Assembly: GCF_000331535.1 (NCBI RefSeq) | Contig: NZ_AMZN01000026.1 | Location: forward strand, 1 to 64,000 | Length of the DNA: 64,000 nucleotides | Reading direction: 5' to 3' | Source: Fulvivirga imtechensis AK7 | GTDB lineage: Bacteria; Bacteroidota; Bacteroidia; Cytophagales; Cyclobacteriaceae | In this document: positions 1 through 64,000 of the stretch, in pieces | How positions within the stretch are numbered: position 1 is the stretch's first letter | Layout: each line of letters opens with the position of its first letter | Made by a program: the position numbers and the translations under genes | Notes under the pieces: generated by a model | What the model saw: the letters and a program-made list of their open reading frames with translations, nothing else | The model's database searches: none | Told to the model about the DNA's origin: nothing

Positions 1-49
1 ATTTTGCCCCTCTGATTAGTATCTTTATATCGAACTCACGTTAAATACA

Positions 50-322
50 TTACACCTCCTCCTGGACAGAAGTACCTTCCGAAAGATCACCCGAAGTCCA
101 TTTCCACCACTCATGAAGCCGGATTTTCCCACCCTCAAGTATTCAGGGGTGGTGACAGGTACCTATCATCAACTGACCAGCAGCATTTACCTGATGGTAC
201 CGTATATCCAGAGAACCGTCCTCGTCAACCAGGGCAATAAGATGGCCGTGCCTGATTTTACTGCCCGAATAAGTATAGGAATTACTTACCGACCGGAATT
301 TTCTGTTGTTGTAGTTGATCAT
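50..322 (-). pseudogene. Decayed small Avidin_like-type gene (family often labelled n-acetylglutamate synthase)
   Basis: Read on the minus strand from an ATG at 322, the frame gives MINYNNRKFRSVSNS, then YSGSKIRHGHLIALVDEDGS, LDIRYHQVNAAGQLM, a TGA stop, and ILEGGKIRLHEWWKWTSGDL ending SVQEEV and TAA. From memory this matches a ~110-aa soluble bacterial family labelled n-acetylglutamate synthase or Avidin_like. Intact members carry about 20 more residues after SVSNS (a GE..SETxFHYxQ stretch) and have STPEIL where this copy reads HP-stop-IL. The gene therefore appears to have an in-frame internal deletion plus a nonsense change, while its 3' half is still well conserved, which suggests recent decay. 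It starts 6 bp after the nhaD stop on the same strand and could be cotranscribed. The label is historical: nothing here resembles ArgA. Confidence 0.78.
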
Positions 323-328
323 ACCTGG

Positions 329-1828
329 CTAAGCAAATGCAAAGAATACAAGCCATACTAACAGGAGCAACGGCAGCAGGAATGGAATAGAAAACCGGAT
401 AATATAACCAAAGAACGATGGCATCTTGATACCGATCTGCTCTGCGATAGATTTCACCATAAAGTTAGGGCCGTTTCCTATGTATGTTAACGCTCCAAAA
501 AACACCGCAGCTATTGAAATAGCCTTTAGGTCCATTACACTGTCATGGAAAGTGCCGCCTTGAGCAAACGCCACGACTTCACTGATCTTGTTAATATTTC
601 CACCTTGTGAAGCCATGGCAGCAGTCAGGAAGTTGATATATGTAGGCGCATTATCCAAAAAGCCAGACAGTATGCCCGTGCCCCAATAGAGTGTGTTATG
701 GTTGATCAGCTTTGCACCTTCGGGAGAAGCCGCAAAACCTCCTACCAGTTCTAACGCAGGCATCATAGTACCGAAAATTCCGATAAATATAAACGCGACT
801 TCGCGAATAGGCTCAAAACTGAATTCATTCCCGGCAATGGCCCCTTTATTGGCAAACTTAAACGACAAAAATGCAACGGAGAACATGATGATCTCTCTTA
901 CAAATGAAAACTTCTGCCCATCGTAATGTATTGCAGGCACCCAGTCTAAAACGTTAGGGTCCAGGAATACAGAGCCTATGACCACGCCAAGCCATACAAA
1001 GTTTCTAAACCCAACAAGTTTGATTTTATTTGTAAACGTAGGTTCCTCATCAGAAAGACCGTAGTTTGAAGTATTGCGCCTGTCAAAGAAATAAAATGTT
1101 GCCAGCAACAGCGCCAGGGCAAATAGCCAGGGAAAAAGATTATGCTCCAATGTCCAGAAGAAAGGAACACCTTTTAAAAACCCCAGAAACAAAGGTGGAT
1201 CTCCGATTGGTGTGAGTGAGCCCCCCACATTACTTACTATAAAGATGAAGAATATAATATGATAAGCTTTAATCCGGGTTTTATTCAACCTGATAAAAGG
1301 CCTGATCAATAGCATTGATGCCCCTGTGGTACCAATGAGATTAGAAATAATGGCCCCGGTAAGCAGGATAATTAAATTAGCAAGAGGGGTTGCCTTTTTA
1401 TCCACATCAATCATAATACCTCCTGAGGCAATGTAAAGGGAAGCCAGCAGGGCTATGAACTGTACATACTCAGCTAAAGCATGCACCGGCCCGTGTACGT
1501 TATGTAGAGCAAAGAGATAATAAAGCACAACCATTACGGCCAATACAACCGCAATGATCGGATAGTTTTTATGCCAGAAATGTTCGTAAAACAATGGGCC
1601 GGTGGCAATCATCAACAACAACAGTACAAATGGAATTACTGTCCAGCCCGGGGGAGCATGGTGTGCCTCATCGGCTTCATGTTCTTCTTCCACCTGGTCG
1701 TGCGTCTCATCTTGTACAACTTCCTGCCTGTCTGCCTGGCCGGAATTTGAAGACTGTGCCCCGTATGAAGGCGATCCCATGAGAAATAAAATGCTGATGA
1801 ATAAGATGGTATAGAGTGCTTTTTTCAC
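329..1828 (-). CDS. nhaD: Sodium/proton antiporter, NhaD family
   Basis: NhaD-type inner-membrane antiporter that exchanges Na+ (or Li+) for H+ in pH and salt homeostasis. The frame stays open to an ATG at 1921, but the GTG at 1828 places a clean signal-like helix (KKALYTILFISILFLMGSPS) at the N-terminus and gives 499 aa, near the family's usual length; I prefer it. The signal segment is followed by an acidic, His-rich stretch (around residues 25-60) and then about a dozen hydrophobic segments. Family-typical membrane stretches include TGAIISNLIGTTGASMLLIR, GGSLTPIGDPPLF and FLDNAPTYINF. The acidic segment would be periplasmic or a loop; its role is unknown. A decayed small gene follows 6 bp downstream. 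Confidence 0.93.
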   Translation of the reverse strand: MKKALYTILFISILFLMGSPSYGAQSSNSGQADRQEVVQDETHDQVEEEHEADEAHHAPPGWTVIPFVLLLLMIATGPLFYEHFWHKNYPIIAVVLAVMVVLYYLFALHNVHGPVHALAEYVQFIALLASLYIASGGIMIDVDKKATPLANLIILLTGAIISNLIGTTGASMLLIRPFIRLNKTRIKAYHIIFFIFIVSNVGGSLTPIGDPPLFLGFLKGVPFFWTLEHNLFPWLFALALLLATFYFFDRRNTSNYGLSDEEPTFTNKIKLVGFRNFVWLGVVIGSVFLDPNVLDWVPAIHYDGQKFSFVREIIMFSVAFLSFKFANKGAIAGNEFSFEPIREVAFIFIGIFGTMMPALELVGGFAASPEGAKLINHNTLYWGTGILSGFLDNAPTYINFLTAAMASQGGNINKISEVVAFAQGGTFHDSVMDLKAISIAAVFFGALTYIGNGPNFMVKSIAEQIGIKMPSFFGYIIRFSIPFLLPLLLLVWLVFFAFA

Positions 1829-2334
1829 GAAGACGTGCTTTTTTGTGCTAAAAATAACAGAAATATTCCTTCTTAGGCAATTTATCCCGTTGATTAAGGG
1901 TTCGCTGCCAAAGGTATACATATTGACTCAATTTCTACGACCGAGACATTGGCTATTTGAGTTTTTATTTCACCTGGTAAGTTTCTATTCGTTAATCTTT
2001 CAGCCATATCTGAAGTATCTTAAATCTTCCAGACTCACCTCAGATAACAAGCTTCACTGCCATGGTTTGAGCAGTGGCCCTCCCAGCAGAGAGTTGATCA
2101 CCACTCCACTCGAGCGTCCTTCTCTGGATCGCTCCTTTCAAAATAATCTCAGGCTTTTTACCCTCAAACTTGATTTGAAGTCCTTCATAGACAATTTAGT
2201 GCGGCCCAAATCTACAAAAAAACTTGTTTTTCCTATTAGCGCAGAGGAGCGCTTCTCAATGACAGATAAAAAAAAGGGCATAGAATCACCCTTAAGACAT
2301 TAATATTTTATATTCATATCCCAAAAATAAAGGA
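1829..2334. other. About 500 bp without a recognisable gene
   Basis: This stretch separates nhaD from the lanthipeptide-type gene. A plus-strand frame (1845-2303) is open but its 152 residues resemble nothing and it runs antisense over the nhaD start. On the minus strand a 51-codon stretch with no start codon (2195 to 2040, containing YEGLQIKFEGKKPEIILKGA) looks more protein-like, with stops on both sides. It may be a gene remnant, but I could not name a family. I see no convincing RNA gene. Confidence 0.4.
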
Positions 2335-2544
2335 CTAGACGATGTGGAACTCACAGCCCGAGCCTAGTCCGGTAGCTTCGTCACAATCCACAGGATTGGT
2401 TTCCGAGCAATGTGCCTCATCGCTCATAATTCCAATAGGCATGATGCTACGCCCGCCAACAACTGTTTTGGCACACGCCTGTGATACTGAAGTAACAAAG
2501 CTCTCTACTTTCAGAGTTTCAATATTTAGCTTTCTCCGACTCAT
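2335..2544 (-). CDS. Lanthipeptide-type RiPP precursor (pinensin-like leader)
   Basis: A 69-aa peptide. Residues 1-31 look like the leader of Bacteroidota class I lanthipeptides of the pinensin type: a basic start, then KLNIETLKVESFVTS and a Gly-Gly at 30-31 (KTVVGG) that would be the processing site. The candidate core (32-69) has three Cys (46, 54, 64) and several Ser/Thr (33, 41, 47, 49, 58, 62) that could be dehydrated and cross-linked. Assignment rests on the LKVxSFVTS leader motif, which I recall from pinensin precursors; the core itself is not one I recognise. No LanB dehydratase, LanC cyclase or peptidase-containing exporter lies in this window, so modification enzymes would have to be elsewhere. 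The start is the only ATG in frame. Confidence 0.72.
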   Translation of the reverse strand: MSRRKLNIETLKVESFVTSVSQACAKTVVGGRSIMPIGIMSDEAHCSETNPVDCDEATGLGSGCEFHIV

Positions 2545-2593
2545 AGTAACTGACCTTTTGTTACTATAAAAAATACGAAATTTAAGGGAGATT

Positions 2594-3670
2594 TCAAATG
2601 ACTATCAAAGTACCCCCACAATTATCACGCATAGCCCCTGTTACACTAGAAAGGCAATTAACTTCAGACCTCAACCTAAGTACGCCCAGAAAGGCAAAAA
2701 TAATGGCCTCTTTATAGCTGATGATCTCTGCTGAAGGTACTTCAACGACAATATTGGCGGGCAAATAAGCTTTCATACGTTCTATCAAATAGTTGTTAAA
2801 AGCTCCCCCTCCGGTGATTAACAGCCTCCCGGTCCGGCCCGTCTGGCTGATAAGTTGTGCTATTTGATAGCTGATATGTTCCACTATTGTATACATCAAG
2901 TCGACCACCGGGCTGCTGTTGCTTTCCAATAATGACAAAACTTCCGCCCTTACCCATTCATAACCTAAAGATTTAGGACCTGACAGGCTGTAATATTTTA
3001 ATGCATTAAGTTCCCGAAGCAGATCAGGAATAAGTCGCCCACTGCGAGCCATATCACCGCCTGCATCATAAGGCATGCCTTCCTTAGCCGCCAAATAATT
3101 CAAAGGCATGTTACCTGGACAAATATCCAGCGCATAACGTACTCCACCGGATTCATATGAGATATTCACAATACCTCCCAGATTGAGACAGAAATCGTAT
3201 TTATGAAAGAGTAATTGATCTCCGATAGGCACCAGCGGGGCGCCCTGACCACCCAACGCTACATCCAGCGACCGGAAATCAAAAACCACCGGTAGGCCCG
3301 TAACAGCAGCCAGTGTGCTTCCCTTACCGATCTGCAAAGTTATTCCCCTTTCCGGCTGGTGAAAGATCGTATGCCCATGAGAGGCTATCAGGTCTGGTGA
3401 AAGATCGTGCTTTCTAATAAAAGTATTAACTCCCTTGCCCATCCACAGCGCCAATTGCACGTCCAAAGCGGTTAATTCCAAGCCGGATAATTCCGTTCCC
3501 GATTGCAATTTTTCGTGAAGTTCCCGCTGATATTCGATAGTTTCAGCTTTTTGAAGTATAAACGACCATCTGCCATCTTCCCGTGTAAATTCACAATAAG
3601 CTATATCAAGTCCATCCAAAGACGTTCCCGACATTAGCCCTATTACTTTATAGTTGTCATTATTTTTCAT
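2594..3670 (-). CDS. anmK: Anhydro-N-acetylmuramic acid kinase
   Basis: Phosphorylates and hydrates 1,6-anhydroMurNAc released by peptidoglycan turnover, giving MurNAc-6-P for cell-wall recycling; cytoplasmic. The N-terminal phosphate-binding motif GLMSGTSLDGLD is at residues 11-22, and SHGHTIFHQPE, NLGGIVNISY and LITGGGAFNNYLIERM follow in the order expected of the ASKHA kinase fold. At 358 aa it is near full family length. It is divergent from coaX, with 112 bp between them. A TAATTTTG box read toward coaX overlaps the first codons of this gene. Confidence 0.95.
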   Translation of the reverse strand: MKNNDNYKVIGLMSGTSLDGLDIAYCEFTREDGRWSFILQKAETIEYQRELHEKLQSGTELSGLELTALDVQLALWMGKGVNTFIRKHDLSPDLIASHGHTIFHQPERGITLQIGKGSTLAAVTGLPVVFDFRSLDVALGGQGAPLVPIGDQLLFHKYDFCLNLGGIVNISYESGGVRYALDICPGNMPLNYLAAKEGMPYDAGGDMARSGRLIPDLLRELNALKYYSLSGPKSLGYEWVRAEVLSLLESNSSPVVDLMYTIVEHISYQIAQLISQTGRTGRLLITGGGAFNNYLIERMKAYLPANIVVEVPSAEIISYKEAIIFAFLGVLRLRSEVNCLSSVTGAMRDNCGGTLIVI

Positions 3671-3676
3671 AATTTT
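3647..3676 (+). promoter_or_regulatory. Candidate promoter of the coaX cluster
   Basis: TTTA at 3647-3650, an 18-nt spacer, and TAATTTTG at 3669-3676, one mismatch from the Bacteroidota consensus TTTG-N(17-22)-TAnnTTTG. It overlaps the start of the divergent anmK and would leave a leader of roughly 100 nt before coaX. Prediction from motif only. Confidence 0.4.
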
Positions 3677-3782
3677 GCACCGTTCAAAAAGCTATAAGCA
3701 CTAGTTAGTCCTCACAAAACCGGATGTCAAGTGGTGGCCCGCTGATTTCTAAACAATTAGAATACCCAGACAAAGACCAAAA

Positions 3783-4493
3783 ATGAATTTAGCACTTGAT
3801 TTCGGTAATACTTTTGCAAAAGCCGGCCTTTTTGAAGGTTCCATGCTGCAAAAGGTGATTACCGATGTTAAGTTAGATCATTTACCCGACATCGTTGGCA
3901 CATATGCCCCGGATAACATAATCATAAGCTCTGTGAGTGTCAAACCTTCAGATATTGTCAGTCGTTTAGGTGGTGAAGGCGCTTTGATCCTGAGACACGA
4001 TATTCCATTGCCATTCAAAATAGCATACAAAACTCCCGATACCCTGGGATTGGACCGGATAGCGGCTGTAGCTGGAGCCCAGGAAATGCTTCCCGGAGCT
4101 AATTGCCTGGTAATAGATACCGGCACATGTTTTACTTATGATCTCCTCGATAGCCAGGGTATTTATCATGGTGGCGGTATTTCCCCGGGTATAAAAATGA
4201 GATTCCAGGCCCTGCATACTTTTACAGCCAATCTGCCGTTGATAAACTTTGAAGAAGAAACACCCCTGATCGGGCAGTCCACAAAAGGCTCCATTTTGAG
4301 CGGTGTAGTAAACGGCACGATAGCCGAAATTACTGAAATAATTCGCCAGTATTGCGATAAATTTGCAGATTTGCAGATTATAATGTGCGGTGGGGACGCT
4401 AAATTCTTTGAAAACAGACTTAAAGCTAGCATATTTGCAGCCCCTGAATTGGTTCTTAGGGGTTTAAACCGGATTTTACTTTACAATGTGTAA
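3783..4493 (+). CDS. coaX: Type III pantothenate kinase
   Basis: Catalyses the first committed step of CoA synthesis, phosphorylating pantothenate with ATP; cytoplasmic. The P-loop-like DFGNT is at 6-10, the conserved TLGLDR at 87-92 and DTGTCFTYD at 112-120, all diagnostic of CoaX rather than CoaA. At 236 aa it is slightly short but complete for Bacteroidota. Its last codons overlap the start of the next gene by 8 bp, consistent with translational coupling. It heads a run of same-strand genes for outer-membrane and LPS-transport functions. Confidence 0.96.
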   Translation: MNLALDFGNTFAKAGLFEGSMLQKVITDVKLDHLPDIVGTYAPDNIIISSVSVKPSDIVSRLGGEGALILRHDIPLPFKIAYKTPDTLGLDRIAAVAGAQEMLPGANCLVIDTGTCFTYDLLDSQGIYHGGGISPGIKMRFQALHTFTANLPLINFEEETPLIGQSTKGSILSGVVNGTIAEITEIIRQYCDKFADLQIIMCGGDAKFFENRLKASIFAAPELVLRGLNRILLYNV

Positions 4494-5763
4494 GTACAAA
4501 AAAAATATTCTATTTACAATTGCCGTATGCTTCATCACTTTTTCTGCTTGGGGGCAGGCTGCCAAATCGCCATTTATGGCCAGGGGAATTGGCGACATCT
4601 ATGATATGGGATTAGTCCATAATCAGGGGATGGGTGGTATCGGCATCAGCAACGGCAACTTTTGGTACCTCAATAACCTTAATCCCGCACTGTTACCCTA
4701 CAATTCGCTCACTGTTTTTTCCGCTGGATTTATTGGCGAAAACCGCACCGTTGAAAATGCTGCCGCATCAGAAAGTAACGGTGGTGGAAACCTGAACTAC
4801 CTCGCCACGGCTTTTCCCATCAAGCCGGGATGGTGGACTACCTCAATAGGTTTGATGCCCTATAGCAACGTGGATTATAAATTTAGTTATGTAGATCAGG
4901 TGCAGGGAGCTGATACGGAAGCAAGAATAACAGAAGCAGGCTCGGGAGGCTTTAATCAATTTTATTGGTCCAATGGTGTAGCGGTAAATAAATATCTATA
5001 TGTAGGTTTAAAGGCCACATATTTATTCAGCTCCATTGAAACGGATTTTTCGAATCGATTATTGGATGGCAATGTTGCTACCAGTTTTTCTCCAACAAAG
5101 CGCGAAAGACTGAATGCATCCGATTTCCTTTTCACAGCAGGTATTGCTCTGAACAAAGATTCTATCTTTAACAATAGGATCCATTTGAAAGTAGGCCTAA
5201 CTTATGATTTTAAATCAGATATTAATGCTAAGCTATTTGAGACCTGGGGGCTTGAGGTATTGGATCAGCGCGTGTTCCTGGATACATTAAGAGATGACTC
5301 CCGTGGCAATATTACCATACCTCAGGCTATAGGCGCAGGCATTTCGTTAAACAACGGATTAAAATGGAGCGCAGGTATCGATGTCAGAATGCAGCAATGG
5401 ACCGATTATAAGGATTTTGATGGCAATAGTGATGATTTTTTAGGAAATTCATTCAAAATAGCGCTGGGGGGTGAGTTTGCTCCTGATCCCGGCTCTGTGA
5501 GCAGCTATCTCAAAAGGGTCACCTATAGAATGGGTTTTTCTTATGAAGAGACCCCTTATGTGATCAACGGTAAGCAAGTTAAAGACTTTGGCATTAATTT
5601 TGGCTGGTCTTTACCAGTGGGTCGTTTTTCCAGTCTTGATATGGCTTTCAAATATGGAAGACGAGGAAATGTGGATGATAACCTGATCGCTGAGAGTTAC
5701 TACAAGGCGTACCTCGGCATCAACTTCAACGACCAATGGTTTATTAAGAGAAAATATGATTAA
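4486..5763 (+). CDS. Outer-membrane beta-barrel protein, FadL/OmpP1-like
   Basis: A 425-aa exported protein with a signal peptide (KKNILFTIAVCFITFSAWGQ) followed by a sequence dominated by alternating hydrophobic/aromatic strands, typical of a long beta-barrel. The first mature residues (KSPFMARGIGDI, then GGIGISNGNFWYLNNLNPAL) recall the N-terminal plug-like segment of FadL-type transporters, which import hydrophobic molecules. The barrel ends in a charged tail rather than the classic terminal Phe. It overlaps coaX by 8 bp and is followed 16 bp later by a TPR protein. In my recollection this gene order recurs in Cytophagales, but substrate and partner are unknown. Confidence 0.75.
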   Translation: MCKYKKNILFTIAVCFITFSAWGQAAKSPFMARGIGDIYDMGLVHNQGMGGIGISNGNFWYLNNLNPALLPYNSLTVFSAGFIGENRTVENAAASESNGGGNLNYLATAFPIKPGWWTTSIGLMPYSNVDYKFSYVDQVQGADTEARITEAGSGGFNQFYWSNGVAVNKYLYVGLKATYLFSSIETDFSNRLLDGNVATSFSPTKRERLNASDFLFTAGIALNKDSIFNNRIHLKVGLTYDFKSDINAKLFETWGLEVLDQRVFLDTLRDDSRGNITIPQAIGAGISLNNGLKWSAGIDVRMQQWTDYKDFDGNSDDFLGNSFKIALGGEFAPDPGSVSSYLKRVTYRMGFSYEETPYVINGKQVKDFGINFGWSLPVGRFSSLDMAFKYGRRGNVDDNLIAESYYKAYLGINFNDQWFIKRKYD

Positions 5764-5779
5764 GTAATTTAATATAGTT

Positions 5780-7084
5780 ATGAACAGTAAAATGATGAAA
5801 CGCATCTTATTATTAGGAGCTATCGCATTGATGCCCTTTTTTGCACAGGCACAATGTGAAGGTTGGAACTGGCCGGAAGACAGATCTTCGGCTGAAGAGA
5901 AAAACGTTCTTTATACAGATGCCCTAAGAAACGGAGACTTTCAGGCTGCAAAAGCCCCTCATCTGTGGTTGCTGAAAAATGCACCATCATTAAATACCTC
6001 CATTTATATCAATGGCGAGAAAATATACAAGGGCCTGATCGAGGAAACAAAAGATGAAGAAAAACAACAGGTTTATATCGACTCTCTAATGTTGATCTAT
6101 GATATGAGAATTGCAAATTGTAACGAGAAGGCCGATGTTATGGCGCGTAAGGCTTATTCTGCATATCGATATAACGTGAAGAAAAAGAATGAACTGCAAA
6201 ACGTATTGAAGCTGTTTGATGAGGCATATTCACTTAATGGCGATAATGTAGACTATTATATGCATGTTCCCTACATGAGTGTGGTGGTTTACAACAAAAA
6301 ATATCTTGACAACCTTTCTGATACTGAGATCCTTGAGAGGTATGACAAGATCATGGAAGTGATCGATCACAATATTAACCAGGGCGGCAAATACGCTGAC
6401 AAGCTATCTGATTATAAAGGAACAATCGATGGTTTATTGGTAAGCGTGGTGGACGTGAACTGTGATTTCGTTAGAACAAACCTTGCTCCCAAATTTGAGA
6501 AAAATCCTAATGACCTGAAACTGGCTAAAAAGATCTTTGCCTTTATGCTTAATGGCAAATGTACTGATGATCCTTTATGGCTTGAGGCCGGGAAAGTGAT
6601 CCAGGACCAGGAACCAAGCTATGGATTGGCTAAAAACCTGGGGCTGAAGTTTAAAGGCAGTGGAGAAAACGAAAGAGCTGAAAAATACTTCAACAGCGCT
6701 CTTGAACTTACGGAAGATCCTGCTCAAAAAGCTGAGATGTACATCATGCTAGGTTCTATGAAAAGTGGCGCTGCGGCCAGAGATATGTATAGAAAAGCAC
6801 TTTCTGTAGATCCTGCCAACAAAGATGCTTATTCTGCGATTGGAAACCTGTACTTTAACAGCTTCAACCAGTGTAAGGAAGAAAAAGATATTGTAAAGGA
6901 CAGAGCGGTATTCCTGGCAGCTTACGATATGTTTGAGAGAGCTGGTAATACAAGAGGAATGCAGTCTGCACAAGAGCAATTTCCTTCGAAAGAAGAGATC
7001 TTCTCATACGATTATACTAAAGGAGATAAGTTAACTGTCAACTGCTGGATCAATGAGACTACCACTATCAGAAGTAGAGATTGA
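5780..7084 (+). CDS. Exported tetratricopeptide-repeat protein
   Basis: A 434-aa protein with signal peptide MKRILLLGAIALMPFFAQAQ (best start may be the third Met) and a mostly helical body. TPR-like units are clearest at residues 285-380, for example the stretches containing AEKYFNSALELTEDPAQKAE and AARDMYRKALSVDPANKDAY. TPRs are protein-protein interaction scaffolds; here it is predicted to be periplasmic. Position between an outer-membrane barrel gene and lptC suggests a role in envelope assembly, but this is inference. A strong hairpin terminator follows directly, although lptC resumes only 60 bp on. Confidence 0.8.
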   Translation: MNSKMMKRILLLGAIALMPFFAQAQCEGWNWPEDRSSAEEKNVLYTDALRNGDFQAAKAPHLWLLKNAPSLNTSIYINGEKIYKGLIEETKDEEKQQVYIDSLMLIYDMRIANCNEKADVMARKAYSAYRYNVKKKNELQNVLKLFDEAYSLNGDNVDYYMHVPYMSVVVYNKKYLDNLSDTEILERYDKIMEVIDHNINQGGKYADKLSDYKGTIDGLLVSVVDVNCDFVRTNLAPKFEKNPNDLKLAKKIFAFMLNGKCTDDPLWLEAGKVIQDQEPSYGLAKNLGLKFKGSGENERAEKYFNSALELTEDPAQKAEMYIMLGSMKSGAAARDMYRKALSVDPANKDAYSAIGNLYFNSFNQCKEEKDIVKDRAVFLAAYDMFERAGNTRGMQSAQEQFPSKEEIFSYDYTKGDKLTVNCWINETTTIRSRD

Positions 7085-7101
7085 GAACCGGTAAAAAAAA
7101 T

Positions 7102-7139
7102 AAAAGGCCGTAGAGAAATATTCTCTGTGGCCTTTTTTA
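7102..7139 (+). terminator. Rho-independent terminator after the TPR gene
   Basis: Arms at 7102-7117 and 7121-7136 pair over 16 positions (two G-T wobbles) with a 3-nt loop and a run of six T. It ends just before the lptC start at 7144, so lptC may depend on read-through or on its own promoter. Confidence 0.8.
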
Positions 7140-7143
7140 CTTC

Positions 7144-7674
7144 ATGAAAAAACCATTCTTTATAATATTTTTGTTACTTACATTCGCTTCCTGCGATAAA
7201 AGTGATCATGTCCCCAAAGACCTCCAGCCATATACAGGGCCATTGCGTGAGGCTGAAAATATAGAACTATACTACAGCGAATCGGCTACTGTGAAGGTAA
7301 AACTAACCGCTAAGAAGATGCTGGAGTTCGCCAACGGCAACCAGGAATTCCCTGAGGGACTGTATATGGAATTTTTCAATGAAGCCGGCAAGATGACCTC
7401 CACCCTGAGGGCTAATGAAGCCATTTATACCAAAGAACAAGATGTATGGAGAGGACGCGGAGATGTAGAGATAAAAAGCATTGAGAATAACCAACAGCTT
7501 AATACAGAAGAGCTTTTTTGGAAACCCGACCAGGAAAGAATGTATACAGATAAATTCGTTACTATCAAATTACCTGATCAGGTGCTGTACGGGCGTGGAC
7601 TTACCGCAAAGCAAGACTTCTCCTCATATGAAATAACGGAGCCGGAAGGTATATTTTACCTGGAAGATGAATAA
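7144..7674 (+). CDS. lptC: LPS export ABC transporter periplasmic protein LptC
   Basis: LptC passes lipopolysaccharide from the LptBFG transporter to the periplasmic bridge (LptA). The 176-aa protein begins with a lipoprotein signal (lipobox FASC, Cys17), common for Bacteroidota LptC, and continues with the beta-jellyroll pattern of the OstA/LptC fold: residues ~60-165 hold ANEAIYTKEQDVWRGRGDVE and ITEPEGIFYL. Its last codons overlap the start of the next small gene by 8 bp. The surrounding membrane and foldase genes fit an envelope-biogenesis cluster. Confidence 0.87.
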   Translation: MKKPFFIIFLLLTFASCDKSDHVPKDLQPYTGPLREAENIELYYSESATVKVKLTAKKMLEFANGNQEFPEGLYMEFFNEAGKMTSTLRANEAIYTKEQDVWRGRGDVEIKSIENNQQLNTEELFWKPDQERMYTDKFVTIKLPDQVLYGRGLTAKQDFSSYEITEPEGIFYLEDE

Positions 7675-7837
7675 ATTAGTTCCTACCCTCATATTGTCAG
7701 CATGCGTTGCCCTTTTTGTAATTGGTATTCATCAGTTGATGACAGTGGGATTCGCCTTCTCGTATTGGATTTTTATGTTATGCGTGAGTCTCTTATTTTT
7801 ATATAAACTTATAAAAGACAAAAAAGACAAATCCTGA
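7667..7837 (+). CDS. Small two-helix membrane protein, unknown function
   Basis: A 56-aa open frame from ATG 7667 to TGA 7837. It overlaps lptC by 8 bp and ends 2 bp before the next gene, so it is tightly embedded in the operon. It has two hydrophobic helices (residues 4-24, LVPTLILSACVALFVIGIHQ, and 28-48) followed by a Lys-rich tail (KLIKDKKDKS), which would put both ends in the cytoplasm. No family name known to me. Its position and overlap argue that it is translated, possibly as a small partner of LptC or of the CBS membrane protein that follows. Confidence 0.72.
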   Translation: MNKLVPTLILSACVALFVIGIHQLMTVGFAFSYWIFMLCVSLLFLYKLIKDKKDKS

Positions 7838-7839
7838 TA

Positions 7840-9123
7840 ATGGACCTGACATTGGCTGTTCCTATACTTCTGACTTTATTATTTTCGGCTTTCTTTTCCG
7901 GCATAGAGATAGCTTTTGTCTCTGCCGACAGATTGCATATCGAGCTACAGGCCAAAAAGGGATTCAGAGTAGGCAAAATGCTCTCTACCTTCATCAACAA
8001 CCCATCGAGGTTTATTGGCACTACACTCATTGGCAACACTATTGCTTTGGTGATCTATGGTGTTTTCATGGCAAAGTTGCTGGACCCTATTATCAGGGAA
8101 TCCATCCCCGGGATGTTTTATAATGAGGTCACGGTTTTGATCGTTCAAACCATCTTATCTACTGTAATCGTATTATTAACCGCTGAATTTCTTCCAAAAA
8201 GCATCTTCCTGATCAATCCGAACTGGATGCTGACCATTTTAGCTATTCCTATGTTTATTATTTACTGGCTCATGGGGCCGGTAGTGTGGGCTGTGGTAGG
8301 AGCGTCAAAATTGATCATTACCAGGGTAATTGGACTGGAATACTCTGAAGACCGGCCTGCATTTGGTCTTACTGATCTCAACAACTACATTAAAAATACA
8401 CTTGTTTCAGATGAGGATACCAATGTAGAGGTTGACACCAAAATATTTAATAACGCGCTCGAATTTAAAACTATACGGATCAGGGAGTGTATGATTCCCC
8501 GAACTGAAATAGTAGCTGTAGACATTGAAGATAATATCGAAGAGCTGAAAAAAGCCTTTATTGATAGTGGGCATTCCAAGATCATCGTTTACAAGGAATC
8601 CATAGATGATGTGATCGGCTACTGTCATTCATTAGAACTATTTAAAAAACCAAAGACCATTGCCGAGATCCTGACCCCCATCATCATTGTACCGGAAACC
8701 ATGCTGGCCAATGAACTCATGATACAATTTATCAGCGAAAGAAAAAGCCTGGCGCTGGTGGTAGATGAATATGGAGGTACTTCGGGCATTGTGAGCATTG
8801 AAGATATCATCGAAGAAATATTTGGTGAGATACAGGATGAGCATGACGTAGAAGACTGGGTGGAGCAGAAGCTGGATAATCAGAACTATTTGCTCAGCGC
8901 CAGGCATGAAATTGACTACCTGAATGATAAATATGACTGGGGGCTGCCTACGGGAGACTACGAAACGCTTGGCGGACTGATACTTTCGGTGACAGAAGAC
9001 CTGCCACAGGAAGGTGATATGGTAACGCTGTCGCCATTTACATTCACCATCCAGTCGACCAATGATATCCGTATAAATATTGTAAAACTAACCATAGAAA
9101 AAAAGGGCAGGGAAAATAAATAG
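7840..9123 (+). CDS. Hemolysin-family (CNNM/CorC) membrane protein with CBS domains
   Basis: A 427-aa inner-membrane protein of the DUF21-CBS-CorC_HlyC architecture: four hydrophobic segments in residues 1-165 (CNNM domain), paired CBS domains at about 205-330 (RIRECMIPRTEIVAVDIEDN and LALVVDEYGGTSGIVSIEDI are typical), and a C-terminal CorC_HlyC domain from ~340. Homologs are linked to Mg2+/Co2+ export; the hemolysin name is historical. A GldE relationship is possible, since GldE has the same architecture, but the neighbours are not gld genes. It begins 2 bp after the small membrane gene. Confidence 0.88.
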   Translation: MDLTLAVPILLTLLFSAFFSGIEIAFVSADRLHIELQAKKGFRVGKMLSTFINNPSRFIGTTLIGNTIALVIYGVFMAKLLDPIIRESIPGMFYNEVTVLIVQTILSTVIVLLTAEFLPKSIFLINPNWMLTILAIPMFIIYWLMGPVVWAVVGASKLIITRVIGLEYSEDRPAFGLTDLNNYIKNTLVSDEDTNVEVDTKIFNNALEFKTIRIRECMIPRTEIVAVDIEDNIEELKKAFIDSGHSKIIVYKESIDDVIGYCHSLELFKKPKTIAEILTPIIIVPETMLANELMIQFISERKSLALVVDEYGGTSGIVSIEDIIEEIFGEIQDEHDVEDWVEQKLDNQNYLLSARHEIDYLNDKYDWGLPTGDYETLGGLILSVTEDLPQEGDMVTLSPFTFTIQSTNDIRINIVKLTIEKKGRENK

Positions 9124-9143
9124 ACAGGCTACTTCTGATGTAG

Positions 9144-9174
9144 TTTGATTTTAGTAGGATACTGTTTAAATTTG
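9144..9174 (+). promoter_or_regulatory. Candidate promoter of the foldase gene
   Basis: TTTG at 9144-9147, a 19-nt spacer, and TAAATTTG at 9167-9174 match the Bacteroidota TTTG/TAnnTTTG consensus exactly, 36 bp upstream of the ATG at 9211. This is the best promoter match I found in the window. Confidence 0.65.
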
Positions 9175-9210
9175 CGCCTCTTTGAAAACTAAGCAACTGA
9201 GTAATTTAAC

Positions 9211-11298
9211 ATGGCATTAATCAACACTCTAAGGAATAAGATGGGTAAGGTAGTGGTGGCTTTCGTAGCCCTGGCTATTTTTGCTTTCATTCTGGCTGAC
9301 CTGCTGGGAAGTGGATCAGGACTGTTCAACAACGATAACCAAGTAGGTGAAATAGCAGGCGAAGATATTTCTTTACAGGAATTTCAACGTGTGATACAGG
9401 AGCGTGAGAGCTTTTATGCACTGCAATATAACAGGCAGCCTTCTGAGAACGAAAGACCTACAATGAGGCAACAGGCCTGGGATCTGCTCATCACCAAATA
9501 TGCCTTCAATAAACAATACGAGAAAGTGGGTATTGAAGTAACTGCTGACGAGGTATGGGATATAATGCAGGGCAAAAACCAGGATCCTACCGTTCGTGGT
9601 TTCTTTACCAATCCTGAAACAGGTGAATTTGACAGGCAGTTGTTTCTAGATTTCCTTAACAATTACGAAAATCAGGCGCCCATCTACCAAAACTACTGGT
9701 ACATGATCAAAAGCAACCTGAAACCTGCAAGAGAAAGGCTGAAGTATGAAAACCTGCTGCTCAAAACCAGCTATGTAACTTCCGCTGAGGCTCAAAAAGA
9801 ATACGCTGCTCAAAATGATGTTGCCGAAGTAAAATATTTATATGTTCCTTTCTATGCAGTGAGCGATTCAGCCGTTAGTGTCACAGACGGCCAGTTGGAA
9901 AAGTACTACAATGAAAACAAGGAAAAGTATAAAGTGGAACATACACGAGGTCTTAAGTATGTTACCTTCTCAATAGAACCATCAAAAGAAGATACTACTT
10001 TTGTGAAGGAGGAAATGATGGAGCTCAAGGAAGAATTTAAGACAGTAAACAATGACTCCATCTACGCTGGCACCCAAACTGAAAGTGATATTTTCTTCTC
10101 AAAATACCACACCGGCACGCTTCCCACCCAGTTGAAGGCCAATGAAGGCAACCTGAGTGAGGGTGACGTACGTGGTCCATATCTAGCCTCCGATGGATTT
10201 GTACTTTATAAAATATCAGAGATATTTGAAGATACAGTTGCATATGCAAAAGCAAGCCATATTCTTATCAAAGGAGAAGACGAAGAAGCAAGGAAGGAGG
10301 CCAGAAGGATCCTAAACGAAATAAAGCAAGGCGCGAGCTTTGCTGCCATGGCAAGACAGCACGGTACTGACGGCACCGCTTCACGAGGGGGTGACCTGGG
10401 ATGGTTCGAATCAGGAAGAATGGTAGCAGAATTTGAAAATGCAGTATTCAATGCTAAGGAGCCGGGTCTTTTAAATGATGTGGTAAAAACTGACTTCGGA
10501 TATCATATCATCAAAGTGGATGAGCCAAAAACCAATACCGCTTATAAGATAGCTACTATCAAAAGAAGCATAATCTCAAGCGATGAAACCAGAAATGATG
10601 CTTTCAGAAAAGCGGATCTTTTCGCTTCTAACAGCAGCAGCATTGAATCATTCGAGGATAATGCCAAAAATGACTCTATAACTATTATCCCTGTTGAAAG
10701 AGTAAAGAAAAATGACCGCAGAATAGCTACTCTAAGCGATGCCCGTACTGTTGTACAGTGGCTATTCAGAGATGCTTCAAAAGGTGATGTGTCAGAGGTT
10801 TTTGAGTTGGATAATCAATATGTGGTGGCAGTTATGACAGGCGAAATTAAAGAAGGACACCAGAGCCTGAAAGCGGTAAAAAATGAGATCACTGCTAAAG
10901 TAAAGAATGAACTAAAAGGGGAGCAGATCATTAACAAGTTAAAAGGACTTTCCGGCTCTTTAGAAGAAATAGCAGCAGCATATGGCGATGATGCCAATAT
11001 CTACACTTCCAGTGATTTGAAATTGAATTCAAACTCTTTGCCTAATGTAGGTTATGATCCTAAGGCCGTGGGAAAGGCATTTTCTCTTAAAAGTGGAGAA
11101 AAAACGCAACCTTTTTCTTCAGAAAACGGTGTACTGATTATAGAGATGCAAAATAAAACTGCCTCACCTGAAATAGCTGACTACTCGGCTTATAAAAACC
11201 AGTTGCAGCAGAATTTGCAAAACAGGATCAGCTTCAGCATAACCGAAGCTATTAAGGAGTACGCTGAGATCGAAGATGAACGCTATAAGTTCTATTGA
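9211..11298 (+). CDS. Membrane-anchored peptidyl-prolyl isomerase, SurA/PpiD type
   Basis: A 695-aa periplasmic foldase for outer-membrane or secreted proteins. One N-terminal transmembrane helix (about residues 13-33, VVVAFVALAIFAFILADLL) anchors a long SurA_N-like region; a parvulin rotamase domain covers about 348-440 (ASHILIKG at the start, RGGDLGWFESGRMVAEFENA inside, GYHIIKVDEP at the end). A second, non-canonical parvulin-like segment may lie at ~460-570. Layout and length match PpiD more than soluble SurA. It has its own strong promoter motif and a terminator just downstream, so it is probably a single transcription unit. Confidence 0.9.
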   Translation: MALINTLRNKMGKVVVAFVALAIFAFILADLLGSGSGLFNNDNQVGEIAGEDISLQEFQRVIQERESFYALQYNRQPSENERPTMRQQAWDLLITKYAFNKQYEKVGIEVTADEVWDIMQGKNQDPTVRGFFTNPETGEFDRQLFLDFLNNYENQAPIYQNYWYMIKSNLKPARERLKYENLLLKTSYVTSAEAQKEYAAQNDVAEVKYLYVPFYAVSDSAVSVTDGQLEKYYNENKEKYKVEHTRGLKYVTFSIEPSKEDTTFVKEEMMELKEEFKTVNNDSIYAGTQTESDIFFSKYHTGTLPTQLKANEGNLSEGDVRGPYLASDGFVLYKISEIFEDTVAYAKASHILIKGEDEEARKEARRILNEIKQGASFAAMARQHGTDGTASRGGDLGWFESGRMVAEFENAVFNAKEPGLLNDVVKTDFGYHIIKVDEPKTNTAYKIATIKRSIISSDETRNDAFRKADLFASNSSSIESFEDNAKNDSITIIPVERVKKNDRRIATLSDARTVVQWLFRDASKGDVSEVFELDNQYVVAVMTGEIKEGHQSLKAVKNEITAKVKNELKGEQIINKLKGLSGSLEEIAAAYGDDANIYTSSDLKLNSNSLPNVGYDPKAVGKAFSLKSGEKTQPFSSENGVLIIEMQNKTASPEIADYSAYKNQLQQNLQNRISFSITEAIKEYAEIEDERYKFY

Positions 11299-11321
11299 TC
11301 TTCATAAAAGATAATATGATC

Positions 11322-11352
11322 AAAAGCGGAGAACTTTGAGCTCCGCTTTTGT
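11322..11352 (+). terminator. Rho-independent terminator after the foldase gene
   Basis: Perfect 10-bp arms at 11322-11331 (AAAAGCGGAG) and 11341-11350, with a 9-nt loop, ending in a T run. It ends 16 bp before the next start codon. Confidence 0.8.
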
Positions 11353-11367
11353 TATTTAAAAGGAAAT

Positions 11368-11655
11368 GTGGATAACAAAATATTGGAAGCCATGGAAGGT
11401 AGCTCGATAGATTCATTTAAAGAAAAGCTTGACAAAGAGTACGATTGGCCTTCTTTATATACATTTAAGTTTATTGTTCCGAAAGGAAAGGAGGACGAGA
11501 TCAAGCAGCTTTTCAGCAATCATATGACCAGGGAAAAGTTCTCCAGCAATGGCAACTACGTAAGTATTACTGCAGAAGTTATGATCCAATCAAGTGACAA
11601 AGTAGTGGAATACTACCTGGAGGCCAATAAGGTAGAAGGCGTCATTGCCCTGTAA
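11368..11655 (+). CDS. DUF493 (YbeD-like) family protein
   Basis: A 95-aa cytoplasmic protein with a ferredoxin-like ACT-type fold predicted for DUF493: YDWPSLYTFKFIVPKGKEDE near the N-terminus, then a helix and strands ending YVSITAEVMIQSSDKVVEYY. The start codon is GTG at 11368. In proteobacteria YbeD sits near lipoate genes and is suspected of allosteric regulation; here the neighbours do not support that. The molecular role is unknown. Confidence 0.85.
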   Translation: MDNKILEAMEGSSIDSFKEKLDKEYDWPSLYTFKFIVPKGKEDEIKQLFSNHMTREKFSSNGNYVSITAEVMIQSSDKVVEYYLEANKVEGVIAL

Positions 11656-11682
11656 CATTCCTCCCTAAAACATGCTAATCTG

Positions 11683-12408
11683 GTGACCTTCAAAACAACT
11701 TCCATATTATTGTTAGCAACTGTGACCCTCTTACTTTCGTGCAATAAGCAGGAAGGTAAAGAGAAAGCGGATACTTCGGTAGATATTGATACTACAGCAT
11801 TATCCATGGAAGGAGAAGCTGACAATTTTGATATTCAGGGCTTTCAGAACCTGGTGGAAACCTATGAGGACCCGGAGCGTAGCGAATGGCAGAACCCGCA
11901 ATTAGTGGTTGAAAAGCTAAATGACCTCCGCGGAAAGGTGGTGGCCGACATTGGTGCCGGAACAGGCTACTTCACCTTCAGAATGGCTGAAAAAGGCGCC
12001 CGGGTAATTGCAATTGATATCGATGAACGCTTTTTAAACTACATTGAAGAGCGAAGGACGGAACTGTTGCACATCATTCCGGAAAATGCCGTAGAGACTC
12101 GTTTATCACTAGAAGATGATCCGCTTTTGAATAAAAACGAAGTGGATGCAGCCCTGCTGGTAAACACCTATCATTTTCTGGATAACCGTGTTAACTACTT
12201 AGACAAAGTAAAGAAAGGTCTAAAACCTGGAGGACAACTGGTGATTGTAGATTACAAAGCAGGGGCAATGCCCGTTGGCCCCCCGGAAGAAGTGAAAATC
12301 TCCCCTGATGAGGCTACAAATGAGCTGTTGCGGGCAGGGTTTGAAAACATTGAAGTAGATGAGTCAGGCCTTCAGTTTCAATATATAATATCAGGAACAA
12401 AAAAATAA
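11683..12408 (+). CDS. Lipoprotein with a class I SAM-dependent methyltransferase domain
   Basis: A 241-aa protein starting at GTG 11683. Residues 1-20 form a lipoprotein signal ([13 protein letters not shown], acylated Cys20), followed by a charged linker and, from about residue 55, a Rossmann methyltransferase: DIGAGTGYF at 89-97, [10 protein letters not shown] after it, [12 protein letters not shown] as motif IV region, and [11 protein letters not shown]. Methyltransferases use cytoplasmic SAM, so export is odd; similar lipoprotein methyltransferases are annotated in Bacteroidota, but their substrates are unknown. The pterin dehydratase starts 5 bp downstream. Confidence 0.85.
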
Positions 12409-12413
12409 CAGTT

Positions 12414-12644
12414 ATGTGGAAAGAGGAAGATAATAAACTAAAGAAAACCTTTGAATTCAAAGATTTTAAAGAAGCTTTTGGCTTTATGACCAAGGTGGCC
12501 ATAGTAGCTGAAAAAATGAACCACCACCCCAACTGGTCTAATGTATATAACCAAGTGAGCTTTGAGCTAAACACCCATGACGCTGGTGACAAAGTGACAG
12601 AAAAAGATCACTCATTAGCCAGAGAAATTGATAAATTGTTATAA
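12414..12644 (+). CDS. 4a-hydroxytetrahydrobiopterin dehydratase (PCD/DCoH)
   Basis: A 76-aa protein that dehydrates 4a-hydroxytetrahydropterin to recycle the cofactor of aromatic amino acid hydroxylases. The family signature is present: HHP at 37-39, then [17 protein letters not shown] with His55, and Asp65. It is shorter than the usual 95-105 aa, lacking the N-terminal strand, as in many Bacteroidota members. No aromatic hydroxylase lies nearby. Confidence 0.88.
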
Positions 12645-12842
12645 ATCAGGTCGTTTAGCGGAGCTTCGATGGATGGTGCCCGGTTTCATATATTGCTATG
12701 CGATATGAAGCTTGTTTCGTGTACCAAAACTTCTATATTTGTCTCGCTAAGGCTACATGACACAGTGAATCCCTGATGAACTGTTTTTGCAGGTACTATG
12801 GCCGCTTTAAGTTTCTTATTTTAGCATCATAACTATTTTCAT

Positions 12843-13523
12843 TTGGAACAAGCAACCCAATTGTATCTTGTGCCTACCCCAATAGGTAACTTAGAAGACA
12901 TTACCATTCGGGCCATCAACGTACTCAAATCTGTAGACGTAATACTTGCCGAAGATACCAGGACTTCAGGAAAGCTCTTAAAGCGATATGAAATTTCCAG
13001 GCCTTTACAGAGCTATCATATTTTTAATGAGCATAAGGCGGTAACCCAACTCGTAGAAAGAATGAAAGCAGGGGAGACCATGGCCCTGATCTCAGATGCG
13101 GGCACCCCTTCTATTTCAGACCCTGGGTTTTTATTGGTAAGGGAATGTTTGAAGGCTGATGTTAAAATGGAATGCCTTCCTGGCGCTACGGCTTTTGTTC
13201 CCGCACTGGTAAAATCCGGATTACCATCAGATAAATTTGTCTTTGAAGGGTTCCTGCCTCATAAAAAGGGTCGTAAAACACGACTTGAGTTTTTAGCACA
13301 GGAAGAGCGAACCATCATACTATATGAATCGCCACACCGGCTGGTAAAAGCGCTGGATCAGTTTATTGAACATTTTGGGGAAGACAGGCAGGCCTCGGTA
13401 TCTCGTGAACTGACGAAACTGCATGAAGAAACGGTCAATGGCAGTTTGAAAGATATTAAAACATATTTCGAAAAAGGACAGGTAAAAGGAGAAATAGTTG
13501 TAGTGATCGATGGGAAAAAATAA
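12843..13523 (+). CDS. rsmI: 16S rRNA (cytidine(1402)-2'-O)-methyltransferase RsmI
   Basis: Methylates the ribose of C1402 in the decoding centre of 16S rRNA using SAM. The 226-aa sequence carries the hallmark tetrapyrrole-methylase-fold motifs LVPTPIGNLEDITIRAINVL near the N-terminus, AEDTRTSGKLL and SDAGTPSISDPGF. The start is TTG at 12843, since no ATG precedes the conserved LYLVPTPIGN. Its 3' end overlaps the next gene by 14 bp. About 200 bp upstream hold no recognisable gene. Confidence 0.95.
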   Translation: MEQATQLYLVPTPIGNLEDITIRAINVLKSVDVILAEDTRTSGKLLKRYEISRPLQSYHIFNEHKAVTQLVERMKAGETMALISDAGTPSISDPGFLLVRECLKADVKMECLPGATAFVPALVKSGLPSDKFVFEGFLPHKKGRKTRLEFLAQEERTIILYESPHRLVKALDQFIEHFGEDRQASVSRELTKLHEETVNGSLKDIKTYFEKGQVKGEIVVVIDGKK

Positions 13524-14298
13524 AACAAGAGACTTGATACTCATGGCCACAGCTATCATCTTTCTTTCTTTAGGAAAATTGATAGCCGCCATGCCATTTT
13601 TGACATTTCTGGGTCTGGCACCGCTTTTTACATTGTTTTATAATAGACAAAAAGAGGCCTCAGCAAAATTATCTCTTTACGTCAAAATTTTTATCGTTCT
13701 TGCAACCACATTCCTGCTTTGGAACGCAGCTTATTCTAATGAAAATCTGATCTCCCATATCCAGCCTGTTTTCCATGCTATTATTATGCTACTTCCCTTT
13801 GCTATTTATGGTTTCACTAATAAATACGCACGCAACCGGCTGGGATTCTTCACAATCCCTATATATTGGCTGGCCCTGGAATATTTGCTTCTTCAGTTCC
13901 AACCGGTATTTGCCGGATTTTTTCTAGGCAGTGTTTTTAGCGATCACCCTGAGCTTATCTCATGGAATATTTACACAGGATTTTTGGGCGTAAGCTTATG
14001 GATACTGATCATTAATATACTGCTATTTTACTGCGTATTTAAAGATAATGCTCTTTTTAATGGGAACATCCGATGGGCTGGTCTTATTGCAGCTATTATT
14101 GTTACCTGTGTGCCATTCTTTTTGGCCACAGACGCTATAGCAATAACACACAAAGACCTGGTATCAGGTGGAAGCGCCTTAGAAAAACAGGCATATGGCA
14201 GCAGTGAGTTTATCGGGAAAACAGCCGTCTGGATTTCTGTGTTACTACTATTGTATAGTTTTGTAAAGAGAGAAGTAAGAACTAATGAGAGACCTTGA
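13510..14298 (+). CDS. Polytopic membrane protein resembling the membrane half of apolipoprotein N-acyltransferase
   Basis: A 262-aa protein with about eight hydrophobic helices. The segment IYWLALEYLLLQFQPVFAGF followed by NIYTGFLGVSLWILIINILL resembles the last membrane segments of Bacteroidota Lnt (which read like WEYxHxxW..., YTGxFGGSLWILxxN). Lnt needs a C-terminal nitrilase-like domain with a Glu-Lys-Cys triad; that domain is absent here, and the protein stops after a final helix. It overlaps rsmI (14 bp) and the IMPase gene (14 bp), so it is translated from an operon. Function unknown; it may be a non-catalytic paralogue. Confidence 0.7.
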   Translation: MGKNKTRDLILMATAIIFLSLGKLIAAMPFLTFLGLAPLFTLFYNRQKEASAKLSLYVKIFIVLATTFLLWNAAYSNENLISHIQPVFHAIIMLLPFAIYGFTNKYARNRLGFFTIPIYWLALEYLLLQFQPVFAGFFLGSVFSDHPELISWNIYTGFLGVSLWILIINILLFYCVFKDNALFNGNIRWAGLIAAIIVTCVPFFLATDAIAITHKDLVSGGSALEKQAYGSSEFIGKTAVWISVLLLLYSFVKREVRTNERP

Positions 14299-15118
14299 TC
14301 CCGTACTTAAATCCGTAAAAACACTCACTCAGGAGGTGGGCGATTTTATCAGATCGGAAAGTAAAAATTTTAAAACCTCAGATATTGAACATAAAGGTTT
14401 CAACGATCTGGTTTCCTATGTAGACAAAGAAGCGGAGAGAAAACTGGTTGACGGCTGCCGCCAAATAGTGCCAGAGGCAGGTTTTATTACTGAGGAAGGG
14501 ACTGCATCAACGCAACAGGGAGAATATAATTGGATAATCGACCCGCTTGATGGCACAACAAACTTCACTCACGGGCTCCCTGTATATGCCATCAGTCTTG
14601 CTTTGACATTTCATAATCATGTTGTGCTGGGTGTAATTTATGAGATAAATCGCGATGAATGCTTTTACGCTACTAAAGGCGGCTCAGCATATTGCAATGG
14701 AGAACTCATAAAGGTATCTGAAGTAAATGAGCTTGGCAACAGCCTCTTGGCAACAGGCTTTCCCTACCATGACTTTGGCAAAATGTCTACCTATCTCAAC
14801 ATCCTTGATAGTTTTATGCAACAGACACATGGTCTCAGGCGCCTGGGAAGCGCTGCTGTAGACCTGGCCTACACAGCCTGTGGTAGATTTGAAGGTTTTT
14901 TTGAGTACAACCTCAAGCCCTGGGATGTTGCCGCTGGCATTATTATAGTACAGGAAGCGGGTGGCTTTGTTACCGATTTCAGCGGAGGAAACAACTTCTT
15001 GTTTGGCGGGGAAATAGTAGCCGCTGGTAATGTCCATAAAGATATGTTAAAAGTTATCAATGGATTGTGGAACGGAAACCCTGATCAGGTCGCGGTAGGC
15101 AAAAGCAGCAGGCAGTAA
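14285..15118 (+). CDS. Inositol monophosphatase family protein
   Basis: A 277-aa metal-dependent phosphatase of the IMPase/SuhB/CysQ superfamily. Metal ligands are visible: EE at 70-71 (ITEEG), the signature DPLDGTTN at 86-93, and WDVAAG with Asp214. Substrates in this family include inositol-1-phosphate, other sugar phosphates and PAP; the sequence is closest to the SuhB-like IMPase group, but substrate cannot be read from it. It overlaps the preceding membrane-protein gene by 14 bp. Confidence 0.9.
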   Translation: MRDLDPVLKSVKTLTQEVGDFIRSESKNFKTSDIEHKGFNDLVSYVDKEAERKLVDGCRQIVPEAGFITEEGTASTQQGEYNWIIDPLDGTTNFTHGLPVYAISLALTFHNHVVLGVIYEINRDECFYATKGGSAYCNGELIKVSEVNELGNSLLATGFPYHDFGKMSTYLNILDSFMQQTHGLRRLGSAAVDLAYTACGRFEGFFEYNLKPWDVAAGIIIVQEAGGFVTDFSGGNNFLFGGEIVAAGNVHKDMLKVINGLWNGNPDQVAVGKSSRQ

Positions 15119-15246
15119 TGAGTCTTGAGTGGGTGAAGTAATCAGTGATCGGTAACCGGTGATGTTCAGTTCATCGGGTCATTGTTTGCTCAGAGCAAGT
15201 CTCATCACATGAATGTTAAAAAGACAGGGAGTCCGAAGTAAGAGAA

Positions 15247-15280
15247 AACTGAGAACTGAGAACGGTGAACTATAAACTGT
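15247..15280. repeat. Intergenic ACTGAGA-type repeat upstream of the murF end
   Basis: Two tandem 7-mers AACTGAG (15247-15260) are followed by a tract ending AACTATAAACTGT. Its reverse complement (ACAGTTTATAGTTC, then CTCAGTT units) closely resembles the arm of the palindrome at 59254-59466 (ACAGTTTACAGTTC, then CTGAGTT units). The rest of 15119-15279 shows no gene. Confidence 0.5.
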
Positions 15281-16566
15281 CACCGGATATATTCGACCAC
15301 ATCCTCCAAGCCCAGGCTTCTTGAAGCCTTGACCAAAATAACAGCATCTTTAAACTTAACAGTTTTAAGTGCTTCGATCAGCTCCACTTTGGTTGGGAAA
15401 TAGTGCGCTCTGCTCAAATGCTTCTCTGCGGGCTGTATCAATTCTCCACACAAATAAATGTCCGTCAGATGTTTACCCGAAAGTTCAGCACCCAGCTTCT
15501 CATGTTCGGAAGCACTTTCCGGCCCCAGTTCTTTCATATCCCCGAGGATCACTATCTTATGTCTGGCCTCCATCTGTGCCAGGTTCTCTATCGCTAAAGC
15601 CATCGAGCTTGGGTTGGCATTATACGCATCGAGGATCACCATATTACTCCCCTTTCTGATAATCTGGGAGCGGTTATTTTGTGGAGTATATTCAGCTACC
15701 GCCTGGTTAGCCTCATCTTCAGGTACATTAAAAAACTTGCCGATGCATAGGGCCACAGCTATATTTTCGAAATTGTACTTCCCAATTAACTGAGTTGTAA
15801 TGTGCTCCCCATTTTCAGCCTCTACCTCCACAAACGGGGAAGCTTTCAAAAATTCACAGTGGTAATAATCTCCCTTTGCCGGGTAAAAAAGAGGATTGGC
15901 AAAGCGCTTGGCCATGTTATTCAGCACTTCGTTTTGCGAGTTGATCCAAACCACACCTGAAGTTCTGATCAGGTGATGATAAAGCTCGCTCTTGGCCCTG
16001 ATTACACCTTCATACCCTCCAAAGCCCTCCAGATGAGCTTTGCCAATATTGGTGATCAGTCCATGTGTGGGGTTGGCAATCTCGCACAATTGTTGTATTT
16101 CCCCAACATGATTAGCCCCCATTTCTACTATGGCCATATCATGATCATCCTCAAGTATGGACAGGACTGTCAACGGCACGCCAATATGATTATTAAGATT
16201 GCCTTTGGTGGCTAACACATTATATTTTCTGCTCAAAACAGCATTTATCAGCTCCTTTGTGGTGGTCTTACCATTGGAGCCCGTAAGGCCTATAACAGGA
16301 ATATTTAGCTGATCGCGATGATGACGTGCAAGTTCTTGCAGAGTTTTCAACACATTATCAACCAAAATATAGCGTTCATCTTCCCTATACCTCGCATCAT
16401 CAATAACTGCAAATGAGGCTCCTTTAGCCAGGGCTTCAGACGCAAACTCATTAGCATTGAATTTAGGCCCTTTTAATGCAAAAAATATAGATCCGTGATC
16501 AATCTGCCGAGTATCAGTGTTAATTTTCCTGCACTTTAGGTAATGCTGATATAAATTTGCGATCAT
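15280..16566 (-). CDS. murF: UDP-N-acetylmuramoyl-tripeptide--D-alanyl-D-alanine ligase
   Basis: Adds D-Ala-D-Ala to the UDP-MurNAc-tripeptide, the last cytoplasmic step of peptidoglycan precursor synthesis. At 428 aa it shows the Mur ligase order: N-terminal uridine-binding domain (DTRQIDHGSIFFALKG), P-loop TGSNGKTTT at 95-103, EMGANHVGEI, the conserved NIGKAHLEGFG, and the C-terminal domain with DAYNANPSSM and ILGDMKELG. It lies alone on the minus strand, away from a division/cell-wall cluster. Confidence 0.96.
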   Translation of the reverse strand: MIANLYQHYLKCRKINTDTRQIDHGSIFFALKGPKFNANEFASEALAKGASFAVIDDARYREDERYILVDNVLKTLQELARHHRDQLNIPVIGLTGSNGKTTTKELINAVLSRKYNVLATKGNLNNHIGVPLTVLSILEDDHDMAIVEMGANHVGEIQQLCEIANPTHGLITNIGKAHLEGFGGYEGVIRAKSELYHHLIRTSGVVWINSQNEVLNNMAKRFANPLFYPAKGDYYHCEFLKASPFVEVEAENGEHITTQLIGKYNFENIAVALCIGKFFNVPEDEANQAVAEYTPQNNRSQIIRKGSNMVILDAYNANPSSMALAIENLAQMEARHKIVILGDMKELGPESASEHEKLGAELSGKHLTDIYLCGELIQPAEKHLSRAHYFPTKVELIEALKTVKFKDAVILVKASRSLGLEDVVEYIR

Positions 16567-16666
16567 AATGCCTCGTTTAGTGCTAAGATATATTAATTTT
16601 TAATTTTATTAACCCCTGTCAAAACTTCTTCGTAAACAATAGCGTTGGCTGTTTAAATCCCGATAC

Positions 16667-18898
16667 ATGAGAAATTTACTGCTCCTGATCTGTTCGTTAT
16701 TTTTTTCTACAGCTCAGGCTCAATTTGCTTATCAGGTAGATCAAACCATACCGGTCAGTATATCTAATATTACATTGGCAAATCCCTGGGCCGGAGGATT
16801 AAATGCTGCTCAGTATAACACCATGGATCTGAATGGAGATGGTAAAGAAGACATTGTGGTTTTCGACAGAACAGGTCATAAAGTATATACCTTTTTGCAA
16901 ACAGCGGGTGGTGAGTATACATTTGCCCCTAAGTATGCACAACTCTTCCCTGACGATCTGAAGGGGTGGATGTTATTGCGTGACTACAATTGTGATGGCA
17001 AAAAGGATATTTTCACCAGCCATTCCTTTGGTATACGGGTGTTTATCAATACAACAGTAGCCGGAGAAGACCTCAGTTGGACTCCTTATGTTACCGGTAA
17101 GGATAATAGTGGCAATGATCAGTACTTCCTGAAAACCCGCGGGTTCACCTCTGATATCAACATGCAGATGAACCTTTCCGACATACCCGCTATTGTAGAT
17201 GTAGATGGTGATTCGGACCTTGATATACTCTTTTTCAGGCCAAGCGGAGCTTCTACCATAGAATTCCATAAAAATCTAAATATAGAGAGAACGGGCACAT
17301 GTGATTCGCTACAATATGAACGGGTTACCCAGGCTTGGGGCAACTTTGAAGAGTGCGAATGTGGTAGCTTTGCCTTCAACGGCACAGGTTGTGGCTCTTC
17401 CGGCGGGAGGCAACAACACCAATCAGGGAAAGCGCTGCTACTCTTGGATATGGATGGTGACGGGGATAAAGACGCAGTGGTTTCAGAAGAGTCATGCCCT
17501 TACCTTTTTTACCTTGAAAACGGAGGAGACAAAGACAATGAACTGGTAACCGGTGCCAGCAACATTTTTCCTAATGCTACCGACCCGGTGTATATGTATC
17601 TTTTCCCTGCTGCATACTATGAGGATGTGGATTTTGATGGCATTGAGGATATTATCGTTTCACCCAACATAAGCAGTAATATATCCGGATCAGTGAATTT
17701 TCAGGCCTCCAACTGGCTCTATAAAAATACCGGCACAGCACAACAACCTGAGTTTACCCAGGTGAAGAAAAACTTTCTGCAGGACCAAATGATAGACCTG
17801 GGGGAAAATGCTGCTCCTGCATTTGGTGATTATGACAACGATGGTGATCTGGATATGCTGGTAGGAAGCTATTTAAACCTTGATAATCCTGGTTTTTTCT
17901 CTTCGATCAGGCTCTTTAAAAATACAGGCTCTGCCAGTAATCCCTATTTTGTTCTGGAGAACGAAGATTATCTTAATCTTGCCGGCCGGAACTTGTTCAA
18001 CATCAGGCCTAAGCTAAAAGATATTAATGCGGATAATTTGGTTGACCTGGTTTTTAGTGCAACCAGCCTGACCAACTTCTCTACAAACATCTATTATATT
18101 ATCAATCAAAGTAATGGTGCCTTTGATTTCAGCTCACCATCAGAGATCTTGTTTAGCAACATAGGCGCAGACGAAAACTTTGAAATATTTGACATTAATT
18201 CAGATGGGCTGGTTGACCTATTGGTCGGAAAATCTACAGGTAAGGTGGAATATTGGGTCAATATTGGTCAAAATAATGCCCCTACATTTGCTTTAGAGGA
18301 TGAAAGCTTTTATAACTTTGATTTCAGCACCTCAAGATACAATACAGCTATAGCTATAGCTGACCTCAATGCTGATGGCAGGGAAGACTTGATTGCTGGC
18401 GATGAAAGAGGCAGCCTTACGATTTATAGCGACTTTCGCGGCAATCTTGACAATCCACAGGAAGGGATAACAGAGTTTATAAAACCTCTTGCCGGTGACG
18501 AACTAAGCGCATATACATTCGGGAGCAAACTGTACCCGGTTGTTGCCAACTTATTCGGGGAGGACAAGCCCGCTATTATCATTGGTTCAGGCCAGGGCGG
18601 AATACAGGTTATCCGCAATAGCGAAAGCACTTCCGGACGTGTCAATCAGTTTACTATAGACATTTTTCCTAACCCTATCATTAAATCAACCGGCAGGTCA
18701 CTTACTGTGCAATCTAAAATAGCCGGAAATGCAACTATCATCACCATTTTAGGTCAGCGCGTCACGGATAACTTCTTTTTACCTGCCAATATACCGCTCA
18801 AAATACCGGTTGACCAACTGTCGTCAGGCATTTATATGGTAATATTGAATGTGGGGGGCAAAGAGGTGATCGGACAAAGGTTCATTGTCGTTGAATAA
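16667..18898 (+). CDS. Secreted FG-GAP/VCBS repeat protein with T9SS sorting domain
   Basis: A 743-aa surface or secreted protein: signal peptide (MRNLLLLICSLFFSTAQAQ), then repeated Ca2+-binding FG-GAP/VCBS units with DxDxDGxxD-like loops (MDLNGDGKEDIVVFD, DVDGDSDLDILFF, MDGDGDKDAVV, DYDNDGDLDMLVG, DINSDGLVDLLVG, DLNADGREDLIAG), predicting a beta-propeller. The last ~80 residues start with IDIFPNP and end GIYMVILNVGGKEVIGQRFI, the type A C-terminal sorting signal of the type IX secretion system. A Cys-rich insert (CECGSFAFNGTGCGSSGG) is unusual. Binding target unknown. Confidence 0.88.
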   Translation: MRNLLLLICSLFFSTAQAQFAYQVDQTIPVSISNITLANPWAGGLNAAQYNTMDLNGDGKEDIVVFDRTGHKVYTFLQTAGGEYTFAPKYAQLFPDDLKGWMLLRDYNCDGKKDIFTSHSFGIRVFINTTVAGEDLSWTPYVTGKDNSGNDQYFLKTRGFTSDINMQMNLSDIPAIVDVDGDSDLDILFFRPSGASTIEFHKNLNIERTGTCDSLQYERVTQAWGNFEECECGSFAFNGTGCGSSGGRQQHQSGKALLLLDMDGDGDKDAVVSEESCPYLFYLENGGDKDNELVTGASNIFPNATDPVYMYLFPAAYYEDVDFDGIEDIIVSPNISSNISGSVNFQASNWLYKNTGTAQQPEFTQVKKNFLQDQMIDLGENAAPAFGDYDNDGDLDMLVGSYLNLDNPGFFSSIRLFKNTGSASNPYFVLENEDYLNLAGRNLFNIRPKLKDINADNLVDLVFSATSLTNFSTNIYYIINQSNGAFDFSSPSEILFSNIGADENFEIFDINSDGLVDLLVGKSTGKVEYWVNIGQNNAPTFALEDESFYNFDFSTSRYNTAIAIADLNADGREDLIAGDERGSLTIYSDFRGNLDNPQEGITEFIKPLAGDELSAYTFGSKLYPVVANLFGEDKPAIIIGSGQGGIQVIRNSESTSGRVNQFTIDIFPNPIIKSTGRSLTVQSKIAGNATIITILGQRVTDNFFLPANIPLKIPVDQLSSGIYMVILNVGGKEVIGQRFIVVE

Positions 18899-18900
18899 CC

Positions 18901-19278
18901 GTGCGACTATTTCTCTATATCCATATCACCAAAGAAAAATTTCACTTTAGCAGCGACCTGCCGGTGCTTATAAGGTCACTTGCTCCTGATGTCACTTTTT
19001 TTGATGTCGACAACTATTCGGATAATGTAACCGTGGACACAGCATTAAAAGCGATCAGGGAGTCAACAAAAACTTTCATTTTTATTGAAGCCGAACCAGG
19101 GCCTGAGCCGGGCAAGCTGCTCCACCTCATAAGCAAGATCACCAAGCTGAAATGTCCCGTTGTCATATTTTACCAGGGAGCACATGAAATGCTCGATAAA
19201 CTGATGATCACATTAAAACGTAAAACGGCAGTTAGCGAAAAGGAAAATCTGGCCGAGGCGGTACGGCATTTTTTCTAA
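18901..19278 (+). CDS. Conserved hypothetical protein, small alpha/beta
   Basis: A 125-aa open frame with a GTG start 2 bp after the preceding stop codon. The sequence alternates strands and helices (LFLYIHITKEKFHFSS, TKTFIFIEAEPG, LKCPVVIFYQG), suggesting a small Rossmann-like cytoplasmic protein. I do not recognise a family or active-site motif. Coupling to the T9SS protein gene suggests shared transcription but no clear shared function. Its stop lies 4 bp before a structured repeat element. Confidence 0.6.
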   Translation: MRLFLYIHITKEKFHFSSDLPVLIRSLAPDVTFFDVDNYSDNVTVDTALKAIRESTKTFIFIEAEPGPEPGKLLHLISKITKLKCPVVIFYQGAHEMLDKLMITLKRKTAVSEKENLAEAVRHFF

Positions 19279-19282
19279 ATAA

Positions 19283-19421
19283 TGCCCCTAAGAAAACTCT
19301 AAGTGGCTTTAAGAAAACGGCAAGGTCAAGGCTTGCGAAGTCCGAACAAGCGGAACGTACTAAGGTACGAGAGCATTTTTGGGACAAGCGTAACGCAGAC
19401 ATTGACGTTTTCTTAGAGACA
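19283..19421. repeat. Structured TIR element, copy A
   Basis: A 139-bp element with TG...CA ends. Terminal inverted repeats at 19283-19296 (TGCCCCTAAGAAAA) and 19408-19421 match at 12 of 14 positions; a second copy of the left end (TGGCTTTAAGAAAA) lies 21 bp inside at 19304-19317. Direct repeats CTAAATAA flank it at 19275-19282 and 19422-19429, as expected for a target duplication. Inside are three hairpins: 19320-19324/19332-19336, 19341-19344/19351-19354 and 19356-19360/19365-19369. The block 19371-19404 is identical to 35359-35392 of copy B. The minus-strand frame across it (19232-19447) is not considered a gene. Confidence 0.82.
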
Positions 19422-20216
19422 CTAAATAATTTTATACTTATCCGCATCCAGGTAGGCCGGAAATTTTTCCCGTAGCCCCCTCACCTCTTCAGGATCAAGT
19501 ACCAATGTTTTAATTTCCTGATGTTCATCCGCATAATGGATTAATTCTCCCTTGGGATTGCTCACTGCGGAGTGACCATTATATGCAATACCATTCTCAT
19601 CTGCCCCTACTCTGTTTACACCTATTACATAACTCAGATTTTCAACCGCACGAGCCTTTAACAGAATATCCCAGGCATTAACCCGTGCAGCAGGCCAGTT
19701 TGCGACATAAACAGCCAGATCGTAAGTCATTTCATTATTAGATCCTTCTGGCAGATTTCTGCTCCATACCGGAAAGCGAAGGTCGTAGCAGATCAACGGG
19801 CATATACGCCAGCCTTTCAAACTTTCAATGAGTTTTTTCCGGCCGGGCGAGTAATGTTCATGCTCATTGGCCATGCGGAACAGATGTCGTTTATCATAAG
19901 TAGAATGCGCTCCGTCAGGTTTCATCCAGATCAGGCGGTTGAAATAATGATTATTTTCCTTTACAATATAGCTCCCACATACAACTGCCCCGGTTTGCTC
20001 AGCCATCTGCCTCATCCATCGGAATGTTCTGAAGTTCATTGGTTCAGCTAATTTCTCAGCATCCATGGAAAATCCTGTGGTGAACATCTCAGGAAGTATG
20101 ATCAGGTCGGTGGGCTCATTGATCTGCCAGATCTTTTCTTCAAACATTGCGAGGTTAGCCTCAGCATTCTGCCAATGCAATTCGGATTGGATAAGTGTGA
20201 CCTTTAGATCTTGCAT
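19422..20216 (-). CDS. Omega-amidase, nitrilase superfamily (YafV/Nit2-like)
   Basis: A 264-aa carbon-nitrogen hydrolase. The catalytic triad is visible: Glu43 (LPEMFTTGF), Lys109 (YDKRHLF) and Cys143 (ICYDLRFP). Length and the MNFRTFRWM and ANWPAARVNAW motifs fit the YafV/omega-amidase branch, which hydrolyses 2-oxoglutaramate or 2-oxosuccinamate. Its start overlaps the upstream aminotransferase by 13 bp, supporting a transamination-deamidation pathway (glutaminase II, or methionine salvage where a 2-oxo acid is transaminated with glutamine). The TAG stop is at the edge of repeat copy A. Confidence 0.9.
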   Translation of the reverse strand: MQDLKVTLIQSELHWQNAEANLAMFEEKIWQINEPTDLIILPEMFTTGFSMDAEKLAEPMNFRTFRWMRQMAEQTGAVVCGSYIVKENNHYFNRLIWMKPDGAHSTYDKRHLFRMANEHEHYSPGRKKLIESLKGWRICPLICYDLRFPVWSRNLPEGSNNEMTYDLAVYVANWPAARVNAWDILLKARAVENLSYVIGVNRVGADENGIAYNGHSAVSNPKGELIHYADEHQEIKTLVLDPEEVRGLREKFPAYLDADKYKII

Positions 20217-21352
20217 AATATCTCAGCAGCTTTTTCTATGGTCTTCTCGTCTTTGGCGAAGCAAAAACGTAATATTTGATCATCCTGCTTATTGCCATAG
20301 AAAGCAGAAATAGGAATAGAAGCAATCCCATGTTCCTGTGTGAGCATAGCAGCCATTTCCATATCGCTTTTGTCAGAAATATTTTTGTAAGACAATAGCT
20401 GAAAATAAGTGCCATGACAAGGAACAGGCTCAAAACGTGAGCCTTTTAACTTGCCTATGAACAAATCCCGCTTCCTCTGAAAGAAATCAGGCAGGTATAA
20501 ATAATTTTTTTCATCTTTCAGATAATCCGCCAAAGCGCATTGCACGGGAGTGTTGACACTGAAAGTCACAAATTGATGTACCTTTCTAATCTCAGTTGTG
20601 ATATTGTCTGACGCCACGATATATCCAACTTTCCACCCCGTGGCGTGAAAAGTTTTACCGAAAGAGAACACTGCAATACACCTGTCATACAGTTCCGGGT
20701 AACGAAGAACACTCAAATGCTGAAACCCATCGAAAATAATATGTTCATAAACCTCATCACTCAATACAAGTAGTTTTGGGTGCTCCACGGCTATTTTTTC
20801 TAACTGCTGCATGTCCATATCTGTGAGCACCGCCCCGCTAGGGTTGTGCGGAGTGTTGATGATGATCATCCTGGTCTTGTCATTGATATTTTCTTTCACT
20901 TCCTGCCAGTCGATAGAAAAATCGGGTTGCCTCAAAGTGAGATGCACCGGCCTTCCTCCGCTCAACCTTATAGCAGGGTCATAGCTATCATATGCCGGGT
21001 CAAAAATAATGACTTCGTCACCAGGATGCACCAAGGCAGTAATGGTGTTATAAAGTGCTTCTGTGGCCCCTGAGGTAATAGTTATTTCTGTTTCGGGGTC
21101 AGCATTATATCCATATCTACCTTTCACCATATTCGCTATCTGCTCACGTAATGCGGGCAGCCCAGGCATAGGGGCATACTGGTTCATCCCCTTCTTCATA
21201 TATTCATTGATCAGGCTGATCAGCTCCGGGGAAACCTGAAAATCCGGGAAGCCCTGTGAAAGGTTAATGGCTGCATGCTCATGCGCCATCTTTGACATCA
21301 CTGCAAAAATGGTAGTGCCAACATCGGGAAGTTTGGATTGTAGCTCAGTCAT
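20204..21352 (-). CDS. Class I/II PLP-dependent aminotransferase (methionine/glutamine type)
   Basis: A 382-aa fold-type I aminotransferase. The Schiff-base Lys is Lys233 in SFGKTFHATGWKVGY; other family motifs are TSGATEALYNTI, FDPAYDSYDPA, NTPHNPSGAVLT and LSDEVYEHI. The ATGWK/GY context fits the YbdL/kynurenine-aminotransferase-like branch that uses methionine or glutamine. It is coupled (13-bp overlap) to an omega-amidase, which would pull the reaction forward by hydrolysing the 2-oxo-amide product. Confidence 0.9.
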   Translation of the reverse strand: MTELQSKLPDVGTTIFAVMSKMAHEHAAINLSQGFPDFQVSPELISLINEYMKKGMNQYAPMPGLPALREQIANMVKGRYGYNADPETEITITSGATEALYNTITALVHPGDEVIIFDPAYDSYDPAIRLSGGRPVHLTLRQPDFSIDWQEVKENINDKTRMIIINTPHNPSGAVLTDMDMQQLEKIAVEHPKLLVLSDEVYEHIIFDGFQHLSVLRYPELYDRCIAVFSFGKTFHATGWKVGYIVASDNITTEIRKVHQFVTFSVNTPVQCALADYLKDEKNYLYLPDFFQRKRDLFIGKLKGSRFEPVPCHGTYFQLLSYKNISDKSDMEMAAMLTQEHGIASIPISAFYGNKQDDQILRFCFAKDEKTIEKAAEILCKI

Positions 21353-21353
21353 A

Positions 21354-21908
21354 TTAGCGCTTTACAGGTATCACAACCCGGTAATCAACCTTCATTTTTC
21401 CCTTTGTGATATTCTGAAGCTTCCCTTTCAACATTCGCTTCTTCAAGGGCGACAGATGATCTGTAAAAAGAACCCCTTCAATGTGATCGTATTCATGTTG
21501 AATTATCCTGGCCTTCATGCCATTATATTCGTCTTCATGTTCTACCCAATTTTCATCGAAGTATCTGATCCTGAGTTTTTCGTTACGGAATACCTCTTCT
21601 CTGATATTGGGGATACTCAGGCAGCCCTCTTCAAAAGCCCATTCTTCACCGGTTTCCTCTAGTATTTGGGGATTTATAAACACTTTCCTGAAGTCTTCCA
21701 TCCCTTCTTCTTCCAGCGGACGGCCATCTACCACAAACATTCTAATACTTTTCCCGATCTGCGGAGCCGCCAGGCCTATACCACTGGCCGCCTCCATTGT
21801 GGCAAACATATCTTCACTTAGCACTTTTACATCTATTTCCCCTTTTTCGATATCACTGGCTTTCTTCTTTAGCACAGGATCTCCATAAACAACTATCGGA
21901 TAAATCAT
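21354..21908 (-). CDS. def: Peptide deformylase
   Basis: Removes the N-formyl group from nascent proteins. The 184-aa sequence has all three metalloenzyme motifs: GIGLAAPQIG at 43-52, EEGCLSIP at 93-100 with metal ligand Cys96, and HEYDH at 138-142 with the two His ligands and catalytic Glu. The C-terminal PVKR tail is ordinary. It lies 1 bp after the aminotransferase start on the same strand and 46 bp before ruvX, so it may be part of a longer minus-strand operon. Confidence 0.97.
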   Translation of the reverse strand: MIYPIVVYGDPVLKKKASDIEKGEIDVKVLSEDMFATMEAASGIGLAAPQIGKSIRMFVVDGRPLEEEGMEDFRKVFINPQILEETGEEWAFEEGCLSIPNIREEVFRNEKLRIRYFDENWVEHEDEYNGMKARIIQHEYDHIEGVLFTDHLSPLKKRMLKGKLQNITKGKMKVDYRVVIPVKR

Positions 21909-21954
21909 TTCTTACTATTGCAATTTAAACTTCAACTCAAAAATAACGATAAAA

Positions 21955-22374
21955 TTAAAACAACTGGTTCCCATCAAGGTACGATTGTAGTATTACTGTG
22001 GCGCTTATTTTGTCGATATTGGCTTTGTCTCTCCTGTCTTTCTTTTTCATTCCGCCTGCTATCATAGCATCTAAAGCTATTTTACTTGTAAATCGCTCGT
22101 CTACCTCAGTTACACCTATTCCCGGAAATTGTTTTTGAAGATTGGCAATAAATTTTCTAACCGATGAAGTGGCATGTGTATCCTGATTTTGCAGGTTTTT
22201 TGGCATCCCTACAACAAATCCCTCTACTGATTCCTTTCCACAATAATCTTTCAGAAACGGAAAAATGTCTTTTGTAGCTACGGTAGTTAGAGGAGAAGCA
22301 ATGATTTTCATCGGATCGGTAACAGCGATGCCTGTACGCTTAAGGCCAAAGTCAATTCCAACGATCCGCCCCAC
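21955..22374 (-). CDS. ruvX: Putative Holliday junction resolvase RuvX (YqgF)
   Basis: A 139-aa RNase H-fold protein of the YqgF family, implicated in Holliday junction resolution or 16S/23S pre-rRNA 5'-end maturation. Acidic residues expected at the metal site are present: Asp8 (GIDFGLKRTG), Glu in VDERFTSKIA and Asp in KANIDKISATVILQSYL. Length is normal. The start codon shares its first base with the stop codon of the upstream hemerythrin gene. Confidence 0.94.
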   Translation of the reverse strand: MGRIVGIDFGLKRTGIAVTDPMKIIASPLTTVATKDIFPFLKDYCGKESVEGFVVGMPKNLQNQDTHATSSVRKFIANLQKQFPGIGVTEVDERFTSKIALDAMIAGGMKKKDRRDKANIDKISATVILQSYLDGNQLF

Positions 22375-23114
22375 TAGTTGAGCCTGATCTTTTCCTGAAA
22401 ACGTGCCTTCACTTCCTTCTCAAGCATCAGGGCTTTAGGAAACAATATTTCATTTTCTACTTTGGCGTGTGTGATCAGGTTTTTCTCCAGCGCCTGAAGT
22501 TCAGCATATATAACCCTCACATGCAAAGGTGTTTCCGCATCGGACTGATATCCGTTGGTAATCCTGCGTATACCTCTCATTTCATCATCATGTTCGCTAT
22601 GCTCCACCGCATAACGCTGCAGAGAATGCCTTTCCAGCATGAAATAAAGCTGTGAAATATTGCCTTTATTGGAAACATACCGGTGTAGTGCGATGATATA
22701 GGAAAACAGTGTATCTTCTTCCTGGTAAATATGATGGATGAAATCTTCGACAAACAAAGGAAAGACAAACTTCAAATCCCTTTCAATAACAGCATATTCG
22801 GGATGGCCAGCCTCAAAGCTTTCGATCAGCCTGGCAATATATGGCAGCTTTTGTTTGATGAAAATATAGTGTGTATGCTTCAGGTATTCTACGATCAGAT
22901 CAATGGGGTACTCCCTCAGTGAAAGGTTTTCCTCCTTACAATTTGAAACCGATTCCAGCTTTTTGATAACGGAATTTACATTCAATCCCTTCTCCTGACA
23001 TACTTGTTCCAGCGTTTTTTGCGAATAGTCATAAAACTCAATACCCAGATAGAACAGTACAGAGGCATGCACATAGTTGGCATCTACGATATCGGTAATT
23101 TTCCTGTTATTCAA
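22374..23114 (-). CDS. Hemerythrin-domain protein, RIC/YtfE-like with degenerate N-terminal domain
   Basis: A 246-aa helical protein. Candidate di-iron ligands follow the hemerythrin pattern: His80/82 (HTHYIF), His127/128 and Glu132/133 (HHIYQEEDTLF), His172/175 (EHSEHDDE), His216 and Glu220/222 (THAKVENEILFP). The N-terminal 50 residues align in layout with the ScdA/YtfE domain (IVDANYVHASVLFYLGIEFY...) but the usual Cys-Cys pair is replaced by FYDY. Relatives repair iron-sulfur clusters after nitric oxide or oxidative damage. It is coupled to ruvX and def; no nitrosative-stress genes are close. Confidence 0.82.
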   Translation of the reverse strand: MNNRKITDIVDANYVHASVLFYLGIEFYDYSQKTLEQVCQEKGLNVNSVIKKLESVSNCKEENLSLREYPIDLIVEYLKHTHYIFIKQKLPYIARLIESFEAGHPEYAVIERDLKFVFPLFVEDFIHHIYQEEDTLFSYIIALHRYVSNKGNISQLYFMLERHSLQRYAVEHSEHDDEMRGIRRITNGYQSDAETPLHVRVIYAELQALEKNLITHAKVENEILFPKALMLEKEVKARFQEKIRLN

Positions 23115-23298
23115 AACTAAAAATCGCGGTGTGTGGTTTTCCTAATGTAAATATACAAAACCGGTCAGAAATTTATGCAAAGTATGGTCAATTAATAAGT
23201 GGTCAACAAATCTGGCTGAAGTCTCGTTAATATTTTATATTGTTGGAAATTTATTTTCTTTGTTATTAGCCAAAGATTAACTCAAAATACTTTAGTTC

Positions 23299-24927
23299 GT
23301 GAGTCAATACAAAAACACCAAATATCAAATCAGGCTGCCCATTATTTTGTTTATTGGCATAGCCGCGGGAATTCTCATAGGAGCAACATTTACAGATTCT
23401 TCTCCTGTTCAAAATGATGTAAATTCCAGTTTGCAAAAATTCAAAGAGATACTAACGCTCATAGATCGTAACTATGTGGATGAGGTGAATACGGATAAGC
23501 TGGTTGAAGATGCTATAAGCCACATGCTCACCAAACTTGACCCACACAGCGCCTATATCTCAGCAGAAGAAAGAGTGCGTGCCAATGAAGAACTTCAGGG
23601 TAATTTTGAGGGAATAGGAGTAGAGTTCAACATTTTCAAGGACACAATAGTGGTAGTATCTCCTCTTAGCGGGGGACCAAGTGAAGCTGTTGGCGTGATG
23701 TCAGGCGACAAGATCATCAAGATCGATGATAAAGATGTAGCAGGCGTTGGCTTTACTAACAGAGATGTTCAGACCCACCTAAAGGGCCCGAAAGGCACAT
23801 CTGTAGAGATTACTGTACTCAGAAAAGGAAAAAAGGAACCCATCAAATTTAATATAATCAGGGATAAAATACCGCAGTACTCAGTAGATGCCAGCTATAT
23901 GATAGATGATGAAATCGGCTATATAAAAGTCAGCCGTTTTTCAGCCACTACATATGAAGAATTCCTGTCCGCCCTGAGAGAGTTAAAAAAGAGCGGCATG
24001 ACAAAACTGGTGCTCGATCTTCAGGGTAATCCTGGCGGATATATGAATCATGCCATTAACATGGCTGATGAATTTTTGGATGACAAAAGGCGGATCGTCT
24101 ATACCAAAGGAAAACAATCGCGCTTTAACAGCGAGGCCAATGCACAACGGACGGGCGAGTTTGAAAAAGGTGAACTCATTGTTTTGGTCAATGAAGGCAG
24201 TGCTTCGGCCTCGGAGATCGTAAGCGGAGCCCTGCAAGACAATGACCGCGCACTGATAGTTGGAAGAAGGACCTTTGGCAAAGGGCTGGTACAAGCGCCA
24301 ATGGACCTGAGTGATGGCTCGGAGTTGAGACTTACTATTTCAAGGTACTACACTCCAAGCGGCCGCTCTATTCAAAAACCGTATGTAGATAAGGAGGAAT
24401 ATGCACAGGATATTATGGAACGCTATAACCATGGCGAATTCTTCAGTGCCGACAGTATTCATTTCAACGACTCACTAAAATATCAAACTGCTCATGGACG
24501 AACGGTCTATGGTGGCGGAGGTATTATGCCGGATTATTTTGTTCCACTGGATACCACTCTTACGTCAACATATCTTAACCAGCTCTTCACCAGCAATTCG
24601 ATGCAGGAGTATACCTTTAACTATGTGGCTCGCAACAAAACGAAACTGAATCAAATGGACTATATGGATTTCTTTCAAAATTTCACTATAACCAATGATA
24701 TGCTTGCCGAACTGGTGGAAGCGGGAAAAGGCAATGGTGTAAAACCAAATAATACAGAGCTAAAAAAGTCAAAGGACCTTTTCAAGTTGCACATGAAAGC
24801 TCAGATTGCGCGACAGGTTTGGAACAACAAAGGATTTTATCCCATCTATAACCAGACCAATGAGATTCTTCAACAGGCAGTGAAATTATTCGATAAGGCT
24901 GAAGAACTTGAAAGAGCAAAATTTTGA
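23299..24927 (+). CDS. C-terminal processing peptidase, S41 family
   Basis: A 542-aa periplasmic serine protease. One N-terminal hydrophobic anchor (LPIILFIGIAAGILIGATF) precedes a PDZ domain (about residues 95-185, with GEAVGVMSGDKIIKI-like sequence) and the S41 catalytic domain. The Ser-Lys dyad is Ser303 (GSASASEIVSG) and Lys328 (RTFGKGLVQ), with the usual 25-residue spacing. The GTG at 23299 is the start since no ATG precedes the anchor. Such enzymes cleave substrates at the C-terminus; the substrate here is unknown. Confidence 0.93.
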   Translation: MSQYKNTKYQIRLPIILFIGIAAGILIGATFTDSSPVQNDVNSSLQKFKEILTLIDRNYVDEVNTDKLVEDAISHMLTKLDPHSAYISAEERVRANEELQGNFEGIGVEFNIFKDTIVVVSPLSGGPSEAVGVMSGDKIIKIDDKDVAGVGFTNRDVQTHLKGPKGTSVEITVLRKGKKEPIKFNIIRDKIPQYSVDASYMIDDEIGYIKVSRFSATTYEEFLSALRELKKSGMTKLVLDLQGNPGGYMNHAINMADEFLDDKRRIVYTKGKQSRFNSEANAQRTGEFEKGELIVLVNEGSASASEIVSGALQDNDRALIVGRRTFGKGLVQAPMDLSDGSELRLTISRYYTPSGRSIQKPYVDKEEYAQDIMERYNHGEFFSADSIHFNDSLKYQTAHGRTVYGGGGIMPDYFVPLDTTLTSTYLNQLFTSNSMQEYTFNYVARNKTKLNQMDYMDFFQNFTITNDMLAELVEAGKGNGVKPNNTELKKSKDLFKLHMKAQIARQVWNNKGFYPIYNQTNEILQQAVKLFDKAEELERAKF

Positions 24928-25086
24928 TTTCTTGATCTGATATTTGAGTCTGCCTCAAAGGTTTTACATTTTCGGGGCAGCAACTTTTTTTTTCGATAAT
25001 AGAAGAGGCCCAAAATAGTTTCTTCACCCAACGTAAAGCCGTGCCCTGTTTAATTTTTCATTTATTTGGCCCATCTTTGACCCTGT

Positions 25087-26391
25087 ATGGAAATCATCTG
25101 GCTTGTTAGTGGAATTATTATTGGGGGCTTGGCCGCCTGGTTTATTGCAAAGTTTAAATATGCCAGCGAATCGCAGCACTCGGGTGCGGCATTGGAGGTA
25201 GAAAAAGAAAGAGTAGCCACCCTGCAACGTGATGCCGAGGCATTGAAAAAGGAACTTTCCAGCGAACGAGAAAAAGTTATTTCTCTCAACAACAGCCTGT
25301 CTTCAACAGAAGCTGACTATCGGAATTTGCAAGAAAAGCTGCGAGACCAAAAGCTGGAGCTCGAGAAACTGCAGGAAAAATTTTCCATCGAATTTAAGAA
25401 TCTCGCTAACGATATCTTCGAAGAGAAAAGCAAAAAATTTACCGATCAAAATAAGGTCAACCTGGGTGAGCTACTGAACCCCTTAAAGGAAAGAATACTT
25501 GAGTTTGAGAAAAAAGTAGAGCTGAATAGTAAGGAGAGCCTTGAGCAAAGTACTGCCCTTCGAGAACAATTGAAAGGACTGAGAGAGTTGAATCAGCAAA
25601 TGACCAGGGAGGCTGAGAACTTAACAAAGGCCCTAAAAGGTGACACAAAAACCCAGGGAAGCTGGGGTGAATTCATCCTGGAAAGCATCCTGGAAAAATC
25701 AGGATTAGAAAAGGGAAGAGAGTATTTTGTACAGGAATCCTTTACTAATGAAGAGGGCAGAAGGTTGCAACCGGATGTCATCGTCAGCTTGCCCGAAAAT
25801 AAAAATATCGTTATCGACTCAAAAGTAACATTGGTGGCCTATGAGCGATATGCTAATGCTCAGCATGACGAAAAAACGGTAAACCTAAAAGCACATATTA
25901 TGGCTATGCGTAGCCACATCAAGGGGCTGAGCGAAAAAAACTATCACAGCATACATGGGGTTGAAGGACTTGACTTTGTGCTTATGTTCATTCCCATAGA
26001 GCCAGCCTTCAGCCTGGCTGTTCAGGCCGATGTGGACCTTTTCAATGATGCCTATGAAAGAAACATCGTTATTGTCAGCCCATCTACACTTATTGCTACT
26101 TTAAGAACCATATCAAACATCTGGAAAAATGAATACCAGAGTCGCAATGCCCTGGAAATTGCCCGGCAAGGTGGTGATCTTTACGACAAATTTGTAGCTT
26201 TCACAGAAGACCTCGTTAAAGTTGGTAACAGCCTGGATTCAACACAGCGGGTATACAAAGAGGCCATGAAAAAGCTGTATGACGGTAGAGGCAACCTGAT
26301 CAACAGAGCCAAAAAGATCAAGGAGCTGGGAGCGAAGGCGAGTAAGTCATTGGATCAAAAGCTCATAGATCGTGCGTCTGATGAAGATTAA
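25087..26391 (+). CDS. rmuC: DNA recombination protein RmuC
   Basis: A 434-aa RmuC-family protein, proposed to limit inversions at short inverted repeats; related to PD-(D/E)XK nucleases. A single N-terminal membrane helix (IIWLVSGIIIGGLAAWFIAK) is followed by a coiled coil (about residues 35-110) and the conserved core QGSWGEFILESILEKSGL, LQPDVIVSLPENKNIVIDSK with the D...DSK nuclease signature, and EPAFSLAVQAD. Upstream 159 bp hold no gene. Confidence 0.94.
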   Translation: MEIIWLVSGIIIGGLAAWFIAKFKYASESQHSGAALEVEKERVATLQRDAEALKKELSSEREKVISLNNSLSSTEADYRNLQEKLRDQKLELEKLQEKFSIEFKNLANDIFEEKSKKFTDQNKVNLGELLNPLKERILEFEKKVELNSKESLEQSTALREQLKGLRELNQQMTREAENLTKALKGDTKTQGSWGEFILESILEKSGLEKGREYFVQESFTNEEGRRLQPDVIVSLPENKNIVIDSKVTLVAYERYANAQHDEKTVNLKAHIMAMRSHIKGLSEKNYHSIHGVEGLDFVLMFIPIEPAFSLAVQADVDLFNDAYERNIVIVSPSTLIATLRTISNIWKNEYQSRNALEIARQGGDLYDKFVAFTEDLVKVGNSLDSTQRVYKEAMKKLYDGRGNLINRAKKIKELGAKASKSLDQKLIDRASDED

Positions 26392-26455
26392 ATCGGATAA
26401 ACTCCATATAGTTTTTTAACATATATTTATTTTTGCCGCAAAATAAATTGAGGTA

Positions 26456-27277
26456 ATGAAGGCAGATTCAAAAAAATACCTGCACGGCTATACAGAAACC
26501 GAGCAAAACCGACTGTATAAGCAAGCGCGGTTTATTGAAAATAAAATATATTCAACGGTAGACTTCTCTGGTAATAAACACGTGCTGGAAGTAGGAAGTG
26601 GTGTGGGAGCACAGACTGAAATACTACTCAGAAGATTCCCGGAACTACACCTCACCTGCCTTGAATATGAAAAAGAACAGATCAAAAGGGCAAAAAACTT
26701 TTTAAGTGTGCTTCCCTACACATCAGGCAGGTACAACATCTTGCAAGGCAATGCCATGGATATGGACTTCGACTCCAATTCAAATTTTGATGGCGCCTTT
26801 ATCTGTTGGGTATTGGAGCATATTCCTGAGCCTGCCAGAGTGCTGTCAGAAATTCGGAGAGTGCTTACGCCGGGTAGCCCGGTGGTCATCACGGAGGTGC
26901 TGAACTCAACATTTTTCGTTGAGCCTTATTCTCCTAATGTATTGAATTATTGGTTGAAGTTCAATGATCTGCAATACGATATGGGTGGTGACCCTTTTGT
27001 AGGCGCCAAGTTAGGCAACATGCTACAATCCCAGGGCTACAGAAGCATAGAAACGGAGACGAAGACTTTTCACCTCGACAATAGAAATCCAGCCAAGCGG
27101 GCCGACATGATCCGCTTCTGGACGGAGTTGCTGTTGAGCGCCCTCCCTCAACTGATAGAAGCTAAATATGTAGATGAGGACTTGGGTGAAAAGGTAAAGC
27201 AAGAAATGCATTTGGTAAGTAAGGATCCTAATGCGGTATTTTTCTATTCCTTCATACAGGCCAAGGCCATTACCTAA
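26456..27277 (+). CDS. Class I SAM-dependent methyltransferase
   Basis: A 273-aa Methyltransf_11/25-type enzyme. SAM-binding motif I is VLEVGSGVGAQTE (43-55), motif II acidic residue in LTCLEYEKEQ, and motif IV/V in GAFICWVLEHIPEPARVLSE and RRVLTPGSPVVITE. The N-terminal region with KKYLHGYTETEQNRLYKQ is typical of a Bacteroidota group often described as methyltransferase domain proteins acting on small molecules; the substrate is unknown. A GroES-like gene follows 11 bp later. Confidence 0.88.
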   Translation: MKADSKKYLHGYTETEQNRLYKQARFIENKIYSTVDFSGNKHVLEVGSGVGAQTEILLRRFPELHLTCLEYEKEQIKRAKNFLSVLPYTSGRYNILQGNAMDMDFDSNSNFDGAFICWVLEHIPEPARVLSEIRRVLTPGSPVVITEVLNSTFFVEPYSPNVLNYWLKFNDLQYDMGGDPFVGAKLGNMLQSQGYRSIETETKTFHLDNRNPAKRADMIRFWTELLLSALPQLIEAKYVDEDLGEKVKQEMHLVSKDPNAVFFYSFIQAKAIT

Positions 27278-27288
27278 ACAAGAAGCTC

Positions 27289-27666
27289 ATGCAACAGTTA
27301 ACATCGAATAACAAGTGGAAGAAGCTCATTGTGGTGGGCGATCGCGTGTTGATAAAACCTAAAAAACAATCTGAGAAAACGAATAGTGGCCTTTTTCTAC
27401 CTCCGGGAGTACAGGAGAAAGAGAAGATCCAAAGTGGCTACATCATCAAGGCCGGCCCCGGCTACCCTATCCCTCTCCCATCGGACGAAGACGATTTGTG
27501 GAAAGGGAAAGACAGCCAGGTAAAATACGTACCGTTGCAGGCGCAGGAGGGTGATCTGGCTATATTTCTGCAAAAGGGTGCGGTGGAAGTGATGTATGAA
27601 AACGAAAAGTACTTCATTGTGCCGCAGTCATCCATATTGATGCTCGAAAGAGAGGAAAACCTATAG
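27289..27666 (+). CDS. Divergent GroES-like co-chaperone family protein
   Basis: A 125-aa protein with the Cpn10 core: VVGDRVLIKPKKQSEKTNSG at the start, SGYIIKAGPG, and a terminal VPQSSILMLERE. It is longer than GroES (about 95 aa) because of an insert around residues 60-85 (PIPLPSDEDDLWKGKDSQVK). No groEL is adjacent, and Bacteroidota normally carry groES with groEL elsewhere, so this is probably an accessory paralogue. It follows the methyltransferase gene by 11 bp. Confidence 0.8.
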   Translation: MQQLTSNNKWKKLIVVGDRVLIKPKKQSEKTNSGLFLPPGVQEKEKIQSGYIIKAGPGYPIPLPSDEDDLWKGKDSQVKYVPLQAQEGDLAIFLQKGAVEVMYENEKYFIVPQSSILMLEREENL

Positions 27667-27739
27667 AAATAAAAACCGTCAGATCAAACAAGATACTAAC
27701 CAAAGGTGTTGGTAATATCCAACAGTAAAATAAACGTCT

Positions 27740-27955
27740 ATGCAAGGATTGTCGATCAATGCCATGCGAGTAGGGCTTCAATATCGCCTCGTTAATTTTG
27801 ACGAGGTATATGAATTTGAAACGTTAAAAAAACTGCAAGAAGATAACTTCTTGCTTAAAGATCTACATACGCTGGAAAAGTACGAGCTCCATGACCTGGT
27901 GAAATATGGCCGAGGGAAAGATTTTGAGATCAGGGAATTAAATCCTAACGTGTAG
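27740..27955 (+). CDS. Conserved hypothetical protein, 71 aa
   Basis: A short acidic/basic protein: MQGLSINAMRVGLQYRLVNF, then FLLKDLHTLEKYELHDLVKY and a terminal GKDFEIREL. I recall close relatives of this arrangement in other Cytophagales, but no function. Predicted cytoplasmic. Its last 11 bp overlap the 3' end of hemB, which converges from the other strand. Confidence 0.68.
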   Translation: MQGLSINAMRVGLQYRLVNFDEVYEFETLKKLQEDNFLLKDLHTLEKYELHDLVKYGRGKDFEIRELNPNV

Positions 27956-28919
27956 CCTCCGCAAAATCTCTCGCAAAATAGGTGAGAATAATATCTGCTC
28001 CAGCTCTTTTAATACTCAACAACATCTCTTTCATGATCGCTGTTTTGTCCAGCCATCCTTTTTCTGCCGCGGCCGCCACCATAGCATATTCACCGCTTAC
28101 ATTGTAAGCCGCAATAGGTAGATCATAATTGTCTTTAAGTAACTTAATCACGTCCAGGTAAGCCAGTGCGGGTTTTACCATCAGAAAATCCGCTCCTTCA
28201 CTCACATCCAAATCCGCTTCGATAAGGGCCTCCCTCTGATTGGCAGGGTTCATCTGATAGGTCTTTTTGTCTCCGCTTTTAGGAGCTGAGTCCAGCGCAT
28301 CGCGGAATGGGCCGTAGTAAGCGCTGGCGTATTTGGCCGTATACGACATGATAGAGACCTCTGTAAATCCATTTTCATCCAGCACATCTCTAATATATCC
28401 GACACGACCGTCCATCATATCAGACGGGCCAATGATATCAATACCGGCTTCCGCCTGAGTCAGGGCCATTTTGCCCAACACTTCCAGCGTTTCATCATTC
28501 AGTATCTTACCGTTTTCATCTACCATACCATCATGGCCATCTGTGCTATAAGGATCCATAGCCACATCAGTCATAATGCATGCTTCAGGAAACCTCTTCT
28601 TGACCTCTTTTAAAGCCTTGATATAGAAGAAATTTGAATCATGGCTCTTCGTAGCCATCTTATCTTTGTGTCTTTCATCCACAACAGGAAAAATGTCAAA
28701 GCCACGGATGCCCAGGTTCAGGCATTTCTCTACCTCGGTAAGCATGTGATCAAGGCCTAATCTGTAAATTCCCGGCATGGAATTCACCTCCACTTTTCCC
28801 TTAGGGTCTTCCAATAAAAACAAGGGGAAGATCAGATCATCAGTGGTCACTTTAGTTTCCTCAACAAGCGCTCTGATAGCAGCAGATTTTCTATTTCTTC
28901 GTGGTCTTATCATTGCCAA
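27945..28919 (-). CDS. hemB: Porphobilinogen synthase (delta-aminolevulinic acid dehydratase)
   Basis: Condenses two 5-aminolevulinates to porphobilinogen in heme synthesis. The 324-aa sequence has the two active-site lysines in context: Lys196 (SYTAKYASAYYGPFRDA) and Schiff-base Lys249 (MVKPALAYLD). The DVAMDPYSTDGHDG segment replaces the Cys-rich zinc site of animal and E. coli enzymes, so this is probably the Mg2+-dependent type. It converges with the 71-aa gene. Confidence 0.96.
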   Translation of the reverse strand: MAMIRPRRNRKSAAIRALVEETKVTTDDLIFPLFLLEDPKGKVEVNSMPGIYRLGLDHMLTEVEKCLNLGIRGFDIFPVVDERHKDKMATKSHDSNFFYIKALKEVKKRFPEACIMTDVAMDPYSTDGHDGMVDENGKILNDETLEVLGKMALTQAEAGIDIIGPSDMMDGRVGYIRDVLDENGFTEVSIMSYTAKYASAYYGPFRDALDSAPKSGDKKTYQMNPANQREALIEADLDVSEGADFLMVKPALAYLDVIKLLKDNYDLPIAAYNVSGEYAMVAAAAEKGWLDKTAIMKEMLLSIKRAGADIILTYFARDFAEATR

Positions 28920-29031
28920 TATATTCTAGAATTAACGGAGCAAAGATACACGTTAGAAACTACTTGACCTAAGACCAAATTTACGTTGCAGAACCTGTTA
29001 CCTGCGACAAGTTACAAGATACCAGCCATTG

Positions 29032-29586
29032 CTATATCTGACTGGGTAAAAGCTGTAATGGTATATTCTCAGGCCTATACCCTTTTGGGAAATTGGCAAT
29101 GCAAAAATTGAGGCCGCAAACAGCAACAAATAAGGATAGTAAAGCAGGTACAGCAAGTAAATATTGGTTAATGTTCAGGTATAGATATGACAAGGTGAAG
29201 CCCCCCAGAATGGCTATGATCGCCACTACCCTCAATGCATATTGCAATGGCTGAACACCGAACTTATATTGGGCTCTGCCTTGCTTTTGCAAGTGATGGT
29301 GAAGCACTCTGACAAAAGAATTGTAATGATTGGATTGCTCTACAAGGTCTCCCGCTTCATCATAGTTTTTGCTTGAGATAAAAACAGGCTTTTTATCATT
29401 AATATTCAGCGTACAGGAGTATGCACGTGGCGTACATATGCCTCCGGGCCTTTGAAGCCAGACACCATTAATATCGCAATAAGGAATTACGTATTTTGCA
29501 CCATCTACATATAAATCCAACCCCGTCTGATTTAAAAAAACTTTTTTAACCTTTTCATTAGGCGAATTTCTGAATGAGTACTCCAT
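29032..29586 (-). CDS. Hypothetical membrane protein
   Basis: A 184-aa protein with a soluble N-terminal part of about 110 residues (beta-rich: KVFLNQTGLDLYVDGAKYVI, then CTLNINDKKPVFISSKNY) and two adjacent transmembrane helices at about 116-136 and 141-164. A PH-like domain ahead of a membrane anchor is possible, but I recognise no family. No operon partner: 112 bp to hemB, 185 bp to rocD. Confidence 0.6.
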   Translation of the reverse strand: MEYSFRNSPNEKVKKVFLNQTGLDLYVDGAKYVIPYCDINGVWLQRPGGICTPRAYSCTLNINDKKPVFISSKNYDEAGDLVEQSNHYNSFVRVLHHHLQKQGRAQYKFGVQPLQYALRVVAIIAILGGFTLSYLYLNINQYLLAVPALLSLFVAVCGLNFCIANFPKGYRPENIPLQLLPSQI

Positions 29587-29712
29587 AGACCTTAGTCAAT
29601 TACAAAATGATGTAAGAAATGCCGCGCAATATACAACAAATTTAATATACGGGTCAAATAAAAATGACGATGTTAGGTATTATGGACAAAATATGCATAC
29701 AATCGGGCAATA

Positions 29713-29740
29713 AAAAGGAGTGATTTAAAAATCACTCCTT
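29713..29740 (-). terminator. Rho-independent terminator downstream of rocD
   Basis: Perfect 12-bp arms at 29715-29726 and 29729-29740 (AAGGAGTGATTT) with a 2-nt loop; read on the minus strand the hairpin runs into a T tract. It lies just beyond the rocD stop codon. Confidence 0.75.
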
Positions 29741-29771
29741 GTAAGATTTATTAGTCGTACGATGATAGCAG

Positions 29772-31019
29772 CTATTTCTTAAACTCGCTGATCGTCTTTT
29801 CAATAATATCGCAACATTCGTGTAACTGCTCCTCTGTCATTACCAGCGGTGGAGCAAATCTGATAATATTCCCATGAGTAGGCTTGGCTAACAGGCCATT
29901 TTCTTTCAGTGCAACGCAAAGGTCCCAGGCTGTAGAGCTTTCGGGAGAATCATTTACCACAATCGCGTTCAGCAATCCTTTGCCACGAACCAGCTTCACG
30001 AGCGATGACCCCTGAATAAAAGTATTCATACGTTCTCGGAATATCTTCCCCAGACGCTCAGCATTCTCAGCCAGCTTCTCTTCTTTTACTACATCCAAAG
30101 CGGCAATGGCAACCTTGCATCCGAGCGGATTGCCACCGAAAGTGCTTCCATGCTGCCCTGGCTTAATGACATCCATGATCTCATTGTCTGCAAGTACGGC
30201 TGAAACCGGATATACACCACCGGAAATAGCCTTACCTAATATCAGCATATCCGGCCTGATGTTTTCATGATCGCAAGCCAACAGTTTTCCTGTTCTGGCT
30301 ATCCCTGTCTGGATCTCGTCAGCAATAAACATTGCCTCGTACTGCCGGCAAAGCGCAGCGGCTTTGGACAGGTAGCCTTCATCCGGCACATAAACACCTG
30401 CCTCTCCCTGGATAGGTTCTACCAAAAAACCTGCTATGTTTTCCTGTTGCAAAGCATTTTCCAGAGCATTAAGATCGTTATAAGGGATCTTAATGAAGCC
30501 TGGCGTGTAAGGGCCAAAGTTCTTTCTCGCATTTTCATCATTAGAAAAAGAAATGATCGTGGTTGTCCTGCCATGAAAATTATTTTCACAGACGATGATC
30601 CTGGCTTCATCTTCAGGAATGCCCTTCTTTTCATAGGCATATTTCCTGCATATTTTAATAGCTGTTTCCACCCCCTCAGCTCCTGTATTCATTGGCAGTA
30701 CCTTGTCGAAACCGAAATATTCAGTAATATATTTCTCATAGGTGCCCAGTACATCATTATAAAATGCCCTGGAAGTAAGTGTTAGCGTTTCAGCCTGCTC
30801 TTTTAGCGTGTTGATGATCTTAGGGTGGCAATGCCCCTGATTTACAGCGCTGTAAGCGGAAAGGAAATCATAGTACTTTTTTCCCTCCACATCCCATACA
30901 AATACACCTTCTCCTTTGGCTAAAACTACCGGCAACGGATGATAATTGTGTGCTCCATGTTTGTCTTCAAGCTGAATAGTTTCCTGAGAAGTCAATTTTG
31001 TGTTCGTGAGTGTTACCAT
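29772..31019 (-). CDS. rocD: Ornithine--oxo-acid transaminase
   Basis: Converts ornithine and 2-oxoglutarate to glutamate semialdehyde and glutamate, linking arginine and proline metabolism. The 415-aa class III aminotransferase has PLP Lys263 in [28 protein letters not shown], the [17 protein letters not shown] segment and [35 protein letters not shown] at the start is characteristic of ornithine aminotransferase. It stands alone, with a terminator downstream. Confidence 0.95.
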
Positions 31020-31195
31020 AACAGTAGGAATTTAATGATTAAAAATGCACTACTCATCACGGAGAGTAGTCATCCTTTCCTCATTTATGGAGAGAAATCA
31101 TCCTGAAATTACAAAAGTAGTAAAATGTGCTTATATTTGGGAGCTTTTTAGCCTGTTGAACAGGTTTTATTCTCTCGATTGCTCTTTCTTCGGAA

Positions 31196-31242
31196 AATAT
31201 TCAATAGCGTTTTGAATATTAACAATCTTTTTCCGATATTTG
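31196..31242 (+). promoter_or_regulatory. Candidate rpmB promoter with overlapping palindrome
   Basis: A perfect 9-bp inverted repeat (AATATTCAA at 31196-31204, TTGAATATT at 31212-31220, 7-nt spacer) overlaps TTTG at 31211-31214. GATATTTG at 31235-31242 would be the -7 box (one mismatch from TAnnTTTG) after a 20-nt spacer. The palindrome could be an operator, but this is prediction only. Confidence 0.4.
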
Positions 31243-31286
31243 CAGACCCAATTTAAAAAGGTACAAATTTTAATTTTCTATAAAAG

Positions 31287-31526
31287 ATGTCAAGAGTTTG
31301 CCAGATCACCGGAAAGAGGCCTCAGGTAGGTAATAATGTTTCGCATGCAAACAACAAAACGAAGAGAAGGTTCAATCCTAATCTTCAGAAGAAGAGATTC
31401 TATATCCCTGAGGAGGATAAGTGGATAACTTTGAAAGTATCTACTTCTGCTTTAAGAACCATTAACAAAAATGGTATCACTGCCGTTTTGAAAAAAGCCA
31501 GGGCAAACGGTAACACTTTAGTTTAA
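31287..31526 (+). CDS. rpmB: 50S ribosomal protein bL28
   Basis: Large-subunit ribosomal protein. The 79-aa sequence starts [20 protein letters not shown] and has [17 protein letters not shown], the bL28 signature. It is followed by bL33 28 bp downstream and then DUF4295, the standard Bacteroidota order rpmB-rpmG-DUF4295-ftsY. Confidence 0.97.
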
Positions 31527-31554
31527 GCATTAAGGGCATTTAATAATATTTATC

Positions 31555-31737
31555 ATGGCTAAGAAAGGTAATAGAGTACAGGTAATCATGGAGTGCACGG
31601 AGCATAAGAATAGCGGCCAGCCTGGCACTTCAAGATACATCACTACAAAGAATAGGAAAAACACTACCGAGAGATTGGAGTTGAAGAAGTACAATCCTAT
31701 TCTGAAGAAATATACTGTTCACAAAGAAATTAAATAA
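31555..31737 (+). CDS. rpmG: 50S ribosomal protein bL33
   Basis: A 60-aa ribosomal protein: [20 protein letters not shown], then [20 protein letters not shown]. It has a single Cys (14) and no CxxC pairs, so it is the zinc-independent form. It ends 2 bp before the next start. Confidence 0.97.
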
Positions 31738-31739
31738 TT

Positions 31740-31898
31740 ATGGCTAAGAAGGTAGTTGCAACCCTCCAGAAAAAAGAAGGTAAAAACTTCGCAAAAGTGA
31801 TCAGAGCCGTAAAGTCAGAAAAGACTGGCGCATACACTTTCAAAGAAGAAATGGTTCCTGTTGATCAGGTAAAGGATGTATTGGCTAAGAAGAGCTAA
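31740..31898 (+). CDS. DUF4295 family protein
   Basis: A 52-aa, Lys-rich protein, ATG 31740 to TAA 31898, too short for many gene finders: MAKKVVATLQKKEGKNFAKV, then TGAYTFKEEMVPVDQVKDVL. DUF4295 is found in Bacteroidota directly after bL33 and is suspected to be ribosome-associated. It begins 2 bp after rpmG, so the three genes are one operon, closed by a strong terminator. Confidence 0.92.
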   Translation: MAKKVVATLQKKEGKNFAKVIRAVKSEKTGAYTFKEEMVPVDQVKDVLAKKS

Positions 31899-31933
31899 TA
31901 ATTCTTACATAAATATTTTCGCACAATTCATGT

Positions 31934-31974
31934 AAAAGTCCTTCCTGATAACAATCAGGAAGGACTTTTTTGTT
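31934..31974 (+). terminator. Rho-independent terminator of the rpmB operon
   Basis: Perfect 16-bp arms at 31934-31949 and 31954-31969 (AAAAGTCCTTCCTGAT) with a 4-nt loop and a T run. It separates the ribosomal-protein genes from ftsY. Confidence 0.9.
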
Positions 31975-32027
31975 ATCTTCAAATGGAGACCGCAATGGTC
32001 TCCATTTAATAAAACAACTTAATACCT

Positions 32028-32990
32028 ATGGCAATTTTTGGTGGTTTATTTTCAAAGGAAAAGAAAAAATCTCTTGATGAGGGACTGGAAAAAACTAAAG
32101 AAAGCTTTTTTACCAAACTTGGAAAGGCTGTTGCCGGGAAATCAAAAGTTGACGAAGAAGTACTGGATGAGTTGGAAGAGGTGCTCATTACTTCGGATGT
32201 AGGAGTAAACACCACCATCAAAATTATTGAGCGGATAGAGGAGCGTGTGGCTCGCGATAAATACCTTGGTGTAGAAGAGCTGGACAGGATATTAAGAGAA
32301 GAGATAGCAGGACTACTTGCAGAAAATAATACGACTGACCTCAGCGATTTTTCCATACCCCAAAACATCAAGCCCTACGTGATCATGGTAGTAGGTGTAA
32401 ATGGTGTAGGCAAAACTACCACCATTGGTAAACTGGCTGCCCAATACAAAAAGAAAGGTCTGAATGTACTATTGGGAGCAGCCGACACTTTCAGAGCGGC
32501 AGCCGTAGACCAGATAAAACTATGGGGTGAACGTGTAGGCGTGCCGGTAATTGCCAAAGGTATGAATACAGACCCTTCCGCTGTAGCATTTGATGCCGTT
32601 AAGCAGGGTGTTGACGAAGGCGCAGATGTAGTAATCATCGATACGGCAGGAAGGCTTCACACCAAAGTAAACCTGATGAATGAGCTGAGCAAGATCAAAA
32701 GAGTAATGCAAAAGTTCATTCCAGAGGCTCCGCATGAAGTACTGCTGGTACTGGATGGCAGCACCGGGCAAAATGCAGCTATACAGGCGCGCGAATTTAC
32801 AAAAGCAACTGATGTATCTGCCCTGGCTATCACAAAACTCGATGGCACTGCCAAGGGTGGCGTGGTAATAGGAATATCCGATGAATTTAAGATCCCTGTG
32901 AAATATATCGGTGTGGGTGAAAAAGTAGATGACTTGCAGGTATTTAATAAGATGGAATTTGTAGACTCTCTATTCAAGAAGTCACTGTAA
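32028..32990 (+). CDS. ftsY: Signal recognition particle receptor FtsY
   Basis: SRP-receptor GTPase that docks ribosome-SRP complexes at the inner membrane. The 320-aa NG domain has P-loop GVNGVGKTTT with Lys129, GAADTFRAAAVDQI, IIDTAGRLH with Asp205, and the TKLDGTAKGG motif. The acidic N-terminal A domain of E. coli FtsY is absent, as usual in Bacteroidota; only a short KEKKKSLDEGLEKTKE helix precedes the N domain. Confidence 0.97.
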   Translation: MAIFGGLFSKEKKKSLDEGLEKTKESFFTKLGKAVAGKSKVDEEVLDELEEVLITSDVGVNTTIKIIERIEERVARDKYLGVEELDRILREEIAGLLAENNTTDLSDFSIPQNIKPYVIMVVGVNGVGKTTTIGKLAAQYKKKGLNVLLGAADTFRAAAVDQIKLWGERVGVPVIAKGMNTDPSAVAFDAVKQGVDEGADVVIIDTAGRLHTKVNLMNELSKIKRVMQKFIPEAPHEVLLVLDGSTGQNAAIQAREFTKATDVSALAITKLDGTAKGGVVIGISDEFKIPVKYIGVGEKVDDLQVFNKMEFVDSLFKKSL

Positions 32991-33058
32991 TGGATTTTTG
33001 AGCAGTTCTTGCTTGAAACAAAATATTAATATATCACTCGCATGATCGCTATAGCACT

Positions 33059-33973
33059 ATGATCCTGCGCTCGCTTCCGGATCCTGAAAAAACAAAGCCG
33101 AGAAATGGTGTTCCCACCTATTCTGACCACCATCTTTTTGTTGAAAATATCAAGGACTCATTCACGTACCCCGAACATTTCACAGGCTTAGGCATTGTTA
33201 CAATGCTTAGCGGGACAGCGGGAATAAGCATCAATGGAAGTCTGGTGGAGCTCAATCCCGACTCGTTTTTAATCATAAACAGGGGTAGCCGTCTGGCTAT
33301 AAAAGACGGCAAAAAAGGGAGTACTCTGGCATTAATCTATTTTAATACCATTTTATCCGAATTGGTATCTGGTAATATCTTCAAACTGGAAAAAGAGAAA
33401 ATTGCCTTTGATAACCTTCATGATTTTTCACTCATCGAACACGTTCATTACAAAAATGCAACGCTAAGAGATTACCTGCCGCTACTCATTAATTTGGGAA
33501 GTAGTTGTGCTTCATTTTATGCATTGAAAGCCGACATGCTACTTCGAACAATATTAGACCATGTTGTCGCTGAAAACTATTCAGCTTTTCGATGTGCTTC
33601 TAATTTATCGGTAGCCAAGTCTTCAACCAGGATAACGCTTTATCAGCGACTGTCAATTGTAAAGGAGTGGTTGAAAGTAAATTTTTACGAGCCTGTAACG
33701 GCCGATCAGATGGCTGATGTAGCCATGCTGAACCGATATCATTTCCTACGATCTTTTAAGAAAGCCTTTGGCATTACTCCCCACCAACACCTGACAGATA
33801 TTCGGATAGCTGAAGCCAGGGAACTCTTACGAAAAAACGTGCTTTCAATATCGGAAATATGTTATCAGGTCGGTTTCAGCAGCCTCTCCTCTTTTAGTTT
33901 ACTTTTTAAAGAACGGTGTGGTGTTTCTCCTTCCGCATTTCGCCAGTTGCATAAAAATGTCAATTTTCAATAA
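33059..33973 (+). CDS. AraC-family transcriptional regulator
   Basis: A 304-aa regulator. The N-terminal half is a cupin-like sensing region (TMLSGTAGISINGSLVELNP, FLIINRGSRLAI). The C-terminal part (about residues 200-300) holds the two AraC helix-turn-helix motifs: VTADQMADVAMLNRYHFLRS and ISEICYQVGFSSLSSFSLLF, followed by KERCGVSPSAFRQ. The next gene, 53 bp on, is an SRPBCC protein, a pairing that suggests local regulation. Ligand and targets are unknown. Confidence 0.9.
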   Translation: MILRSLPDPEKTKPRNGVPTYSDHHLFVENIKDSFTYPEHFTGLGIVTMLSGTAGISINGSLVELNPDSFLIINRGSRLAIKDGKKGSTLALIYFNTILSELVSGNIFKLEKEKIAFDNLHDFSLIEHVHYKNATLRDYLPLLINLGSSCASFYALKADMLLRTILDHVVAENYSAFRCASNLSVAKSSTRITLYQRLSIVKEWLKVNFYEPVTADQMADVAMLNRYHFLRSFKKAFGITPHQHLTDIRIAEARELLRKNVLSISEICYQVGFSSLSSFSLLFKERCGVSPSAFRQLHKNVNFQ

Positions 33974-34026
33974 AAGCCTATTTTAGCTTTCATCTAGCTT
34001 TGAATAGCAACAAAATTAAAATTACT

Positions 34027-34527
34027 ATGGAAGAAAACGAATGGAGTAAATTTCGCCTGCGAGTGAACATTAATGCAGACATTACAGCAGCATACGAGGC
34101 CTGGAGTTCGCCACAAGCATTGGAATCATGGTTTCTGAGAAAGGCTATTTTTAAAGACGCTCAGGGAAACATCAAAGACAGCCAGGCTGCCATCGAAGAA
34201 GGAGACACTTATGAATGGTACTGGCACGGATACCCGGATAGCATAGTGGAAAAGGGCACCATTCTAAAAGCAAATGGCAAGGATGTTTTCAGCTTTACAT
34301 TTTCTCTGAAATGCCCCGTGACAATTTCTATATACCCCGAGGCAGGTGAAACTATTGTAGAGCTGATTGAAAGCAATTTGCCTACAGACCGTGAAAATGG
34401 ACTAAAGTACTTTGTAGGCGATTCCAGAGGCTGGATATTTTATATGGCCAATCTGAAATCCATACTTGAGGGTGGACTTGATCTGCGCAATAAGAAACCG
34501 GACCTGACTGATGTGATTACCTCATAG
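34027..34527 (+). CDS. SRPBCC (AHSA1/START-like) domain protein
   Basis: A small lipid- or ligand-binding helix-grip fold. Residues 1-166 from the ATG at 34027 begin MEENEWSKFRLRVNINADI and continue TAAYEAWSSPQALESWFLRK, the AHSA1-family signature, ending VGDSRGWIFYMANLKSILEG. An upstream in-frame TTG at 34000 would add nine residues; ATG is preferred because homologous sequence starts there. Follows the AraC gene on the same strand. Confidence 0.85.
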   Translation: MEENEWSKFRLRVNINADITAAYEAWSSPQALESWFLRKAIFKDAQGNIKDSQAAIEEGDTYEWYWHGYPDSIVEKGTILKANGKDVFSFTFSLKCPVTISIYPEAGETIVELIESNLPTDRENGLKYFVGDSRGWIFYMANLKSILEGGLDLRNKKPDLTDVITS

Positions 34528-34562
34528 CAGTAGCAAAGGTATGAACGTGGGGGCTGAAAAAG

Positions 34563-35429
34563 TTAGTTAGTTTTCGCTGGCAGTACGATCGACCTGGGCT
34601 CCTTTCGCACTGGGATCCTGATGATCAGGTAGTAATTTAGCCCCCACACTACAGTTTCATCGGCACGTCCAAAGCCAGGAATGATGTTAGGTATCAATTC
34701 ATTATTTTCAAAGGTATCCACGCCAAACTTAAACCTGGCTGTATAACCCAGCCAAACCATCCTCCACATTTTTACCTTCATTCCGGCTACCATCTCAAAC
34801 CATTTGGCGTTTATGTCATTATTGGCAACCTGTCCTGTGCCATCGCCAAAAGCCTTATCCCGGTATGAATAGTTTAATTTGTCGCTAAAAGTTGCCATCC
34901 CATATCTCAGCCCAAAAAATAGTGCACTCATGTCAGGATCACGATGCAGGAAATTGATATCCGGTCCTATTCTCAAATAGCTACCTTCTACATTATACAA
35001 GCCATTTTCACTTGTGAAGGTCCTTTCAAGGATACCGTATTCCACATTAAAAAAATAGCGATAAAAATCTATGTCGGCCTGAAACTGATATTCCTTGTAA
35101 TCCTCTCCGATGAAAGATCTGGTAATATTCACCGCCTCAGCGCCAATTCTGATGCCCGTGGGCACAAATTTACCTTTCAACGAATCTATGGGTATTTTGA
35201 GCTCTCCTGCTTCCTGGCAGAAACCGGAGGTAGCTACAAAAAGCAGCAATATATTAGCTAGTGTTTGTAAGAAAATTCTATGTGGCTTTAAGAAAACATT
35301 CCCGCCAAAGGGCGGGTCGAAGTCCCGAAAAGCGGGAGTCCCGTACAACTGTCGGGAGGAGCATTTTTGGGACAAGCGTAACGCAGACATTGGCGTTTTC
35401 TTAAAGCCACTAGTTATATATTTTAACAT
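34563..35429 (-). CDS. DUF6048 outer-membrane protein, 5' end interrupted by repeat copy B
   Basis: The body (IGAEAVNITRSFIGEDYKEY, FQADIDFYRYFFNVEYGILE, LRIGPDINFLHRDPDMSALF) fits the Bacteroidota DUF6048 family, a predicted outer-membrane barrel normally next to DUF6452. The open frame runs back to ATG 35429, but its codons 6-56 come from a repeat element, without stops. Removing 35262-35414 (153 bp, in frame) would join ATGTTAAAATATATA to CTAGCTAATATATTG and give MLKYILANILLLFVATSGFCQ, a normal signal peptide. As it stands the signal helix starts ~55 residues into the protein, so export may be impaired. The true start in the present sequence is uncertain. Confidence 0.75.
   Translation of the reverse strand: MLKYITSGFKKTPMSALRLSQKCSSRQLYGTPAFRDFDPPFGGNVFLKPHRIFLQTLANILLLFVATSGFCQEAGELKIPIDSLKGKFVPTGIRIGAEAVNITRSFIGEDYKEYQFQADIDFYRYFFNVEYGILERTFTSENGLYNVEGSYLRIGPDINFLHRDPDMSALFFGLRYGMATFSDKLNYSYRDKAFGDGTGQVANNDINAKWFEMVAGMKVKMWRMVWLGYTARFKFGVDTFENNELIPNIIPGFGRADETVVWGLNYYLIIRIPVRKEPRSIVLPAKTN
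35262..35409. repeat. Structured TIR element, copy B
   Basis: A 148-bp element with TG...CA ends, homologous to 19283-19421. Terminal repeats at 35262-35275 (TGTTTGTAAGAAAA) and 35396-35409 match at 11 of 14; the inner left copy at 35283-35296 (TGGCTTTAAGAAAA) matches the right end perfectly. CTAG flanks it at 35258-35261 and 35410-35413. Three hairpins: 35301-35306/35311-35316, 35323-35327/35333-35337 and 35339-35343/35353-35357. Their arms differ in sequence from copy A but keep pairing. 35359-35392 is identical to copy A. Confidence 0.82.
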
Positions 35430-35856
35430 CTTCGGTAATATCCTCGATCAAAGTTTGGTTCACCACTTTTATGGAGTCAAAATCGTTGCGGCTATACCCC
35501 AAATCAGAAAAGATGACTTCAACGCCACAATTTTCTGATATCAGCCTGGCCTTTTTTCTATAAGTCAATATCAGTGTATCCCGGCCAAAATTACTATCAA
35601 ACGCAAAGACTGTGGCTGTAGTATCTGGCCGTAAAGGAAGCCTTACGGAGCTGACTTCTAAATTTTCCACAAAAACCGTATCATCTGCGGCTATGGCCGT
35701 TATGGATAAGATGGTCAACGTATCAAGCTCATTATTCTCAATTTTGTAAAACTTTACATTTACAAAATTGGTTGTCTTACTTTGACAATCCGGCTCATTA
35801 CATGCTGACATCAGCATAACAGCCATGATGAATAATATAGCAATTATAATTCTCAT
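35410..35856 (-). CDS. DUF6452 family lipoprotein
   Basis: A 148-aa lipoprotein (MRIIIAILFIMAVMLMSAC, acylated Cys19) that continues NEPDCQSKTTNFVNVKFYKI, the DUF6452 pattern, and later LILTYRKKARLISENCGVEV. The family is Bacteroidota-specific, of unknown function, and paired with DUF6048 as here. Its TAG stop codon coincides with the end of repeat copy B, and its last codons overlap the ATG at 35429 of the neighbouring gene. Confidence 0.85.
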   Translation of the reverse strand: MRIIIAILFIMAVMLMSACNEPDCQSKTTNFVNVKFYKIENNELDTLTILSITAIAADDTVFVENLEVSSVRLPLRPDTTATVFAFDSNFGRDTLILTYRKKARLISENCGVEVIFSDLGYSRNDFDSIKVVNQTLIEDITEDVKIYN

Positions 35857-35935
35857 TTAACGGGCACAAATATAAGTATTGCTGTATGAAAGTAGAGGTT
35901 AAACGATCAGTGATTTTGCTGTATTGCATAATTAC

Positions 35936-35966
35936 TTCGCATTGACATTACCTTTTGCTAATTTTG
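35936..35966 (+). promoter_or_regulatory. Candidate rimO promoter
   Basis: TTCG at 35936-35939 (one mismatch), 19-nt spacer, TAATTTTG at 35959-35966, then 24 bp to the TTG start. Fits the Bacteroidota sigma consensus. Confidence 0.5.
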
Positions 35967-35990
35967 CGGCTACTTTTAACTAATAATAAT

Positions 35991-37301
35991 TTGAAAACGA
36001 AGGGAAGAAAGAAGGACAAGGTAAATATTGTAACACTGGGGTGCTCCAAAAACCTGGTTGACTCAGAAGTAATGCTTACCCAGCTCCGTGGCAATAAGAT
36101 CAATGCCACTCATGAAGCTAATGATGACAATGCGAATATCATTATTGTAAACACCTGTGGCTTTATTGACAATGCCAAACAAGAGTCCATAGATACTATT
36201 CTGCGCTATGCTGACGCCAAAGATGAGGGTCTGATAGACAAACTGTATGTCACAGGATGCCTCTCTCAACGTTACAGAGACGATCTGGAGGTAGAAATAC
36301 CTCAGGTGGATGCCTTCTTCGGCACTATGGAGCTTCCCTTGCTTTTGAAAAAATTCAAGGCTGATTATAAGCACGAGTTGGTAGGTGAAAGGATACTCAC
36401 TACGAGTAACCACTATGCTTATATGAAAATAGCTGAGGGTTGCGACAGGCCCTGTTCATTTTGTGCCATTCCATTAATGAGAGGTAAGCATATCTCCAAA
36501 TCCATTGAAGAGCTGGTGACTGAGGCCAAAAACCTGGCGAAGAACGGAACGAAGGAATTGCTGTTGATCGCTCAGGATTCTACTTACTATGGATTAGATA
36601 TTTATGGAAAAAGGAACCTGGCAGAGCTGTTGAAAAATCTTTCTGATGTAGAGGGCATTGAATGGATCAGGCTGCACTACGCGTTCCCTACGGGCTTCCC
36701 CCTGGATGTGCTGGATGTAATGGCAGAGCGTGATAATATATGTAACTACCTGGATATGCCCTTACAGCATGGCTCAACCCGTATATTGAAGCATATGCGC
36801 AGAGGCACCTCCCGTGAAAAACAGGAAGAACTGATACAGATCATCCGTGACAAAGTACCGGGTATTGCTTTAAGAACAACACTAATTGCCGGCTACCCGG
36901 GCGAAACGCAGGAGGATTTTGACGAGATGCTCGGTTTTGTAGAGCGTTCACGCTTCGACCGTCTCGGGATTTTTAGCTATTCACATGAAGAAAACACCCA
37001 CGCACATAATTTTCCTGATGATGTACCCCAGGAAGTGAAACAAGAAAGGGCCAATACCGTAATGGAAGTACAGGAGCAAATTTCCCATGAACTGAACCAG
37101 GAGAAAGTAGGTAAAACTTTTAAAGTTCTGATAGATAGAAAAGAAGGGGGACAGTACATTGGAAGAACAGAATATGATTCACCGGAAGTAGACAATGAGG
37201 TAATTATTGAAGAAAAGTCAAAGCACCTGAGGCTGGGCGATTTTGTAAATGTAAAGATCAATGATGCGACCGAATTTGATTTGTACGGTGAAGTTATCTA
37301 A
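35991..37301 (+). CDS. rimO: Ribosomal protein uS12 methylthiotransferase RimO
   Basis: Radical-SAM enzyme that methylthiolates Asp88 of ribosomal protein uS12. Using TTG 35991 (sequence LKTKGRKKDKVNIVTLGCSK) gives 436 aa, the usual length; the frame is open further upstream, to 35955, but that region holds the promoter motif. The radical SAM cluster cysteines are 151, 155 and 158 (GCDRPCSFCAIP), the N-terminal MTTase domain has its own Cys set (TLGCSKN, VNTCGFID, VTGCLSQR), and a TRAM domain closes the protein. Confidence 0.96.
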   Translation: MKTKGRKKDKVNIVTLGCSKNLVDSEVMLTQLRGNKINATHEANDDNANIIIVNTCGFIDNAKQESIDTILRYADAKDEGLIDKLYVTGCLSQRYRDDLEVEIPQVDAFFGTMELPLLLKKFKADYKHELVGERILTTSNHYAYMKIAEGCDRPCSFCAIPLMRGKHISKSIEELVTEAKNLAKNGTKELLLIAQDSTYYGLDIYGKRNLAELLKNLSDVEGIEWIRLHYAFPTGFPLDVLDVMAERDNICNYLDMPLQHGSTRILKHMRRGTSREKQEELIQIIRDKVPGIALRTTLIAGYPGETQEDFDEMLGFVERSRFDRLGIFSYSHEENTHAHNFPDDVPQEVKQERANTVMEVQEQISHELNQEKVGKTFKVLIDRKEGGQYIGRTEYDSPEVDNEVIIEEKSKHLRLGDFVNVKINDATEFDLYGEVI

Positions 37302-37336
37302 AGGCTGCTGTAAAAACACGACCTTAATTTACTGAT

Positions 37337-38893
37337 ATGGATCTGACCAAAGTTGCCTACCGGGATACCCACCAATTTTCGCCATTGTTTCTCGATTATA
37401 TCAATGATAAAAGTCAACTGAGGGAATTTTACGGGGAACGGCCTGAGGTTAATGCTTTTCGTGCACTTATACACAAGCGAAATTTCCCTCCCGAGAGCAG
37501 GAAGATATTGTGTCAGGCATTAAACCGGCAGTACCGGCAACTGATCCCTACAGATCATGTCAGAAAAAATCTAAGCCTTCTGGAAAGCAGTGACACTTTT
37601 ACCATCACCACCGGGCATCAGCTTAACATTTTCACCGGCCCACTATACTTTATCTACAAAATAATTTCTGTCATCAATAGCTGTAAGCGGCTAAAGGAGA
37701 CTTACCCTGACAAAAATTTTGTGCCGGTATACTGGATGGCATCTGAAGATCACGACTTTGATGAAATCAGCTACTTCAGGCTTAATGGCAGAAAACATCA
37801 ATGGCAGACTAATCAAAAGGGTGCTGTGGGAAATTTTAATCCTAAGGAGCTAAAAGAGCTTGTTTCTCAAATCCCAGGTATTCCTGATCTTTTTAAAGAA
37901 GCATATCTGAAGCATGACACCCTGGCCGATGCTGTCCGATACTATGTAAATGAGCTTTTTGGCGCGTACGGATTGGTGGTGGTTGACGCAGATTGCGTGG
38001 AATTGAAAAAACTCCTGATCCCGGTAATAAAGGATGATATTTTTGATCATACCCCCAATGACCTCGTTGAAAAGCAATCAATGAAGTTGGATCAAATGGG
38101 TTACAAAGCTCAAATATTCCCACGGAAGATCAACTTTTTCTACATGGCCGATAACCTGAGGAGCAGAATAGTAGAGGAGGATGGAAGGTATAGCATACTT
38201 GATTCGGAGCTATCTTTCACTGAGGATGAAATAAAGGCCGACATCGAAGCTCACCCGGAACACTACAGCCCCAACGTTGTGCTACGCCCGGTTTATCAGG
38301 AGATGGTGTTACCTAACCTGGCTTATGTTGGAGGGCCTGCAGAAGTGGCCTATTGGCTTCAGTTGAAGCCTGTGTTCGACCATTTTGGTATTTCTTTTCC
38401 TGCTCTCATACCCAGAAATTTTGCTATGATACTACCAAAACATATCCATGAGAAGTGGGCAAAAACAGGGTTAACGCTGACGGATCTGTTTCTTGATAAA
38501 GATGATCTCTTCAAAAAAGCTGTGAAAGCTGAGGCCGCACACGACATACACCTCAATGGCGAAATGCAAAATGTGATGTCGCTATTCGAAAAAATCAAGG
38601 CGCAGGCGGCTAAGATCGACCCTACCCTTGCACCTCATGTGGAAGCTCAACAGGCAAAGACCAAAAGCAGGCTTGAAATCATTGAAAAGAAATTCATACG
38701 GGCAGAAAAGAGGCACCAGTCCGACAAATTAAGACAAATTGAAAATGTACTAGGTGAATTATTCCCTAATGGTACACCTCAGGAACGCATCGACAATTTC
38801 CTTAATTTCTATTTGGGCAACTCCCAACTTATCGACCAGTTGGCTGGAAGTTTTGACCCTTTTGACTACCGTTATGTTGTACTGAAACAATAA
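37337..38893 (+). CDS. bshC: Bacillithiol biosynthesis cysteine-adding enzyme BshC
   Basis: Adds cysteine to GlcN-malate in the last step of bacillithiol synthesis. The 518-aa sequence carries family motifs TTGHQLNIFTGPLYFIYKII, PVYWMASEDHDFDEI and VGGPAEVAYWLQLKPVFDHF, and the C-terminal coiled-coil region (about 400-475). No bshA or bshB is adjacent, but ytxJ at 56.7 kb supports bacillithiol use by this organism. Confidence 0.95.
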   Translation: MDLTKVAYRDTHQFSPLFLDYINDKSQLREFYGERPEVNAFRALIHKRNFPPESRKILCQALNRQYRQLIPTDHVRKNLSLLESSDTFTITTGHQLNIFTGPLYFIYKIISVINSCKRLKETYPDKNFVPVYWMASEDHDFDEISYFRLNGRKHQWQTNQKGAVGNFNPKELKELVSQIPGIPDLFKEAYLKHDTLADAVRYYVNELFGAYGLVVVDADCVELKKLLIPVIKDDIFDHTPNDLVEKQSMKLDQMGYKAQIFPRKINFFYMADNLRSRIVEEDGRYSILDSELSFTEDEIKADIEAHPEHYSPNVVLRPVYQEMVLPNLAYVGGPAEVAYWLQLKPVFDHFGISFPALIPRNFAMILPKHIHEKWAKTGLTLTDLFLDKDDLFKKAVKAEAAHDIHLNGEMQNVMSLFEKIKAQAAKIDPTLAPHVEAQQAKTKSRLEIIEKKFIRAEKRHQSDKLRQIENVLGELFPNGTPQERIDNFLNFYLGNSQLIDQLAGSFDPFDYRYVVLKQ

Positions 38894-39004
38894 TGTGCCA
38901 ACCCAAAAACAGCAGGTTTCATTCCTCATTTATTGATAGATCAGTATAATTGTAACTCATTTAAAAATCGCTGAAATATTTCACTCATTTTGGTAATCTA
39001 ATCT

Positions 39005-39577
39005 ATGGATAAAGGGACGCTCAGAAATACATACCTTGAAAAAAGGCTATCGCTCAGTACTGACGAATACCAGAAAAGAAACCAATTGCTGATCAACCGG
39101 CTCCTCAATTATCTTGATATCGGAAAAATACATTTTGTACACTCATTTTTAGCGATGACAGATAAAAAAGAGGTGGATACTTTTGCCATAATTGAAGAAA
39201 TACGATCAGGCAATCCGGAGATCAGGATAGCCATATCAAAAACACTTCCGAAGGGGGAGCTTTCACATTTTTTACTAAACGATCAGACCAAAATCGAAAA
39301 GAATAACTGGGGAATACCTGAACCTGTAGAAGGAGAGGCAGCGGATATTGAAGAAATAGATATTGTGCTGGTTCCGCTGATCAGCTTTGATAAGGAAGGG
39401 CATAGGATCGGTTATGGAAAAGGTTATTATGATCGGTTTTTGAAAAAGGTTTCCCGGGCGAAGAAAATAGGACTTGCGCTTACTCCACCCCTGGATCACA
39501 TTCCATACTCAGATAGGATGGATGTAAGACTGGATGCTTGTATCAGCCCATTTGATATCTATGAGTTTTCGCAGTAG
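39005..39577 (+). CDS. 5-formyltetrahydrofolate cyclo-ligase
   Basis: Converts 5-formyl-THF to 5,10-methenyl-THF with ATP. A 190-aa protein with KGTLRNTYLEKRLSLS at the start, LVPLISFDKEGHRIGYGKGY and YDRFLKKV, the ATP- and folate-site signature. The gene converges on the CHAT-protein gene with 18 bp between stops. Confidence 0.93.
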   Translation: MDKGTLRNTYLEKRLSLSTDEYQKRNQLLINRLLNYLDIGKIHFVHSFLAMTDKKEVDTFAIIEEIRSGNPEIRIAISKTLPKGELSHFLLNDQTKIEKNNWGIPEPVEGEAADIEEIDIVLVPLISFDKEGHRIGYGKGYYDRFLKKVSRAKKIGLALTPPLDHIPYSDRMDVRLDACISPFDIYEFSQ

Positions 39578-39595
39578 CGACTCAATTTCAGGTAT

Positions 39596-42500
39596 TTAGC
39601 TCATTACATTTCTTTTGTAGACTATAAAAGCCATAGCCAGGAGAGCAACAACTGCCAATAGGTACATCCAATAGCCTAAACCCTCACTTTCTATCTCTAC
39701 AGGGCTGGTATCTCCGATCACAACAAAGCTGCCCCAGTAAAATGGTGCACTTTTGAACATCCCTGCCGTCTGTAGGTACTCCAACTTTGCCTGGCGGAGG
39801 GCTTCACTTTTGCCCATACCTTGTTTAAGGTATTTATAGAAATTATACATGATCTCAGGCGCCTCTTCATCAGCCACTTCCCAATGGGTTAACAGCAAGC
39901 TATTCACCCCGGCATACTGAAACGCCCTTCCCAGGCTCATCAACCCTTCTCCCTTCTCCAGTTTACCATATCCTGTATTACAGGCGCTCAAAACTGCCAT
40001 CTGAGCATTAAAGCTCATGTTATAGATCTCATAGGTGTTAAGGTAACCATCATTTAGGGTATCCTTCACATTTCTGGAGAAATGCAGCTTTGAATAAAGA
40101 GGGTTTTTATTGTCTATCTCTCCGTGCAGAGCCAGGTGTAGAATAGAATACTTTTTGCTTTCCTCTTTAAAAACCGACTCTGAAGCCAGAGGGCCGAAAT
40201 AATATTTTCCCGGAATCAGTTTCGAAATACTCCTGATCTCCTTCCTGGTTCCCGGTAAGTCATCTCCTAAATTTCGTAGAACTGAAAAGTCAATTGATGA
40301 ATTTGTGCTGCTAGCATCATTGCTGTATGAAAAGGCGAGGCACTTGCCGGGGGCATCCTTTATACCGGATAGGTCATCATTGATAAAGAAATGATTAGCC
40401 GAGTTGGTATAGCTAATACTATAGTCTCTGATCAGGTAAGCCAGGTCTTGAAAAGGTTTCCCACTGACATGCTCCTGCAGCAGCAAATCAAAATTCAAGT
40501 ACCACAAATTGCCATCGGGCACTATAATAATCTGATCATCTTTCTCAAGATATGATGCAACAGGCTCAAAAAGCAGTTTGTATAATTGGTGGGCTGTTTC
40601 CAGGTATGTCACATAATCCTTGCCAACAATTGATGCTCTAAATTTCTCTATCCAACTTTCCAATTCTTCCGGTCGATCCAGGGTCAATATGTCAGCATTC
40701 TGGTTGTTCACCAAAAATATGTAAATAGCCCCCTCAGCAAGTACATACTCCAGAAGTACATTATTTTGTAGTCTATGCTGTATTTCAGGTAATGTTAGAA
40801 AATGGCTAGCATGCTTTAGTTGGTAGTATTTGGGGTATTCAAATTCTAATTCACTCAGGTATGATTCATATTCTCTTTTGACATTAAATAAAAGATCTTT
40901 ATAGTATCTTTTTTTACTTCCGCTCAAAGAGGACTTATTGATCTGTGAAAAGTAAAAATTTATTCTGGCTTTGAGTTCCTCTCCAAAATGCACCACTGAA
41001 TCGGGAAGGGCGCCATATTGCATCGCGTTATGTTGTGAGATCGATTGATAGAGCAGATTTGATTTGGATTTTTCCGCAAAATTAAAAGCCAGGTTAAGGT
41101 AGTCACTGTTATTATATGTTTCATACAGTTGGTGAGCGACCCTAATACCCCCGTGGTAAGTTTTGGCACTACTGTTATTAAGTACAAGCTTGTCTTCATC
41201 ACTTGTAAAGGAATTTCTATAATTATTGATGAGCGTATCACTGAGTAAATAGTTATTCATTGCTGCAAACAAATAACCAATATTTTCACTTTCTGATTTA
41301 AATAATTTTTCATAGGTTGCTGCCTTTTTTTGGCTTATGGTTAATCCATTAATATGCGTACTAATATCTTGAAAGTCTATTGGTTCAAGAGAAAATTGAA
41401 AGTTGAAAATTCCAAAGCGCGCGCTCAAGGCATGGTTATAAGCTTCCAGGGCCTTCAAATAGTCGCCTTCTCTGACATAGAGGTCTCCATTTAATATATT
41501 GGTCTCCGCCTTATTTCCAAAATTTAACCCCTTGGCAAATGCTAGATTTAGATACTTACGAGCCTCTGAAAACTTACCAACGCTAAGGTAAAATTTTGCA
41601 ACATTACGGGCACTCATCCCTATAATAACATTTTTCTCAACTTGCGCCATCACCGCACAATCGTAAGCTTTTAAATAATAATATTCGGCTGAATCATATG
41701 TAGCTGTCTCCATATGTATCCCTGCAAGTACGACATATGCATTACCTAATTTTGGGTGTAAGTCACCATACACCTGTCTAAGGCTATAGCAGCTTCCTCT
41801 TGCATAATACAAAGCCGCCTCATAATCACCCATGCTACTATAGCATTTTGAAAGCCAGTTCTTAATCAAAGCGGTATTTGAGTGATTCTCACCATATAGT
41901 TTTATAGAAAGGTCCAGTGCCTTCCTACAATATTCCCTTGCTAAATCTGACGAACCATCATAATGCAACGCCTCTGAGATCGCTCGATAGCCTGTGCAAA
42001 TAGCTGTTTCGTCCTCAACTTTAATAGCTACATCTAAACATTTTTGTGCATATGTCAAGTGAAGGTGAAATTGACCAACAGTCCTATATATTCTCCCCAA
42101 GTTAAGAAATAATGAGACATTTCTCTTATCAAGTTGATGGGCTTCATTAATTGCAGCGGTTCGTTCATAATAATAAATAGCTGAATCATACTGCTCAATA
42201 TTTTTATAAACCAATCCCAGGTTATTATAAAGGCCAGAGTAAGTCAAAGGAGATTCTATTTTATTTTTTTTGCCATATTTCAACGCTTTATGAAAATATT
42301 CTTTAGCCTGATCTGCCTTCCACTCTTTATGAAATGCAATTAACCCTTGGTAATAATAGGCCCTGAGGATCCCCTGACCATCGTTAAGCTGATGTGCCAG
42401 AGTATCCATTTCAGCAAGTAATTCATACATTTTTTCATTCTCACTGTTGGCAAAGTACCGTTCAATCAACTGATCTAGAATTTCTAACCTCTCAACGCCA

Positions 42501-42616
42501 CTAGATACAGCCAGCACTTTGTTCAGGCTGTCAATCTCAGTAATATATTTTTTCTGACTATGGCTAGTCGTGGTGAAAGTGAACAAAACTAAAAGGAGAA
42601 AAAAAACACACTTCAT
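39596..42616 (-). CDS. Exported TPR-CHAT protein (caspase-like peptidase domain)
   Basis: A 1006-aa protein: signal peptide (MKCVFFLLLVLFTFTTTSHS), a long array of about ten TPR units (residues ~60-430), a helical linker, and a C-terminal CHAT domain (about 690-960) with the catalytic pair His831 (LHLALHGEID) and Cys879 (VLSACNTGYG). A single membrane helix (YWMYLLAVVALLAMAFIVYK) ends the protein. CHAT domains are caspase-related proteases; with TPRs they recur in bacterial signalling or defence proteins. The signal and tail suggest a periplasmic, membrane-anchored form. No neighbouring defence gene was seen. Confidence 0.88.
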   Translation of the reverse strand: MKCVFFLLLVLFTFTTTSHSQKKYITEIDSLNKVLAVSSGVERLEILDQLIERYFANSENEKMYELLAEMDTLAHQLNDGQGILRAYYYQGLIAFHKEWKADQAKEYFHKALKYGKKNKIESPLTYSGLYNNLGLVYKNIEQYDSAIYYYERTAAINEAHQLDKRNVSLFLNLGRIYRTVGQFHLHLTYAQKCLDVAIKVEDETAICTGYRAISEALHYDGSSDLAREYCRKALDLSIKLYGENHSNTALIKNWLSKCYSSMGDYEAALYYARGSCYSLRQVYGDLHPKLGNAYVVLAGIHMETATYDSAEYYYLKAYDCAVMAQVEKNVIIGMSARNVAKFYLSVGKFSEARKYLNLAFAKGLNFGNKAETNILNGDLYVREGDYLKALEAYNHALSARFGIFNFQFSLEPIDFQDISTHINGLTISQKKAATYEKLFKSESENIGYLFAAMNNYLLSDTLINNYRNSFTSDEDKLVLNNSSAKTYHGGIRVAHQLYETYNNSDYLNLAFNFAEKSKSNLLYQSISQHNAMQYGALPDSVVHFGEELKARINFYFSQINKSSLSGSKKRYYKDLLFNVKREYESYLSELEFEYPKYYQLKHASHFLTLPEIQHRLQNNVLLEYVLAEGAIYIFLVNNQNADILTLDRPEELESWIEKFRASIVGKDYVTYLETAHQLYKLLFEPVASYLEKDDQIIIVPDGNLWYLNFDLLLQEHVSGKPFQDLAYLIRDYSISYTNSANHFFINDDLSGIKDAPGKCLAFSYSNDASSTNSSIDFSVLRNLGDDLPGTRKEIRSISKLIPGKYYFGPLASESVFKEESKKYSILHLALHGEIDNKNPLYSKLHFSRNVKDTLNDGYLNTYEIYNMSFNAQMAVLSACNTGYGKLEKGEGLMSLGRAFQYAGVNSLLLTHWEVADEEAPEIMYNFYKYLKQGMGKSEALRQAKLEYLQTAGMFKSAPFYWGSFVVIGDTSPVEIESEGLGYWMYLLAVVALLAMAFIVYKRNVMS

Positions 42617-42740
42617 AACACATTTGTCAGCTTAGCTTGAAAACCTAACTCAGTCATAAATAGGCCTGTTTGCGTCTACAGCTAAACAGCTACTAAAAAA
42701 TTGATGGTTTAGGGTAAGCACGATTTGAAACAATCTAATA

Positions 42741-42774
42741 ATAAAAAAATGGCGCAACTAATGCTAATTGCGCC
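42741..42774 (-). terminator. Rho-independent terminator downstream of the GreA-like gene
   Basis: GGCGCAA at 42751-42757 pairs with TTGCGCC at 42768-42774; read on the minus strand the stem is followed by a run of seven T. It ends the transcript of the GreA-like gene ahead of the CHAT gene. Confidence 0.75.
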
Positions 42775-42824
42775 ACCTTAAATTAGTTACTTCAATGGAA
42801 TGATTACAAAAAAACTTTTATTAT

Positions 42825-43286
42825 TTACAAAACTTCCTCAATCTCAAATTTTCTACCATTGAATTCTACCACTTCTTTTGGTTTTTTCTCCATCAACAAA
42901 GCTCCAAGCGGGGAAGTGGGTGCAATGGCAAAGTAATCTTTACCATCAACAGTGATCTTGCCAAGCCCTATGGAAATATAAAAACTGCCGTTATTGGTTA
43001 TCACCAGACTGCCCCCCTGAACGGTATCATATTTTTTAGCGGGATTGATCCTTTCCAATACTTCTCTCAGCTTTCTGGCTTCAGTAAGCTGAACTGCATT
43101 GTTTTCCATTTCCTGCTGCATCATTTCCCTTCCCGTCTCGTACTTATCTCCGGCAGAACTCTTTGTTTCGTCATTAGCTGCCTCCTGAGCTGAGTCCATA
43201 GCTTCTTTGGCATTTCTAATCCTTTGCTCTACAATTTCCTTACAACGATCGTAGAGCTGTTGCTTCAATCCTGTCTGTAATGTCAT
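42825..43286 (-). CDS. GreA/GreB-family transcript cleavage factor-like protein
   Basis: A 153-aa protein with an N-terminal coiled coil (about residues 1-75, including AKEAMDSAQEAANDETKSSA) and a C-terminal FKBP-like GreA domain (VQGGSLVITNNGSFYISIGL, AIAPTSPLGALLMEKKPKEV). Gre factors rescue backtracked RNA polymerase. The acidic coiled-coil tip residues are different from canonical GreA, so activity is uncertain. Some databases label relatives 3-oxoacyl-ACP synthase, which the sequence does not support. Confidence 0.8.
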   Translation of the reverse strand: MTLQTGLKQQLYDRCKEIVEQRIRNAKEAMDSAQEAANDETKSSAGDKYETGREMMQQEMENNAVQLTEARKLREVLERINPAKKYDTVQGGSLVITNNGSFYISIGLGKITVDGKDYFAIAPTSPLGALLMEKKPKEVVEFNGRKFEIEEVL

Positions 43287-43357
43287 GTTTATTAAATGAT
43301 ATCCAATATTGGTATCAAATAAACATAATTACAATAATATATTGTTCTGACCCGGGA

Positions 43358-44827
43358 TTAAATTTCTTTCGCTGTCGCTACATTTAAAAAAGAGTCGTCT
43401 TTGGACGGCAAACGGCTGCTGCCCATCAGGTATTTGTCAACCTCCAGAGCGGCCTCTCTCCCCTCCGAAATTGCCCAAACAACTAATGACTGACCTCTCC
43501 TGGCATCTCCTGCTGCAAAAATATGTCCGACATTTGTCTTATACTTCTCAGTTTCGGCATTTCCCCGGGCATCTGTTTCCACTCCAAATGCCTGAAGCAA
43601 CTTGTTTTCAGGAGACACAAAGCCAATAGCCAAAAGCGCTAGTTCACAAGGGATTTCCCGCTCAGTACCTTCTACTTCTCTGAAGGTTTGCCGGCTGTCC
43701 TCACCTATCACCCATTCAATATTTACAAGACGTACTTTTTCCAACTTCCCATTATTGCCCGCAAATTCTTTGGTGAGAATAGCCCATTCCCTTTCTCCGC
43801 CTTCTTCATGCGAAGAGGAGGTACGCAAAGTCATGGGCCACAACGGCCAGGGATCTTTGTCAGTGCGGTGTGAAAGGGGCTTACCCAGAAGTTCTATTTG
43901 GGTAACTGACCTGGCTCCCTGCCGATGCGAAGTCCCAATACAATCCGATCCGGTATCACCTCCACCTATCACAAGAACATTTTTATTCCTGGCAGATATT
44001 TTACCATGCACCTTGTCACCTGCTACTTCTTTATTTTGCTGAGTAAGAAAATCCATCGCAAAATGTACTCCTTCCAATTCTCGCCCGGGAATAGGCAGGT
44101 CCCGTGGCAGAGTGGCGCCCGCACATATTACGATGGCATCATATTCTTCATTAAGCTGGGCTGCATCAACATTAGCACCAACATTAGCATTAACCTGAAA
44201 CTTTACACCTTCGGCCTTCATCACTTCCAGCCTACGGTCAATAACCCATTTCTCCAGCTTAAAGTCAGGGATACCATACCTGAGCAACCCACCTATTCGG
44301 TTTTCCCGCTCAAATACAGTAACCCAATGCCCTGCTTTGTTCAACTGCGCTGCTGCTGCCAGGCCGGCAGGGCCCGAGCCGATAACGGCTACCTTTTTCC
44401 CTGTACGTGTTTTGGGTGGTTTTGGGGTAATATAGCCGAGCTCGTAAGCTTTTTCTGCGATTGTTTTTTCAATATGTTCAATTGCTACGGGAGGTTTGTT
44501 GATGCCCAGTACGCAGCTTGCCTCACATGGCGCCGGGCATATCCTGCCGGTAAACTCAGGGAAATTATTAGTTGAGGTCAATATATGTACCGCTTCTTCC
44601 CAGCGTTCGCGATATACCGCATCATTAAATTCAGGAATAATATTTCCAAGCGGACAACCATTGTGGCAAAATGGAATGCCACAGTCCATGCATCGCGCAG
44701 CCTGTTCTTTTGTTTTCTTTTCCGGAAACGGATCATAGATCTCTTTGAAGTCTTTGACCCGTTCTTTTGGTGAACGTGAGCCTGGCAGCTCACGATTATA
44801 TTTTAAAAATCCGTCTGTCTGTCCCAT
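43358..44827 (-). CDS. gltD: Glutamate synthase small subunit
   Basis: NADPH-oxidising subunit of glutamate synthase. The 489-aa protein has four Cys for Fe-S clusters at 46, 49, 54 and 58 (CMDCGIPFCHNGC), an FAD motif VIGSGPAGLAAAAQL, and a second dinucleotide motif VLVIGGGDTGSDC. It starts 2 bp after the gltB stop, so the two subunits are cotranscribed. Confidence 0.97.
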   Translation of the reverse strand: MGQTDGFLKYNRELPGSRSPKERVKDFKEIYDPFPEKKTKEQAARCMDCGIPFCHNGCPLGNIIPEFNDAVYRERWEEAVHILTSTNNFPEFTGRICPAPCEASCVLGINKPPVAIEHIEKTIAEKAYELGYITPKPPKTRTGKKVAVIGSGPAGLAAAAQLNKAGHWVTVFERENRIGGLLRYGIPDFKLEKWVIDRRLEVMKAEGVKFQVNANVGANVDAAQLNEEYDAIVICAGATLPRDLPIPGRELEGVHFAMDFLTQQNKEVAGDKVHGKISARNKNVLVIGGGDTGSDCIGTSHRQGARSVTQIELLGKPLSHRTDKDPWPLWPMTLRTSSSHEEGGEREWAILTKEFAGNNGKLEKVRLVNIEWVIGEDSRQTFREVEGTEREIPCELALLAIGFVSPENKLLQAFGVETDARGNAETEKYKTNVGHIFAAGDARRGQSLVVWAISEGREAALEVDKYLMGSSRLPSKDDSFLNVATAKEI

Positions 44828-44829
44828 AA

Positions 44830-47800
44830 TTATACTGCTACTTTTATTGGCTCCTTCTTTTTCATTAAAATGGCTTTATAGTCATTAGGTATAACTTTTA
44901 TAAAGCTTTTAAGGGCGAGAGGCCATTGTGCCAATATCCTTTTGCCTACCTCGCTTTCGGTATATTCCACATGTTTTTTGATCATGGTTTCAAGCTTTTC
45001 CTGATCCTCCGCGTCTAAAGGGTCAAGTGACACCATTCCTTTATTGCACAGTTTTTCAAACTGCCCCTGTTGATCATATACATAGGCGATACCACCGCTC
45101 ATTCCTGCTGCGAAATTTTTACCTGTAGGCCCCAGAATCACAGCTTTACCACCGGTCATATATTCGCAAGCATGGTCCCCGACTCCTTCTACCACTACTT
45201 CTACACCGGAATTTCTGACACAGAAACGCTCCCCTGCCATACCTCGAATGTAAGCCTCACCTTTTGTGGCTCCGTAGAATGCCACGTTTCCAATGATGAT
45301 ATTCTCTTCTGCTTTGAAAGTTGAAGTTTTATCAGGATATGTGACAAGCCTACCGCCACACAAACCTTTTCCGAAGTAATCATTTGCCTCTCCCTCGAGC
45401 TCAAACTTTACACCCGAGGTAAGAAAACCTCCGAAAGTCTGACCCGCCGAACCACGGAAATTAAAATGGATGGTATCTTCCGGTAGCCCTTCTCCCTTAT
45501 ATTTTTTACTTATTTCATTGGAAAGAATAGCCCCAACACTGCGATTGGTGTTCTTGATGCTAAACTTTTTGAATACTTTCTGTCGATCTCCAAGAGCTGG
45601 TTTCGCAGCTTCTAACAACTCCCAATCAAGCGCTTTTTCAAGTTCATGATCCTGTTCCATTTGCTTGTATACCCCTACATATTCGGGGGCATCCTCTCTG
45701 TAAAGTATCGGGCTCAGGTCAAGATCTTTAAATTTCCAGTGCGCTATATTATCGCGAAGTCTCAGAACCTCTGTTCTACCTACCATCTCATCAATTGTGC
45801 GGAAGCCGAGTTGTGCCATGATCTGACGCAGATCTTCCGCCAGGAAGGTGAAAAAGTTAACTACATGGTCGGGATTACCGGTAAACAGCTTCCTTAACTC
45901 CGGATTTTGTGTGGCAATACCTACAGGGCAGGTGTTCAAGTGACATTTTCTCATCATGATACACCCTTCTACCACTAGCGCTGCTGTAGAAATACCCCAT
46001 TCTTCGGCTCCTAACAAGGTAGCGATCGCCAGGTCCTTACCTGTCCGTAACTGTCCATCTGTTTGAACAGTAATACGACTCCTCAAATCATTTTTCACTA
46101 ATGTCTGATGCACTTCTGCCAGCCCAAGTTCCCAGGGCAAACCCGCATGACGAATAGAACTCAACGGAGATGCTCCTGTTCCTCCGTCAGCTCCAGAGAT
46201 AAGCACTACATCAGCATTCGCTTTGGAGACCCCGGCAGCAACAGTGCCCACACCGGCTTCTGAAACCAGCTTCACATTGATACGTGCATTCCGGTTAGCA
46301 TTTTTAAGGTCATAGATCAGTTGAGCGAGATCCTCAATAGAATAAATATCGTGGTGAGGTGGGGGTGATATCAACCCAACACCTGGTGTGGAATGCCTTA
46401 CTCTGCCGATCCACTCATCTACTTTATGGCCCGGCAACTGCCCTCCTTCTCCGGGTTTTGCGCCTTGAGCCATCTTGATCTGTATCTCATCTGCATTAGT
46501 TAAATAGTAACTTGTTACACCAAACCGGCCGGAAGCCACTTGTTTGATAGCCGATCGCTCAGAATCACCATTAGGTTTTGGTTCAAAGCGAACTTCATCC
46601 TCTCCACCCTCTCCGCTGTTGCTTTTTGCACCTATACGGTTCATCGCAATTGCCAGGGTTGTGTGGGCCTCATGTGAAATAGAGCCAAAAGACATGGCGC
46701 CAGTGGCAAACCTTTTGAAAATGCTCTCTTTAGGCTCTACCTCCTCGATAGGCACCGCATTTCTGGGTTTAAAATCCAGTAATCCACGCAGCGTTAAAGC
46801 ATGCCGCGTCTGATCATTTATTTTATTGGCATATTTTTTATATAGCTCAAAGTTGTTCGTTTTAGTAGAGTGCTGAAGCAAATGAATAGTCGCAGGATTG
46901 AACATATGCTTTTCCCCTCTTCTTTTCCACTGGTAGACACCTCCCACTTGGAGTTGTGAATTTTCCTCTAATTCATTCCATGCTGAATGATGCCGCGTTA
47001 ATACTTCATGGGCAATACCATCAAAGCCAATGCCCTCTATCCTGGAAATGGTACCTTTGAAACACCTGTTAATCACCTTCTGGTTTAGCCCGAGAGCCTC
47101 AAATATCTGCGAAGCCTGGTAGGACTGTAAGGTACTAATACCCATTTTGGACAACACTTTCAGCAACCCGTAACCGATAGCCTTTTGATAATTAGCAAAC
47201 GCCTGATCCAGCGTTAACTCTTTATCCAGGTACTCTTTTTCATGCAGATCTTTGATGGTCTCTAGTGCAAGATAGGGGTTGATCGCACTGGCTCCATAGC
47301 CAATAATAGTTGCAAAATGATGCGTTTCACGCACATCTCCGGCTTCTATTATAATTCCGGCTTTGGTTCTTAAATTCTTATCCACCAGGTGGTGGTGAAC
47401 TGCTCCTGTCGAAAGAAGAGACGGGATGGGCGCATAGTCATTGTTGATATTCCTGTCTGAAATGATCAACACCTTGCTGCCGCTGATAACAGCCTCTTCG
47501 GCCAGCCTGCACAGCTTATCCAGGCCGGCTTCCAAACGCCCCGGCTTGCCGTCTGCTTCAAAAACAGCAGGCAATACGCTGTAAGGAAAATCTATATGAT
47601 CCAGGTTCTTGAATTTCTGAAGGTCTGAATTTAGCAGTACAGGTTGCGAGATGTGTATCTGCTTGGTGTGCTCGGGGGTCTCAGCTAAAATATTCAAGCT
47701 TTCTCCCACCCTGGTAAACAGCGACATGACCATACGCTCTCTGATTGGATCAATAGGTGGGTTACTCACCTGGGCAAACAACTGCTTAAAGTAGTTTGAT

Positions 47801-49344
47801 ATATGTTGACTTTGATCCGACAGCACTGCCAAAGGGGTATCAGCCCCCATAGACCCCACCGGCTCAGTGCCGCTAACCGCCATGGGGCTAAGAATTATCT
47901 TCAATTCCTCGGACGTGTACCCAAATGCCTTCTGCTTCAACTCCAGTTCCCCCTGAGCAAATGAATATTCAATATTCGTGGGCGTGGGAATAAGTCTCAG
48001 CTTGACCCTGTGCTGCTTGATCCAGTCGACATAAGGTTGTCTGTGACTGATCTGTGCTTTCACTTCCTCGTCATACACCACCTTTTTCTGCTCCAGGTCA
48101 GCAATTAGCATTTTTCCCGGCTGCATACGCCCTTTGCTAATGATGTTGGAAGGCTTCACAGGTAAAGCACCTGCTTCCGAGGCAATAATAAGCCTGTCAT
48201 CTTTGGTGATATAGTATCTGCCCGGCCGTAGTCCGTTCCTGTCAAGTGTTGCCCCTATGACTTTTCCATCTGTAAATACGAGCGCTGCAGGTCCATCCCA
48301 GGGCTCCATCAGAGAAGCATGATACTTATAAAATGCCTTCCTTTCAGTGTCCATCAATGGGTTATCCTCCCATGCTTCCGGCACGAGCATCATCATTACA
48401 TGCGGCAACGAACGACCACTCAGCACCAGCATTTCCACAAGTGCATCCAGGTTAGCTGAGTCGCTATGGGTAGGATCTGTCACCGGCAAGAGCATTTTCA
48501 ACTCTTCATCGGTAAAAAGATCAGACCCCATCATAGCCTCTTTAGACTTCATCTTTGTAACATTTCCCCGGATGGTGTTTATTTCTCCATTGTGAGCGAT
48601 ATACCTGAAAGGCTGTGCCAGCTTCCAATTGGGGAAGGTGTTAGTGGAATACCTTGAGTGAACTATGGCCAATGAGGATTTGACCTCCTCATTCTGCAGA
48701 TCATAATAGTATGGACGAACCTGATTAGTTCTGAGCTGACCCTTATAGACTACTATTTTATGAGAAAAACTCGGTGAATAAAAATCAGCATTATTACCTT
48801 TAACATGATGACCTATATAATGTGTGGTATAATTTCTAAACACAAATAGCTTTCTCTCCAGGTTGTCGCCAGTGAGGTTGTCTTTATGCTTAACAAATAT
48901 CTGTTCTATTACAGGCTCCACTTTTGAAGAGCCGGCGCCCGGCACATTATGATCAACGGGTACAGGCCTATATCCCAGCACCTCAAAGCCCAACTCCTTA
49001 GCGTGTTTTTCAAGTATACTTTTGCATTCCTCTCTAACCGACTTGTTAGTAGGAAAAAAAAGCATACCCACACCATATGCTCCAAACTCAGGCAGGGTAA
49101 TACCTAGCTTTTCACATTCGTTCTTATAAAAATGATGAGGTATTTGTATAAGGATACCCGCACCATCACCTGTTTCCGGATCACTGCCTGTGCCTCCGCG
49201 ATGCTCCATATTCTCTAACATATCGAGAGCATCCTGCACTGTTTTAGCAGTTTTTTTGCCATCAATATTGGCGATACAGCCTATCCCACATGCATCATGC
49301 TCAAGCTCAGGGGTATACAACCCACGCTGTTGTAGTTTTCTCAT
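44830..49344 (-). CDS. gltB: Glutamate synthase large subunit
   Basis: Forms glutamate from glutamine and 2-oxoglutarate in ammonium assimilation. The 1504-aa protein starts with a class II amidotransferase domain whose nucleophile is Cys19 ([14 protein letters not shown]) after a short propeptide, then the central domain, the FMN/synthase domain ([20 protein letters not shown], 3Fe-4S cysteines in [10 protein letters not shown]), and the C-terminal beta-helix. It is complete, and is cotranscribed with gltD. Confidence 0.97.
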
Positions 49345-49564
49345 TGGTCAAAAAATTTTAAAGTAGAGTGCTTATTTCAGGGCATCCAAACCAGAACTGA
49401 GGTTCAAGTTAATGAAAAAAATTTAATGTAATCAGCTAACTACCATGAAATTTAGCAAAAATATTGGCTGTTTTTTATGAAATTTTCACCACTTTCCGGG
49501 AAATCAATGAAAATACACAAATAGGAATCGTTTGCAGAATCCATTCTATCGAAAAATTTTTTTC

Positions 49565-50257
49565 TTAGAATTTCAGCGCTCTTACCATCTCTTTTTTGCC
49601 CGGAGGGCCCGGCAAGGTCTCTACTTGCAGGCCAAGGGCTTTTAGGTCCCGCTTCAATTGTCCTTTAGCACAGTAGGTAACAAATACAGATTGGCTGGCC
49701 ATGCTTTCCACTATGCGGGTGAGGATTTCCATGCCCCAAAGTTCGGCCTGCTTTGAAGGAGCAAAGGCATCAAAAAACACAACATCAAATTGTGAAGATG
49801 GAAGCTGACAGTCCTCAAGCTTTGTATGTAGCTTCTTCAGCGTAAATAAAGAATGAATTGGTCTATCCACATGCCAGTCTGAACGATGAATATCTTCGAA
49901 CCATTGTTCTGCGTCAGGATGCGCTATAAACTTGGGGTAGTTGAGGCTTGCAGCTAAACTATAATCAACCGGAAACGCTTCAATGGATGTAAAATGTACC
50001 GATATTTTGTACGTTTCTGCACATTCTGCCGCGAGCAGGGCATTCAAGCCTGTACCTAAACCCACTTCCAGAACATGAGGTGAGGCCTTTTGGTTCAAAG
50101 CATACTCCAGCCCCATTTTGATAAAGACATGACGCGACTCCTGAAGAGCGCCATGAAAAGAGTGATAAGTTTCGTTTAGTGCAGGAACAAAAAGAGAATG
50201 AGACCCATCATCGGTAATGATCAGTCTTATATTCCCTTTATTTTCTGCTTCCGCCAT
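49565..50257 (-). CDS. mnmD: tRNA 5-aminomethyl-2-thiouridine methyltransferase MnmD
   Basis: The methyltransferase half of MnmC, acting on wobble uridine 34 of certain tRNAs. The 230-aa sequence has the SAM motif VLEVGLGTGLNALLA, and the family-typical YHSFHGALQESRHVFI and FDVVFFDAFAPSKQAELW. No MnmC oxidase domain is fused, as in many Bacteroidota. Its start overlaps the ispF stop (TGATG). Confidence 0.93.
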   Translation of the reverse strand: MAEAENKGNIRLIITDDGSHSLFVPALNETYHSFHGALQESRHVFIKMGLEYALNQKASPHVLEVGLGTGLNALLAAECAETYKISVHFTSIEAFPVDYSLAASLNYPKFIAHPDAEQWFEDIHRSDWHVDRPIHSLFTLKKLHTKLEDCQLPSSQFDVVFFDAFAPSKQAELWGMEILTRIVESMASQSVFVTYCAKGQLKRDLKALGLQVETLPGPPGKKEMVRALKF

Positions 50258-50736
50258 CAGGGTCGGTGAATTAAAACGGTAGCAAAAGCAGCCACCCCTT
50301 CTTCTTTTCCAACAAAACCTAACTTTTCAGTTGTTGTAGCTTTTATTGACAGGTCATCTTCAGCTATGTTCATTACCTGAGCCAGACAGGCCTTCATGTC
50401 TGGTATGCAAGGATTGATTTTTGGTTGCTGAAGACACACAGTGGAGTCTATATTGCCTATTTCCCAGCCATTATCCCGAATTAGTGTCATAACATCCCTC
50501 AAAAGGATCTTGCTGTCTATTCCCTTGTATGCAGGGTCTTTATCAGAAAAATGAAACCCAATGTCTCGCATATTGGCAGCGCCAAGCAATGCATCACATA
50601 TCACATGGATCAGCACATCGGCATCAGAGTGACCTACGGCTCCTTTTGTATGCTCTACTCTAATGCCTCCCAACCAAAACTCGGCCCCCTCTTTCAATTG
50701 ATGCACGTCATATCCGAATCCGGTTCTTATCTTCAT
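50257..50736 (-). CDS. ispF: 2-C-methyl-D-erythritol 2,4-cyclodiphosphate synthase
   Basis: MEP-pathway enzyme of isoprenoid synthesis. The 159-aa sequence has metal ligands Asp10 and His12 (GFGYDVHQ) and His44 (SDADVLIHVICDALLGAANM), and the C-terminal ATTTEKLGFVGKEEG. It overlaps the upstream peptidase gene by 4 bp (ATGA) and the downstream mnmD start. Confidence 0.97.
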   Translation of the reverse strand: MKIRTGFGYDVHQLKEGAEFWLGGIRVEHTKGAVGHSDADVLIHVICDALLGAANMRDIGFHFSDKDPAYKGIDSKILLRDVMTLIRDNGWEIGNIDSTVCLQQPKINPCIPDMKACLAQVMNIAEDDLSIKATTTEKLGFVGKEEGVAAFATVLIHRP

Positions 50737-51980
50737 TTCTGTTTTTGTTTTGACCTGTAGTGCATTATTGTGCAGTTATTGAGCGCCAGAACTTCCCGGG
50801 CAACACTATTGAGTTGTTCGACATCTACAGCTTGTATTTTATCGGCCTCCTCGTTCACCAGGTTAGTATTACCCGACAATGTAGCCATAGCAAGGTTCAT
50901 CGCCCTGTTCAGCACCTCTACCTCTGAAAATATGAGGCTGGCCTCCGCCTGATTCTTTACCTTTTCCAATTCCTCTGCTCCAACCCCCTCTTTCAAAAAT
51001 TCGTCCACCACACGTTGAACTTCCTCCTCTGCCTGTTCAATAGAAATATTGTCAGAAACTTTCCCGTTGATCACCAGCAAGCCGGGGTCGATTGACCCTG
51101 TTACTGAAGCGCTGATCGAACTGAATATAGATCTGTCTCTCACCAGCTTTTGGTATAACCGTGAAGATTTACCTCTGCCCAGGATATCACTGGTTAAGTC
51201 TGCCGCATAATATCTCTCATCAAATTTCCCAGGTATGTGATACACCATATATAAAGCATCTGTAGGTACCTCCGCAGACACTGAAATGAATCTCTTCTCA
51301 TTTTGTGCCGGCTCAGTCGGCAAACTCCGATGGTAATCAGCTCCACTTGGTATGGGTCCAAACCATTTCTCACTCAGCGCCTTCACCTCATCAAACCTTA
51401 CGTTTCCGGCCACTACCATTATGGCTTGGTTGGGTACGTAATGTTTCTTAAAAAATGCTCTCACATCTTCCATAGTAGCCGTTTCGATATGACTGATCTC
51501 CTTACCGATCGTAGGCCATTGATATGAATGCCTTTTGTAGGCTATGGGTCGAAGTTTTAACCAAACATCACCATAGGGCTGATTAAGATAGCGCTGCTTA
51601 AACTCTTCGATGACCACCTTGCGCTGCACCTCCAATACTTTTGGATCAAAAGATAATCCCAGCATGCGGTCTGACTCCAACCAAAACCCTGTTTCCAAAT
51701 TTTGTGCAGGCAATGTCAGATAGTAGTTGGTAATATCAGGGCTGGTAAAGGCATTATTCTCTCCCCCCGCCAGTTGCAATGGCTCATCATAATTGGGTAT
51801 ATTCTGAGAGCCTCCAAACATCAAGTGTTCAAAAAGGTGAGCAAAGCCTGTCTTACCAGGATCTTCATCGCGAGAACCTACATCGTAGAGGATATTCAAT
51901 ACGGCAATTTGAGTGGTAGGGTCTTCATGTACGATTACTTTCAGACCATTATTTAGTGTAAAGCTTTTGAATTCTATCAT
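50733..51980 (-). CDS. M16 family zinc peptidase
   Basis: An insulinase/mitochondrial processing-peptidase-like protein. With ATG 51980 it is 415 aa, and the inverted zinc motif HLFEH is at 48-52 (GFAHLFEHLMFGGSQN). An open frame 24 codons further upstream is possible but poor, so I chose 51980. No signal peptide is visible, so it may be cytoplasmic, or its partner may be an inactive M16 copy elsewhere. It starts the peptidase-ispF-mnmD operon. Confidence 0.9.
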   Translation of the reverse strand: MIEFKSFTLNNGLKVIVHEDPTTQIAVLNILYDVGSRDEDPGKTGFAHLFEHLMFGGSQNIPNYDEPLQLAGGENNAFTSPDITNYYLTLPAQNLETGFWLESDRMLGLSFDPKVLEVQRKVVIEEFKQRYLNQPYGDVWLKLRPIAYKRHSYQWPTIGKEISHIETATMEDVRAFFKKHYVPNQAIMVVAGNVRFDEVKALSEKWFGPIPSGADYHRSLPTEPAQNEKRFISVSAEVPTDALYMVYHIPGKFDERYYAADLTSDILGRGKSSRLYQKLVRDRSIFSSISASVTGSIDPGLLVINGKVSDNISIEQAEEEVQRVVDEFLKEGVGAEELEKVKNQAEASLIFSEVEVLNRAMNLAMATLSGNTNLVNEEADKIQAVDVEQLNSVAREVLALNNCTIMHYRSKQKQK

Positions 51981-52063
51981 CGTCAGGTATGGCAAAAATA
52001 AAAAGATCACATCACTTTGCAGATAATGCCAATGCTTTAATTTTGTCGTCAAAATTTTGACTT

Positions 52064-54043
52064 ATGCATTTTGACAGGAAAAACTATTCCGACAAGATAT
52101 TAATAGATCTATACGAAGCCCTTCTAAGGCCCAGAATGATAGAGGAAAAGATGCTTATTTTGCTGCGACAGGGCAAGATCAGCAAATGGTTTTCCGGCAT
52201 TGGCCAGGAGGCAATATCCATTGGTTGCACCTATCCGCTACAGGATGATGAATATATTCTCCCGATGCACCGCAACCTTGGCGTTTTTACCACCAGAAAA
52301 ATCCCTTATAGCCGCCTTTTTGCTCAGTTCCAGGGCAAATTATCCGGCTTTAGCAATGGTCGCGACCGCTCCTTCCACTTTGGCACTAATGATTACCACA
52401 TTGTCGGTATGATCTCTCACCTGGGGCCTCAACTGGCGGTGGCTGATGGTATAGCGCTTGCCAATATGCTTAAAAAAGAAAAAAAGGCCACATTGGTGTT
52501 TACCGGTGACGGTGGAGCCAGCGAAGGAGATTTTCACGAAGCGCTTAACGTAGCCGCGGTTTGGGATCTGCCCGTAATCTTTGTTGTTGAAAACAATGGC
52601 TACGGGTTGTCAACCCCCAGCAACGAGCAGTTTAAATTCAAAAGCTTTGTTGACAAAGGCCCCGGTTACGGAATAGATGCTGTGAAAATCGATGGCAATA
52701 ATGTACTTGAGGTATATGATACGATCAGGCAATTAGCTGAAAATGTGCGTAAGAACCCTCGCCCTGTACTGGTCGAGGCAATGACATTCAGGATGAGAGG
52801 GCATGAAGAGGCGTCAGGCACTAAGTATGTACCTACTGAACTAATGGAAAAGTGGGCTAAGAAAGATCCTCTTCAAAACTATGAAGCCTACCTGCTAAAG
52901 GAAAAAGTACTTGACGAAGCTACTATTAAGAAAATAAGGAAGGCGATTCAGAATGATATTGAAAGGGGTCTGGAAAAAGCCTATGCCGAAGAAATGCCCA
53001 AAGCAAGCACAGCCACTGAGATTGCCGATATGTATGCTCCTTTCGAACAAAAAGTAGTGCAACCTCAGTCAGAAGGCAAAAACAAAAAGCGGTACGTTGA
53101 TGCCATCTCGGACGGCTTGAAACAAAGTCTGGAGAAATACCCGGAATTAGTGATCATGGGGCAGGATATTGCCGAGTATGGAGGGGTTTTTAAGATCACC
53201 GAGGGCTTTGTTGAAACATTTGGAAAAGAAAGGATCCGAAATACTCCACTTTGTGAATCAGCTATTATCGGTATTGGGCTGGGTATGTCCATCAAAAAGC
53301 AAAAATCCGTTGTGGAGATGCAATTTGCAGATTTCGTTACCTGTGGCTTCAATCAAATTGTGAACAACCTGGCCAAATCACACTACCGTTGGGGACAAAA
53401 TGCAGATGTGGTAGTAAGGATGCCAACAGGAGCCGGAGTAGCTGCAGGACCTTTCCACAGCCAGTCGAATGAGGCCTGGTTCTTCCATACACCCGGGTTA
53501 AAGATCGTCTATCCTTCTAATCCGGCTGATGCCAAAGGTTTGCTTTGCGCCGCTATTGAAGATCCCAATCCGGTAATTTATTTCGAGCACAAATTCCTTT
53601 ACCGCTCCCTCACCGATGACATCCATGATGACTATTATACTACTGAGATCGGTAAAGCCAAGTTGGTAGCAGCGGGTGAAAATTTGTCAATTATTACCTA
53701 CGGAATGGGCGTACATTGGGCCAGGGAGGTGATGGAAAGTATGCCGGAACTTTCAGCAGACATACTTGACCTGAGATCACTTTTACCCTGGGACAAGGAA
53801 GCTGTTGCGGAAACCGTTAAGAAAACCAGCAGAGTTTTGGTCCTTCATGAAGATTGTATGACGGGCGGTATAGGAGGTGAGATCAGCGCATGGATCAGCG
53901 AGCATTGTTTCGAGCATTTGGACGCTCCCGTAATGCGCGAGGCCAGCCTGGATACCGCAGTGCCATTTTCACCGCCACTTGAACAAAACTTTTTACCTAA
54001 AGGAAGGCTTCAACAAAAAATTAAGGATTTGGTGGAATTTTAA
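52064..54043 (+). CDS. 2-oxoacid dehydrogenase E1, fused alpha and beta subunits
   Basis: A 659-aa thiamine-diphosphate enzyme: alpha domain (1-330; TPP motif GDGGASEGDFHEALNVAAVW from residue 148) fused to beta domain (about 340-659; VIMGQDIAEYGGVFKITEGF, GAGVAAGPFHSQSNEAWF). The fused layout and sequence fit the branched-chain 2-oxoacid (2-oxoisovalerate) type of Bacteroidota rather than pyruvate E1. Its E2 partner would need lipoyl groups from lipA at 58.4 kb. It diverges from the M16 operon. Confidence 0.92.
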   Translation: MHFDRKNYSDKILIDLYEALLRPRMIEEKMLILLRQGKISKWFSGIGQEAISIGCTYPLQDDEYILPMHRNLGVFTTRKIPYSRLFAQFQGKLSGFSNGRDRSFHFGTNDYHIVGMISHLGPQLAVADGIALANMLKKEKKATLVFTGDGGASEGDFHEALNVAAVWDLPVIFVVENNGYGLSTPSNEQFKFKSFVDKGPGYGIDAVKIDGNNVLEVYDTIRQLAENVRKNPRPVLVEAMTFRMRGHEEASGTKYVPTELMEKWAKKDPLQNYEAYLLKEKVLDEATIKKIRKAIQNDIERGLEKAYAEEMPKASTATEIADMYAPFEQKVVQPQSEGKNKKRYVDAISDGLKQSLEKYPELVIMGQDIAEYGGVFKITEGFVETFGKERIRNTPLCESAIIGIGLGMSIKKQKSVVEMQFADFVTCGFNQIVNNLAKSHYRWGQNADVVVRMPTGAGVAAGPFHSQSNEAWFFHTPGLKIVYPSNPADAKGLLCAAIEDPNPVIYFEHKFLYRSLTDDIHDDYYTTEIGKAKLVAAGENLSIITYGMGVHWAREVMESMPELSADILDLRSLLPWDKEAVAETVKKTSRVLVLHEDCMTGGIGGEISAWISEHCFEHLDAPVMREASLDTAVPFSPPLEQNFLPKGRLQQKIKDLVEF

Positions 54044-54100
54044 TTAAATTAGTGCGTTTAAAGGCTAACTAAAGTTATTTTTCAACGCATTCTGCCAGAT

Positions 54101-56734
54101 TTGAGGATCCTAAGTCAAATTCTTTCTTGTCGTACAAAGGCTTTCAGGCTATTGCTAGCAACAGGCATGATCACCCTTTTTATCGGTGTCAATGCCCCTG
54201 AAGCTACTGCCCAGGAAAAGTCTAAGTACGAAAAGATCAACAAGAAAAAGAACAAAGAGAATCGAAGACTTAAGAGGCGGGGAGATAAAGGCAAATCAAA
54301 TAACAAAGCCCTCAGGAGTACCAAGCTCAAAATCCGGTCAAAGCAGGGTGAACGCGCGTTTAAAGGCGATATTACAGGTAGAAAATTTCAAACCAAGCGC
54401 TCTCATAGACCGAATTGGGGCGCTGCAGTAGCAAAGCCTAACCCATATGCCGGAAGGAAAAGAACCAGTGAAGGAAGTAGAGCCAAGGCGTTAAAGCAGA
54501 CACCACGTTATTCTGCCCGGCAAAGAGAAAAAGCGTGGAGAGGCGGCTCAGGAAGGGCTATAAACACCCAATCCAAGCGTATCACCTTTACAGGGAAAAG
54601 ATCATACCAACAACGCAACGCACAGTCCATCTCCCGAGACCCAGAGCGTCCACGGAAGATCACTCGTATTGTACCACGCTCCGCATCAGGAGCTTACAGG
54701 GTCAGGAAAAGAAAAAACCCATACGTATGGCGGGAAAGGTCCAAATGGGAAAGTGCATACCAGGGTGATATTACCGGCCGGAAGTTTCGCTCTAAGAGGA
54801 CACTGGAACGCCCCGGCATACAGCAACCACCCCGGGTAAAATACACCTCCTCAGGAGGGCGCAGAGGAGACCGTGCTTATGACGGTGAAATAAAAGGAGG
54901 CTATCGATCAGCTACCCGTACACGTGAAAAAGCATGGAAAAATGATATTTCAGGGAACAGGCTTCGGATCAGAACCTCCGAGAAGCCAAAGTTTAGTGGC
55001 TCTCAATTTCAAGCATACCCTAAAGGAAAAAGAAGGGGCGACAAAGCTTATAAGGGAAAAATAAAAGGTGGAGATTACCGCAGCATCTCCTCACGTAAAG
55101 AGAGAGCTGGAACTAAAGTTCGCACCTCAAAGCCCCCTGGCTCCGGCACTGTTAAGGCATGGAAATTTCAGGGAAATATCAAATCTGACAAACCACAAAA
55201 AGGTGGAGGTAGCATCAGTGGCAAACGCTGGAACAATAATGGACGTGCCATACAAGGCCGTGGTCCCAGAAGCCAGGATAATAGGATTGCCGGCTTCCAG
55301 GGCAATATTAAAGGTGGCCGAACATACAAAGGAGGCGGCAGCATCAGCGGCAAGCGCTGGAATAATAACGGAAAGGCTATTCAAAGCAGGCAACCACGAC
55401 CGCAGGACCTTAAAGTTGCCGGATTTCAAGGTAGAATAAAAGGAGGCAAAAAACCCCAAGGTGGCGGCAGCATCAGCGGCAAACGTTGGAATAATAACGG
55501 AAAGGCTATTCAAAGCAGGCAACCACGACCGCAGGACCTTAAGGTGGCAGGATTTCAGGGCAAGATAAAAGGTGGCAAAATATATAAGGGTGGTGGCAGC
55601 ATTAGCGGTAGGCAATGGAACAACAAAGGCAGGGCCATCCAAAGCCGGCAACCACGACCACAAGACATTGGAATAGCCAAATTTCAGGGAAATATAAAGG
55701 CGGGACGATCGGAGCGCGCCAGGGATAATTCCAGAAAGTCAGGCTCATACAAGGGAAAAATTCCTGCTTATATGTTACAGAAGGGGCCTAATGATGAACA
55801 TAAATTCACCGGAAACCTTAGGAAAAGACGTGGATATGTTAAAAACCCAAGTTCTGCCAAAGAAGCCTTGAAGGTAAAAGACATGAATCGCGATTATCGC
55901 AGAAATGCTAACTACCGAGGAAAATTGCCGGCATACATGTCAAAAAAGGGGCTAGATGATGAGCACCAATTCAGAGGCAGAATCAAACAACCTAAATACA
56001 AAAAAAGCCCTTATGCAGTAGATGAAGCATTAAAATCTCGCAAGCCTGGTAAGAATGAGAAGCTATCGGCTACTTTTAAGGGATTTAACAAAAGAGGATT
56101 TAAATACAAGAAAAATAAATCGGCCGATGACGAATCTTTGATGGTCAAAAAGCCAGGCAAAAATTATTTCAAAGGTGGTGAGTACCAGGGCAATATTAAG
56201 GTGACCTCAAAATACAAGAAGAGTCCATACTCAGCAGATGAATCGTTGAAAGCGCGTGCTCCGGGCAAAAACGAAAAACTTTCTGCCAATTTTCAGGGTT
56301 TCAATAAAAGAGGATTCAGATATACGAAAAATAAATCCGCATCTGACGAGGCCTTGAAAGTAAGGCCTCCGGGCAAAAACTATTTGGAAGGCGGGAAGTA
56401 TCAGGGGAATGTAAAGATGACCTGGAAATATAGTAAAAAGCCAAATGCTGCTGAAGGTGCCATGAAAGGAATAGGACCATCAAGAGCAGCCATTCAGGCC
56501 AGCAACTACCAGGGCAACATTAAAATGAAAAGAAAAAATGTTGCCGACAGACATCCGGACTTCAAATACCTGAGCAAATCCAGCAGTGGCAAGAGTGAAA
56601 AAGACAAAACATTCAGCTTTAAGTTATTCTGGTCAAAGCTATTTAAGAAAGAGGAAAACCAACCTGATCACTTAAAAGAAAAGGAAAGGAAACCTCGATA
56701 CGATAAAAGAGAACAGGGAATTTGGTATGACTAA
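54101..56734 (+). CDS. Secreted, highly basic repeat protein, unknown function
   Basis: An 877-aa protein rich in Arg, Lys, Gly and Asn. A TTG start (54101) leads into a signal segment (LLLATGMITLFIGVNAPEAT, likely cleavage near AQ). The mature part is almost all repeats: FKGDITGRKF-like units, then four 43-residue units with GGGSISGKRWNNNGKAIQ (from 55202), then two ~74-residue units with SADESLKARAPGKNEKLSAN and FQGFNKRGF. The C-terminal tail is basic. I recognise no domain; a surface or periplasmic matrix component is possible. The next gene overlaps it by 8 bp. Confidence 0.75.
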   Translation: MRILSQILSCRTKAFRLLLATGMITLFIGVNAPEATAQEKSKYEKINKKKNKENRRLKRRGDKGKSNNKALRSTKLKIRSKQGERAFKGDITGRKFQTKRSHRPNWGAAVAKPNPYAGRKRTSEGSRAKALKQTPRYSARQREKAWRGGSGRAINTQSKRITFTGKRSYQQRNAQSISRDPERPRKITRIVPRSASGAYRVRKRKNPYVWRERSKWESAYQGDITGRKFRSKRTLERPGIQQPPRVKYTSSGGRRGDRAYDGEIKGGYRSATRTREKAWKNDISGNRLRIRTSEKPKFSGSQFQAYPKGKRRGDKAYKGKIKGGDYRSISSRKERAGTKVRTSKPPGSGTVKAWKFQGNIKSDKPQKGGGSISGKRWNNNGRAIQGRGPRSQDNRIAGFQGNIKGGRTYKGGGSISGKRWNNNGKAIQSRQPRPQDLKVAGFQGRIKGGKKPQGGGSISGKRWNNNGKAIQSRQPRPQDLKVAGFQGKIKGGKIYKGGGSISGRQWNNKGRAIQSRQPRPQDIGIAKFQGNIKAGRSERARDNSRKSGSYKGKIPAYMLQKGPNDEHKFTGNLRKRRGYVKNPSSAKEALKVKDMNRDYRRNANYRGKLPAYMSKKGLDDEHQFRGRIKQPKYKKSPYAVDEALKSRKPGKNEKLSATFKGFNKRGFKYKKNKSADDESLMVKKPGKNYFKGGEYQGNIKVTSKYKKSPYSADESLKARAPGKNEKLSANFQGFNKRGFRYTKNKSASDEALKVRPPGKNYLEGGKYQGNVKMTWKYSKKPNAAEGAMKGIGPSRAAIQASNYQGNIKMKRKNVADRHPDFKYLSKSSSGKSEKDKTFSFKLFWSKLFKKEENQPDHLKEKERKPRYDKREQGIWYD
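55202..55717 (+). repeat. Four tandem 129-bp repeats inside the basic protein gene
   Basis: Unit starts at 55202, 55331, 55460 and 55589 keep an exact 129-nt (43-codon) period. The second and third units are nearly identical over about 80 bases, the first and fourth more diverged. In-frame period implies selection on the protein and possible copy-number variation. Confidence 0.9.
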
Positions 56735-57077
56735 TATGAATTGGATAAAACTAAGTACTTACGAAGATCTGGATAGGATAAAGGAAGAGTCCAAGAGCCA
56801 GCCCGTTGTAATTTTCAAGCACAGTACGCGATGTTCCATTAGCAGCATGGCGCTTAATCGCCTGGAGAGATCGTGGTCTCCCGAAGAAATGACAGAGGTA
56901 AAAGCCTACTACCTTGACCTGATCAGCTACAGGGACATTTCGAATCAAATATCATCGGAGTTTAACATTCGACACGAGTCGCCACAAGTACTCATTGTAA
57001 AAAATGGAGAAGTGATCTATGATAATTCTCACATGGGTATAAACTATGACGACATCAAAGAAGCCACTAAAAGTTAA
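56727..57077 (+). CDS. ytxJ: Bacillithiol system redox-active protein YtxJ
   Basis: A 116-aa monothiol thioredoxin-fold bacilliredoxin-like protein: VVIFKHSTRCSISSMALNRL with active Cys36, RDISNQISSEFNIRHESPQV and LIVKNGEVIYDNSHMGI. Such proteins remove bacillithiol from oxidised proteins. It overlaps the basic repeat protein gene by 8 bp. With bshC it supports bacillithiol metabolism. Confidence 0.9.
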   Translation: MTNMNWIKLSTYEDLDRIKEESKSQPVVIFKHSTRCSISSMALNRLERSWSPEEMTEVKAYYLDLISYRDISNQISSEFNIRHESPQVLIVKNGEVIYDNSHMGINYDDIKEATKS

Positions 57078-57471
57078 AAGTCACAGTTTGTTTGATTGTT
57101 TCCGATAAGCTGAGAGCTACCGGACAGGTAAGTGCCGCTCGTTTCAATTTTTCCTTTTGTACATCGGTGGCGTCCAAATGGGCAATTGAAAAACTGATCT
57201 TTACTTCTTCAATCTTCCGGGGATTAGCACCCATGATCTTCGTTACTTCTGCCTGAAGTCCGGTGAGATCGACATTTTCCCGATTAGCCGTAATACCCAT
57301 CAATGTCATCATGCAACTGCTCAGTGCAGAGCAAACAAGGTCGGTGGGAGAAAACGCCTCTCCTTTGCCATTATTATCTGTAGGCGCATCTGTAATGATA
57401 GTATTACCCGACTTGAGATGCCTGGCAGATGTTCGCAATTCACCGAGGTATTCAGTTGTCATTGAGTGCAT
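57067..57471 (-). CDS. OsmC family peroxiredoxin-like protein
   Basis: A 134-aa organic hydroperoxide-detoxifying OsmC/Ohr family protein. The two conserved Cys are Cys53 (SALSSCMMTLMG) and Cys116 (LTCPVALSLSE). It converges with ytxJ (11-bp overlap of 3' ends). YhfA-like OsmC relatives are also possible; the sequence alone does not separate them. Confidence 0.88.
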   Translation of the reverse strand: MHSMTTEYLGELRTSARHLKSGNTIITDAPTDNNGKGEAFSPTDLVCSALSSCMMTLMGITANRENVDLTGLQAEVTKIMGANPRKIEEVKISFSIAHLDATDVQKEKLKRAALTCPVALSLSETIKQTVTFNF

Positions 57472-57564
57472 AATGTTTCTAAATTATTAAACTATAATTT
57501 CGTAATTTGCGTTAGAGTTAATAATCCTTAAATTTAAAGAATCTTTTATTCCCATTGATTTGAT

Positions 57565-58293
57565 ATGCGCAAAATAGTGTTACTATTTTCATTATTTACT
57601 TTCCCTCTTCTCGGCTTCTCTCAAGGACTGGATGCGGATAACTATGAAAGTGAATTCATATGGGGTATTAATAAAAACACCTCCGGAGGATTGATCGGGG
57701 GTTTTGTAATTCGCAGTTCAAAACGCATCAACGACCGCTTGTATCAAAGTATAGGATTTGAACTGGTGAATGTGAAGCACCCTCTTGAAGTACGCAGAAA
57801 CTCAAGAATAACAGGAAATCTTTTTATCTATGGAAAAAGTAACTATCTATATGCGTTAAGAGGACAGTATGGTCGTGAATTGATTTTATTCAGAAAAGCC
57901 CCTCAGCAAGGAGTGGAGATCAAGGCTGTTGTGGCTATAGGCCCTTCAATAGGAATACTTGCTCCGTACTACATAGATTACGATGTAGATGGTAATATTA
58001 CTTCAATTGATACCAAAAAGGAGCAGTACGATCCCAACAAGCATAAATTCCAGGATATTCTGGGCACGGGCCACGTCCTACAGGGGATCCAGGAATCAAA
58101 AATTAAGCTCGGTGGAAACTTCAAAGCAGCACTAAGCTTTGAATTGGGCACGTTAAAAAGCCATGTAACAGGCTTCGAGGCAGGATTTTTACTAGATGCC
58201 TATACTGAAGAGATCACTTTGATGCCTACAGCAGAAAATAATGCTATTTTTCCAACCGCCTTCATCACTTTGTTTTATGGCAAGCGAAGATAA
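57565..58293 (+). CDS. Outer-membrane beta-barrel protein, hypothetical
   Basis: A 242-aa exported protein with signal peptide MRKIVLLFSLFTFPLLGFSQ and alternating-strand sequence (GGLIGGFVIRSSKRINDRLY, QSIGFELVNVKHPLEV, AFITLFYG at the end), suggesting an 8-10-stranded barrel. I recognise no named family. It lies 66 bp upstream of lipA, which has its own promoter motif. Confidence 0.65.
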   Translation: MRKIVLLFSLFTFPLLGFSQGLDADNYESEFIWGINKNTSGGLIGGFVIRSSKRINDRLYQSIGFELVNVKHPLEVRRNSRITGNLFIYGKSNYLYALRGQYGRELILFRKAPQQGVEIKAVVAIGPSIGILAPYYIDYDVDGNITSIDTKKEQYDPNKHKFQDILGTGHVLQGIQESKIKLGGNFKAALSFELGTLKSHVTGFEAGFLLDAYTEEITLMPTAENNAIFPTAFITLFYGKRR

Positions 58294-58303
58294 TGAATTG
58301 ATC

Positions 58304-58337
58304 TTTGCAACATTAAAACCTTAGTTTCCTAATTTTG
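58304..58337 (+). promoter_or_regulatory. Candidate lipA promoter
   Basis: TTTG at 58304-58307, a 22-nt spacer, and TAATTTTG at 58330-58337, 22 bp before the ATG. The spacer is at the long end of the Bacteroidota range. Confidence 0.5.
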
Positions 58338-58359
58338 CAGCGTAAAAAACAGATTCGCT

Positions 58360-59247
58360 ATGATAGAGCTTCCGGTAATTTCAGATGCAGACCAACCAAA
58401 AAAACGTAAACCTGACTGGCTTCGGGTAAAACTTCCCATAGGAAAAGAATATGCCCGGGTGAGAAAGCTCGTAGACAACCATAAGCTGCACACCATTTGC
58501 GAAAGCGGCAGTTGTCCTAACATGGGCGAATGCTGGGGAGCAGGTACAGCCACTTTTATGATACTGGGCAACGTGTGTACCCGTAGTTGCACCTTCTGTG
58601 CTGTGGCCACCGGCCGACCACCAGAGTACGACACTGAAGAGCCGAAACGGGTAGCGGAAGCCATAAAGCTAATGGGAGTAAAACATGCCGTGATCACATC
58701 AGTAAATAGAGACGAGTTGAAAGACCGTGGCGCGGAGATATGGTACCAAACAGTGGTAGAAACTAAAAAGTTAAGCCCGGAAACTACCATAGAGACCCTT
58801 ATTCCTGACGTGAAAGGCAACTGGGACGCTCTATATAGAATGATAGAAGGTGGACAGGAGGTTGTGTCTCATAATGTTGAAACTGTGGAACGCCTCTACA
58901 GGAGAGTTCGTCCGCAGGCAAAGTATCAAAGAAGTCTTGAGCAGATCAAGCTCATTAATGAGGCCGGAAAAAGAACAAAATCAGGCATCATGCTTGGTGT
59001 TGGAGAAACTCCTGATGAAGTACATAAAGCAATGGATGACCTGGCAGCTCATGGACTACATATATTAACTTTAGGACAATATTTACAACCCACGAAAAGG
59101 CACCTTGAAGTAGCGGAATTTATCCATCCCGATCAGTTCGCAGCCTACAAAGAGGAAGGTTTAAAAAGAGGCCTTAAATATGTGGAATCAGGTCCGTTGG
59201 TAAGGTCTTCATATCATGCTGAAAGACACGTAAACGTTCCAATATAA
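58360..59247 (+). CDS. lipA: Lipoyl synthase
   Basis: Radical-SAM enzyme that inserts sulfur into octanoyl groups on E2 and GcvH. The 295-aa sequence has both clusters: auxiliary cluster Cys47, Cys52, Cys58 ([12 protein letters not shown]) and radical SAM Cys73, Cys77, Cys80 (CTRSCTFC), plus the C-terminal [11 protein letters not shown] with the RSSYxA cluster ligand Ser. Clients encoded nearby are a 2-oxoacid dehydrogenase and the glycine cleavage system. Confidence 0.97.
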
Positions 59248-59253
59248 CCGTTC

Positions 59254-59466
59254 ACAGTTTACAGTTCTGAGTTCTGAAGTTCTGAGTTCTGAGTTCCACC
59301 ATTCTCATAGTATTCGTGCCACTACTATCTTCTCACAGACGATAGTGGTGGCACGAATAGCTTGTACACACGAACTAAAACTTATCAACGCTTTCCGCTA
59401 ATTCCGGGACACATAAGAAGCAATAAACTTTTGACTCAAAACCGGGAACTCAGAACTGTAAACTGT
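59254..59466. repeat. Nested palindrome downstream of lipA
   Basis: A 213-bp structure with perfect 21-bp outer arms (59254-59274 and 59446-59466) and an inner 19-bp hairpin (59311-59329 and 59341-59359, one mismatch, 11-nt loop). The left arm continues into tandem GTTCTGA heptamers at 59264, 59271, 59279 and 59286. It fills most of 59248-59474 between lipA and the convergent M28 peptidase gene; no gene is visible inside. The inner hairpin could end transcripts from both sides but has no T run. Confidence 0.8.
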
Positions 59467-59474
59467 AAACAGGA

Positions 59475-61004
59475 TCAGTTTTTACCCATCTTCTGGTCTT
59501 GCAACTTATCAACAACCGGCCTGCTGTCACGATTGGCTAAAACCCATGCGGTATAAAATACCAGTTTCGCTCTCTTTGTCAGCATCTCAAAATTGATCTT
59601 ATCAATTGTGTCAGTGGGCTGATGGTAATCATCATGAGTACCATTGAAGTAGAAGATCACAGGAATGTTATTCTTGGCAAAATTCCAATGGTCTGATCTG
59701 TAGTAGATCCTGTCAGGGTGACTCTCATCGTTATATGTATAGTCCAGGTCAAATTGAGTGAAAGTGTCATTTACCTTCTCGCTGATCTCATGTAGTTCAG
59801 TCGATAGACGATTCGAACCAACCAGGTAAACATAATTTGGATTGTCCTTATGTGCCGGGTCTACCCTGCCGATCATGTCAATATTCAGATTCACCACAGT
59901 GTTCTCGAGCGGAAATATAGGATTGGCTGCATAGTACTCAGAGCCCAGCAAACCCTTTTCCTCGCCTGTTACCAGCATAAATAATATACTTCTTCTGGGT
60001 CCTTTTCCTTCCTCCTTAGCCTTGGTAAAAGCCTCAGCAAGCTCTATCACGGCTGAAACCCCCGATCCATCATCATCAGCGCCATTGTTAATCTCCTCTC
60101 CATCTCTTCCTATATGATCATAATGTGCAGTAATTACCAGCAGTTCGTCTTTTTTATCCGTTCCTTCCAGGTAACCTAAAACATTTTCAGTCTGAACTAA
60201 CTCAATATTCTGTTGGATTTTGTATGTCAACCCTGACGGCTTTATCTTTTTAAAGGCCGCTTTTTTATCTACTGCAGAAGCTGCTTCTTTCAACTCCACG
60301 GCAGATTTACCATATAGCTTTTCAGCCACAGAGGGAGAAAGGAAGAAAACACCCGGAGAAGAACTGGTAGCGGAGGGCTTTTCTACAGACAGTCGTCCTC
60401 CAGAAAGCCAGTGCTTGAACTGGTCGGCCACTCCGGCAAATTCCTCATCTGTAGAAGTACTTAACAGAAACACTGTCTTTGCTCCGGCCCTGGTAGCTAC
60501 CTCCATCACCGTACGTGCACCCTGAATATTGTCGATTACCGCAAAGACCCCTTTACCTTTAATATCCGCCGCTTTAAGATCCTCTTCCTGACCCTGACCA
60601 ATGAAAACCACCTCACTGGCAACCTCCCCTGCAGTGCTGGCCGACCCATAATAGATAATGTCTTTGAAATTATCATAGCGCACCTCTTTTACTTTGACAT
60701 AGATATCACCAGGCCTGCTTGTATAGAGCGCTACCGGCTGGTAGTAACTCATCATGCCACCGATCTGCACAGGGGCCTGAAGCCCAAGCTCTTCAAAATG
60801 GTGCCTGATAAAAGCTGCAGCCATCTTCTGTCCGCGGGTCCCGGTTTCACGTCCTTCGAGAGCATCCGAAGCAAGTATCGACAGGTAATCGTACAGATCA
60901 TCTTTTGTAATGGTCTCGGCATACTGTCGGGCATCCTGCTCGTTTTGCGCGTATGTACTGGCAAAGATCAGTCCCAACATCAGTGTTATCAACAATTTTT
61001 TCAT
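59475..61004 (-). CDS. Exported M28 family zinc aminopeptidase
   Basis: A 509-aa secreted or periplasmic peptidase: signal peptide (MKKLLITLMLGLIFASTYAQ), a protease-associated insert (about residues 100-270), and an M28 catalytic domain with zinc ligand His294 (HYDHIGRDG), then NNGADDDGSGVSAVIE, TGEEKGLLGSEYY and NLNIDMIGR. A later His in FNGTHDDYHQPTDT completes the site. The 235 bp between it and gcvP is a divergent promoter region. Confidence 0.93.
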   Translation of the reverse strand: MKKLLITLMLGLIFASTYAQNEQDARQYAETITKDDLYDYLSILASDALEGRETGTRGQKMAAAFIRHHFEELGLQAPVQIGGMMSYYQPVALYTSRPGDIYVKVKEVRYDNFKDIIYYGSASTAGEVASEVVFIGQGQEEDLKAADIKGKGVFAVIDNIQGARTVMEVATRAGAKTVFLLSTSTDEEFAGVADQFKHWLSGGRLSVEKPSATSSSPGVFFLSPSVAEKLYGKSAVELKEAASAVDKKAAFKKIKPSGLTYKIQQNIELVQTENVLGYLEGTDKKDELLVITAHYDHIGRDGEEINNGADDDGSGVSAVIELAEAFTKAKEEGKGPRRSILFMLVTGEEKGLLGSEYYAANPIFPLENTVVNLNIDMIGRVDPAHKDNPNYVYLVGSNRLSTELHEISEKVNDTFTQFDLDYTYNDESHPDRIYYRSDHWNFAKNNIPVIFYFNGTHDDYHQPTDTIDKINFEMLTKRAKLVFYTAWVLANRDSRPVVDKLQDQKMGKN

Positions 61005-61239
61005 CCTAATTTTTTGTTCAAGTAATGCAGTTATAACCCCTAAAATTAAGCAAAAACTTTATGGTGGTATGATTTTGTCCAGAATTTGTTATAAACGGTC
61101 AATTTCCTAGTGCTAACGTTTGCAATAGCCGTTTTTAGTTATTACGATCAGCGCTTTTCTGACAATAAAATCATACCTTTGCAAGCGAATTTAGCATGTG
61201 CATAATGCATGCCAAAAAGAACTTATTTTACTAAACTCG

Positions 61240-64000
61240 ATGAAACTAGATATCAACAATTTGGAGCGGTTTGACACCAGACATAACGGTCCGGATGAGC
61301 AGCAGATTCAGGAAATGTTGGAAGTAGTGAAAGCTAACTCTCTAGAAGAGTTAATCGATCAGACCATTCCTAAATCTATTCGACTAAAAGGCGAACTTAA
61401 TTTACCTGTTGCTAAAACAGAGTACAAGTTTCTACACGACTTTAAGAAGTTGGCACAACGGAACAAGATCTTCCGTTCGTACATTGGTACTGGTTATTAT
61501 AACTGCGTAGTACCCAATGTGATACTAAGAAATATCCTGGAAAACCCGGGATGGTATACAGCATACACGCCCTACCAGGCCGAAATCGCCCAGGGAAGGC
61601 TTGAAGCTTTGATCAATTTCCAGACCATGATCATCGATCTCACGGGTATGGAAATTGCAAATGCCTCTCTGCTGGATGAAGGCACCGCTGCCGCCGAGGC
61701 AATGAGTATGCTGGCAGGCGCCCGAAAAGGAGCACGCAAGAATGCCAATAAGTTCTTTATTGATGAAAACACTTTCCCTCAAACTATAAGCGTAATCAGG
61801 GCAAGGGCAATATCTATTGGTATTGACCTGGTTGTAGGAGACATAAGGGACCTGGATCTTACCGATCCCGAAATATACGGGGTACTGGTTCAGTATCCTA
61901 ACAATGATGGGGCCGTTATCGATCACTCTGCTTTCATTAGCGCTGCTAAGGAACAGGATGTATATGTTGCAGTGGCAGCCGATCTAATGAGTCTGTTGCT
62001 ATTGACATCACCGGGTGAAATGGGCGCTGATGTAGTGGTAGGCACCAGCCAAAGGTTTGGCGTGCCCATGGGTTACGGAGGCCCTCATGCTGCCTATTTT
62101 GCAACAAAAGATGCCTTTAAACGTCAGATCCCGGGCAGGATTATCGGTGCATCAGTAGACAGTCAGGGCAATAATGGCTACCGTATGGCATTGCAAACCC
62201 GCGAACAACACATCAGAAGAGAAAAAGCAACCTCCAACATTTGTACCGCACAAGTGCTGCTGGCTGTTATGGCGGGTATGTATGCCGTTTATCACGGGCC
62301 GAAAGGTCTGAAGAAAATCGCCACCAGAATACATGGCCTCACACAACTGCTCAATAAAGGTTTGGAGGATCTTGGTTATGAGCAATTAAATGATCACTAT
62401 TTCGATACCCTGAAAATAAAAGTTGGTGATTCGGCTGGTGTGCGCACTCTTGCACTTCAAAGTGAAATGAATTTCCGGTATTTCGACAACTGCGTGGGTA
62501 TTTCACTTGACGAAACCACACGCATTGATGACATAAAAGATATCCTGGACATATTTGCCAGGGCTGCCGGGAAGGCTCTGACAATAGACGTAGAGTCCGA
62601 GAGCAAAAACCTGGCGTTGAGCTGGCCTGATGCTTTAGTCAGAAAATCAGATTACCTGCAGCATCCGATCTTCAACATCCATCATTCGGAGCATGAGATG
62701 CTGCGCTATATTAAAAAACTGGAAAACAAAGACCTTTCTTTGGTTCACTCAATGATCTCGCTGGGCTCTTGTACCATGAAATTGAATGCTACCACTGAGA
62801 TGATCCCCGTAACCTGGCCTGAATTTGGCAACATACATCCATTCGCCCCTGAAGATCAGGCAGAAGGGTACCAGACGCTATTCGAAGAACTAAGTGAGTG
62901 GTTGTGTGAGATCACAGGATTTGCAGCAGTATCGCTGCAGCCAAATAGTGGCGCACAGGGAGAGTATGCCGGACTGATGGTGATTAAAGCCTACCATGAA
63001 AGCAGGGGTGATGGACATAGAAATGTAACTTTGATCCCTTCTTCAGCGCACGGCACCAACCCGGCCAGCGCAGTTTTGGCTGGTATGAAAGTAGTTATTG
63101 TACGCTGCGATGAGAAGGGAAACATTGATGTAGAGGATCTGAGAGCAAAGGCAGAGGAAAACAAAGACAATCTTTCTGCCCTGATGGTGACTTACCCTTC
63201 TACACACGGTGTATTTGAAGAAAGCATTATCGAGATCTGCGATATTATTCACCAAAATGGCGGCCAGGTATATATGGATGGTGCAAACATGAATGCGCAG
63301 GTCGGTCTTACAAGTCCTGCCAACATAGGAGCAGACGTATGCCATCTAAACCTACACAAAACCTTCTGCATCCCTCACGGAGGTGGCGGGCCAGGCATGG
63401 GCCCTATTGGGGTAGCCGAACAACTGAAGCCATTCCTTCCGGGTAATCCGATTGTCAAAACAGGAGGTAAACAAGCCATTGACGCTATTTCCGCTGCTCC
63501 CTGGGGTAGTGCAAGTATCCTGACTATCTCGTATGCATATATTGCTATGATGGGAAGAATGGGACTTAAGGCAGCCACTCAAATAGCCATACTGAATGCT
63601 AACTATATCAAAGAGAAATTGTCCGGCCACTACCCTGTATTATACGCAGGTAAAAACGGCAGATGTGCTCATGAAATGATCATCGACTGCCGTGAGTTCA
63701 AGAAAGCAGGAATTGAGGTAGAAGATATAGCAAAAAGGCTGATGGACTATGGCTTCCATGCCCCAACGGTATCATTCCCGGTAGCCGGAACAATGATGAT
63801 TGAGCCGACAGAAAGCGAGGCGCGTGAAGAGTTAGACAAATTCTGCGAAGCATTAATTGAGATCAGAAATGAGATCCGGGAAGTAGAAAACGGTCTGGCT
63901 GATAAGGAGAATAATGTACTAAAGAACGCCCCTCATACAGCTCCTTTGGTAACGAGCGACAGTTGGGATAAGCCATATAGCAGGGAAAAAGCAGCTTACC
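61240..64000 (+). CDS. gcvP: Glycine dehydrogenase (decarboxylating), P protein; right end outside the window
   Basis: The pyridoxal enzyme of the glycine cleavage system, single-chain type. 920 codons are seen from ATG 61240 with no stop; about 40 more residues are expected. The PLP lysine is Lys707 ([20 protein letters not shown]). N-terminal family sequence includes [19 protein letters not shown] and [25 protein letters not shown] box at 61174-61181, 58 bp upstream, resembles a -7 promoter element. Its lipoylated partner GcvH needs LipA. Confidence 0.96.

Follow-up and report, generated by a model that had tools for sequence, protein, structure and literature searches.

MITEs that carry the ends of full-length IS elements are already known in Bacteroidota. 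In its accessible part, the report on BrickBuilt, MITE239 and other IS5-derived MITEs of Porphyromonas gingivalis gives 19 BrickBuilt copies for strain ATCC 33277 (PMC4596501). The IS1202 family was formerly filed in ISNCY, and according to the sections of PMC10132070 at hand it has TGT...ACA ends, a 5-bp duplication, an extra transposase binding site inside the ends and a transposase modelled on TnsB. ISNCY-type IS elements themselves are represented here by NCBIfam NF033593 (transpos_ISNCY_1). If we were to guess, this group is perhaps ISfinder's ISDol1 group.

The element described here occurs twice (copies A and B, Table 1) in the window, i.e. the whole stretch of 64,000 nt that was analysed. 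It is a high-copy non-coding MITE: it is short and without coding capacity, has inverted ends and a target duplication, is present in many copies, and has its ends in common with autonomous elements in other genomes (L309, G245). With the ISNCY-type elements of the genomes G745 and G245 it shares the 16-bp ends and the insertion at TANNTA, but it is less than a tenth as long, and its left end is mostly doubled. As its copies carry no gene, the family is a MITE with ISNCY ends and not an ISNCY element. Like the IS5-derived MITEs of P. gingivalis it is gene-less, lives in Bacteroidota and has the ends of a full-length IS, but the ends are others and so is the IS family, as far as the accessible part of PMC4596501 goes. 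The doubled left end may be the counterpart of the extra binding site of IS1202; however, the MITE has GTG...CAC ends and a 6-bp TANNTA duplication, and the L309 transposase hits Pfam DDE_Tnp_1, unlike the TnsB-modelled enzyme in the consulted sections of PMC10132070. No MITE with these ends is described in the available parts of PMC11448079, PMC8147514 and PMC10132070, and a term search of a review of prokaryote MITEs (PMC10969869) found neither ISNCY nor Bacteroid- in its text.

We propose, with a probability of about 85%, that the family was mobilised in trans by an ISNCY-type DDE transposase (NF033593) at TANNTA. The enzyme would recognise the 16-bp end unit GTGnyTnTAAGAAAAC, move the gene-less MITE in trans and insert it at TANNTA, mostly between genes, duplicating 6 bp; the source transposase would since have been lost, or would lie on unreadable contigs. 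Gene-less repeats of Bacteroidota would in this way be tied, via their ends and the TANNTA duplication, to a little-characterised transposase group.

The two copies in the window and their family

The preliminary description of the window had drawn copy A at 19283-19421 and the start of copy B at 35262; comparison with the family replaces these by the bounds in Table 1. Its inverted ends (GTGGCTTTAAGAAAAC against GTTTTCTTAGAGACAC), the tandem left end, the identical 34-nt block and the hairpin arms named for both copies are all found. The 8-bp direct repeats CTAAATAA are also present, at 19275-19282 and 19422-19429, but the family duplication is the 6-bp TANNTA, and the 8-bp match of copy A extends its TAAATA. 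Copy A starts with ATG, while 75 of 96 family copies start with GTG. Neither copy has a gene of its own.

Table 1. Positions of copies A and B and of their parts in the window.
Feature	Position	Strand	Basis
Copy A, left target-site duplication TAAATA	19276..19281	.	sequence and family statistics
Copy A, whole MITE, 141 bp	19282..19422	+	direct reading and family comparison
Copy A, outer left end unit ATGCCCCTAAGAAAAC (family consensus GTGTTTGTAAGAAAAC)	19282..19297	+	sequence and family
Copy A, inner left end unit GTGGCTTTAAGAAAAC, 21 bp inside the outer unit	19303..19318	+	
Copy A, cassette 1 variant a, hairpin GCAAG/CTTGC	19320..19336	+	
Copy A, cassette 2 variant a, hairpin CGTAC/GTACG	19356..19369	+	
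Copy A, 34-nt conserved core	19371..19404	+	
Copy A, right end unit GTTTTCTTAGAGACAC	19407..19422	+	equals one end of the complete ISNCY element L309
Copy A, right target-site duplication TAAATA	19423..19428	.	sequence and family statistics
Copy B, left target-site duplication TAGCTA	35255..35260	.	sequence and end pairing
Copy B, whole MITE, 150 bp	35261..35410	+	sequence and family
Copy B, cassette 1 variant b, hairpin CCCGCC/GGCGGG	35301..35316	+	
Copy B, 34-nt conserved core	35359..35392	+	
Copy B, right target-site duplication TAGTTA, one mismatch to left TAGCTA	35411..35416	.	

The 34-nt core matches twice in the window and never in 100 shuffles of it, so its presence in both copies is not chance. 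The genome from which the window comes (the source genome, 6.7 Mb in 225 contigs) contains 146 places that match the core with at most 3 mismatches, and the reversed control has 0. The idea of a mobile MITE-type element, which an absence of further copies would have undone, is in this way supported. A 1.68-Mb sample was picked towards the core matches listed, and is therefore enriched for copies; it holds 94 of the 146 core matches, and at E < 0.05 the right end matches 131 times and the left end 111 times. As at least two elements were matched on both strands, the 131 right-end matches stand for at most 129 distinct elements. Scaling 146 by 131/94, we estimate that the source genome holds roughly 200 recognisable copies.

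Most copies are 139-159 bp long. The pairwise identity of 96 copies has a median of 82% and a maximum of 97.8%, so the family is not freshly expanded. When copy A was searched against 38 genomes, the source genome included, matches were found there and in the sister species G001 only, the latter being a single weak one (E 2e-5). Among 95 junctions searched for empty sites there were 16 spanning matches, mostly to the flank of the element itself or to other elements; one is a plausible empty site (q1, 40 nt, 87.5%), and two others have low similarity.

With simple ORF calling, 108 matches were placed on pieces of 5 kb or more: 100 lie between ORFs (9 of them touching an ORF end), five lie in an ORF and three at piece ends. 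The neighbouring genes are tandem in 63 cases, convergent in 21 and divergent in 16, much as the intergenic bases are distributed over these classes (61%, 17% and 22%). Relative to tandem neighbour genes the two orientations occur 39 to 24 times, a weak bias.

Four copies adjoin another repeat, ACGTGAGTTCGATAT, which lies in the window at 27-41 on the minus strand and at 40 places in the 1.68-Mb sample. It matches the left end of P. gingivalis MITE239 as printed in the accessible part of PMC4596501.

Ends, target sites and the candidate transposase

The ends of the family are GTG...CAC and consist of a 16-bp unit, usually present twice on the left, 21 bp apart, and once on the right. Among the 131 right-end matches, 103 are paired with a left profile match, 17 have at least one upstream unit and 11 have none. 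The flanks were compared for 96 end pairs of 120-200 bp, after 7 had been dropped by length. The NN of TANNTA is the same on both sides in 77 of the 96 copies, against 19.0 for shuffled flanks (maximum 32 in 1000), and all six flank bases agree in 59 (shuffled 11.6, maximum 21). The TANNTA flanks are thus a duplicated target site, which is AT-rich and near-palindromic. Two copies of 98 and 119 bp with a single left unit also have identical 6-bp flanks, so insertion does not require the doubling on the left.

This duplication bears on two other origins. An origin by a tyrosine recombinase, with a 6-bp spacer between inverted arms, was dropped because the element itself would supply such a spacer, whereas NN differs from copy to copy but is the same on both sides of a given copy. 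A RAYT-mobilised REP-like element (REPIN), one of the options of the preliminary description, would explain the short palindromic units, the intergenic location and the many copies, but the defined inverted ends and the 6-bp target duplication contradict it. REP/RAYT elements are not known to have inverted ends plus a target duplication; the duplication largely refutes this origin, which we regard as extremely improbable.

Evidence for the ISNCY-type mover comes from another Bacteroidia genome, G745, where the 1,850-bp locus L309 is a complete ISNCY element. Its transposase has 488 aa, reaches 395.5 bits to NF033593 (cut-off 325) and hits DDE_Tnp_1. The element ends in GTGTCTCTAAGAAAAC, identical in 16/16 positions to the right end of the MITE, and in GTGCCATTAAGAAAAC; its flanks TAATTA and TATTTA differ at one base, and it has no doubled left end. 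The number of end matches in G745, two, is alone at chance level, and these ends count as evidence because a transposase gene lies between them.

The genome G245 has the ends GTGTTTGTAAGAAAAC (16/16 to the left consensus of the MITE) and GTGTTTGTAAGCAAAC at TANNTA, and the opened contigs run about 120-250 bp into an element ending in one or the other. Contig C754 has a variant end, GTGTTTGTAAGCAAGC at TACATA, followed by an open frame, MRKHFEQQLTL..., with 42% identity over 60 aa to the N-terminus of the L309 transposase, and on other contigs the C-terminus of this transposase is followed by GTGCCTGATAGAAAAC at TATATA. In G245 the end joined to the gene is thus the variant, and the 16/16 end GTGTTTGTAAGAAAAC is seen apart from the gene. 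A more distant element (L259, genome G125) has the ends GTATCTGCCCGAAAAC and GTATCTGCCCGGAAAC with TATTTA on both sides, and its transposase is split into two frames with 216.7 and 76.1 bits to NF033593. Identity between the MITE and the ISNCY elements is confined to the 16-bp ends, the interiors being unrelated. Judged from these ends, it is they that would determine mobility, and an ISNCY-type enzyme probably moved the copies of the source genome.

With at most 1 mismatch, among 390 genomes of the order, the end pattern matches 433 times in the source genome (control 0) and 43 times in G245; 16 other genomes have 1-2 matches, which does not exceed the reversed control with its single match in each of 18 genomes. 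In the class (395 genomes) only the source genome (434) and G675 (243; control 1) have the pattern in abundance, with 1-4 matches in 15 others and a control match in more than 20 genomes.

An IS5-type transposase (NF033578 group) is a neighbour of ISNCY_1 and could also have moved the MITE, as relatives of this type insert at TANNTA too. Four loci of the same order (L268, L269, L273, L277) encode proteins above the NF033578 cut-off in elements flanked by TANNTA, with identical flanks in three and 5/6 agreement in L269; the TANNTA duplication alone does therefore not single out ISNCY. However, the IS5-type elements end in GTCGGCCCTGAA... or GTCGTnCCTTAAAAA, unlike GTGTCTCTAAGAAAAC, while the ends in G745 and G245 match in 16/16 positions. 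An IS5-type mover is already disfavoured on these grounds, and we consider it unlikely. The four IS5_1-type loci also suggest a target preference common to IS5_1 and ISNCY_1.

A transposase with the ends of the MITE, which the preliminary description had proposed to look for, thus exists in the ISNCY element of G745 and, with a variant end, in G245, but is missing from the readable sequence of the source genome, where neither NF033593 nor the L309 protein has a match. The copies there look orphaned for this reason, although the absence is provisional since 20 small contigs consist entirely of N. G675 likewise has no relative of the L309 protein in its readable sequence; about 200 copies by our estimate in one genome and 243 end matches in the other are found without a transposase relative in what can be read. 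In the order, NF033593 has matches in 37 out of 390 genomes, none above the cut-off; those in the sister species G006 and G009 are among the sub-threshold ones, and the G009 locus has none of the MITE-type ends.

A strict test of 33 loci from the NF033593 search found none with GTG/ATG ends of enough symmetry. A looser test found 10 with TANNTA-like ends, against 1 match in total in shuffles of the same 33; apart from L259 they were not taken as evidence for ISNCY, as L272 is probably chance and four are classed IS5_1. The one DDE_Tnp_1 gene of the source genome was rejected as autonomous partner, its locus having no MITE ends. End variants continuing CTCS have 7 matches in the source genome, and the three opened (L183, L186, L189) are MITE copies or left ends with no transposase between ends.

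Facing ends 250-3000 bp apart form 30 pairs in the 1.68-Mb sample, and 25 of these have further ends in between. The five uninterrupted pairs (four places, one counted twice via a doubled end) span 417-654 bp and contain no open frame longer than 78 aa. These places look like longer gene-less versions, since three of the four, C14:88635 (L090), C51:17075 (L110) and C12:13925 (L031), have identical TANNTA flanks.

The same sample contains a second MITE with the ends of the main one and an unrelated interior, TCATTGCGAACGAAGTGCGGCAATC, for example at C6:264795 (L075) and C37:49475 (L133). A strict script finds 6 copies, all 156-158 bp long except for one of 137 bp, and the 6-bp flanks are identical in 5 of the 6.

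Hairpin cassettes and covariation

The interior of the MITE has two exchangeable hairpin positions. Cassette 1 is in state a (CAAG/CTTG), in state b (CCCGCC/GGCGGG) or deleted, and for cassette 2 the states are CGTAC/GTACG (a) and TCCCG/CGGGA (b). The 96 copies include each of the six combinations (38, 22, 16, 4, 4 and 4 copies), with 8 unclassified. In at least one element (C14, e94) the interior is inverted between the ends, with the core on the opposite strand. From the free assortment of the cassettes, we infer that they are shuffled among copies through recombination or template switching.

The preliminary description had read the differing but paired arms of copies A and B as compensatory change, and hence as selection on a fold. 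The two copies carry different whole cassettes and not point changes, and it is this difference that looked like compensation; cassette swapping can mimic compensatory evolution.

A structured RNA or DNA with a selected fold, spreading as such, e.g. via an RNA copy, would agree with the strong predicted folds and with cassettes that are themselves hairpins, and a diverged core is kept in the sister species G001 (78% over 58 nt). Single copies do fold strongly, A (z -4.7) and B (z -6.4) each better than all 200 shuffles, which is expected from inverted ends plus hairpin cassettes. Covariation was evaluated separately for 43 copies with cassette 1a and 40 with 1b, 13 being left out. At E < 0.05 the tree-aware test finds 1 out of 26 helix pairs (1a) and 2 out of 22 (1b) covarying, all in cassette 2, i.e. 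in the swapped block, where non-pairing column pairs score about as high; helix-supporting covariation beyond phylogeny was thus not found. The null is a simplified version of that of R-scape and assumes a tree, which recombination violates, and the consensus folds used are weak, at -8.1 and -15.9 kcal/mol. Since the 1b consensus fold lacks both the end helix and the long hairpin, the test covers these helices only partly. The tip pair of cassette 1b changes from C-G to T-A in 9 out of 39 copies (E = 0.074), which is suggestive of a selected fold.

The long hairpin GTCCCAAAAAGC/GCATTTTTGGGAC argues against such selection, as one arm is altered in many copies; in copy A the one-arm change is GTCCGAACAAGC. 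Arms changing without compensation, which the preliminary description had named as evidence against its reading, are thus seen in part. Furthermore, the window has no Rfam match at gathering thresholds, so no known RNA family is recognised there, and the orientation bias relative to genes is weak. Overall a selected fold is a very unlikely explanation compared with a MITE moved by an ISNCY-type enzyme.

A more speculative view, rather unlikely in our judgement, is that the cassettes are interchangeable parts actively swapped in transposition or replication, and the element a hairpin-exchanging scaffold. If so, only the ends and the 34-nt core would be fixed, any self-complementary insert would be tolerated or favoured, and the hairpin interiors with MITE ends in G009, in G675 and in the second MITE would be further cases.

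In G675, which belongs to another order of Bacteroidia, the elements opened (L292, L310, L311) are about 180 and 240 bp long and have other interiors, the 180-bp type with hairpins. G009, of the same genus as the source genome, has a small number of elements or lone ends similar to GTGTCTGTAAGAAAAC (L144, L147, L150), with a different, hairpin-containing interior. The window also contains tandem repeats of 129 nt and 216 nt, at 55165-55680 and 55994-56425 respectively, possibly belonging to a repetitive protein.
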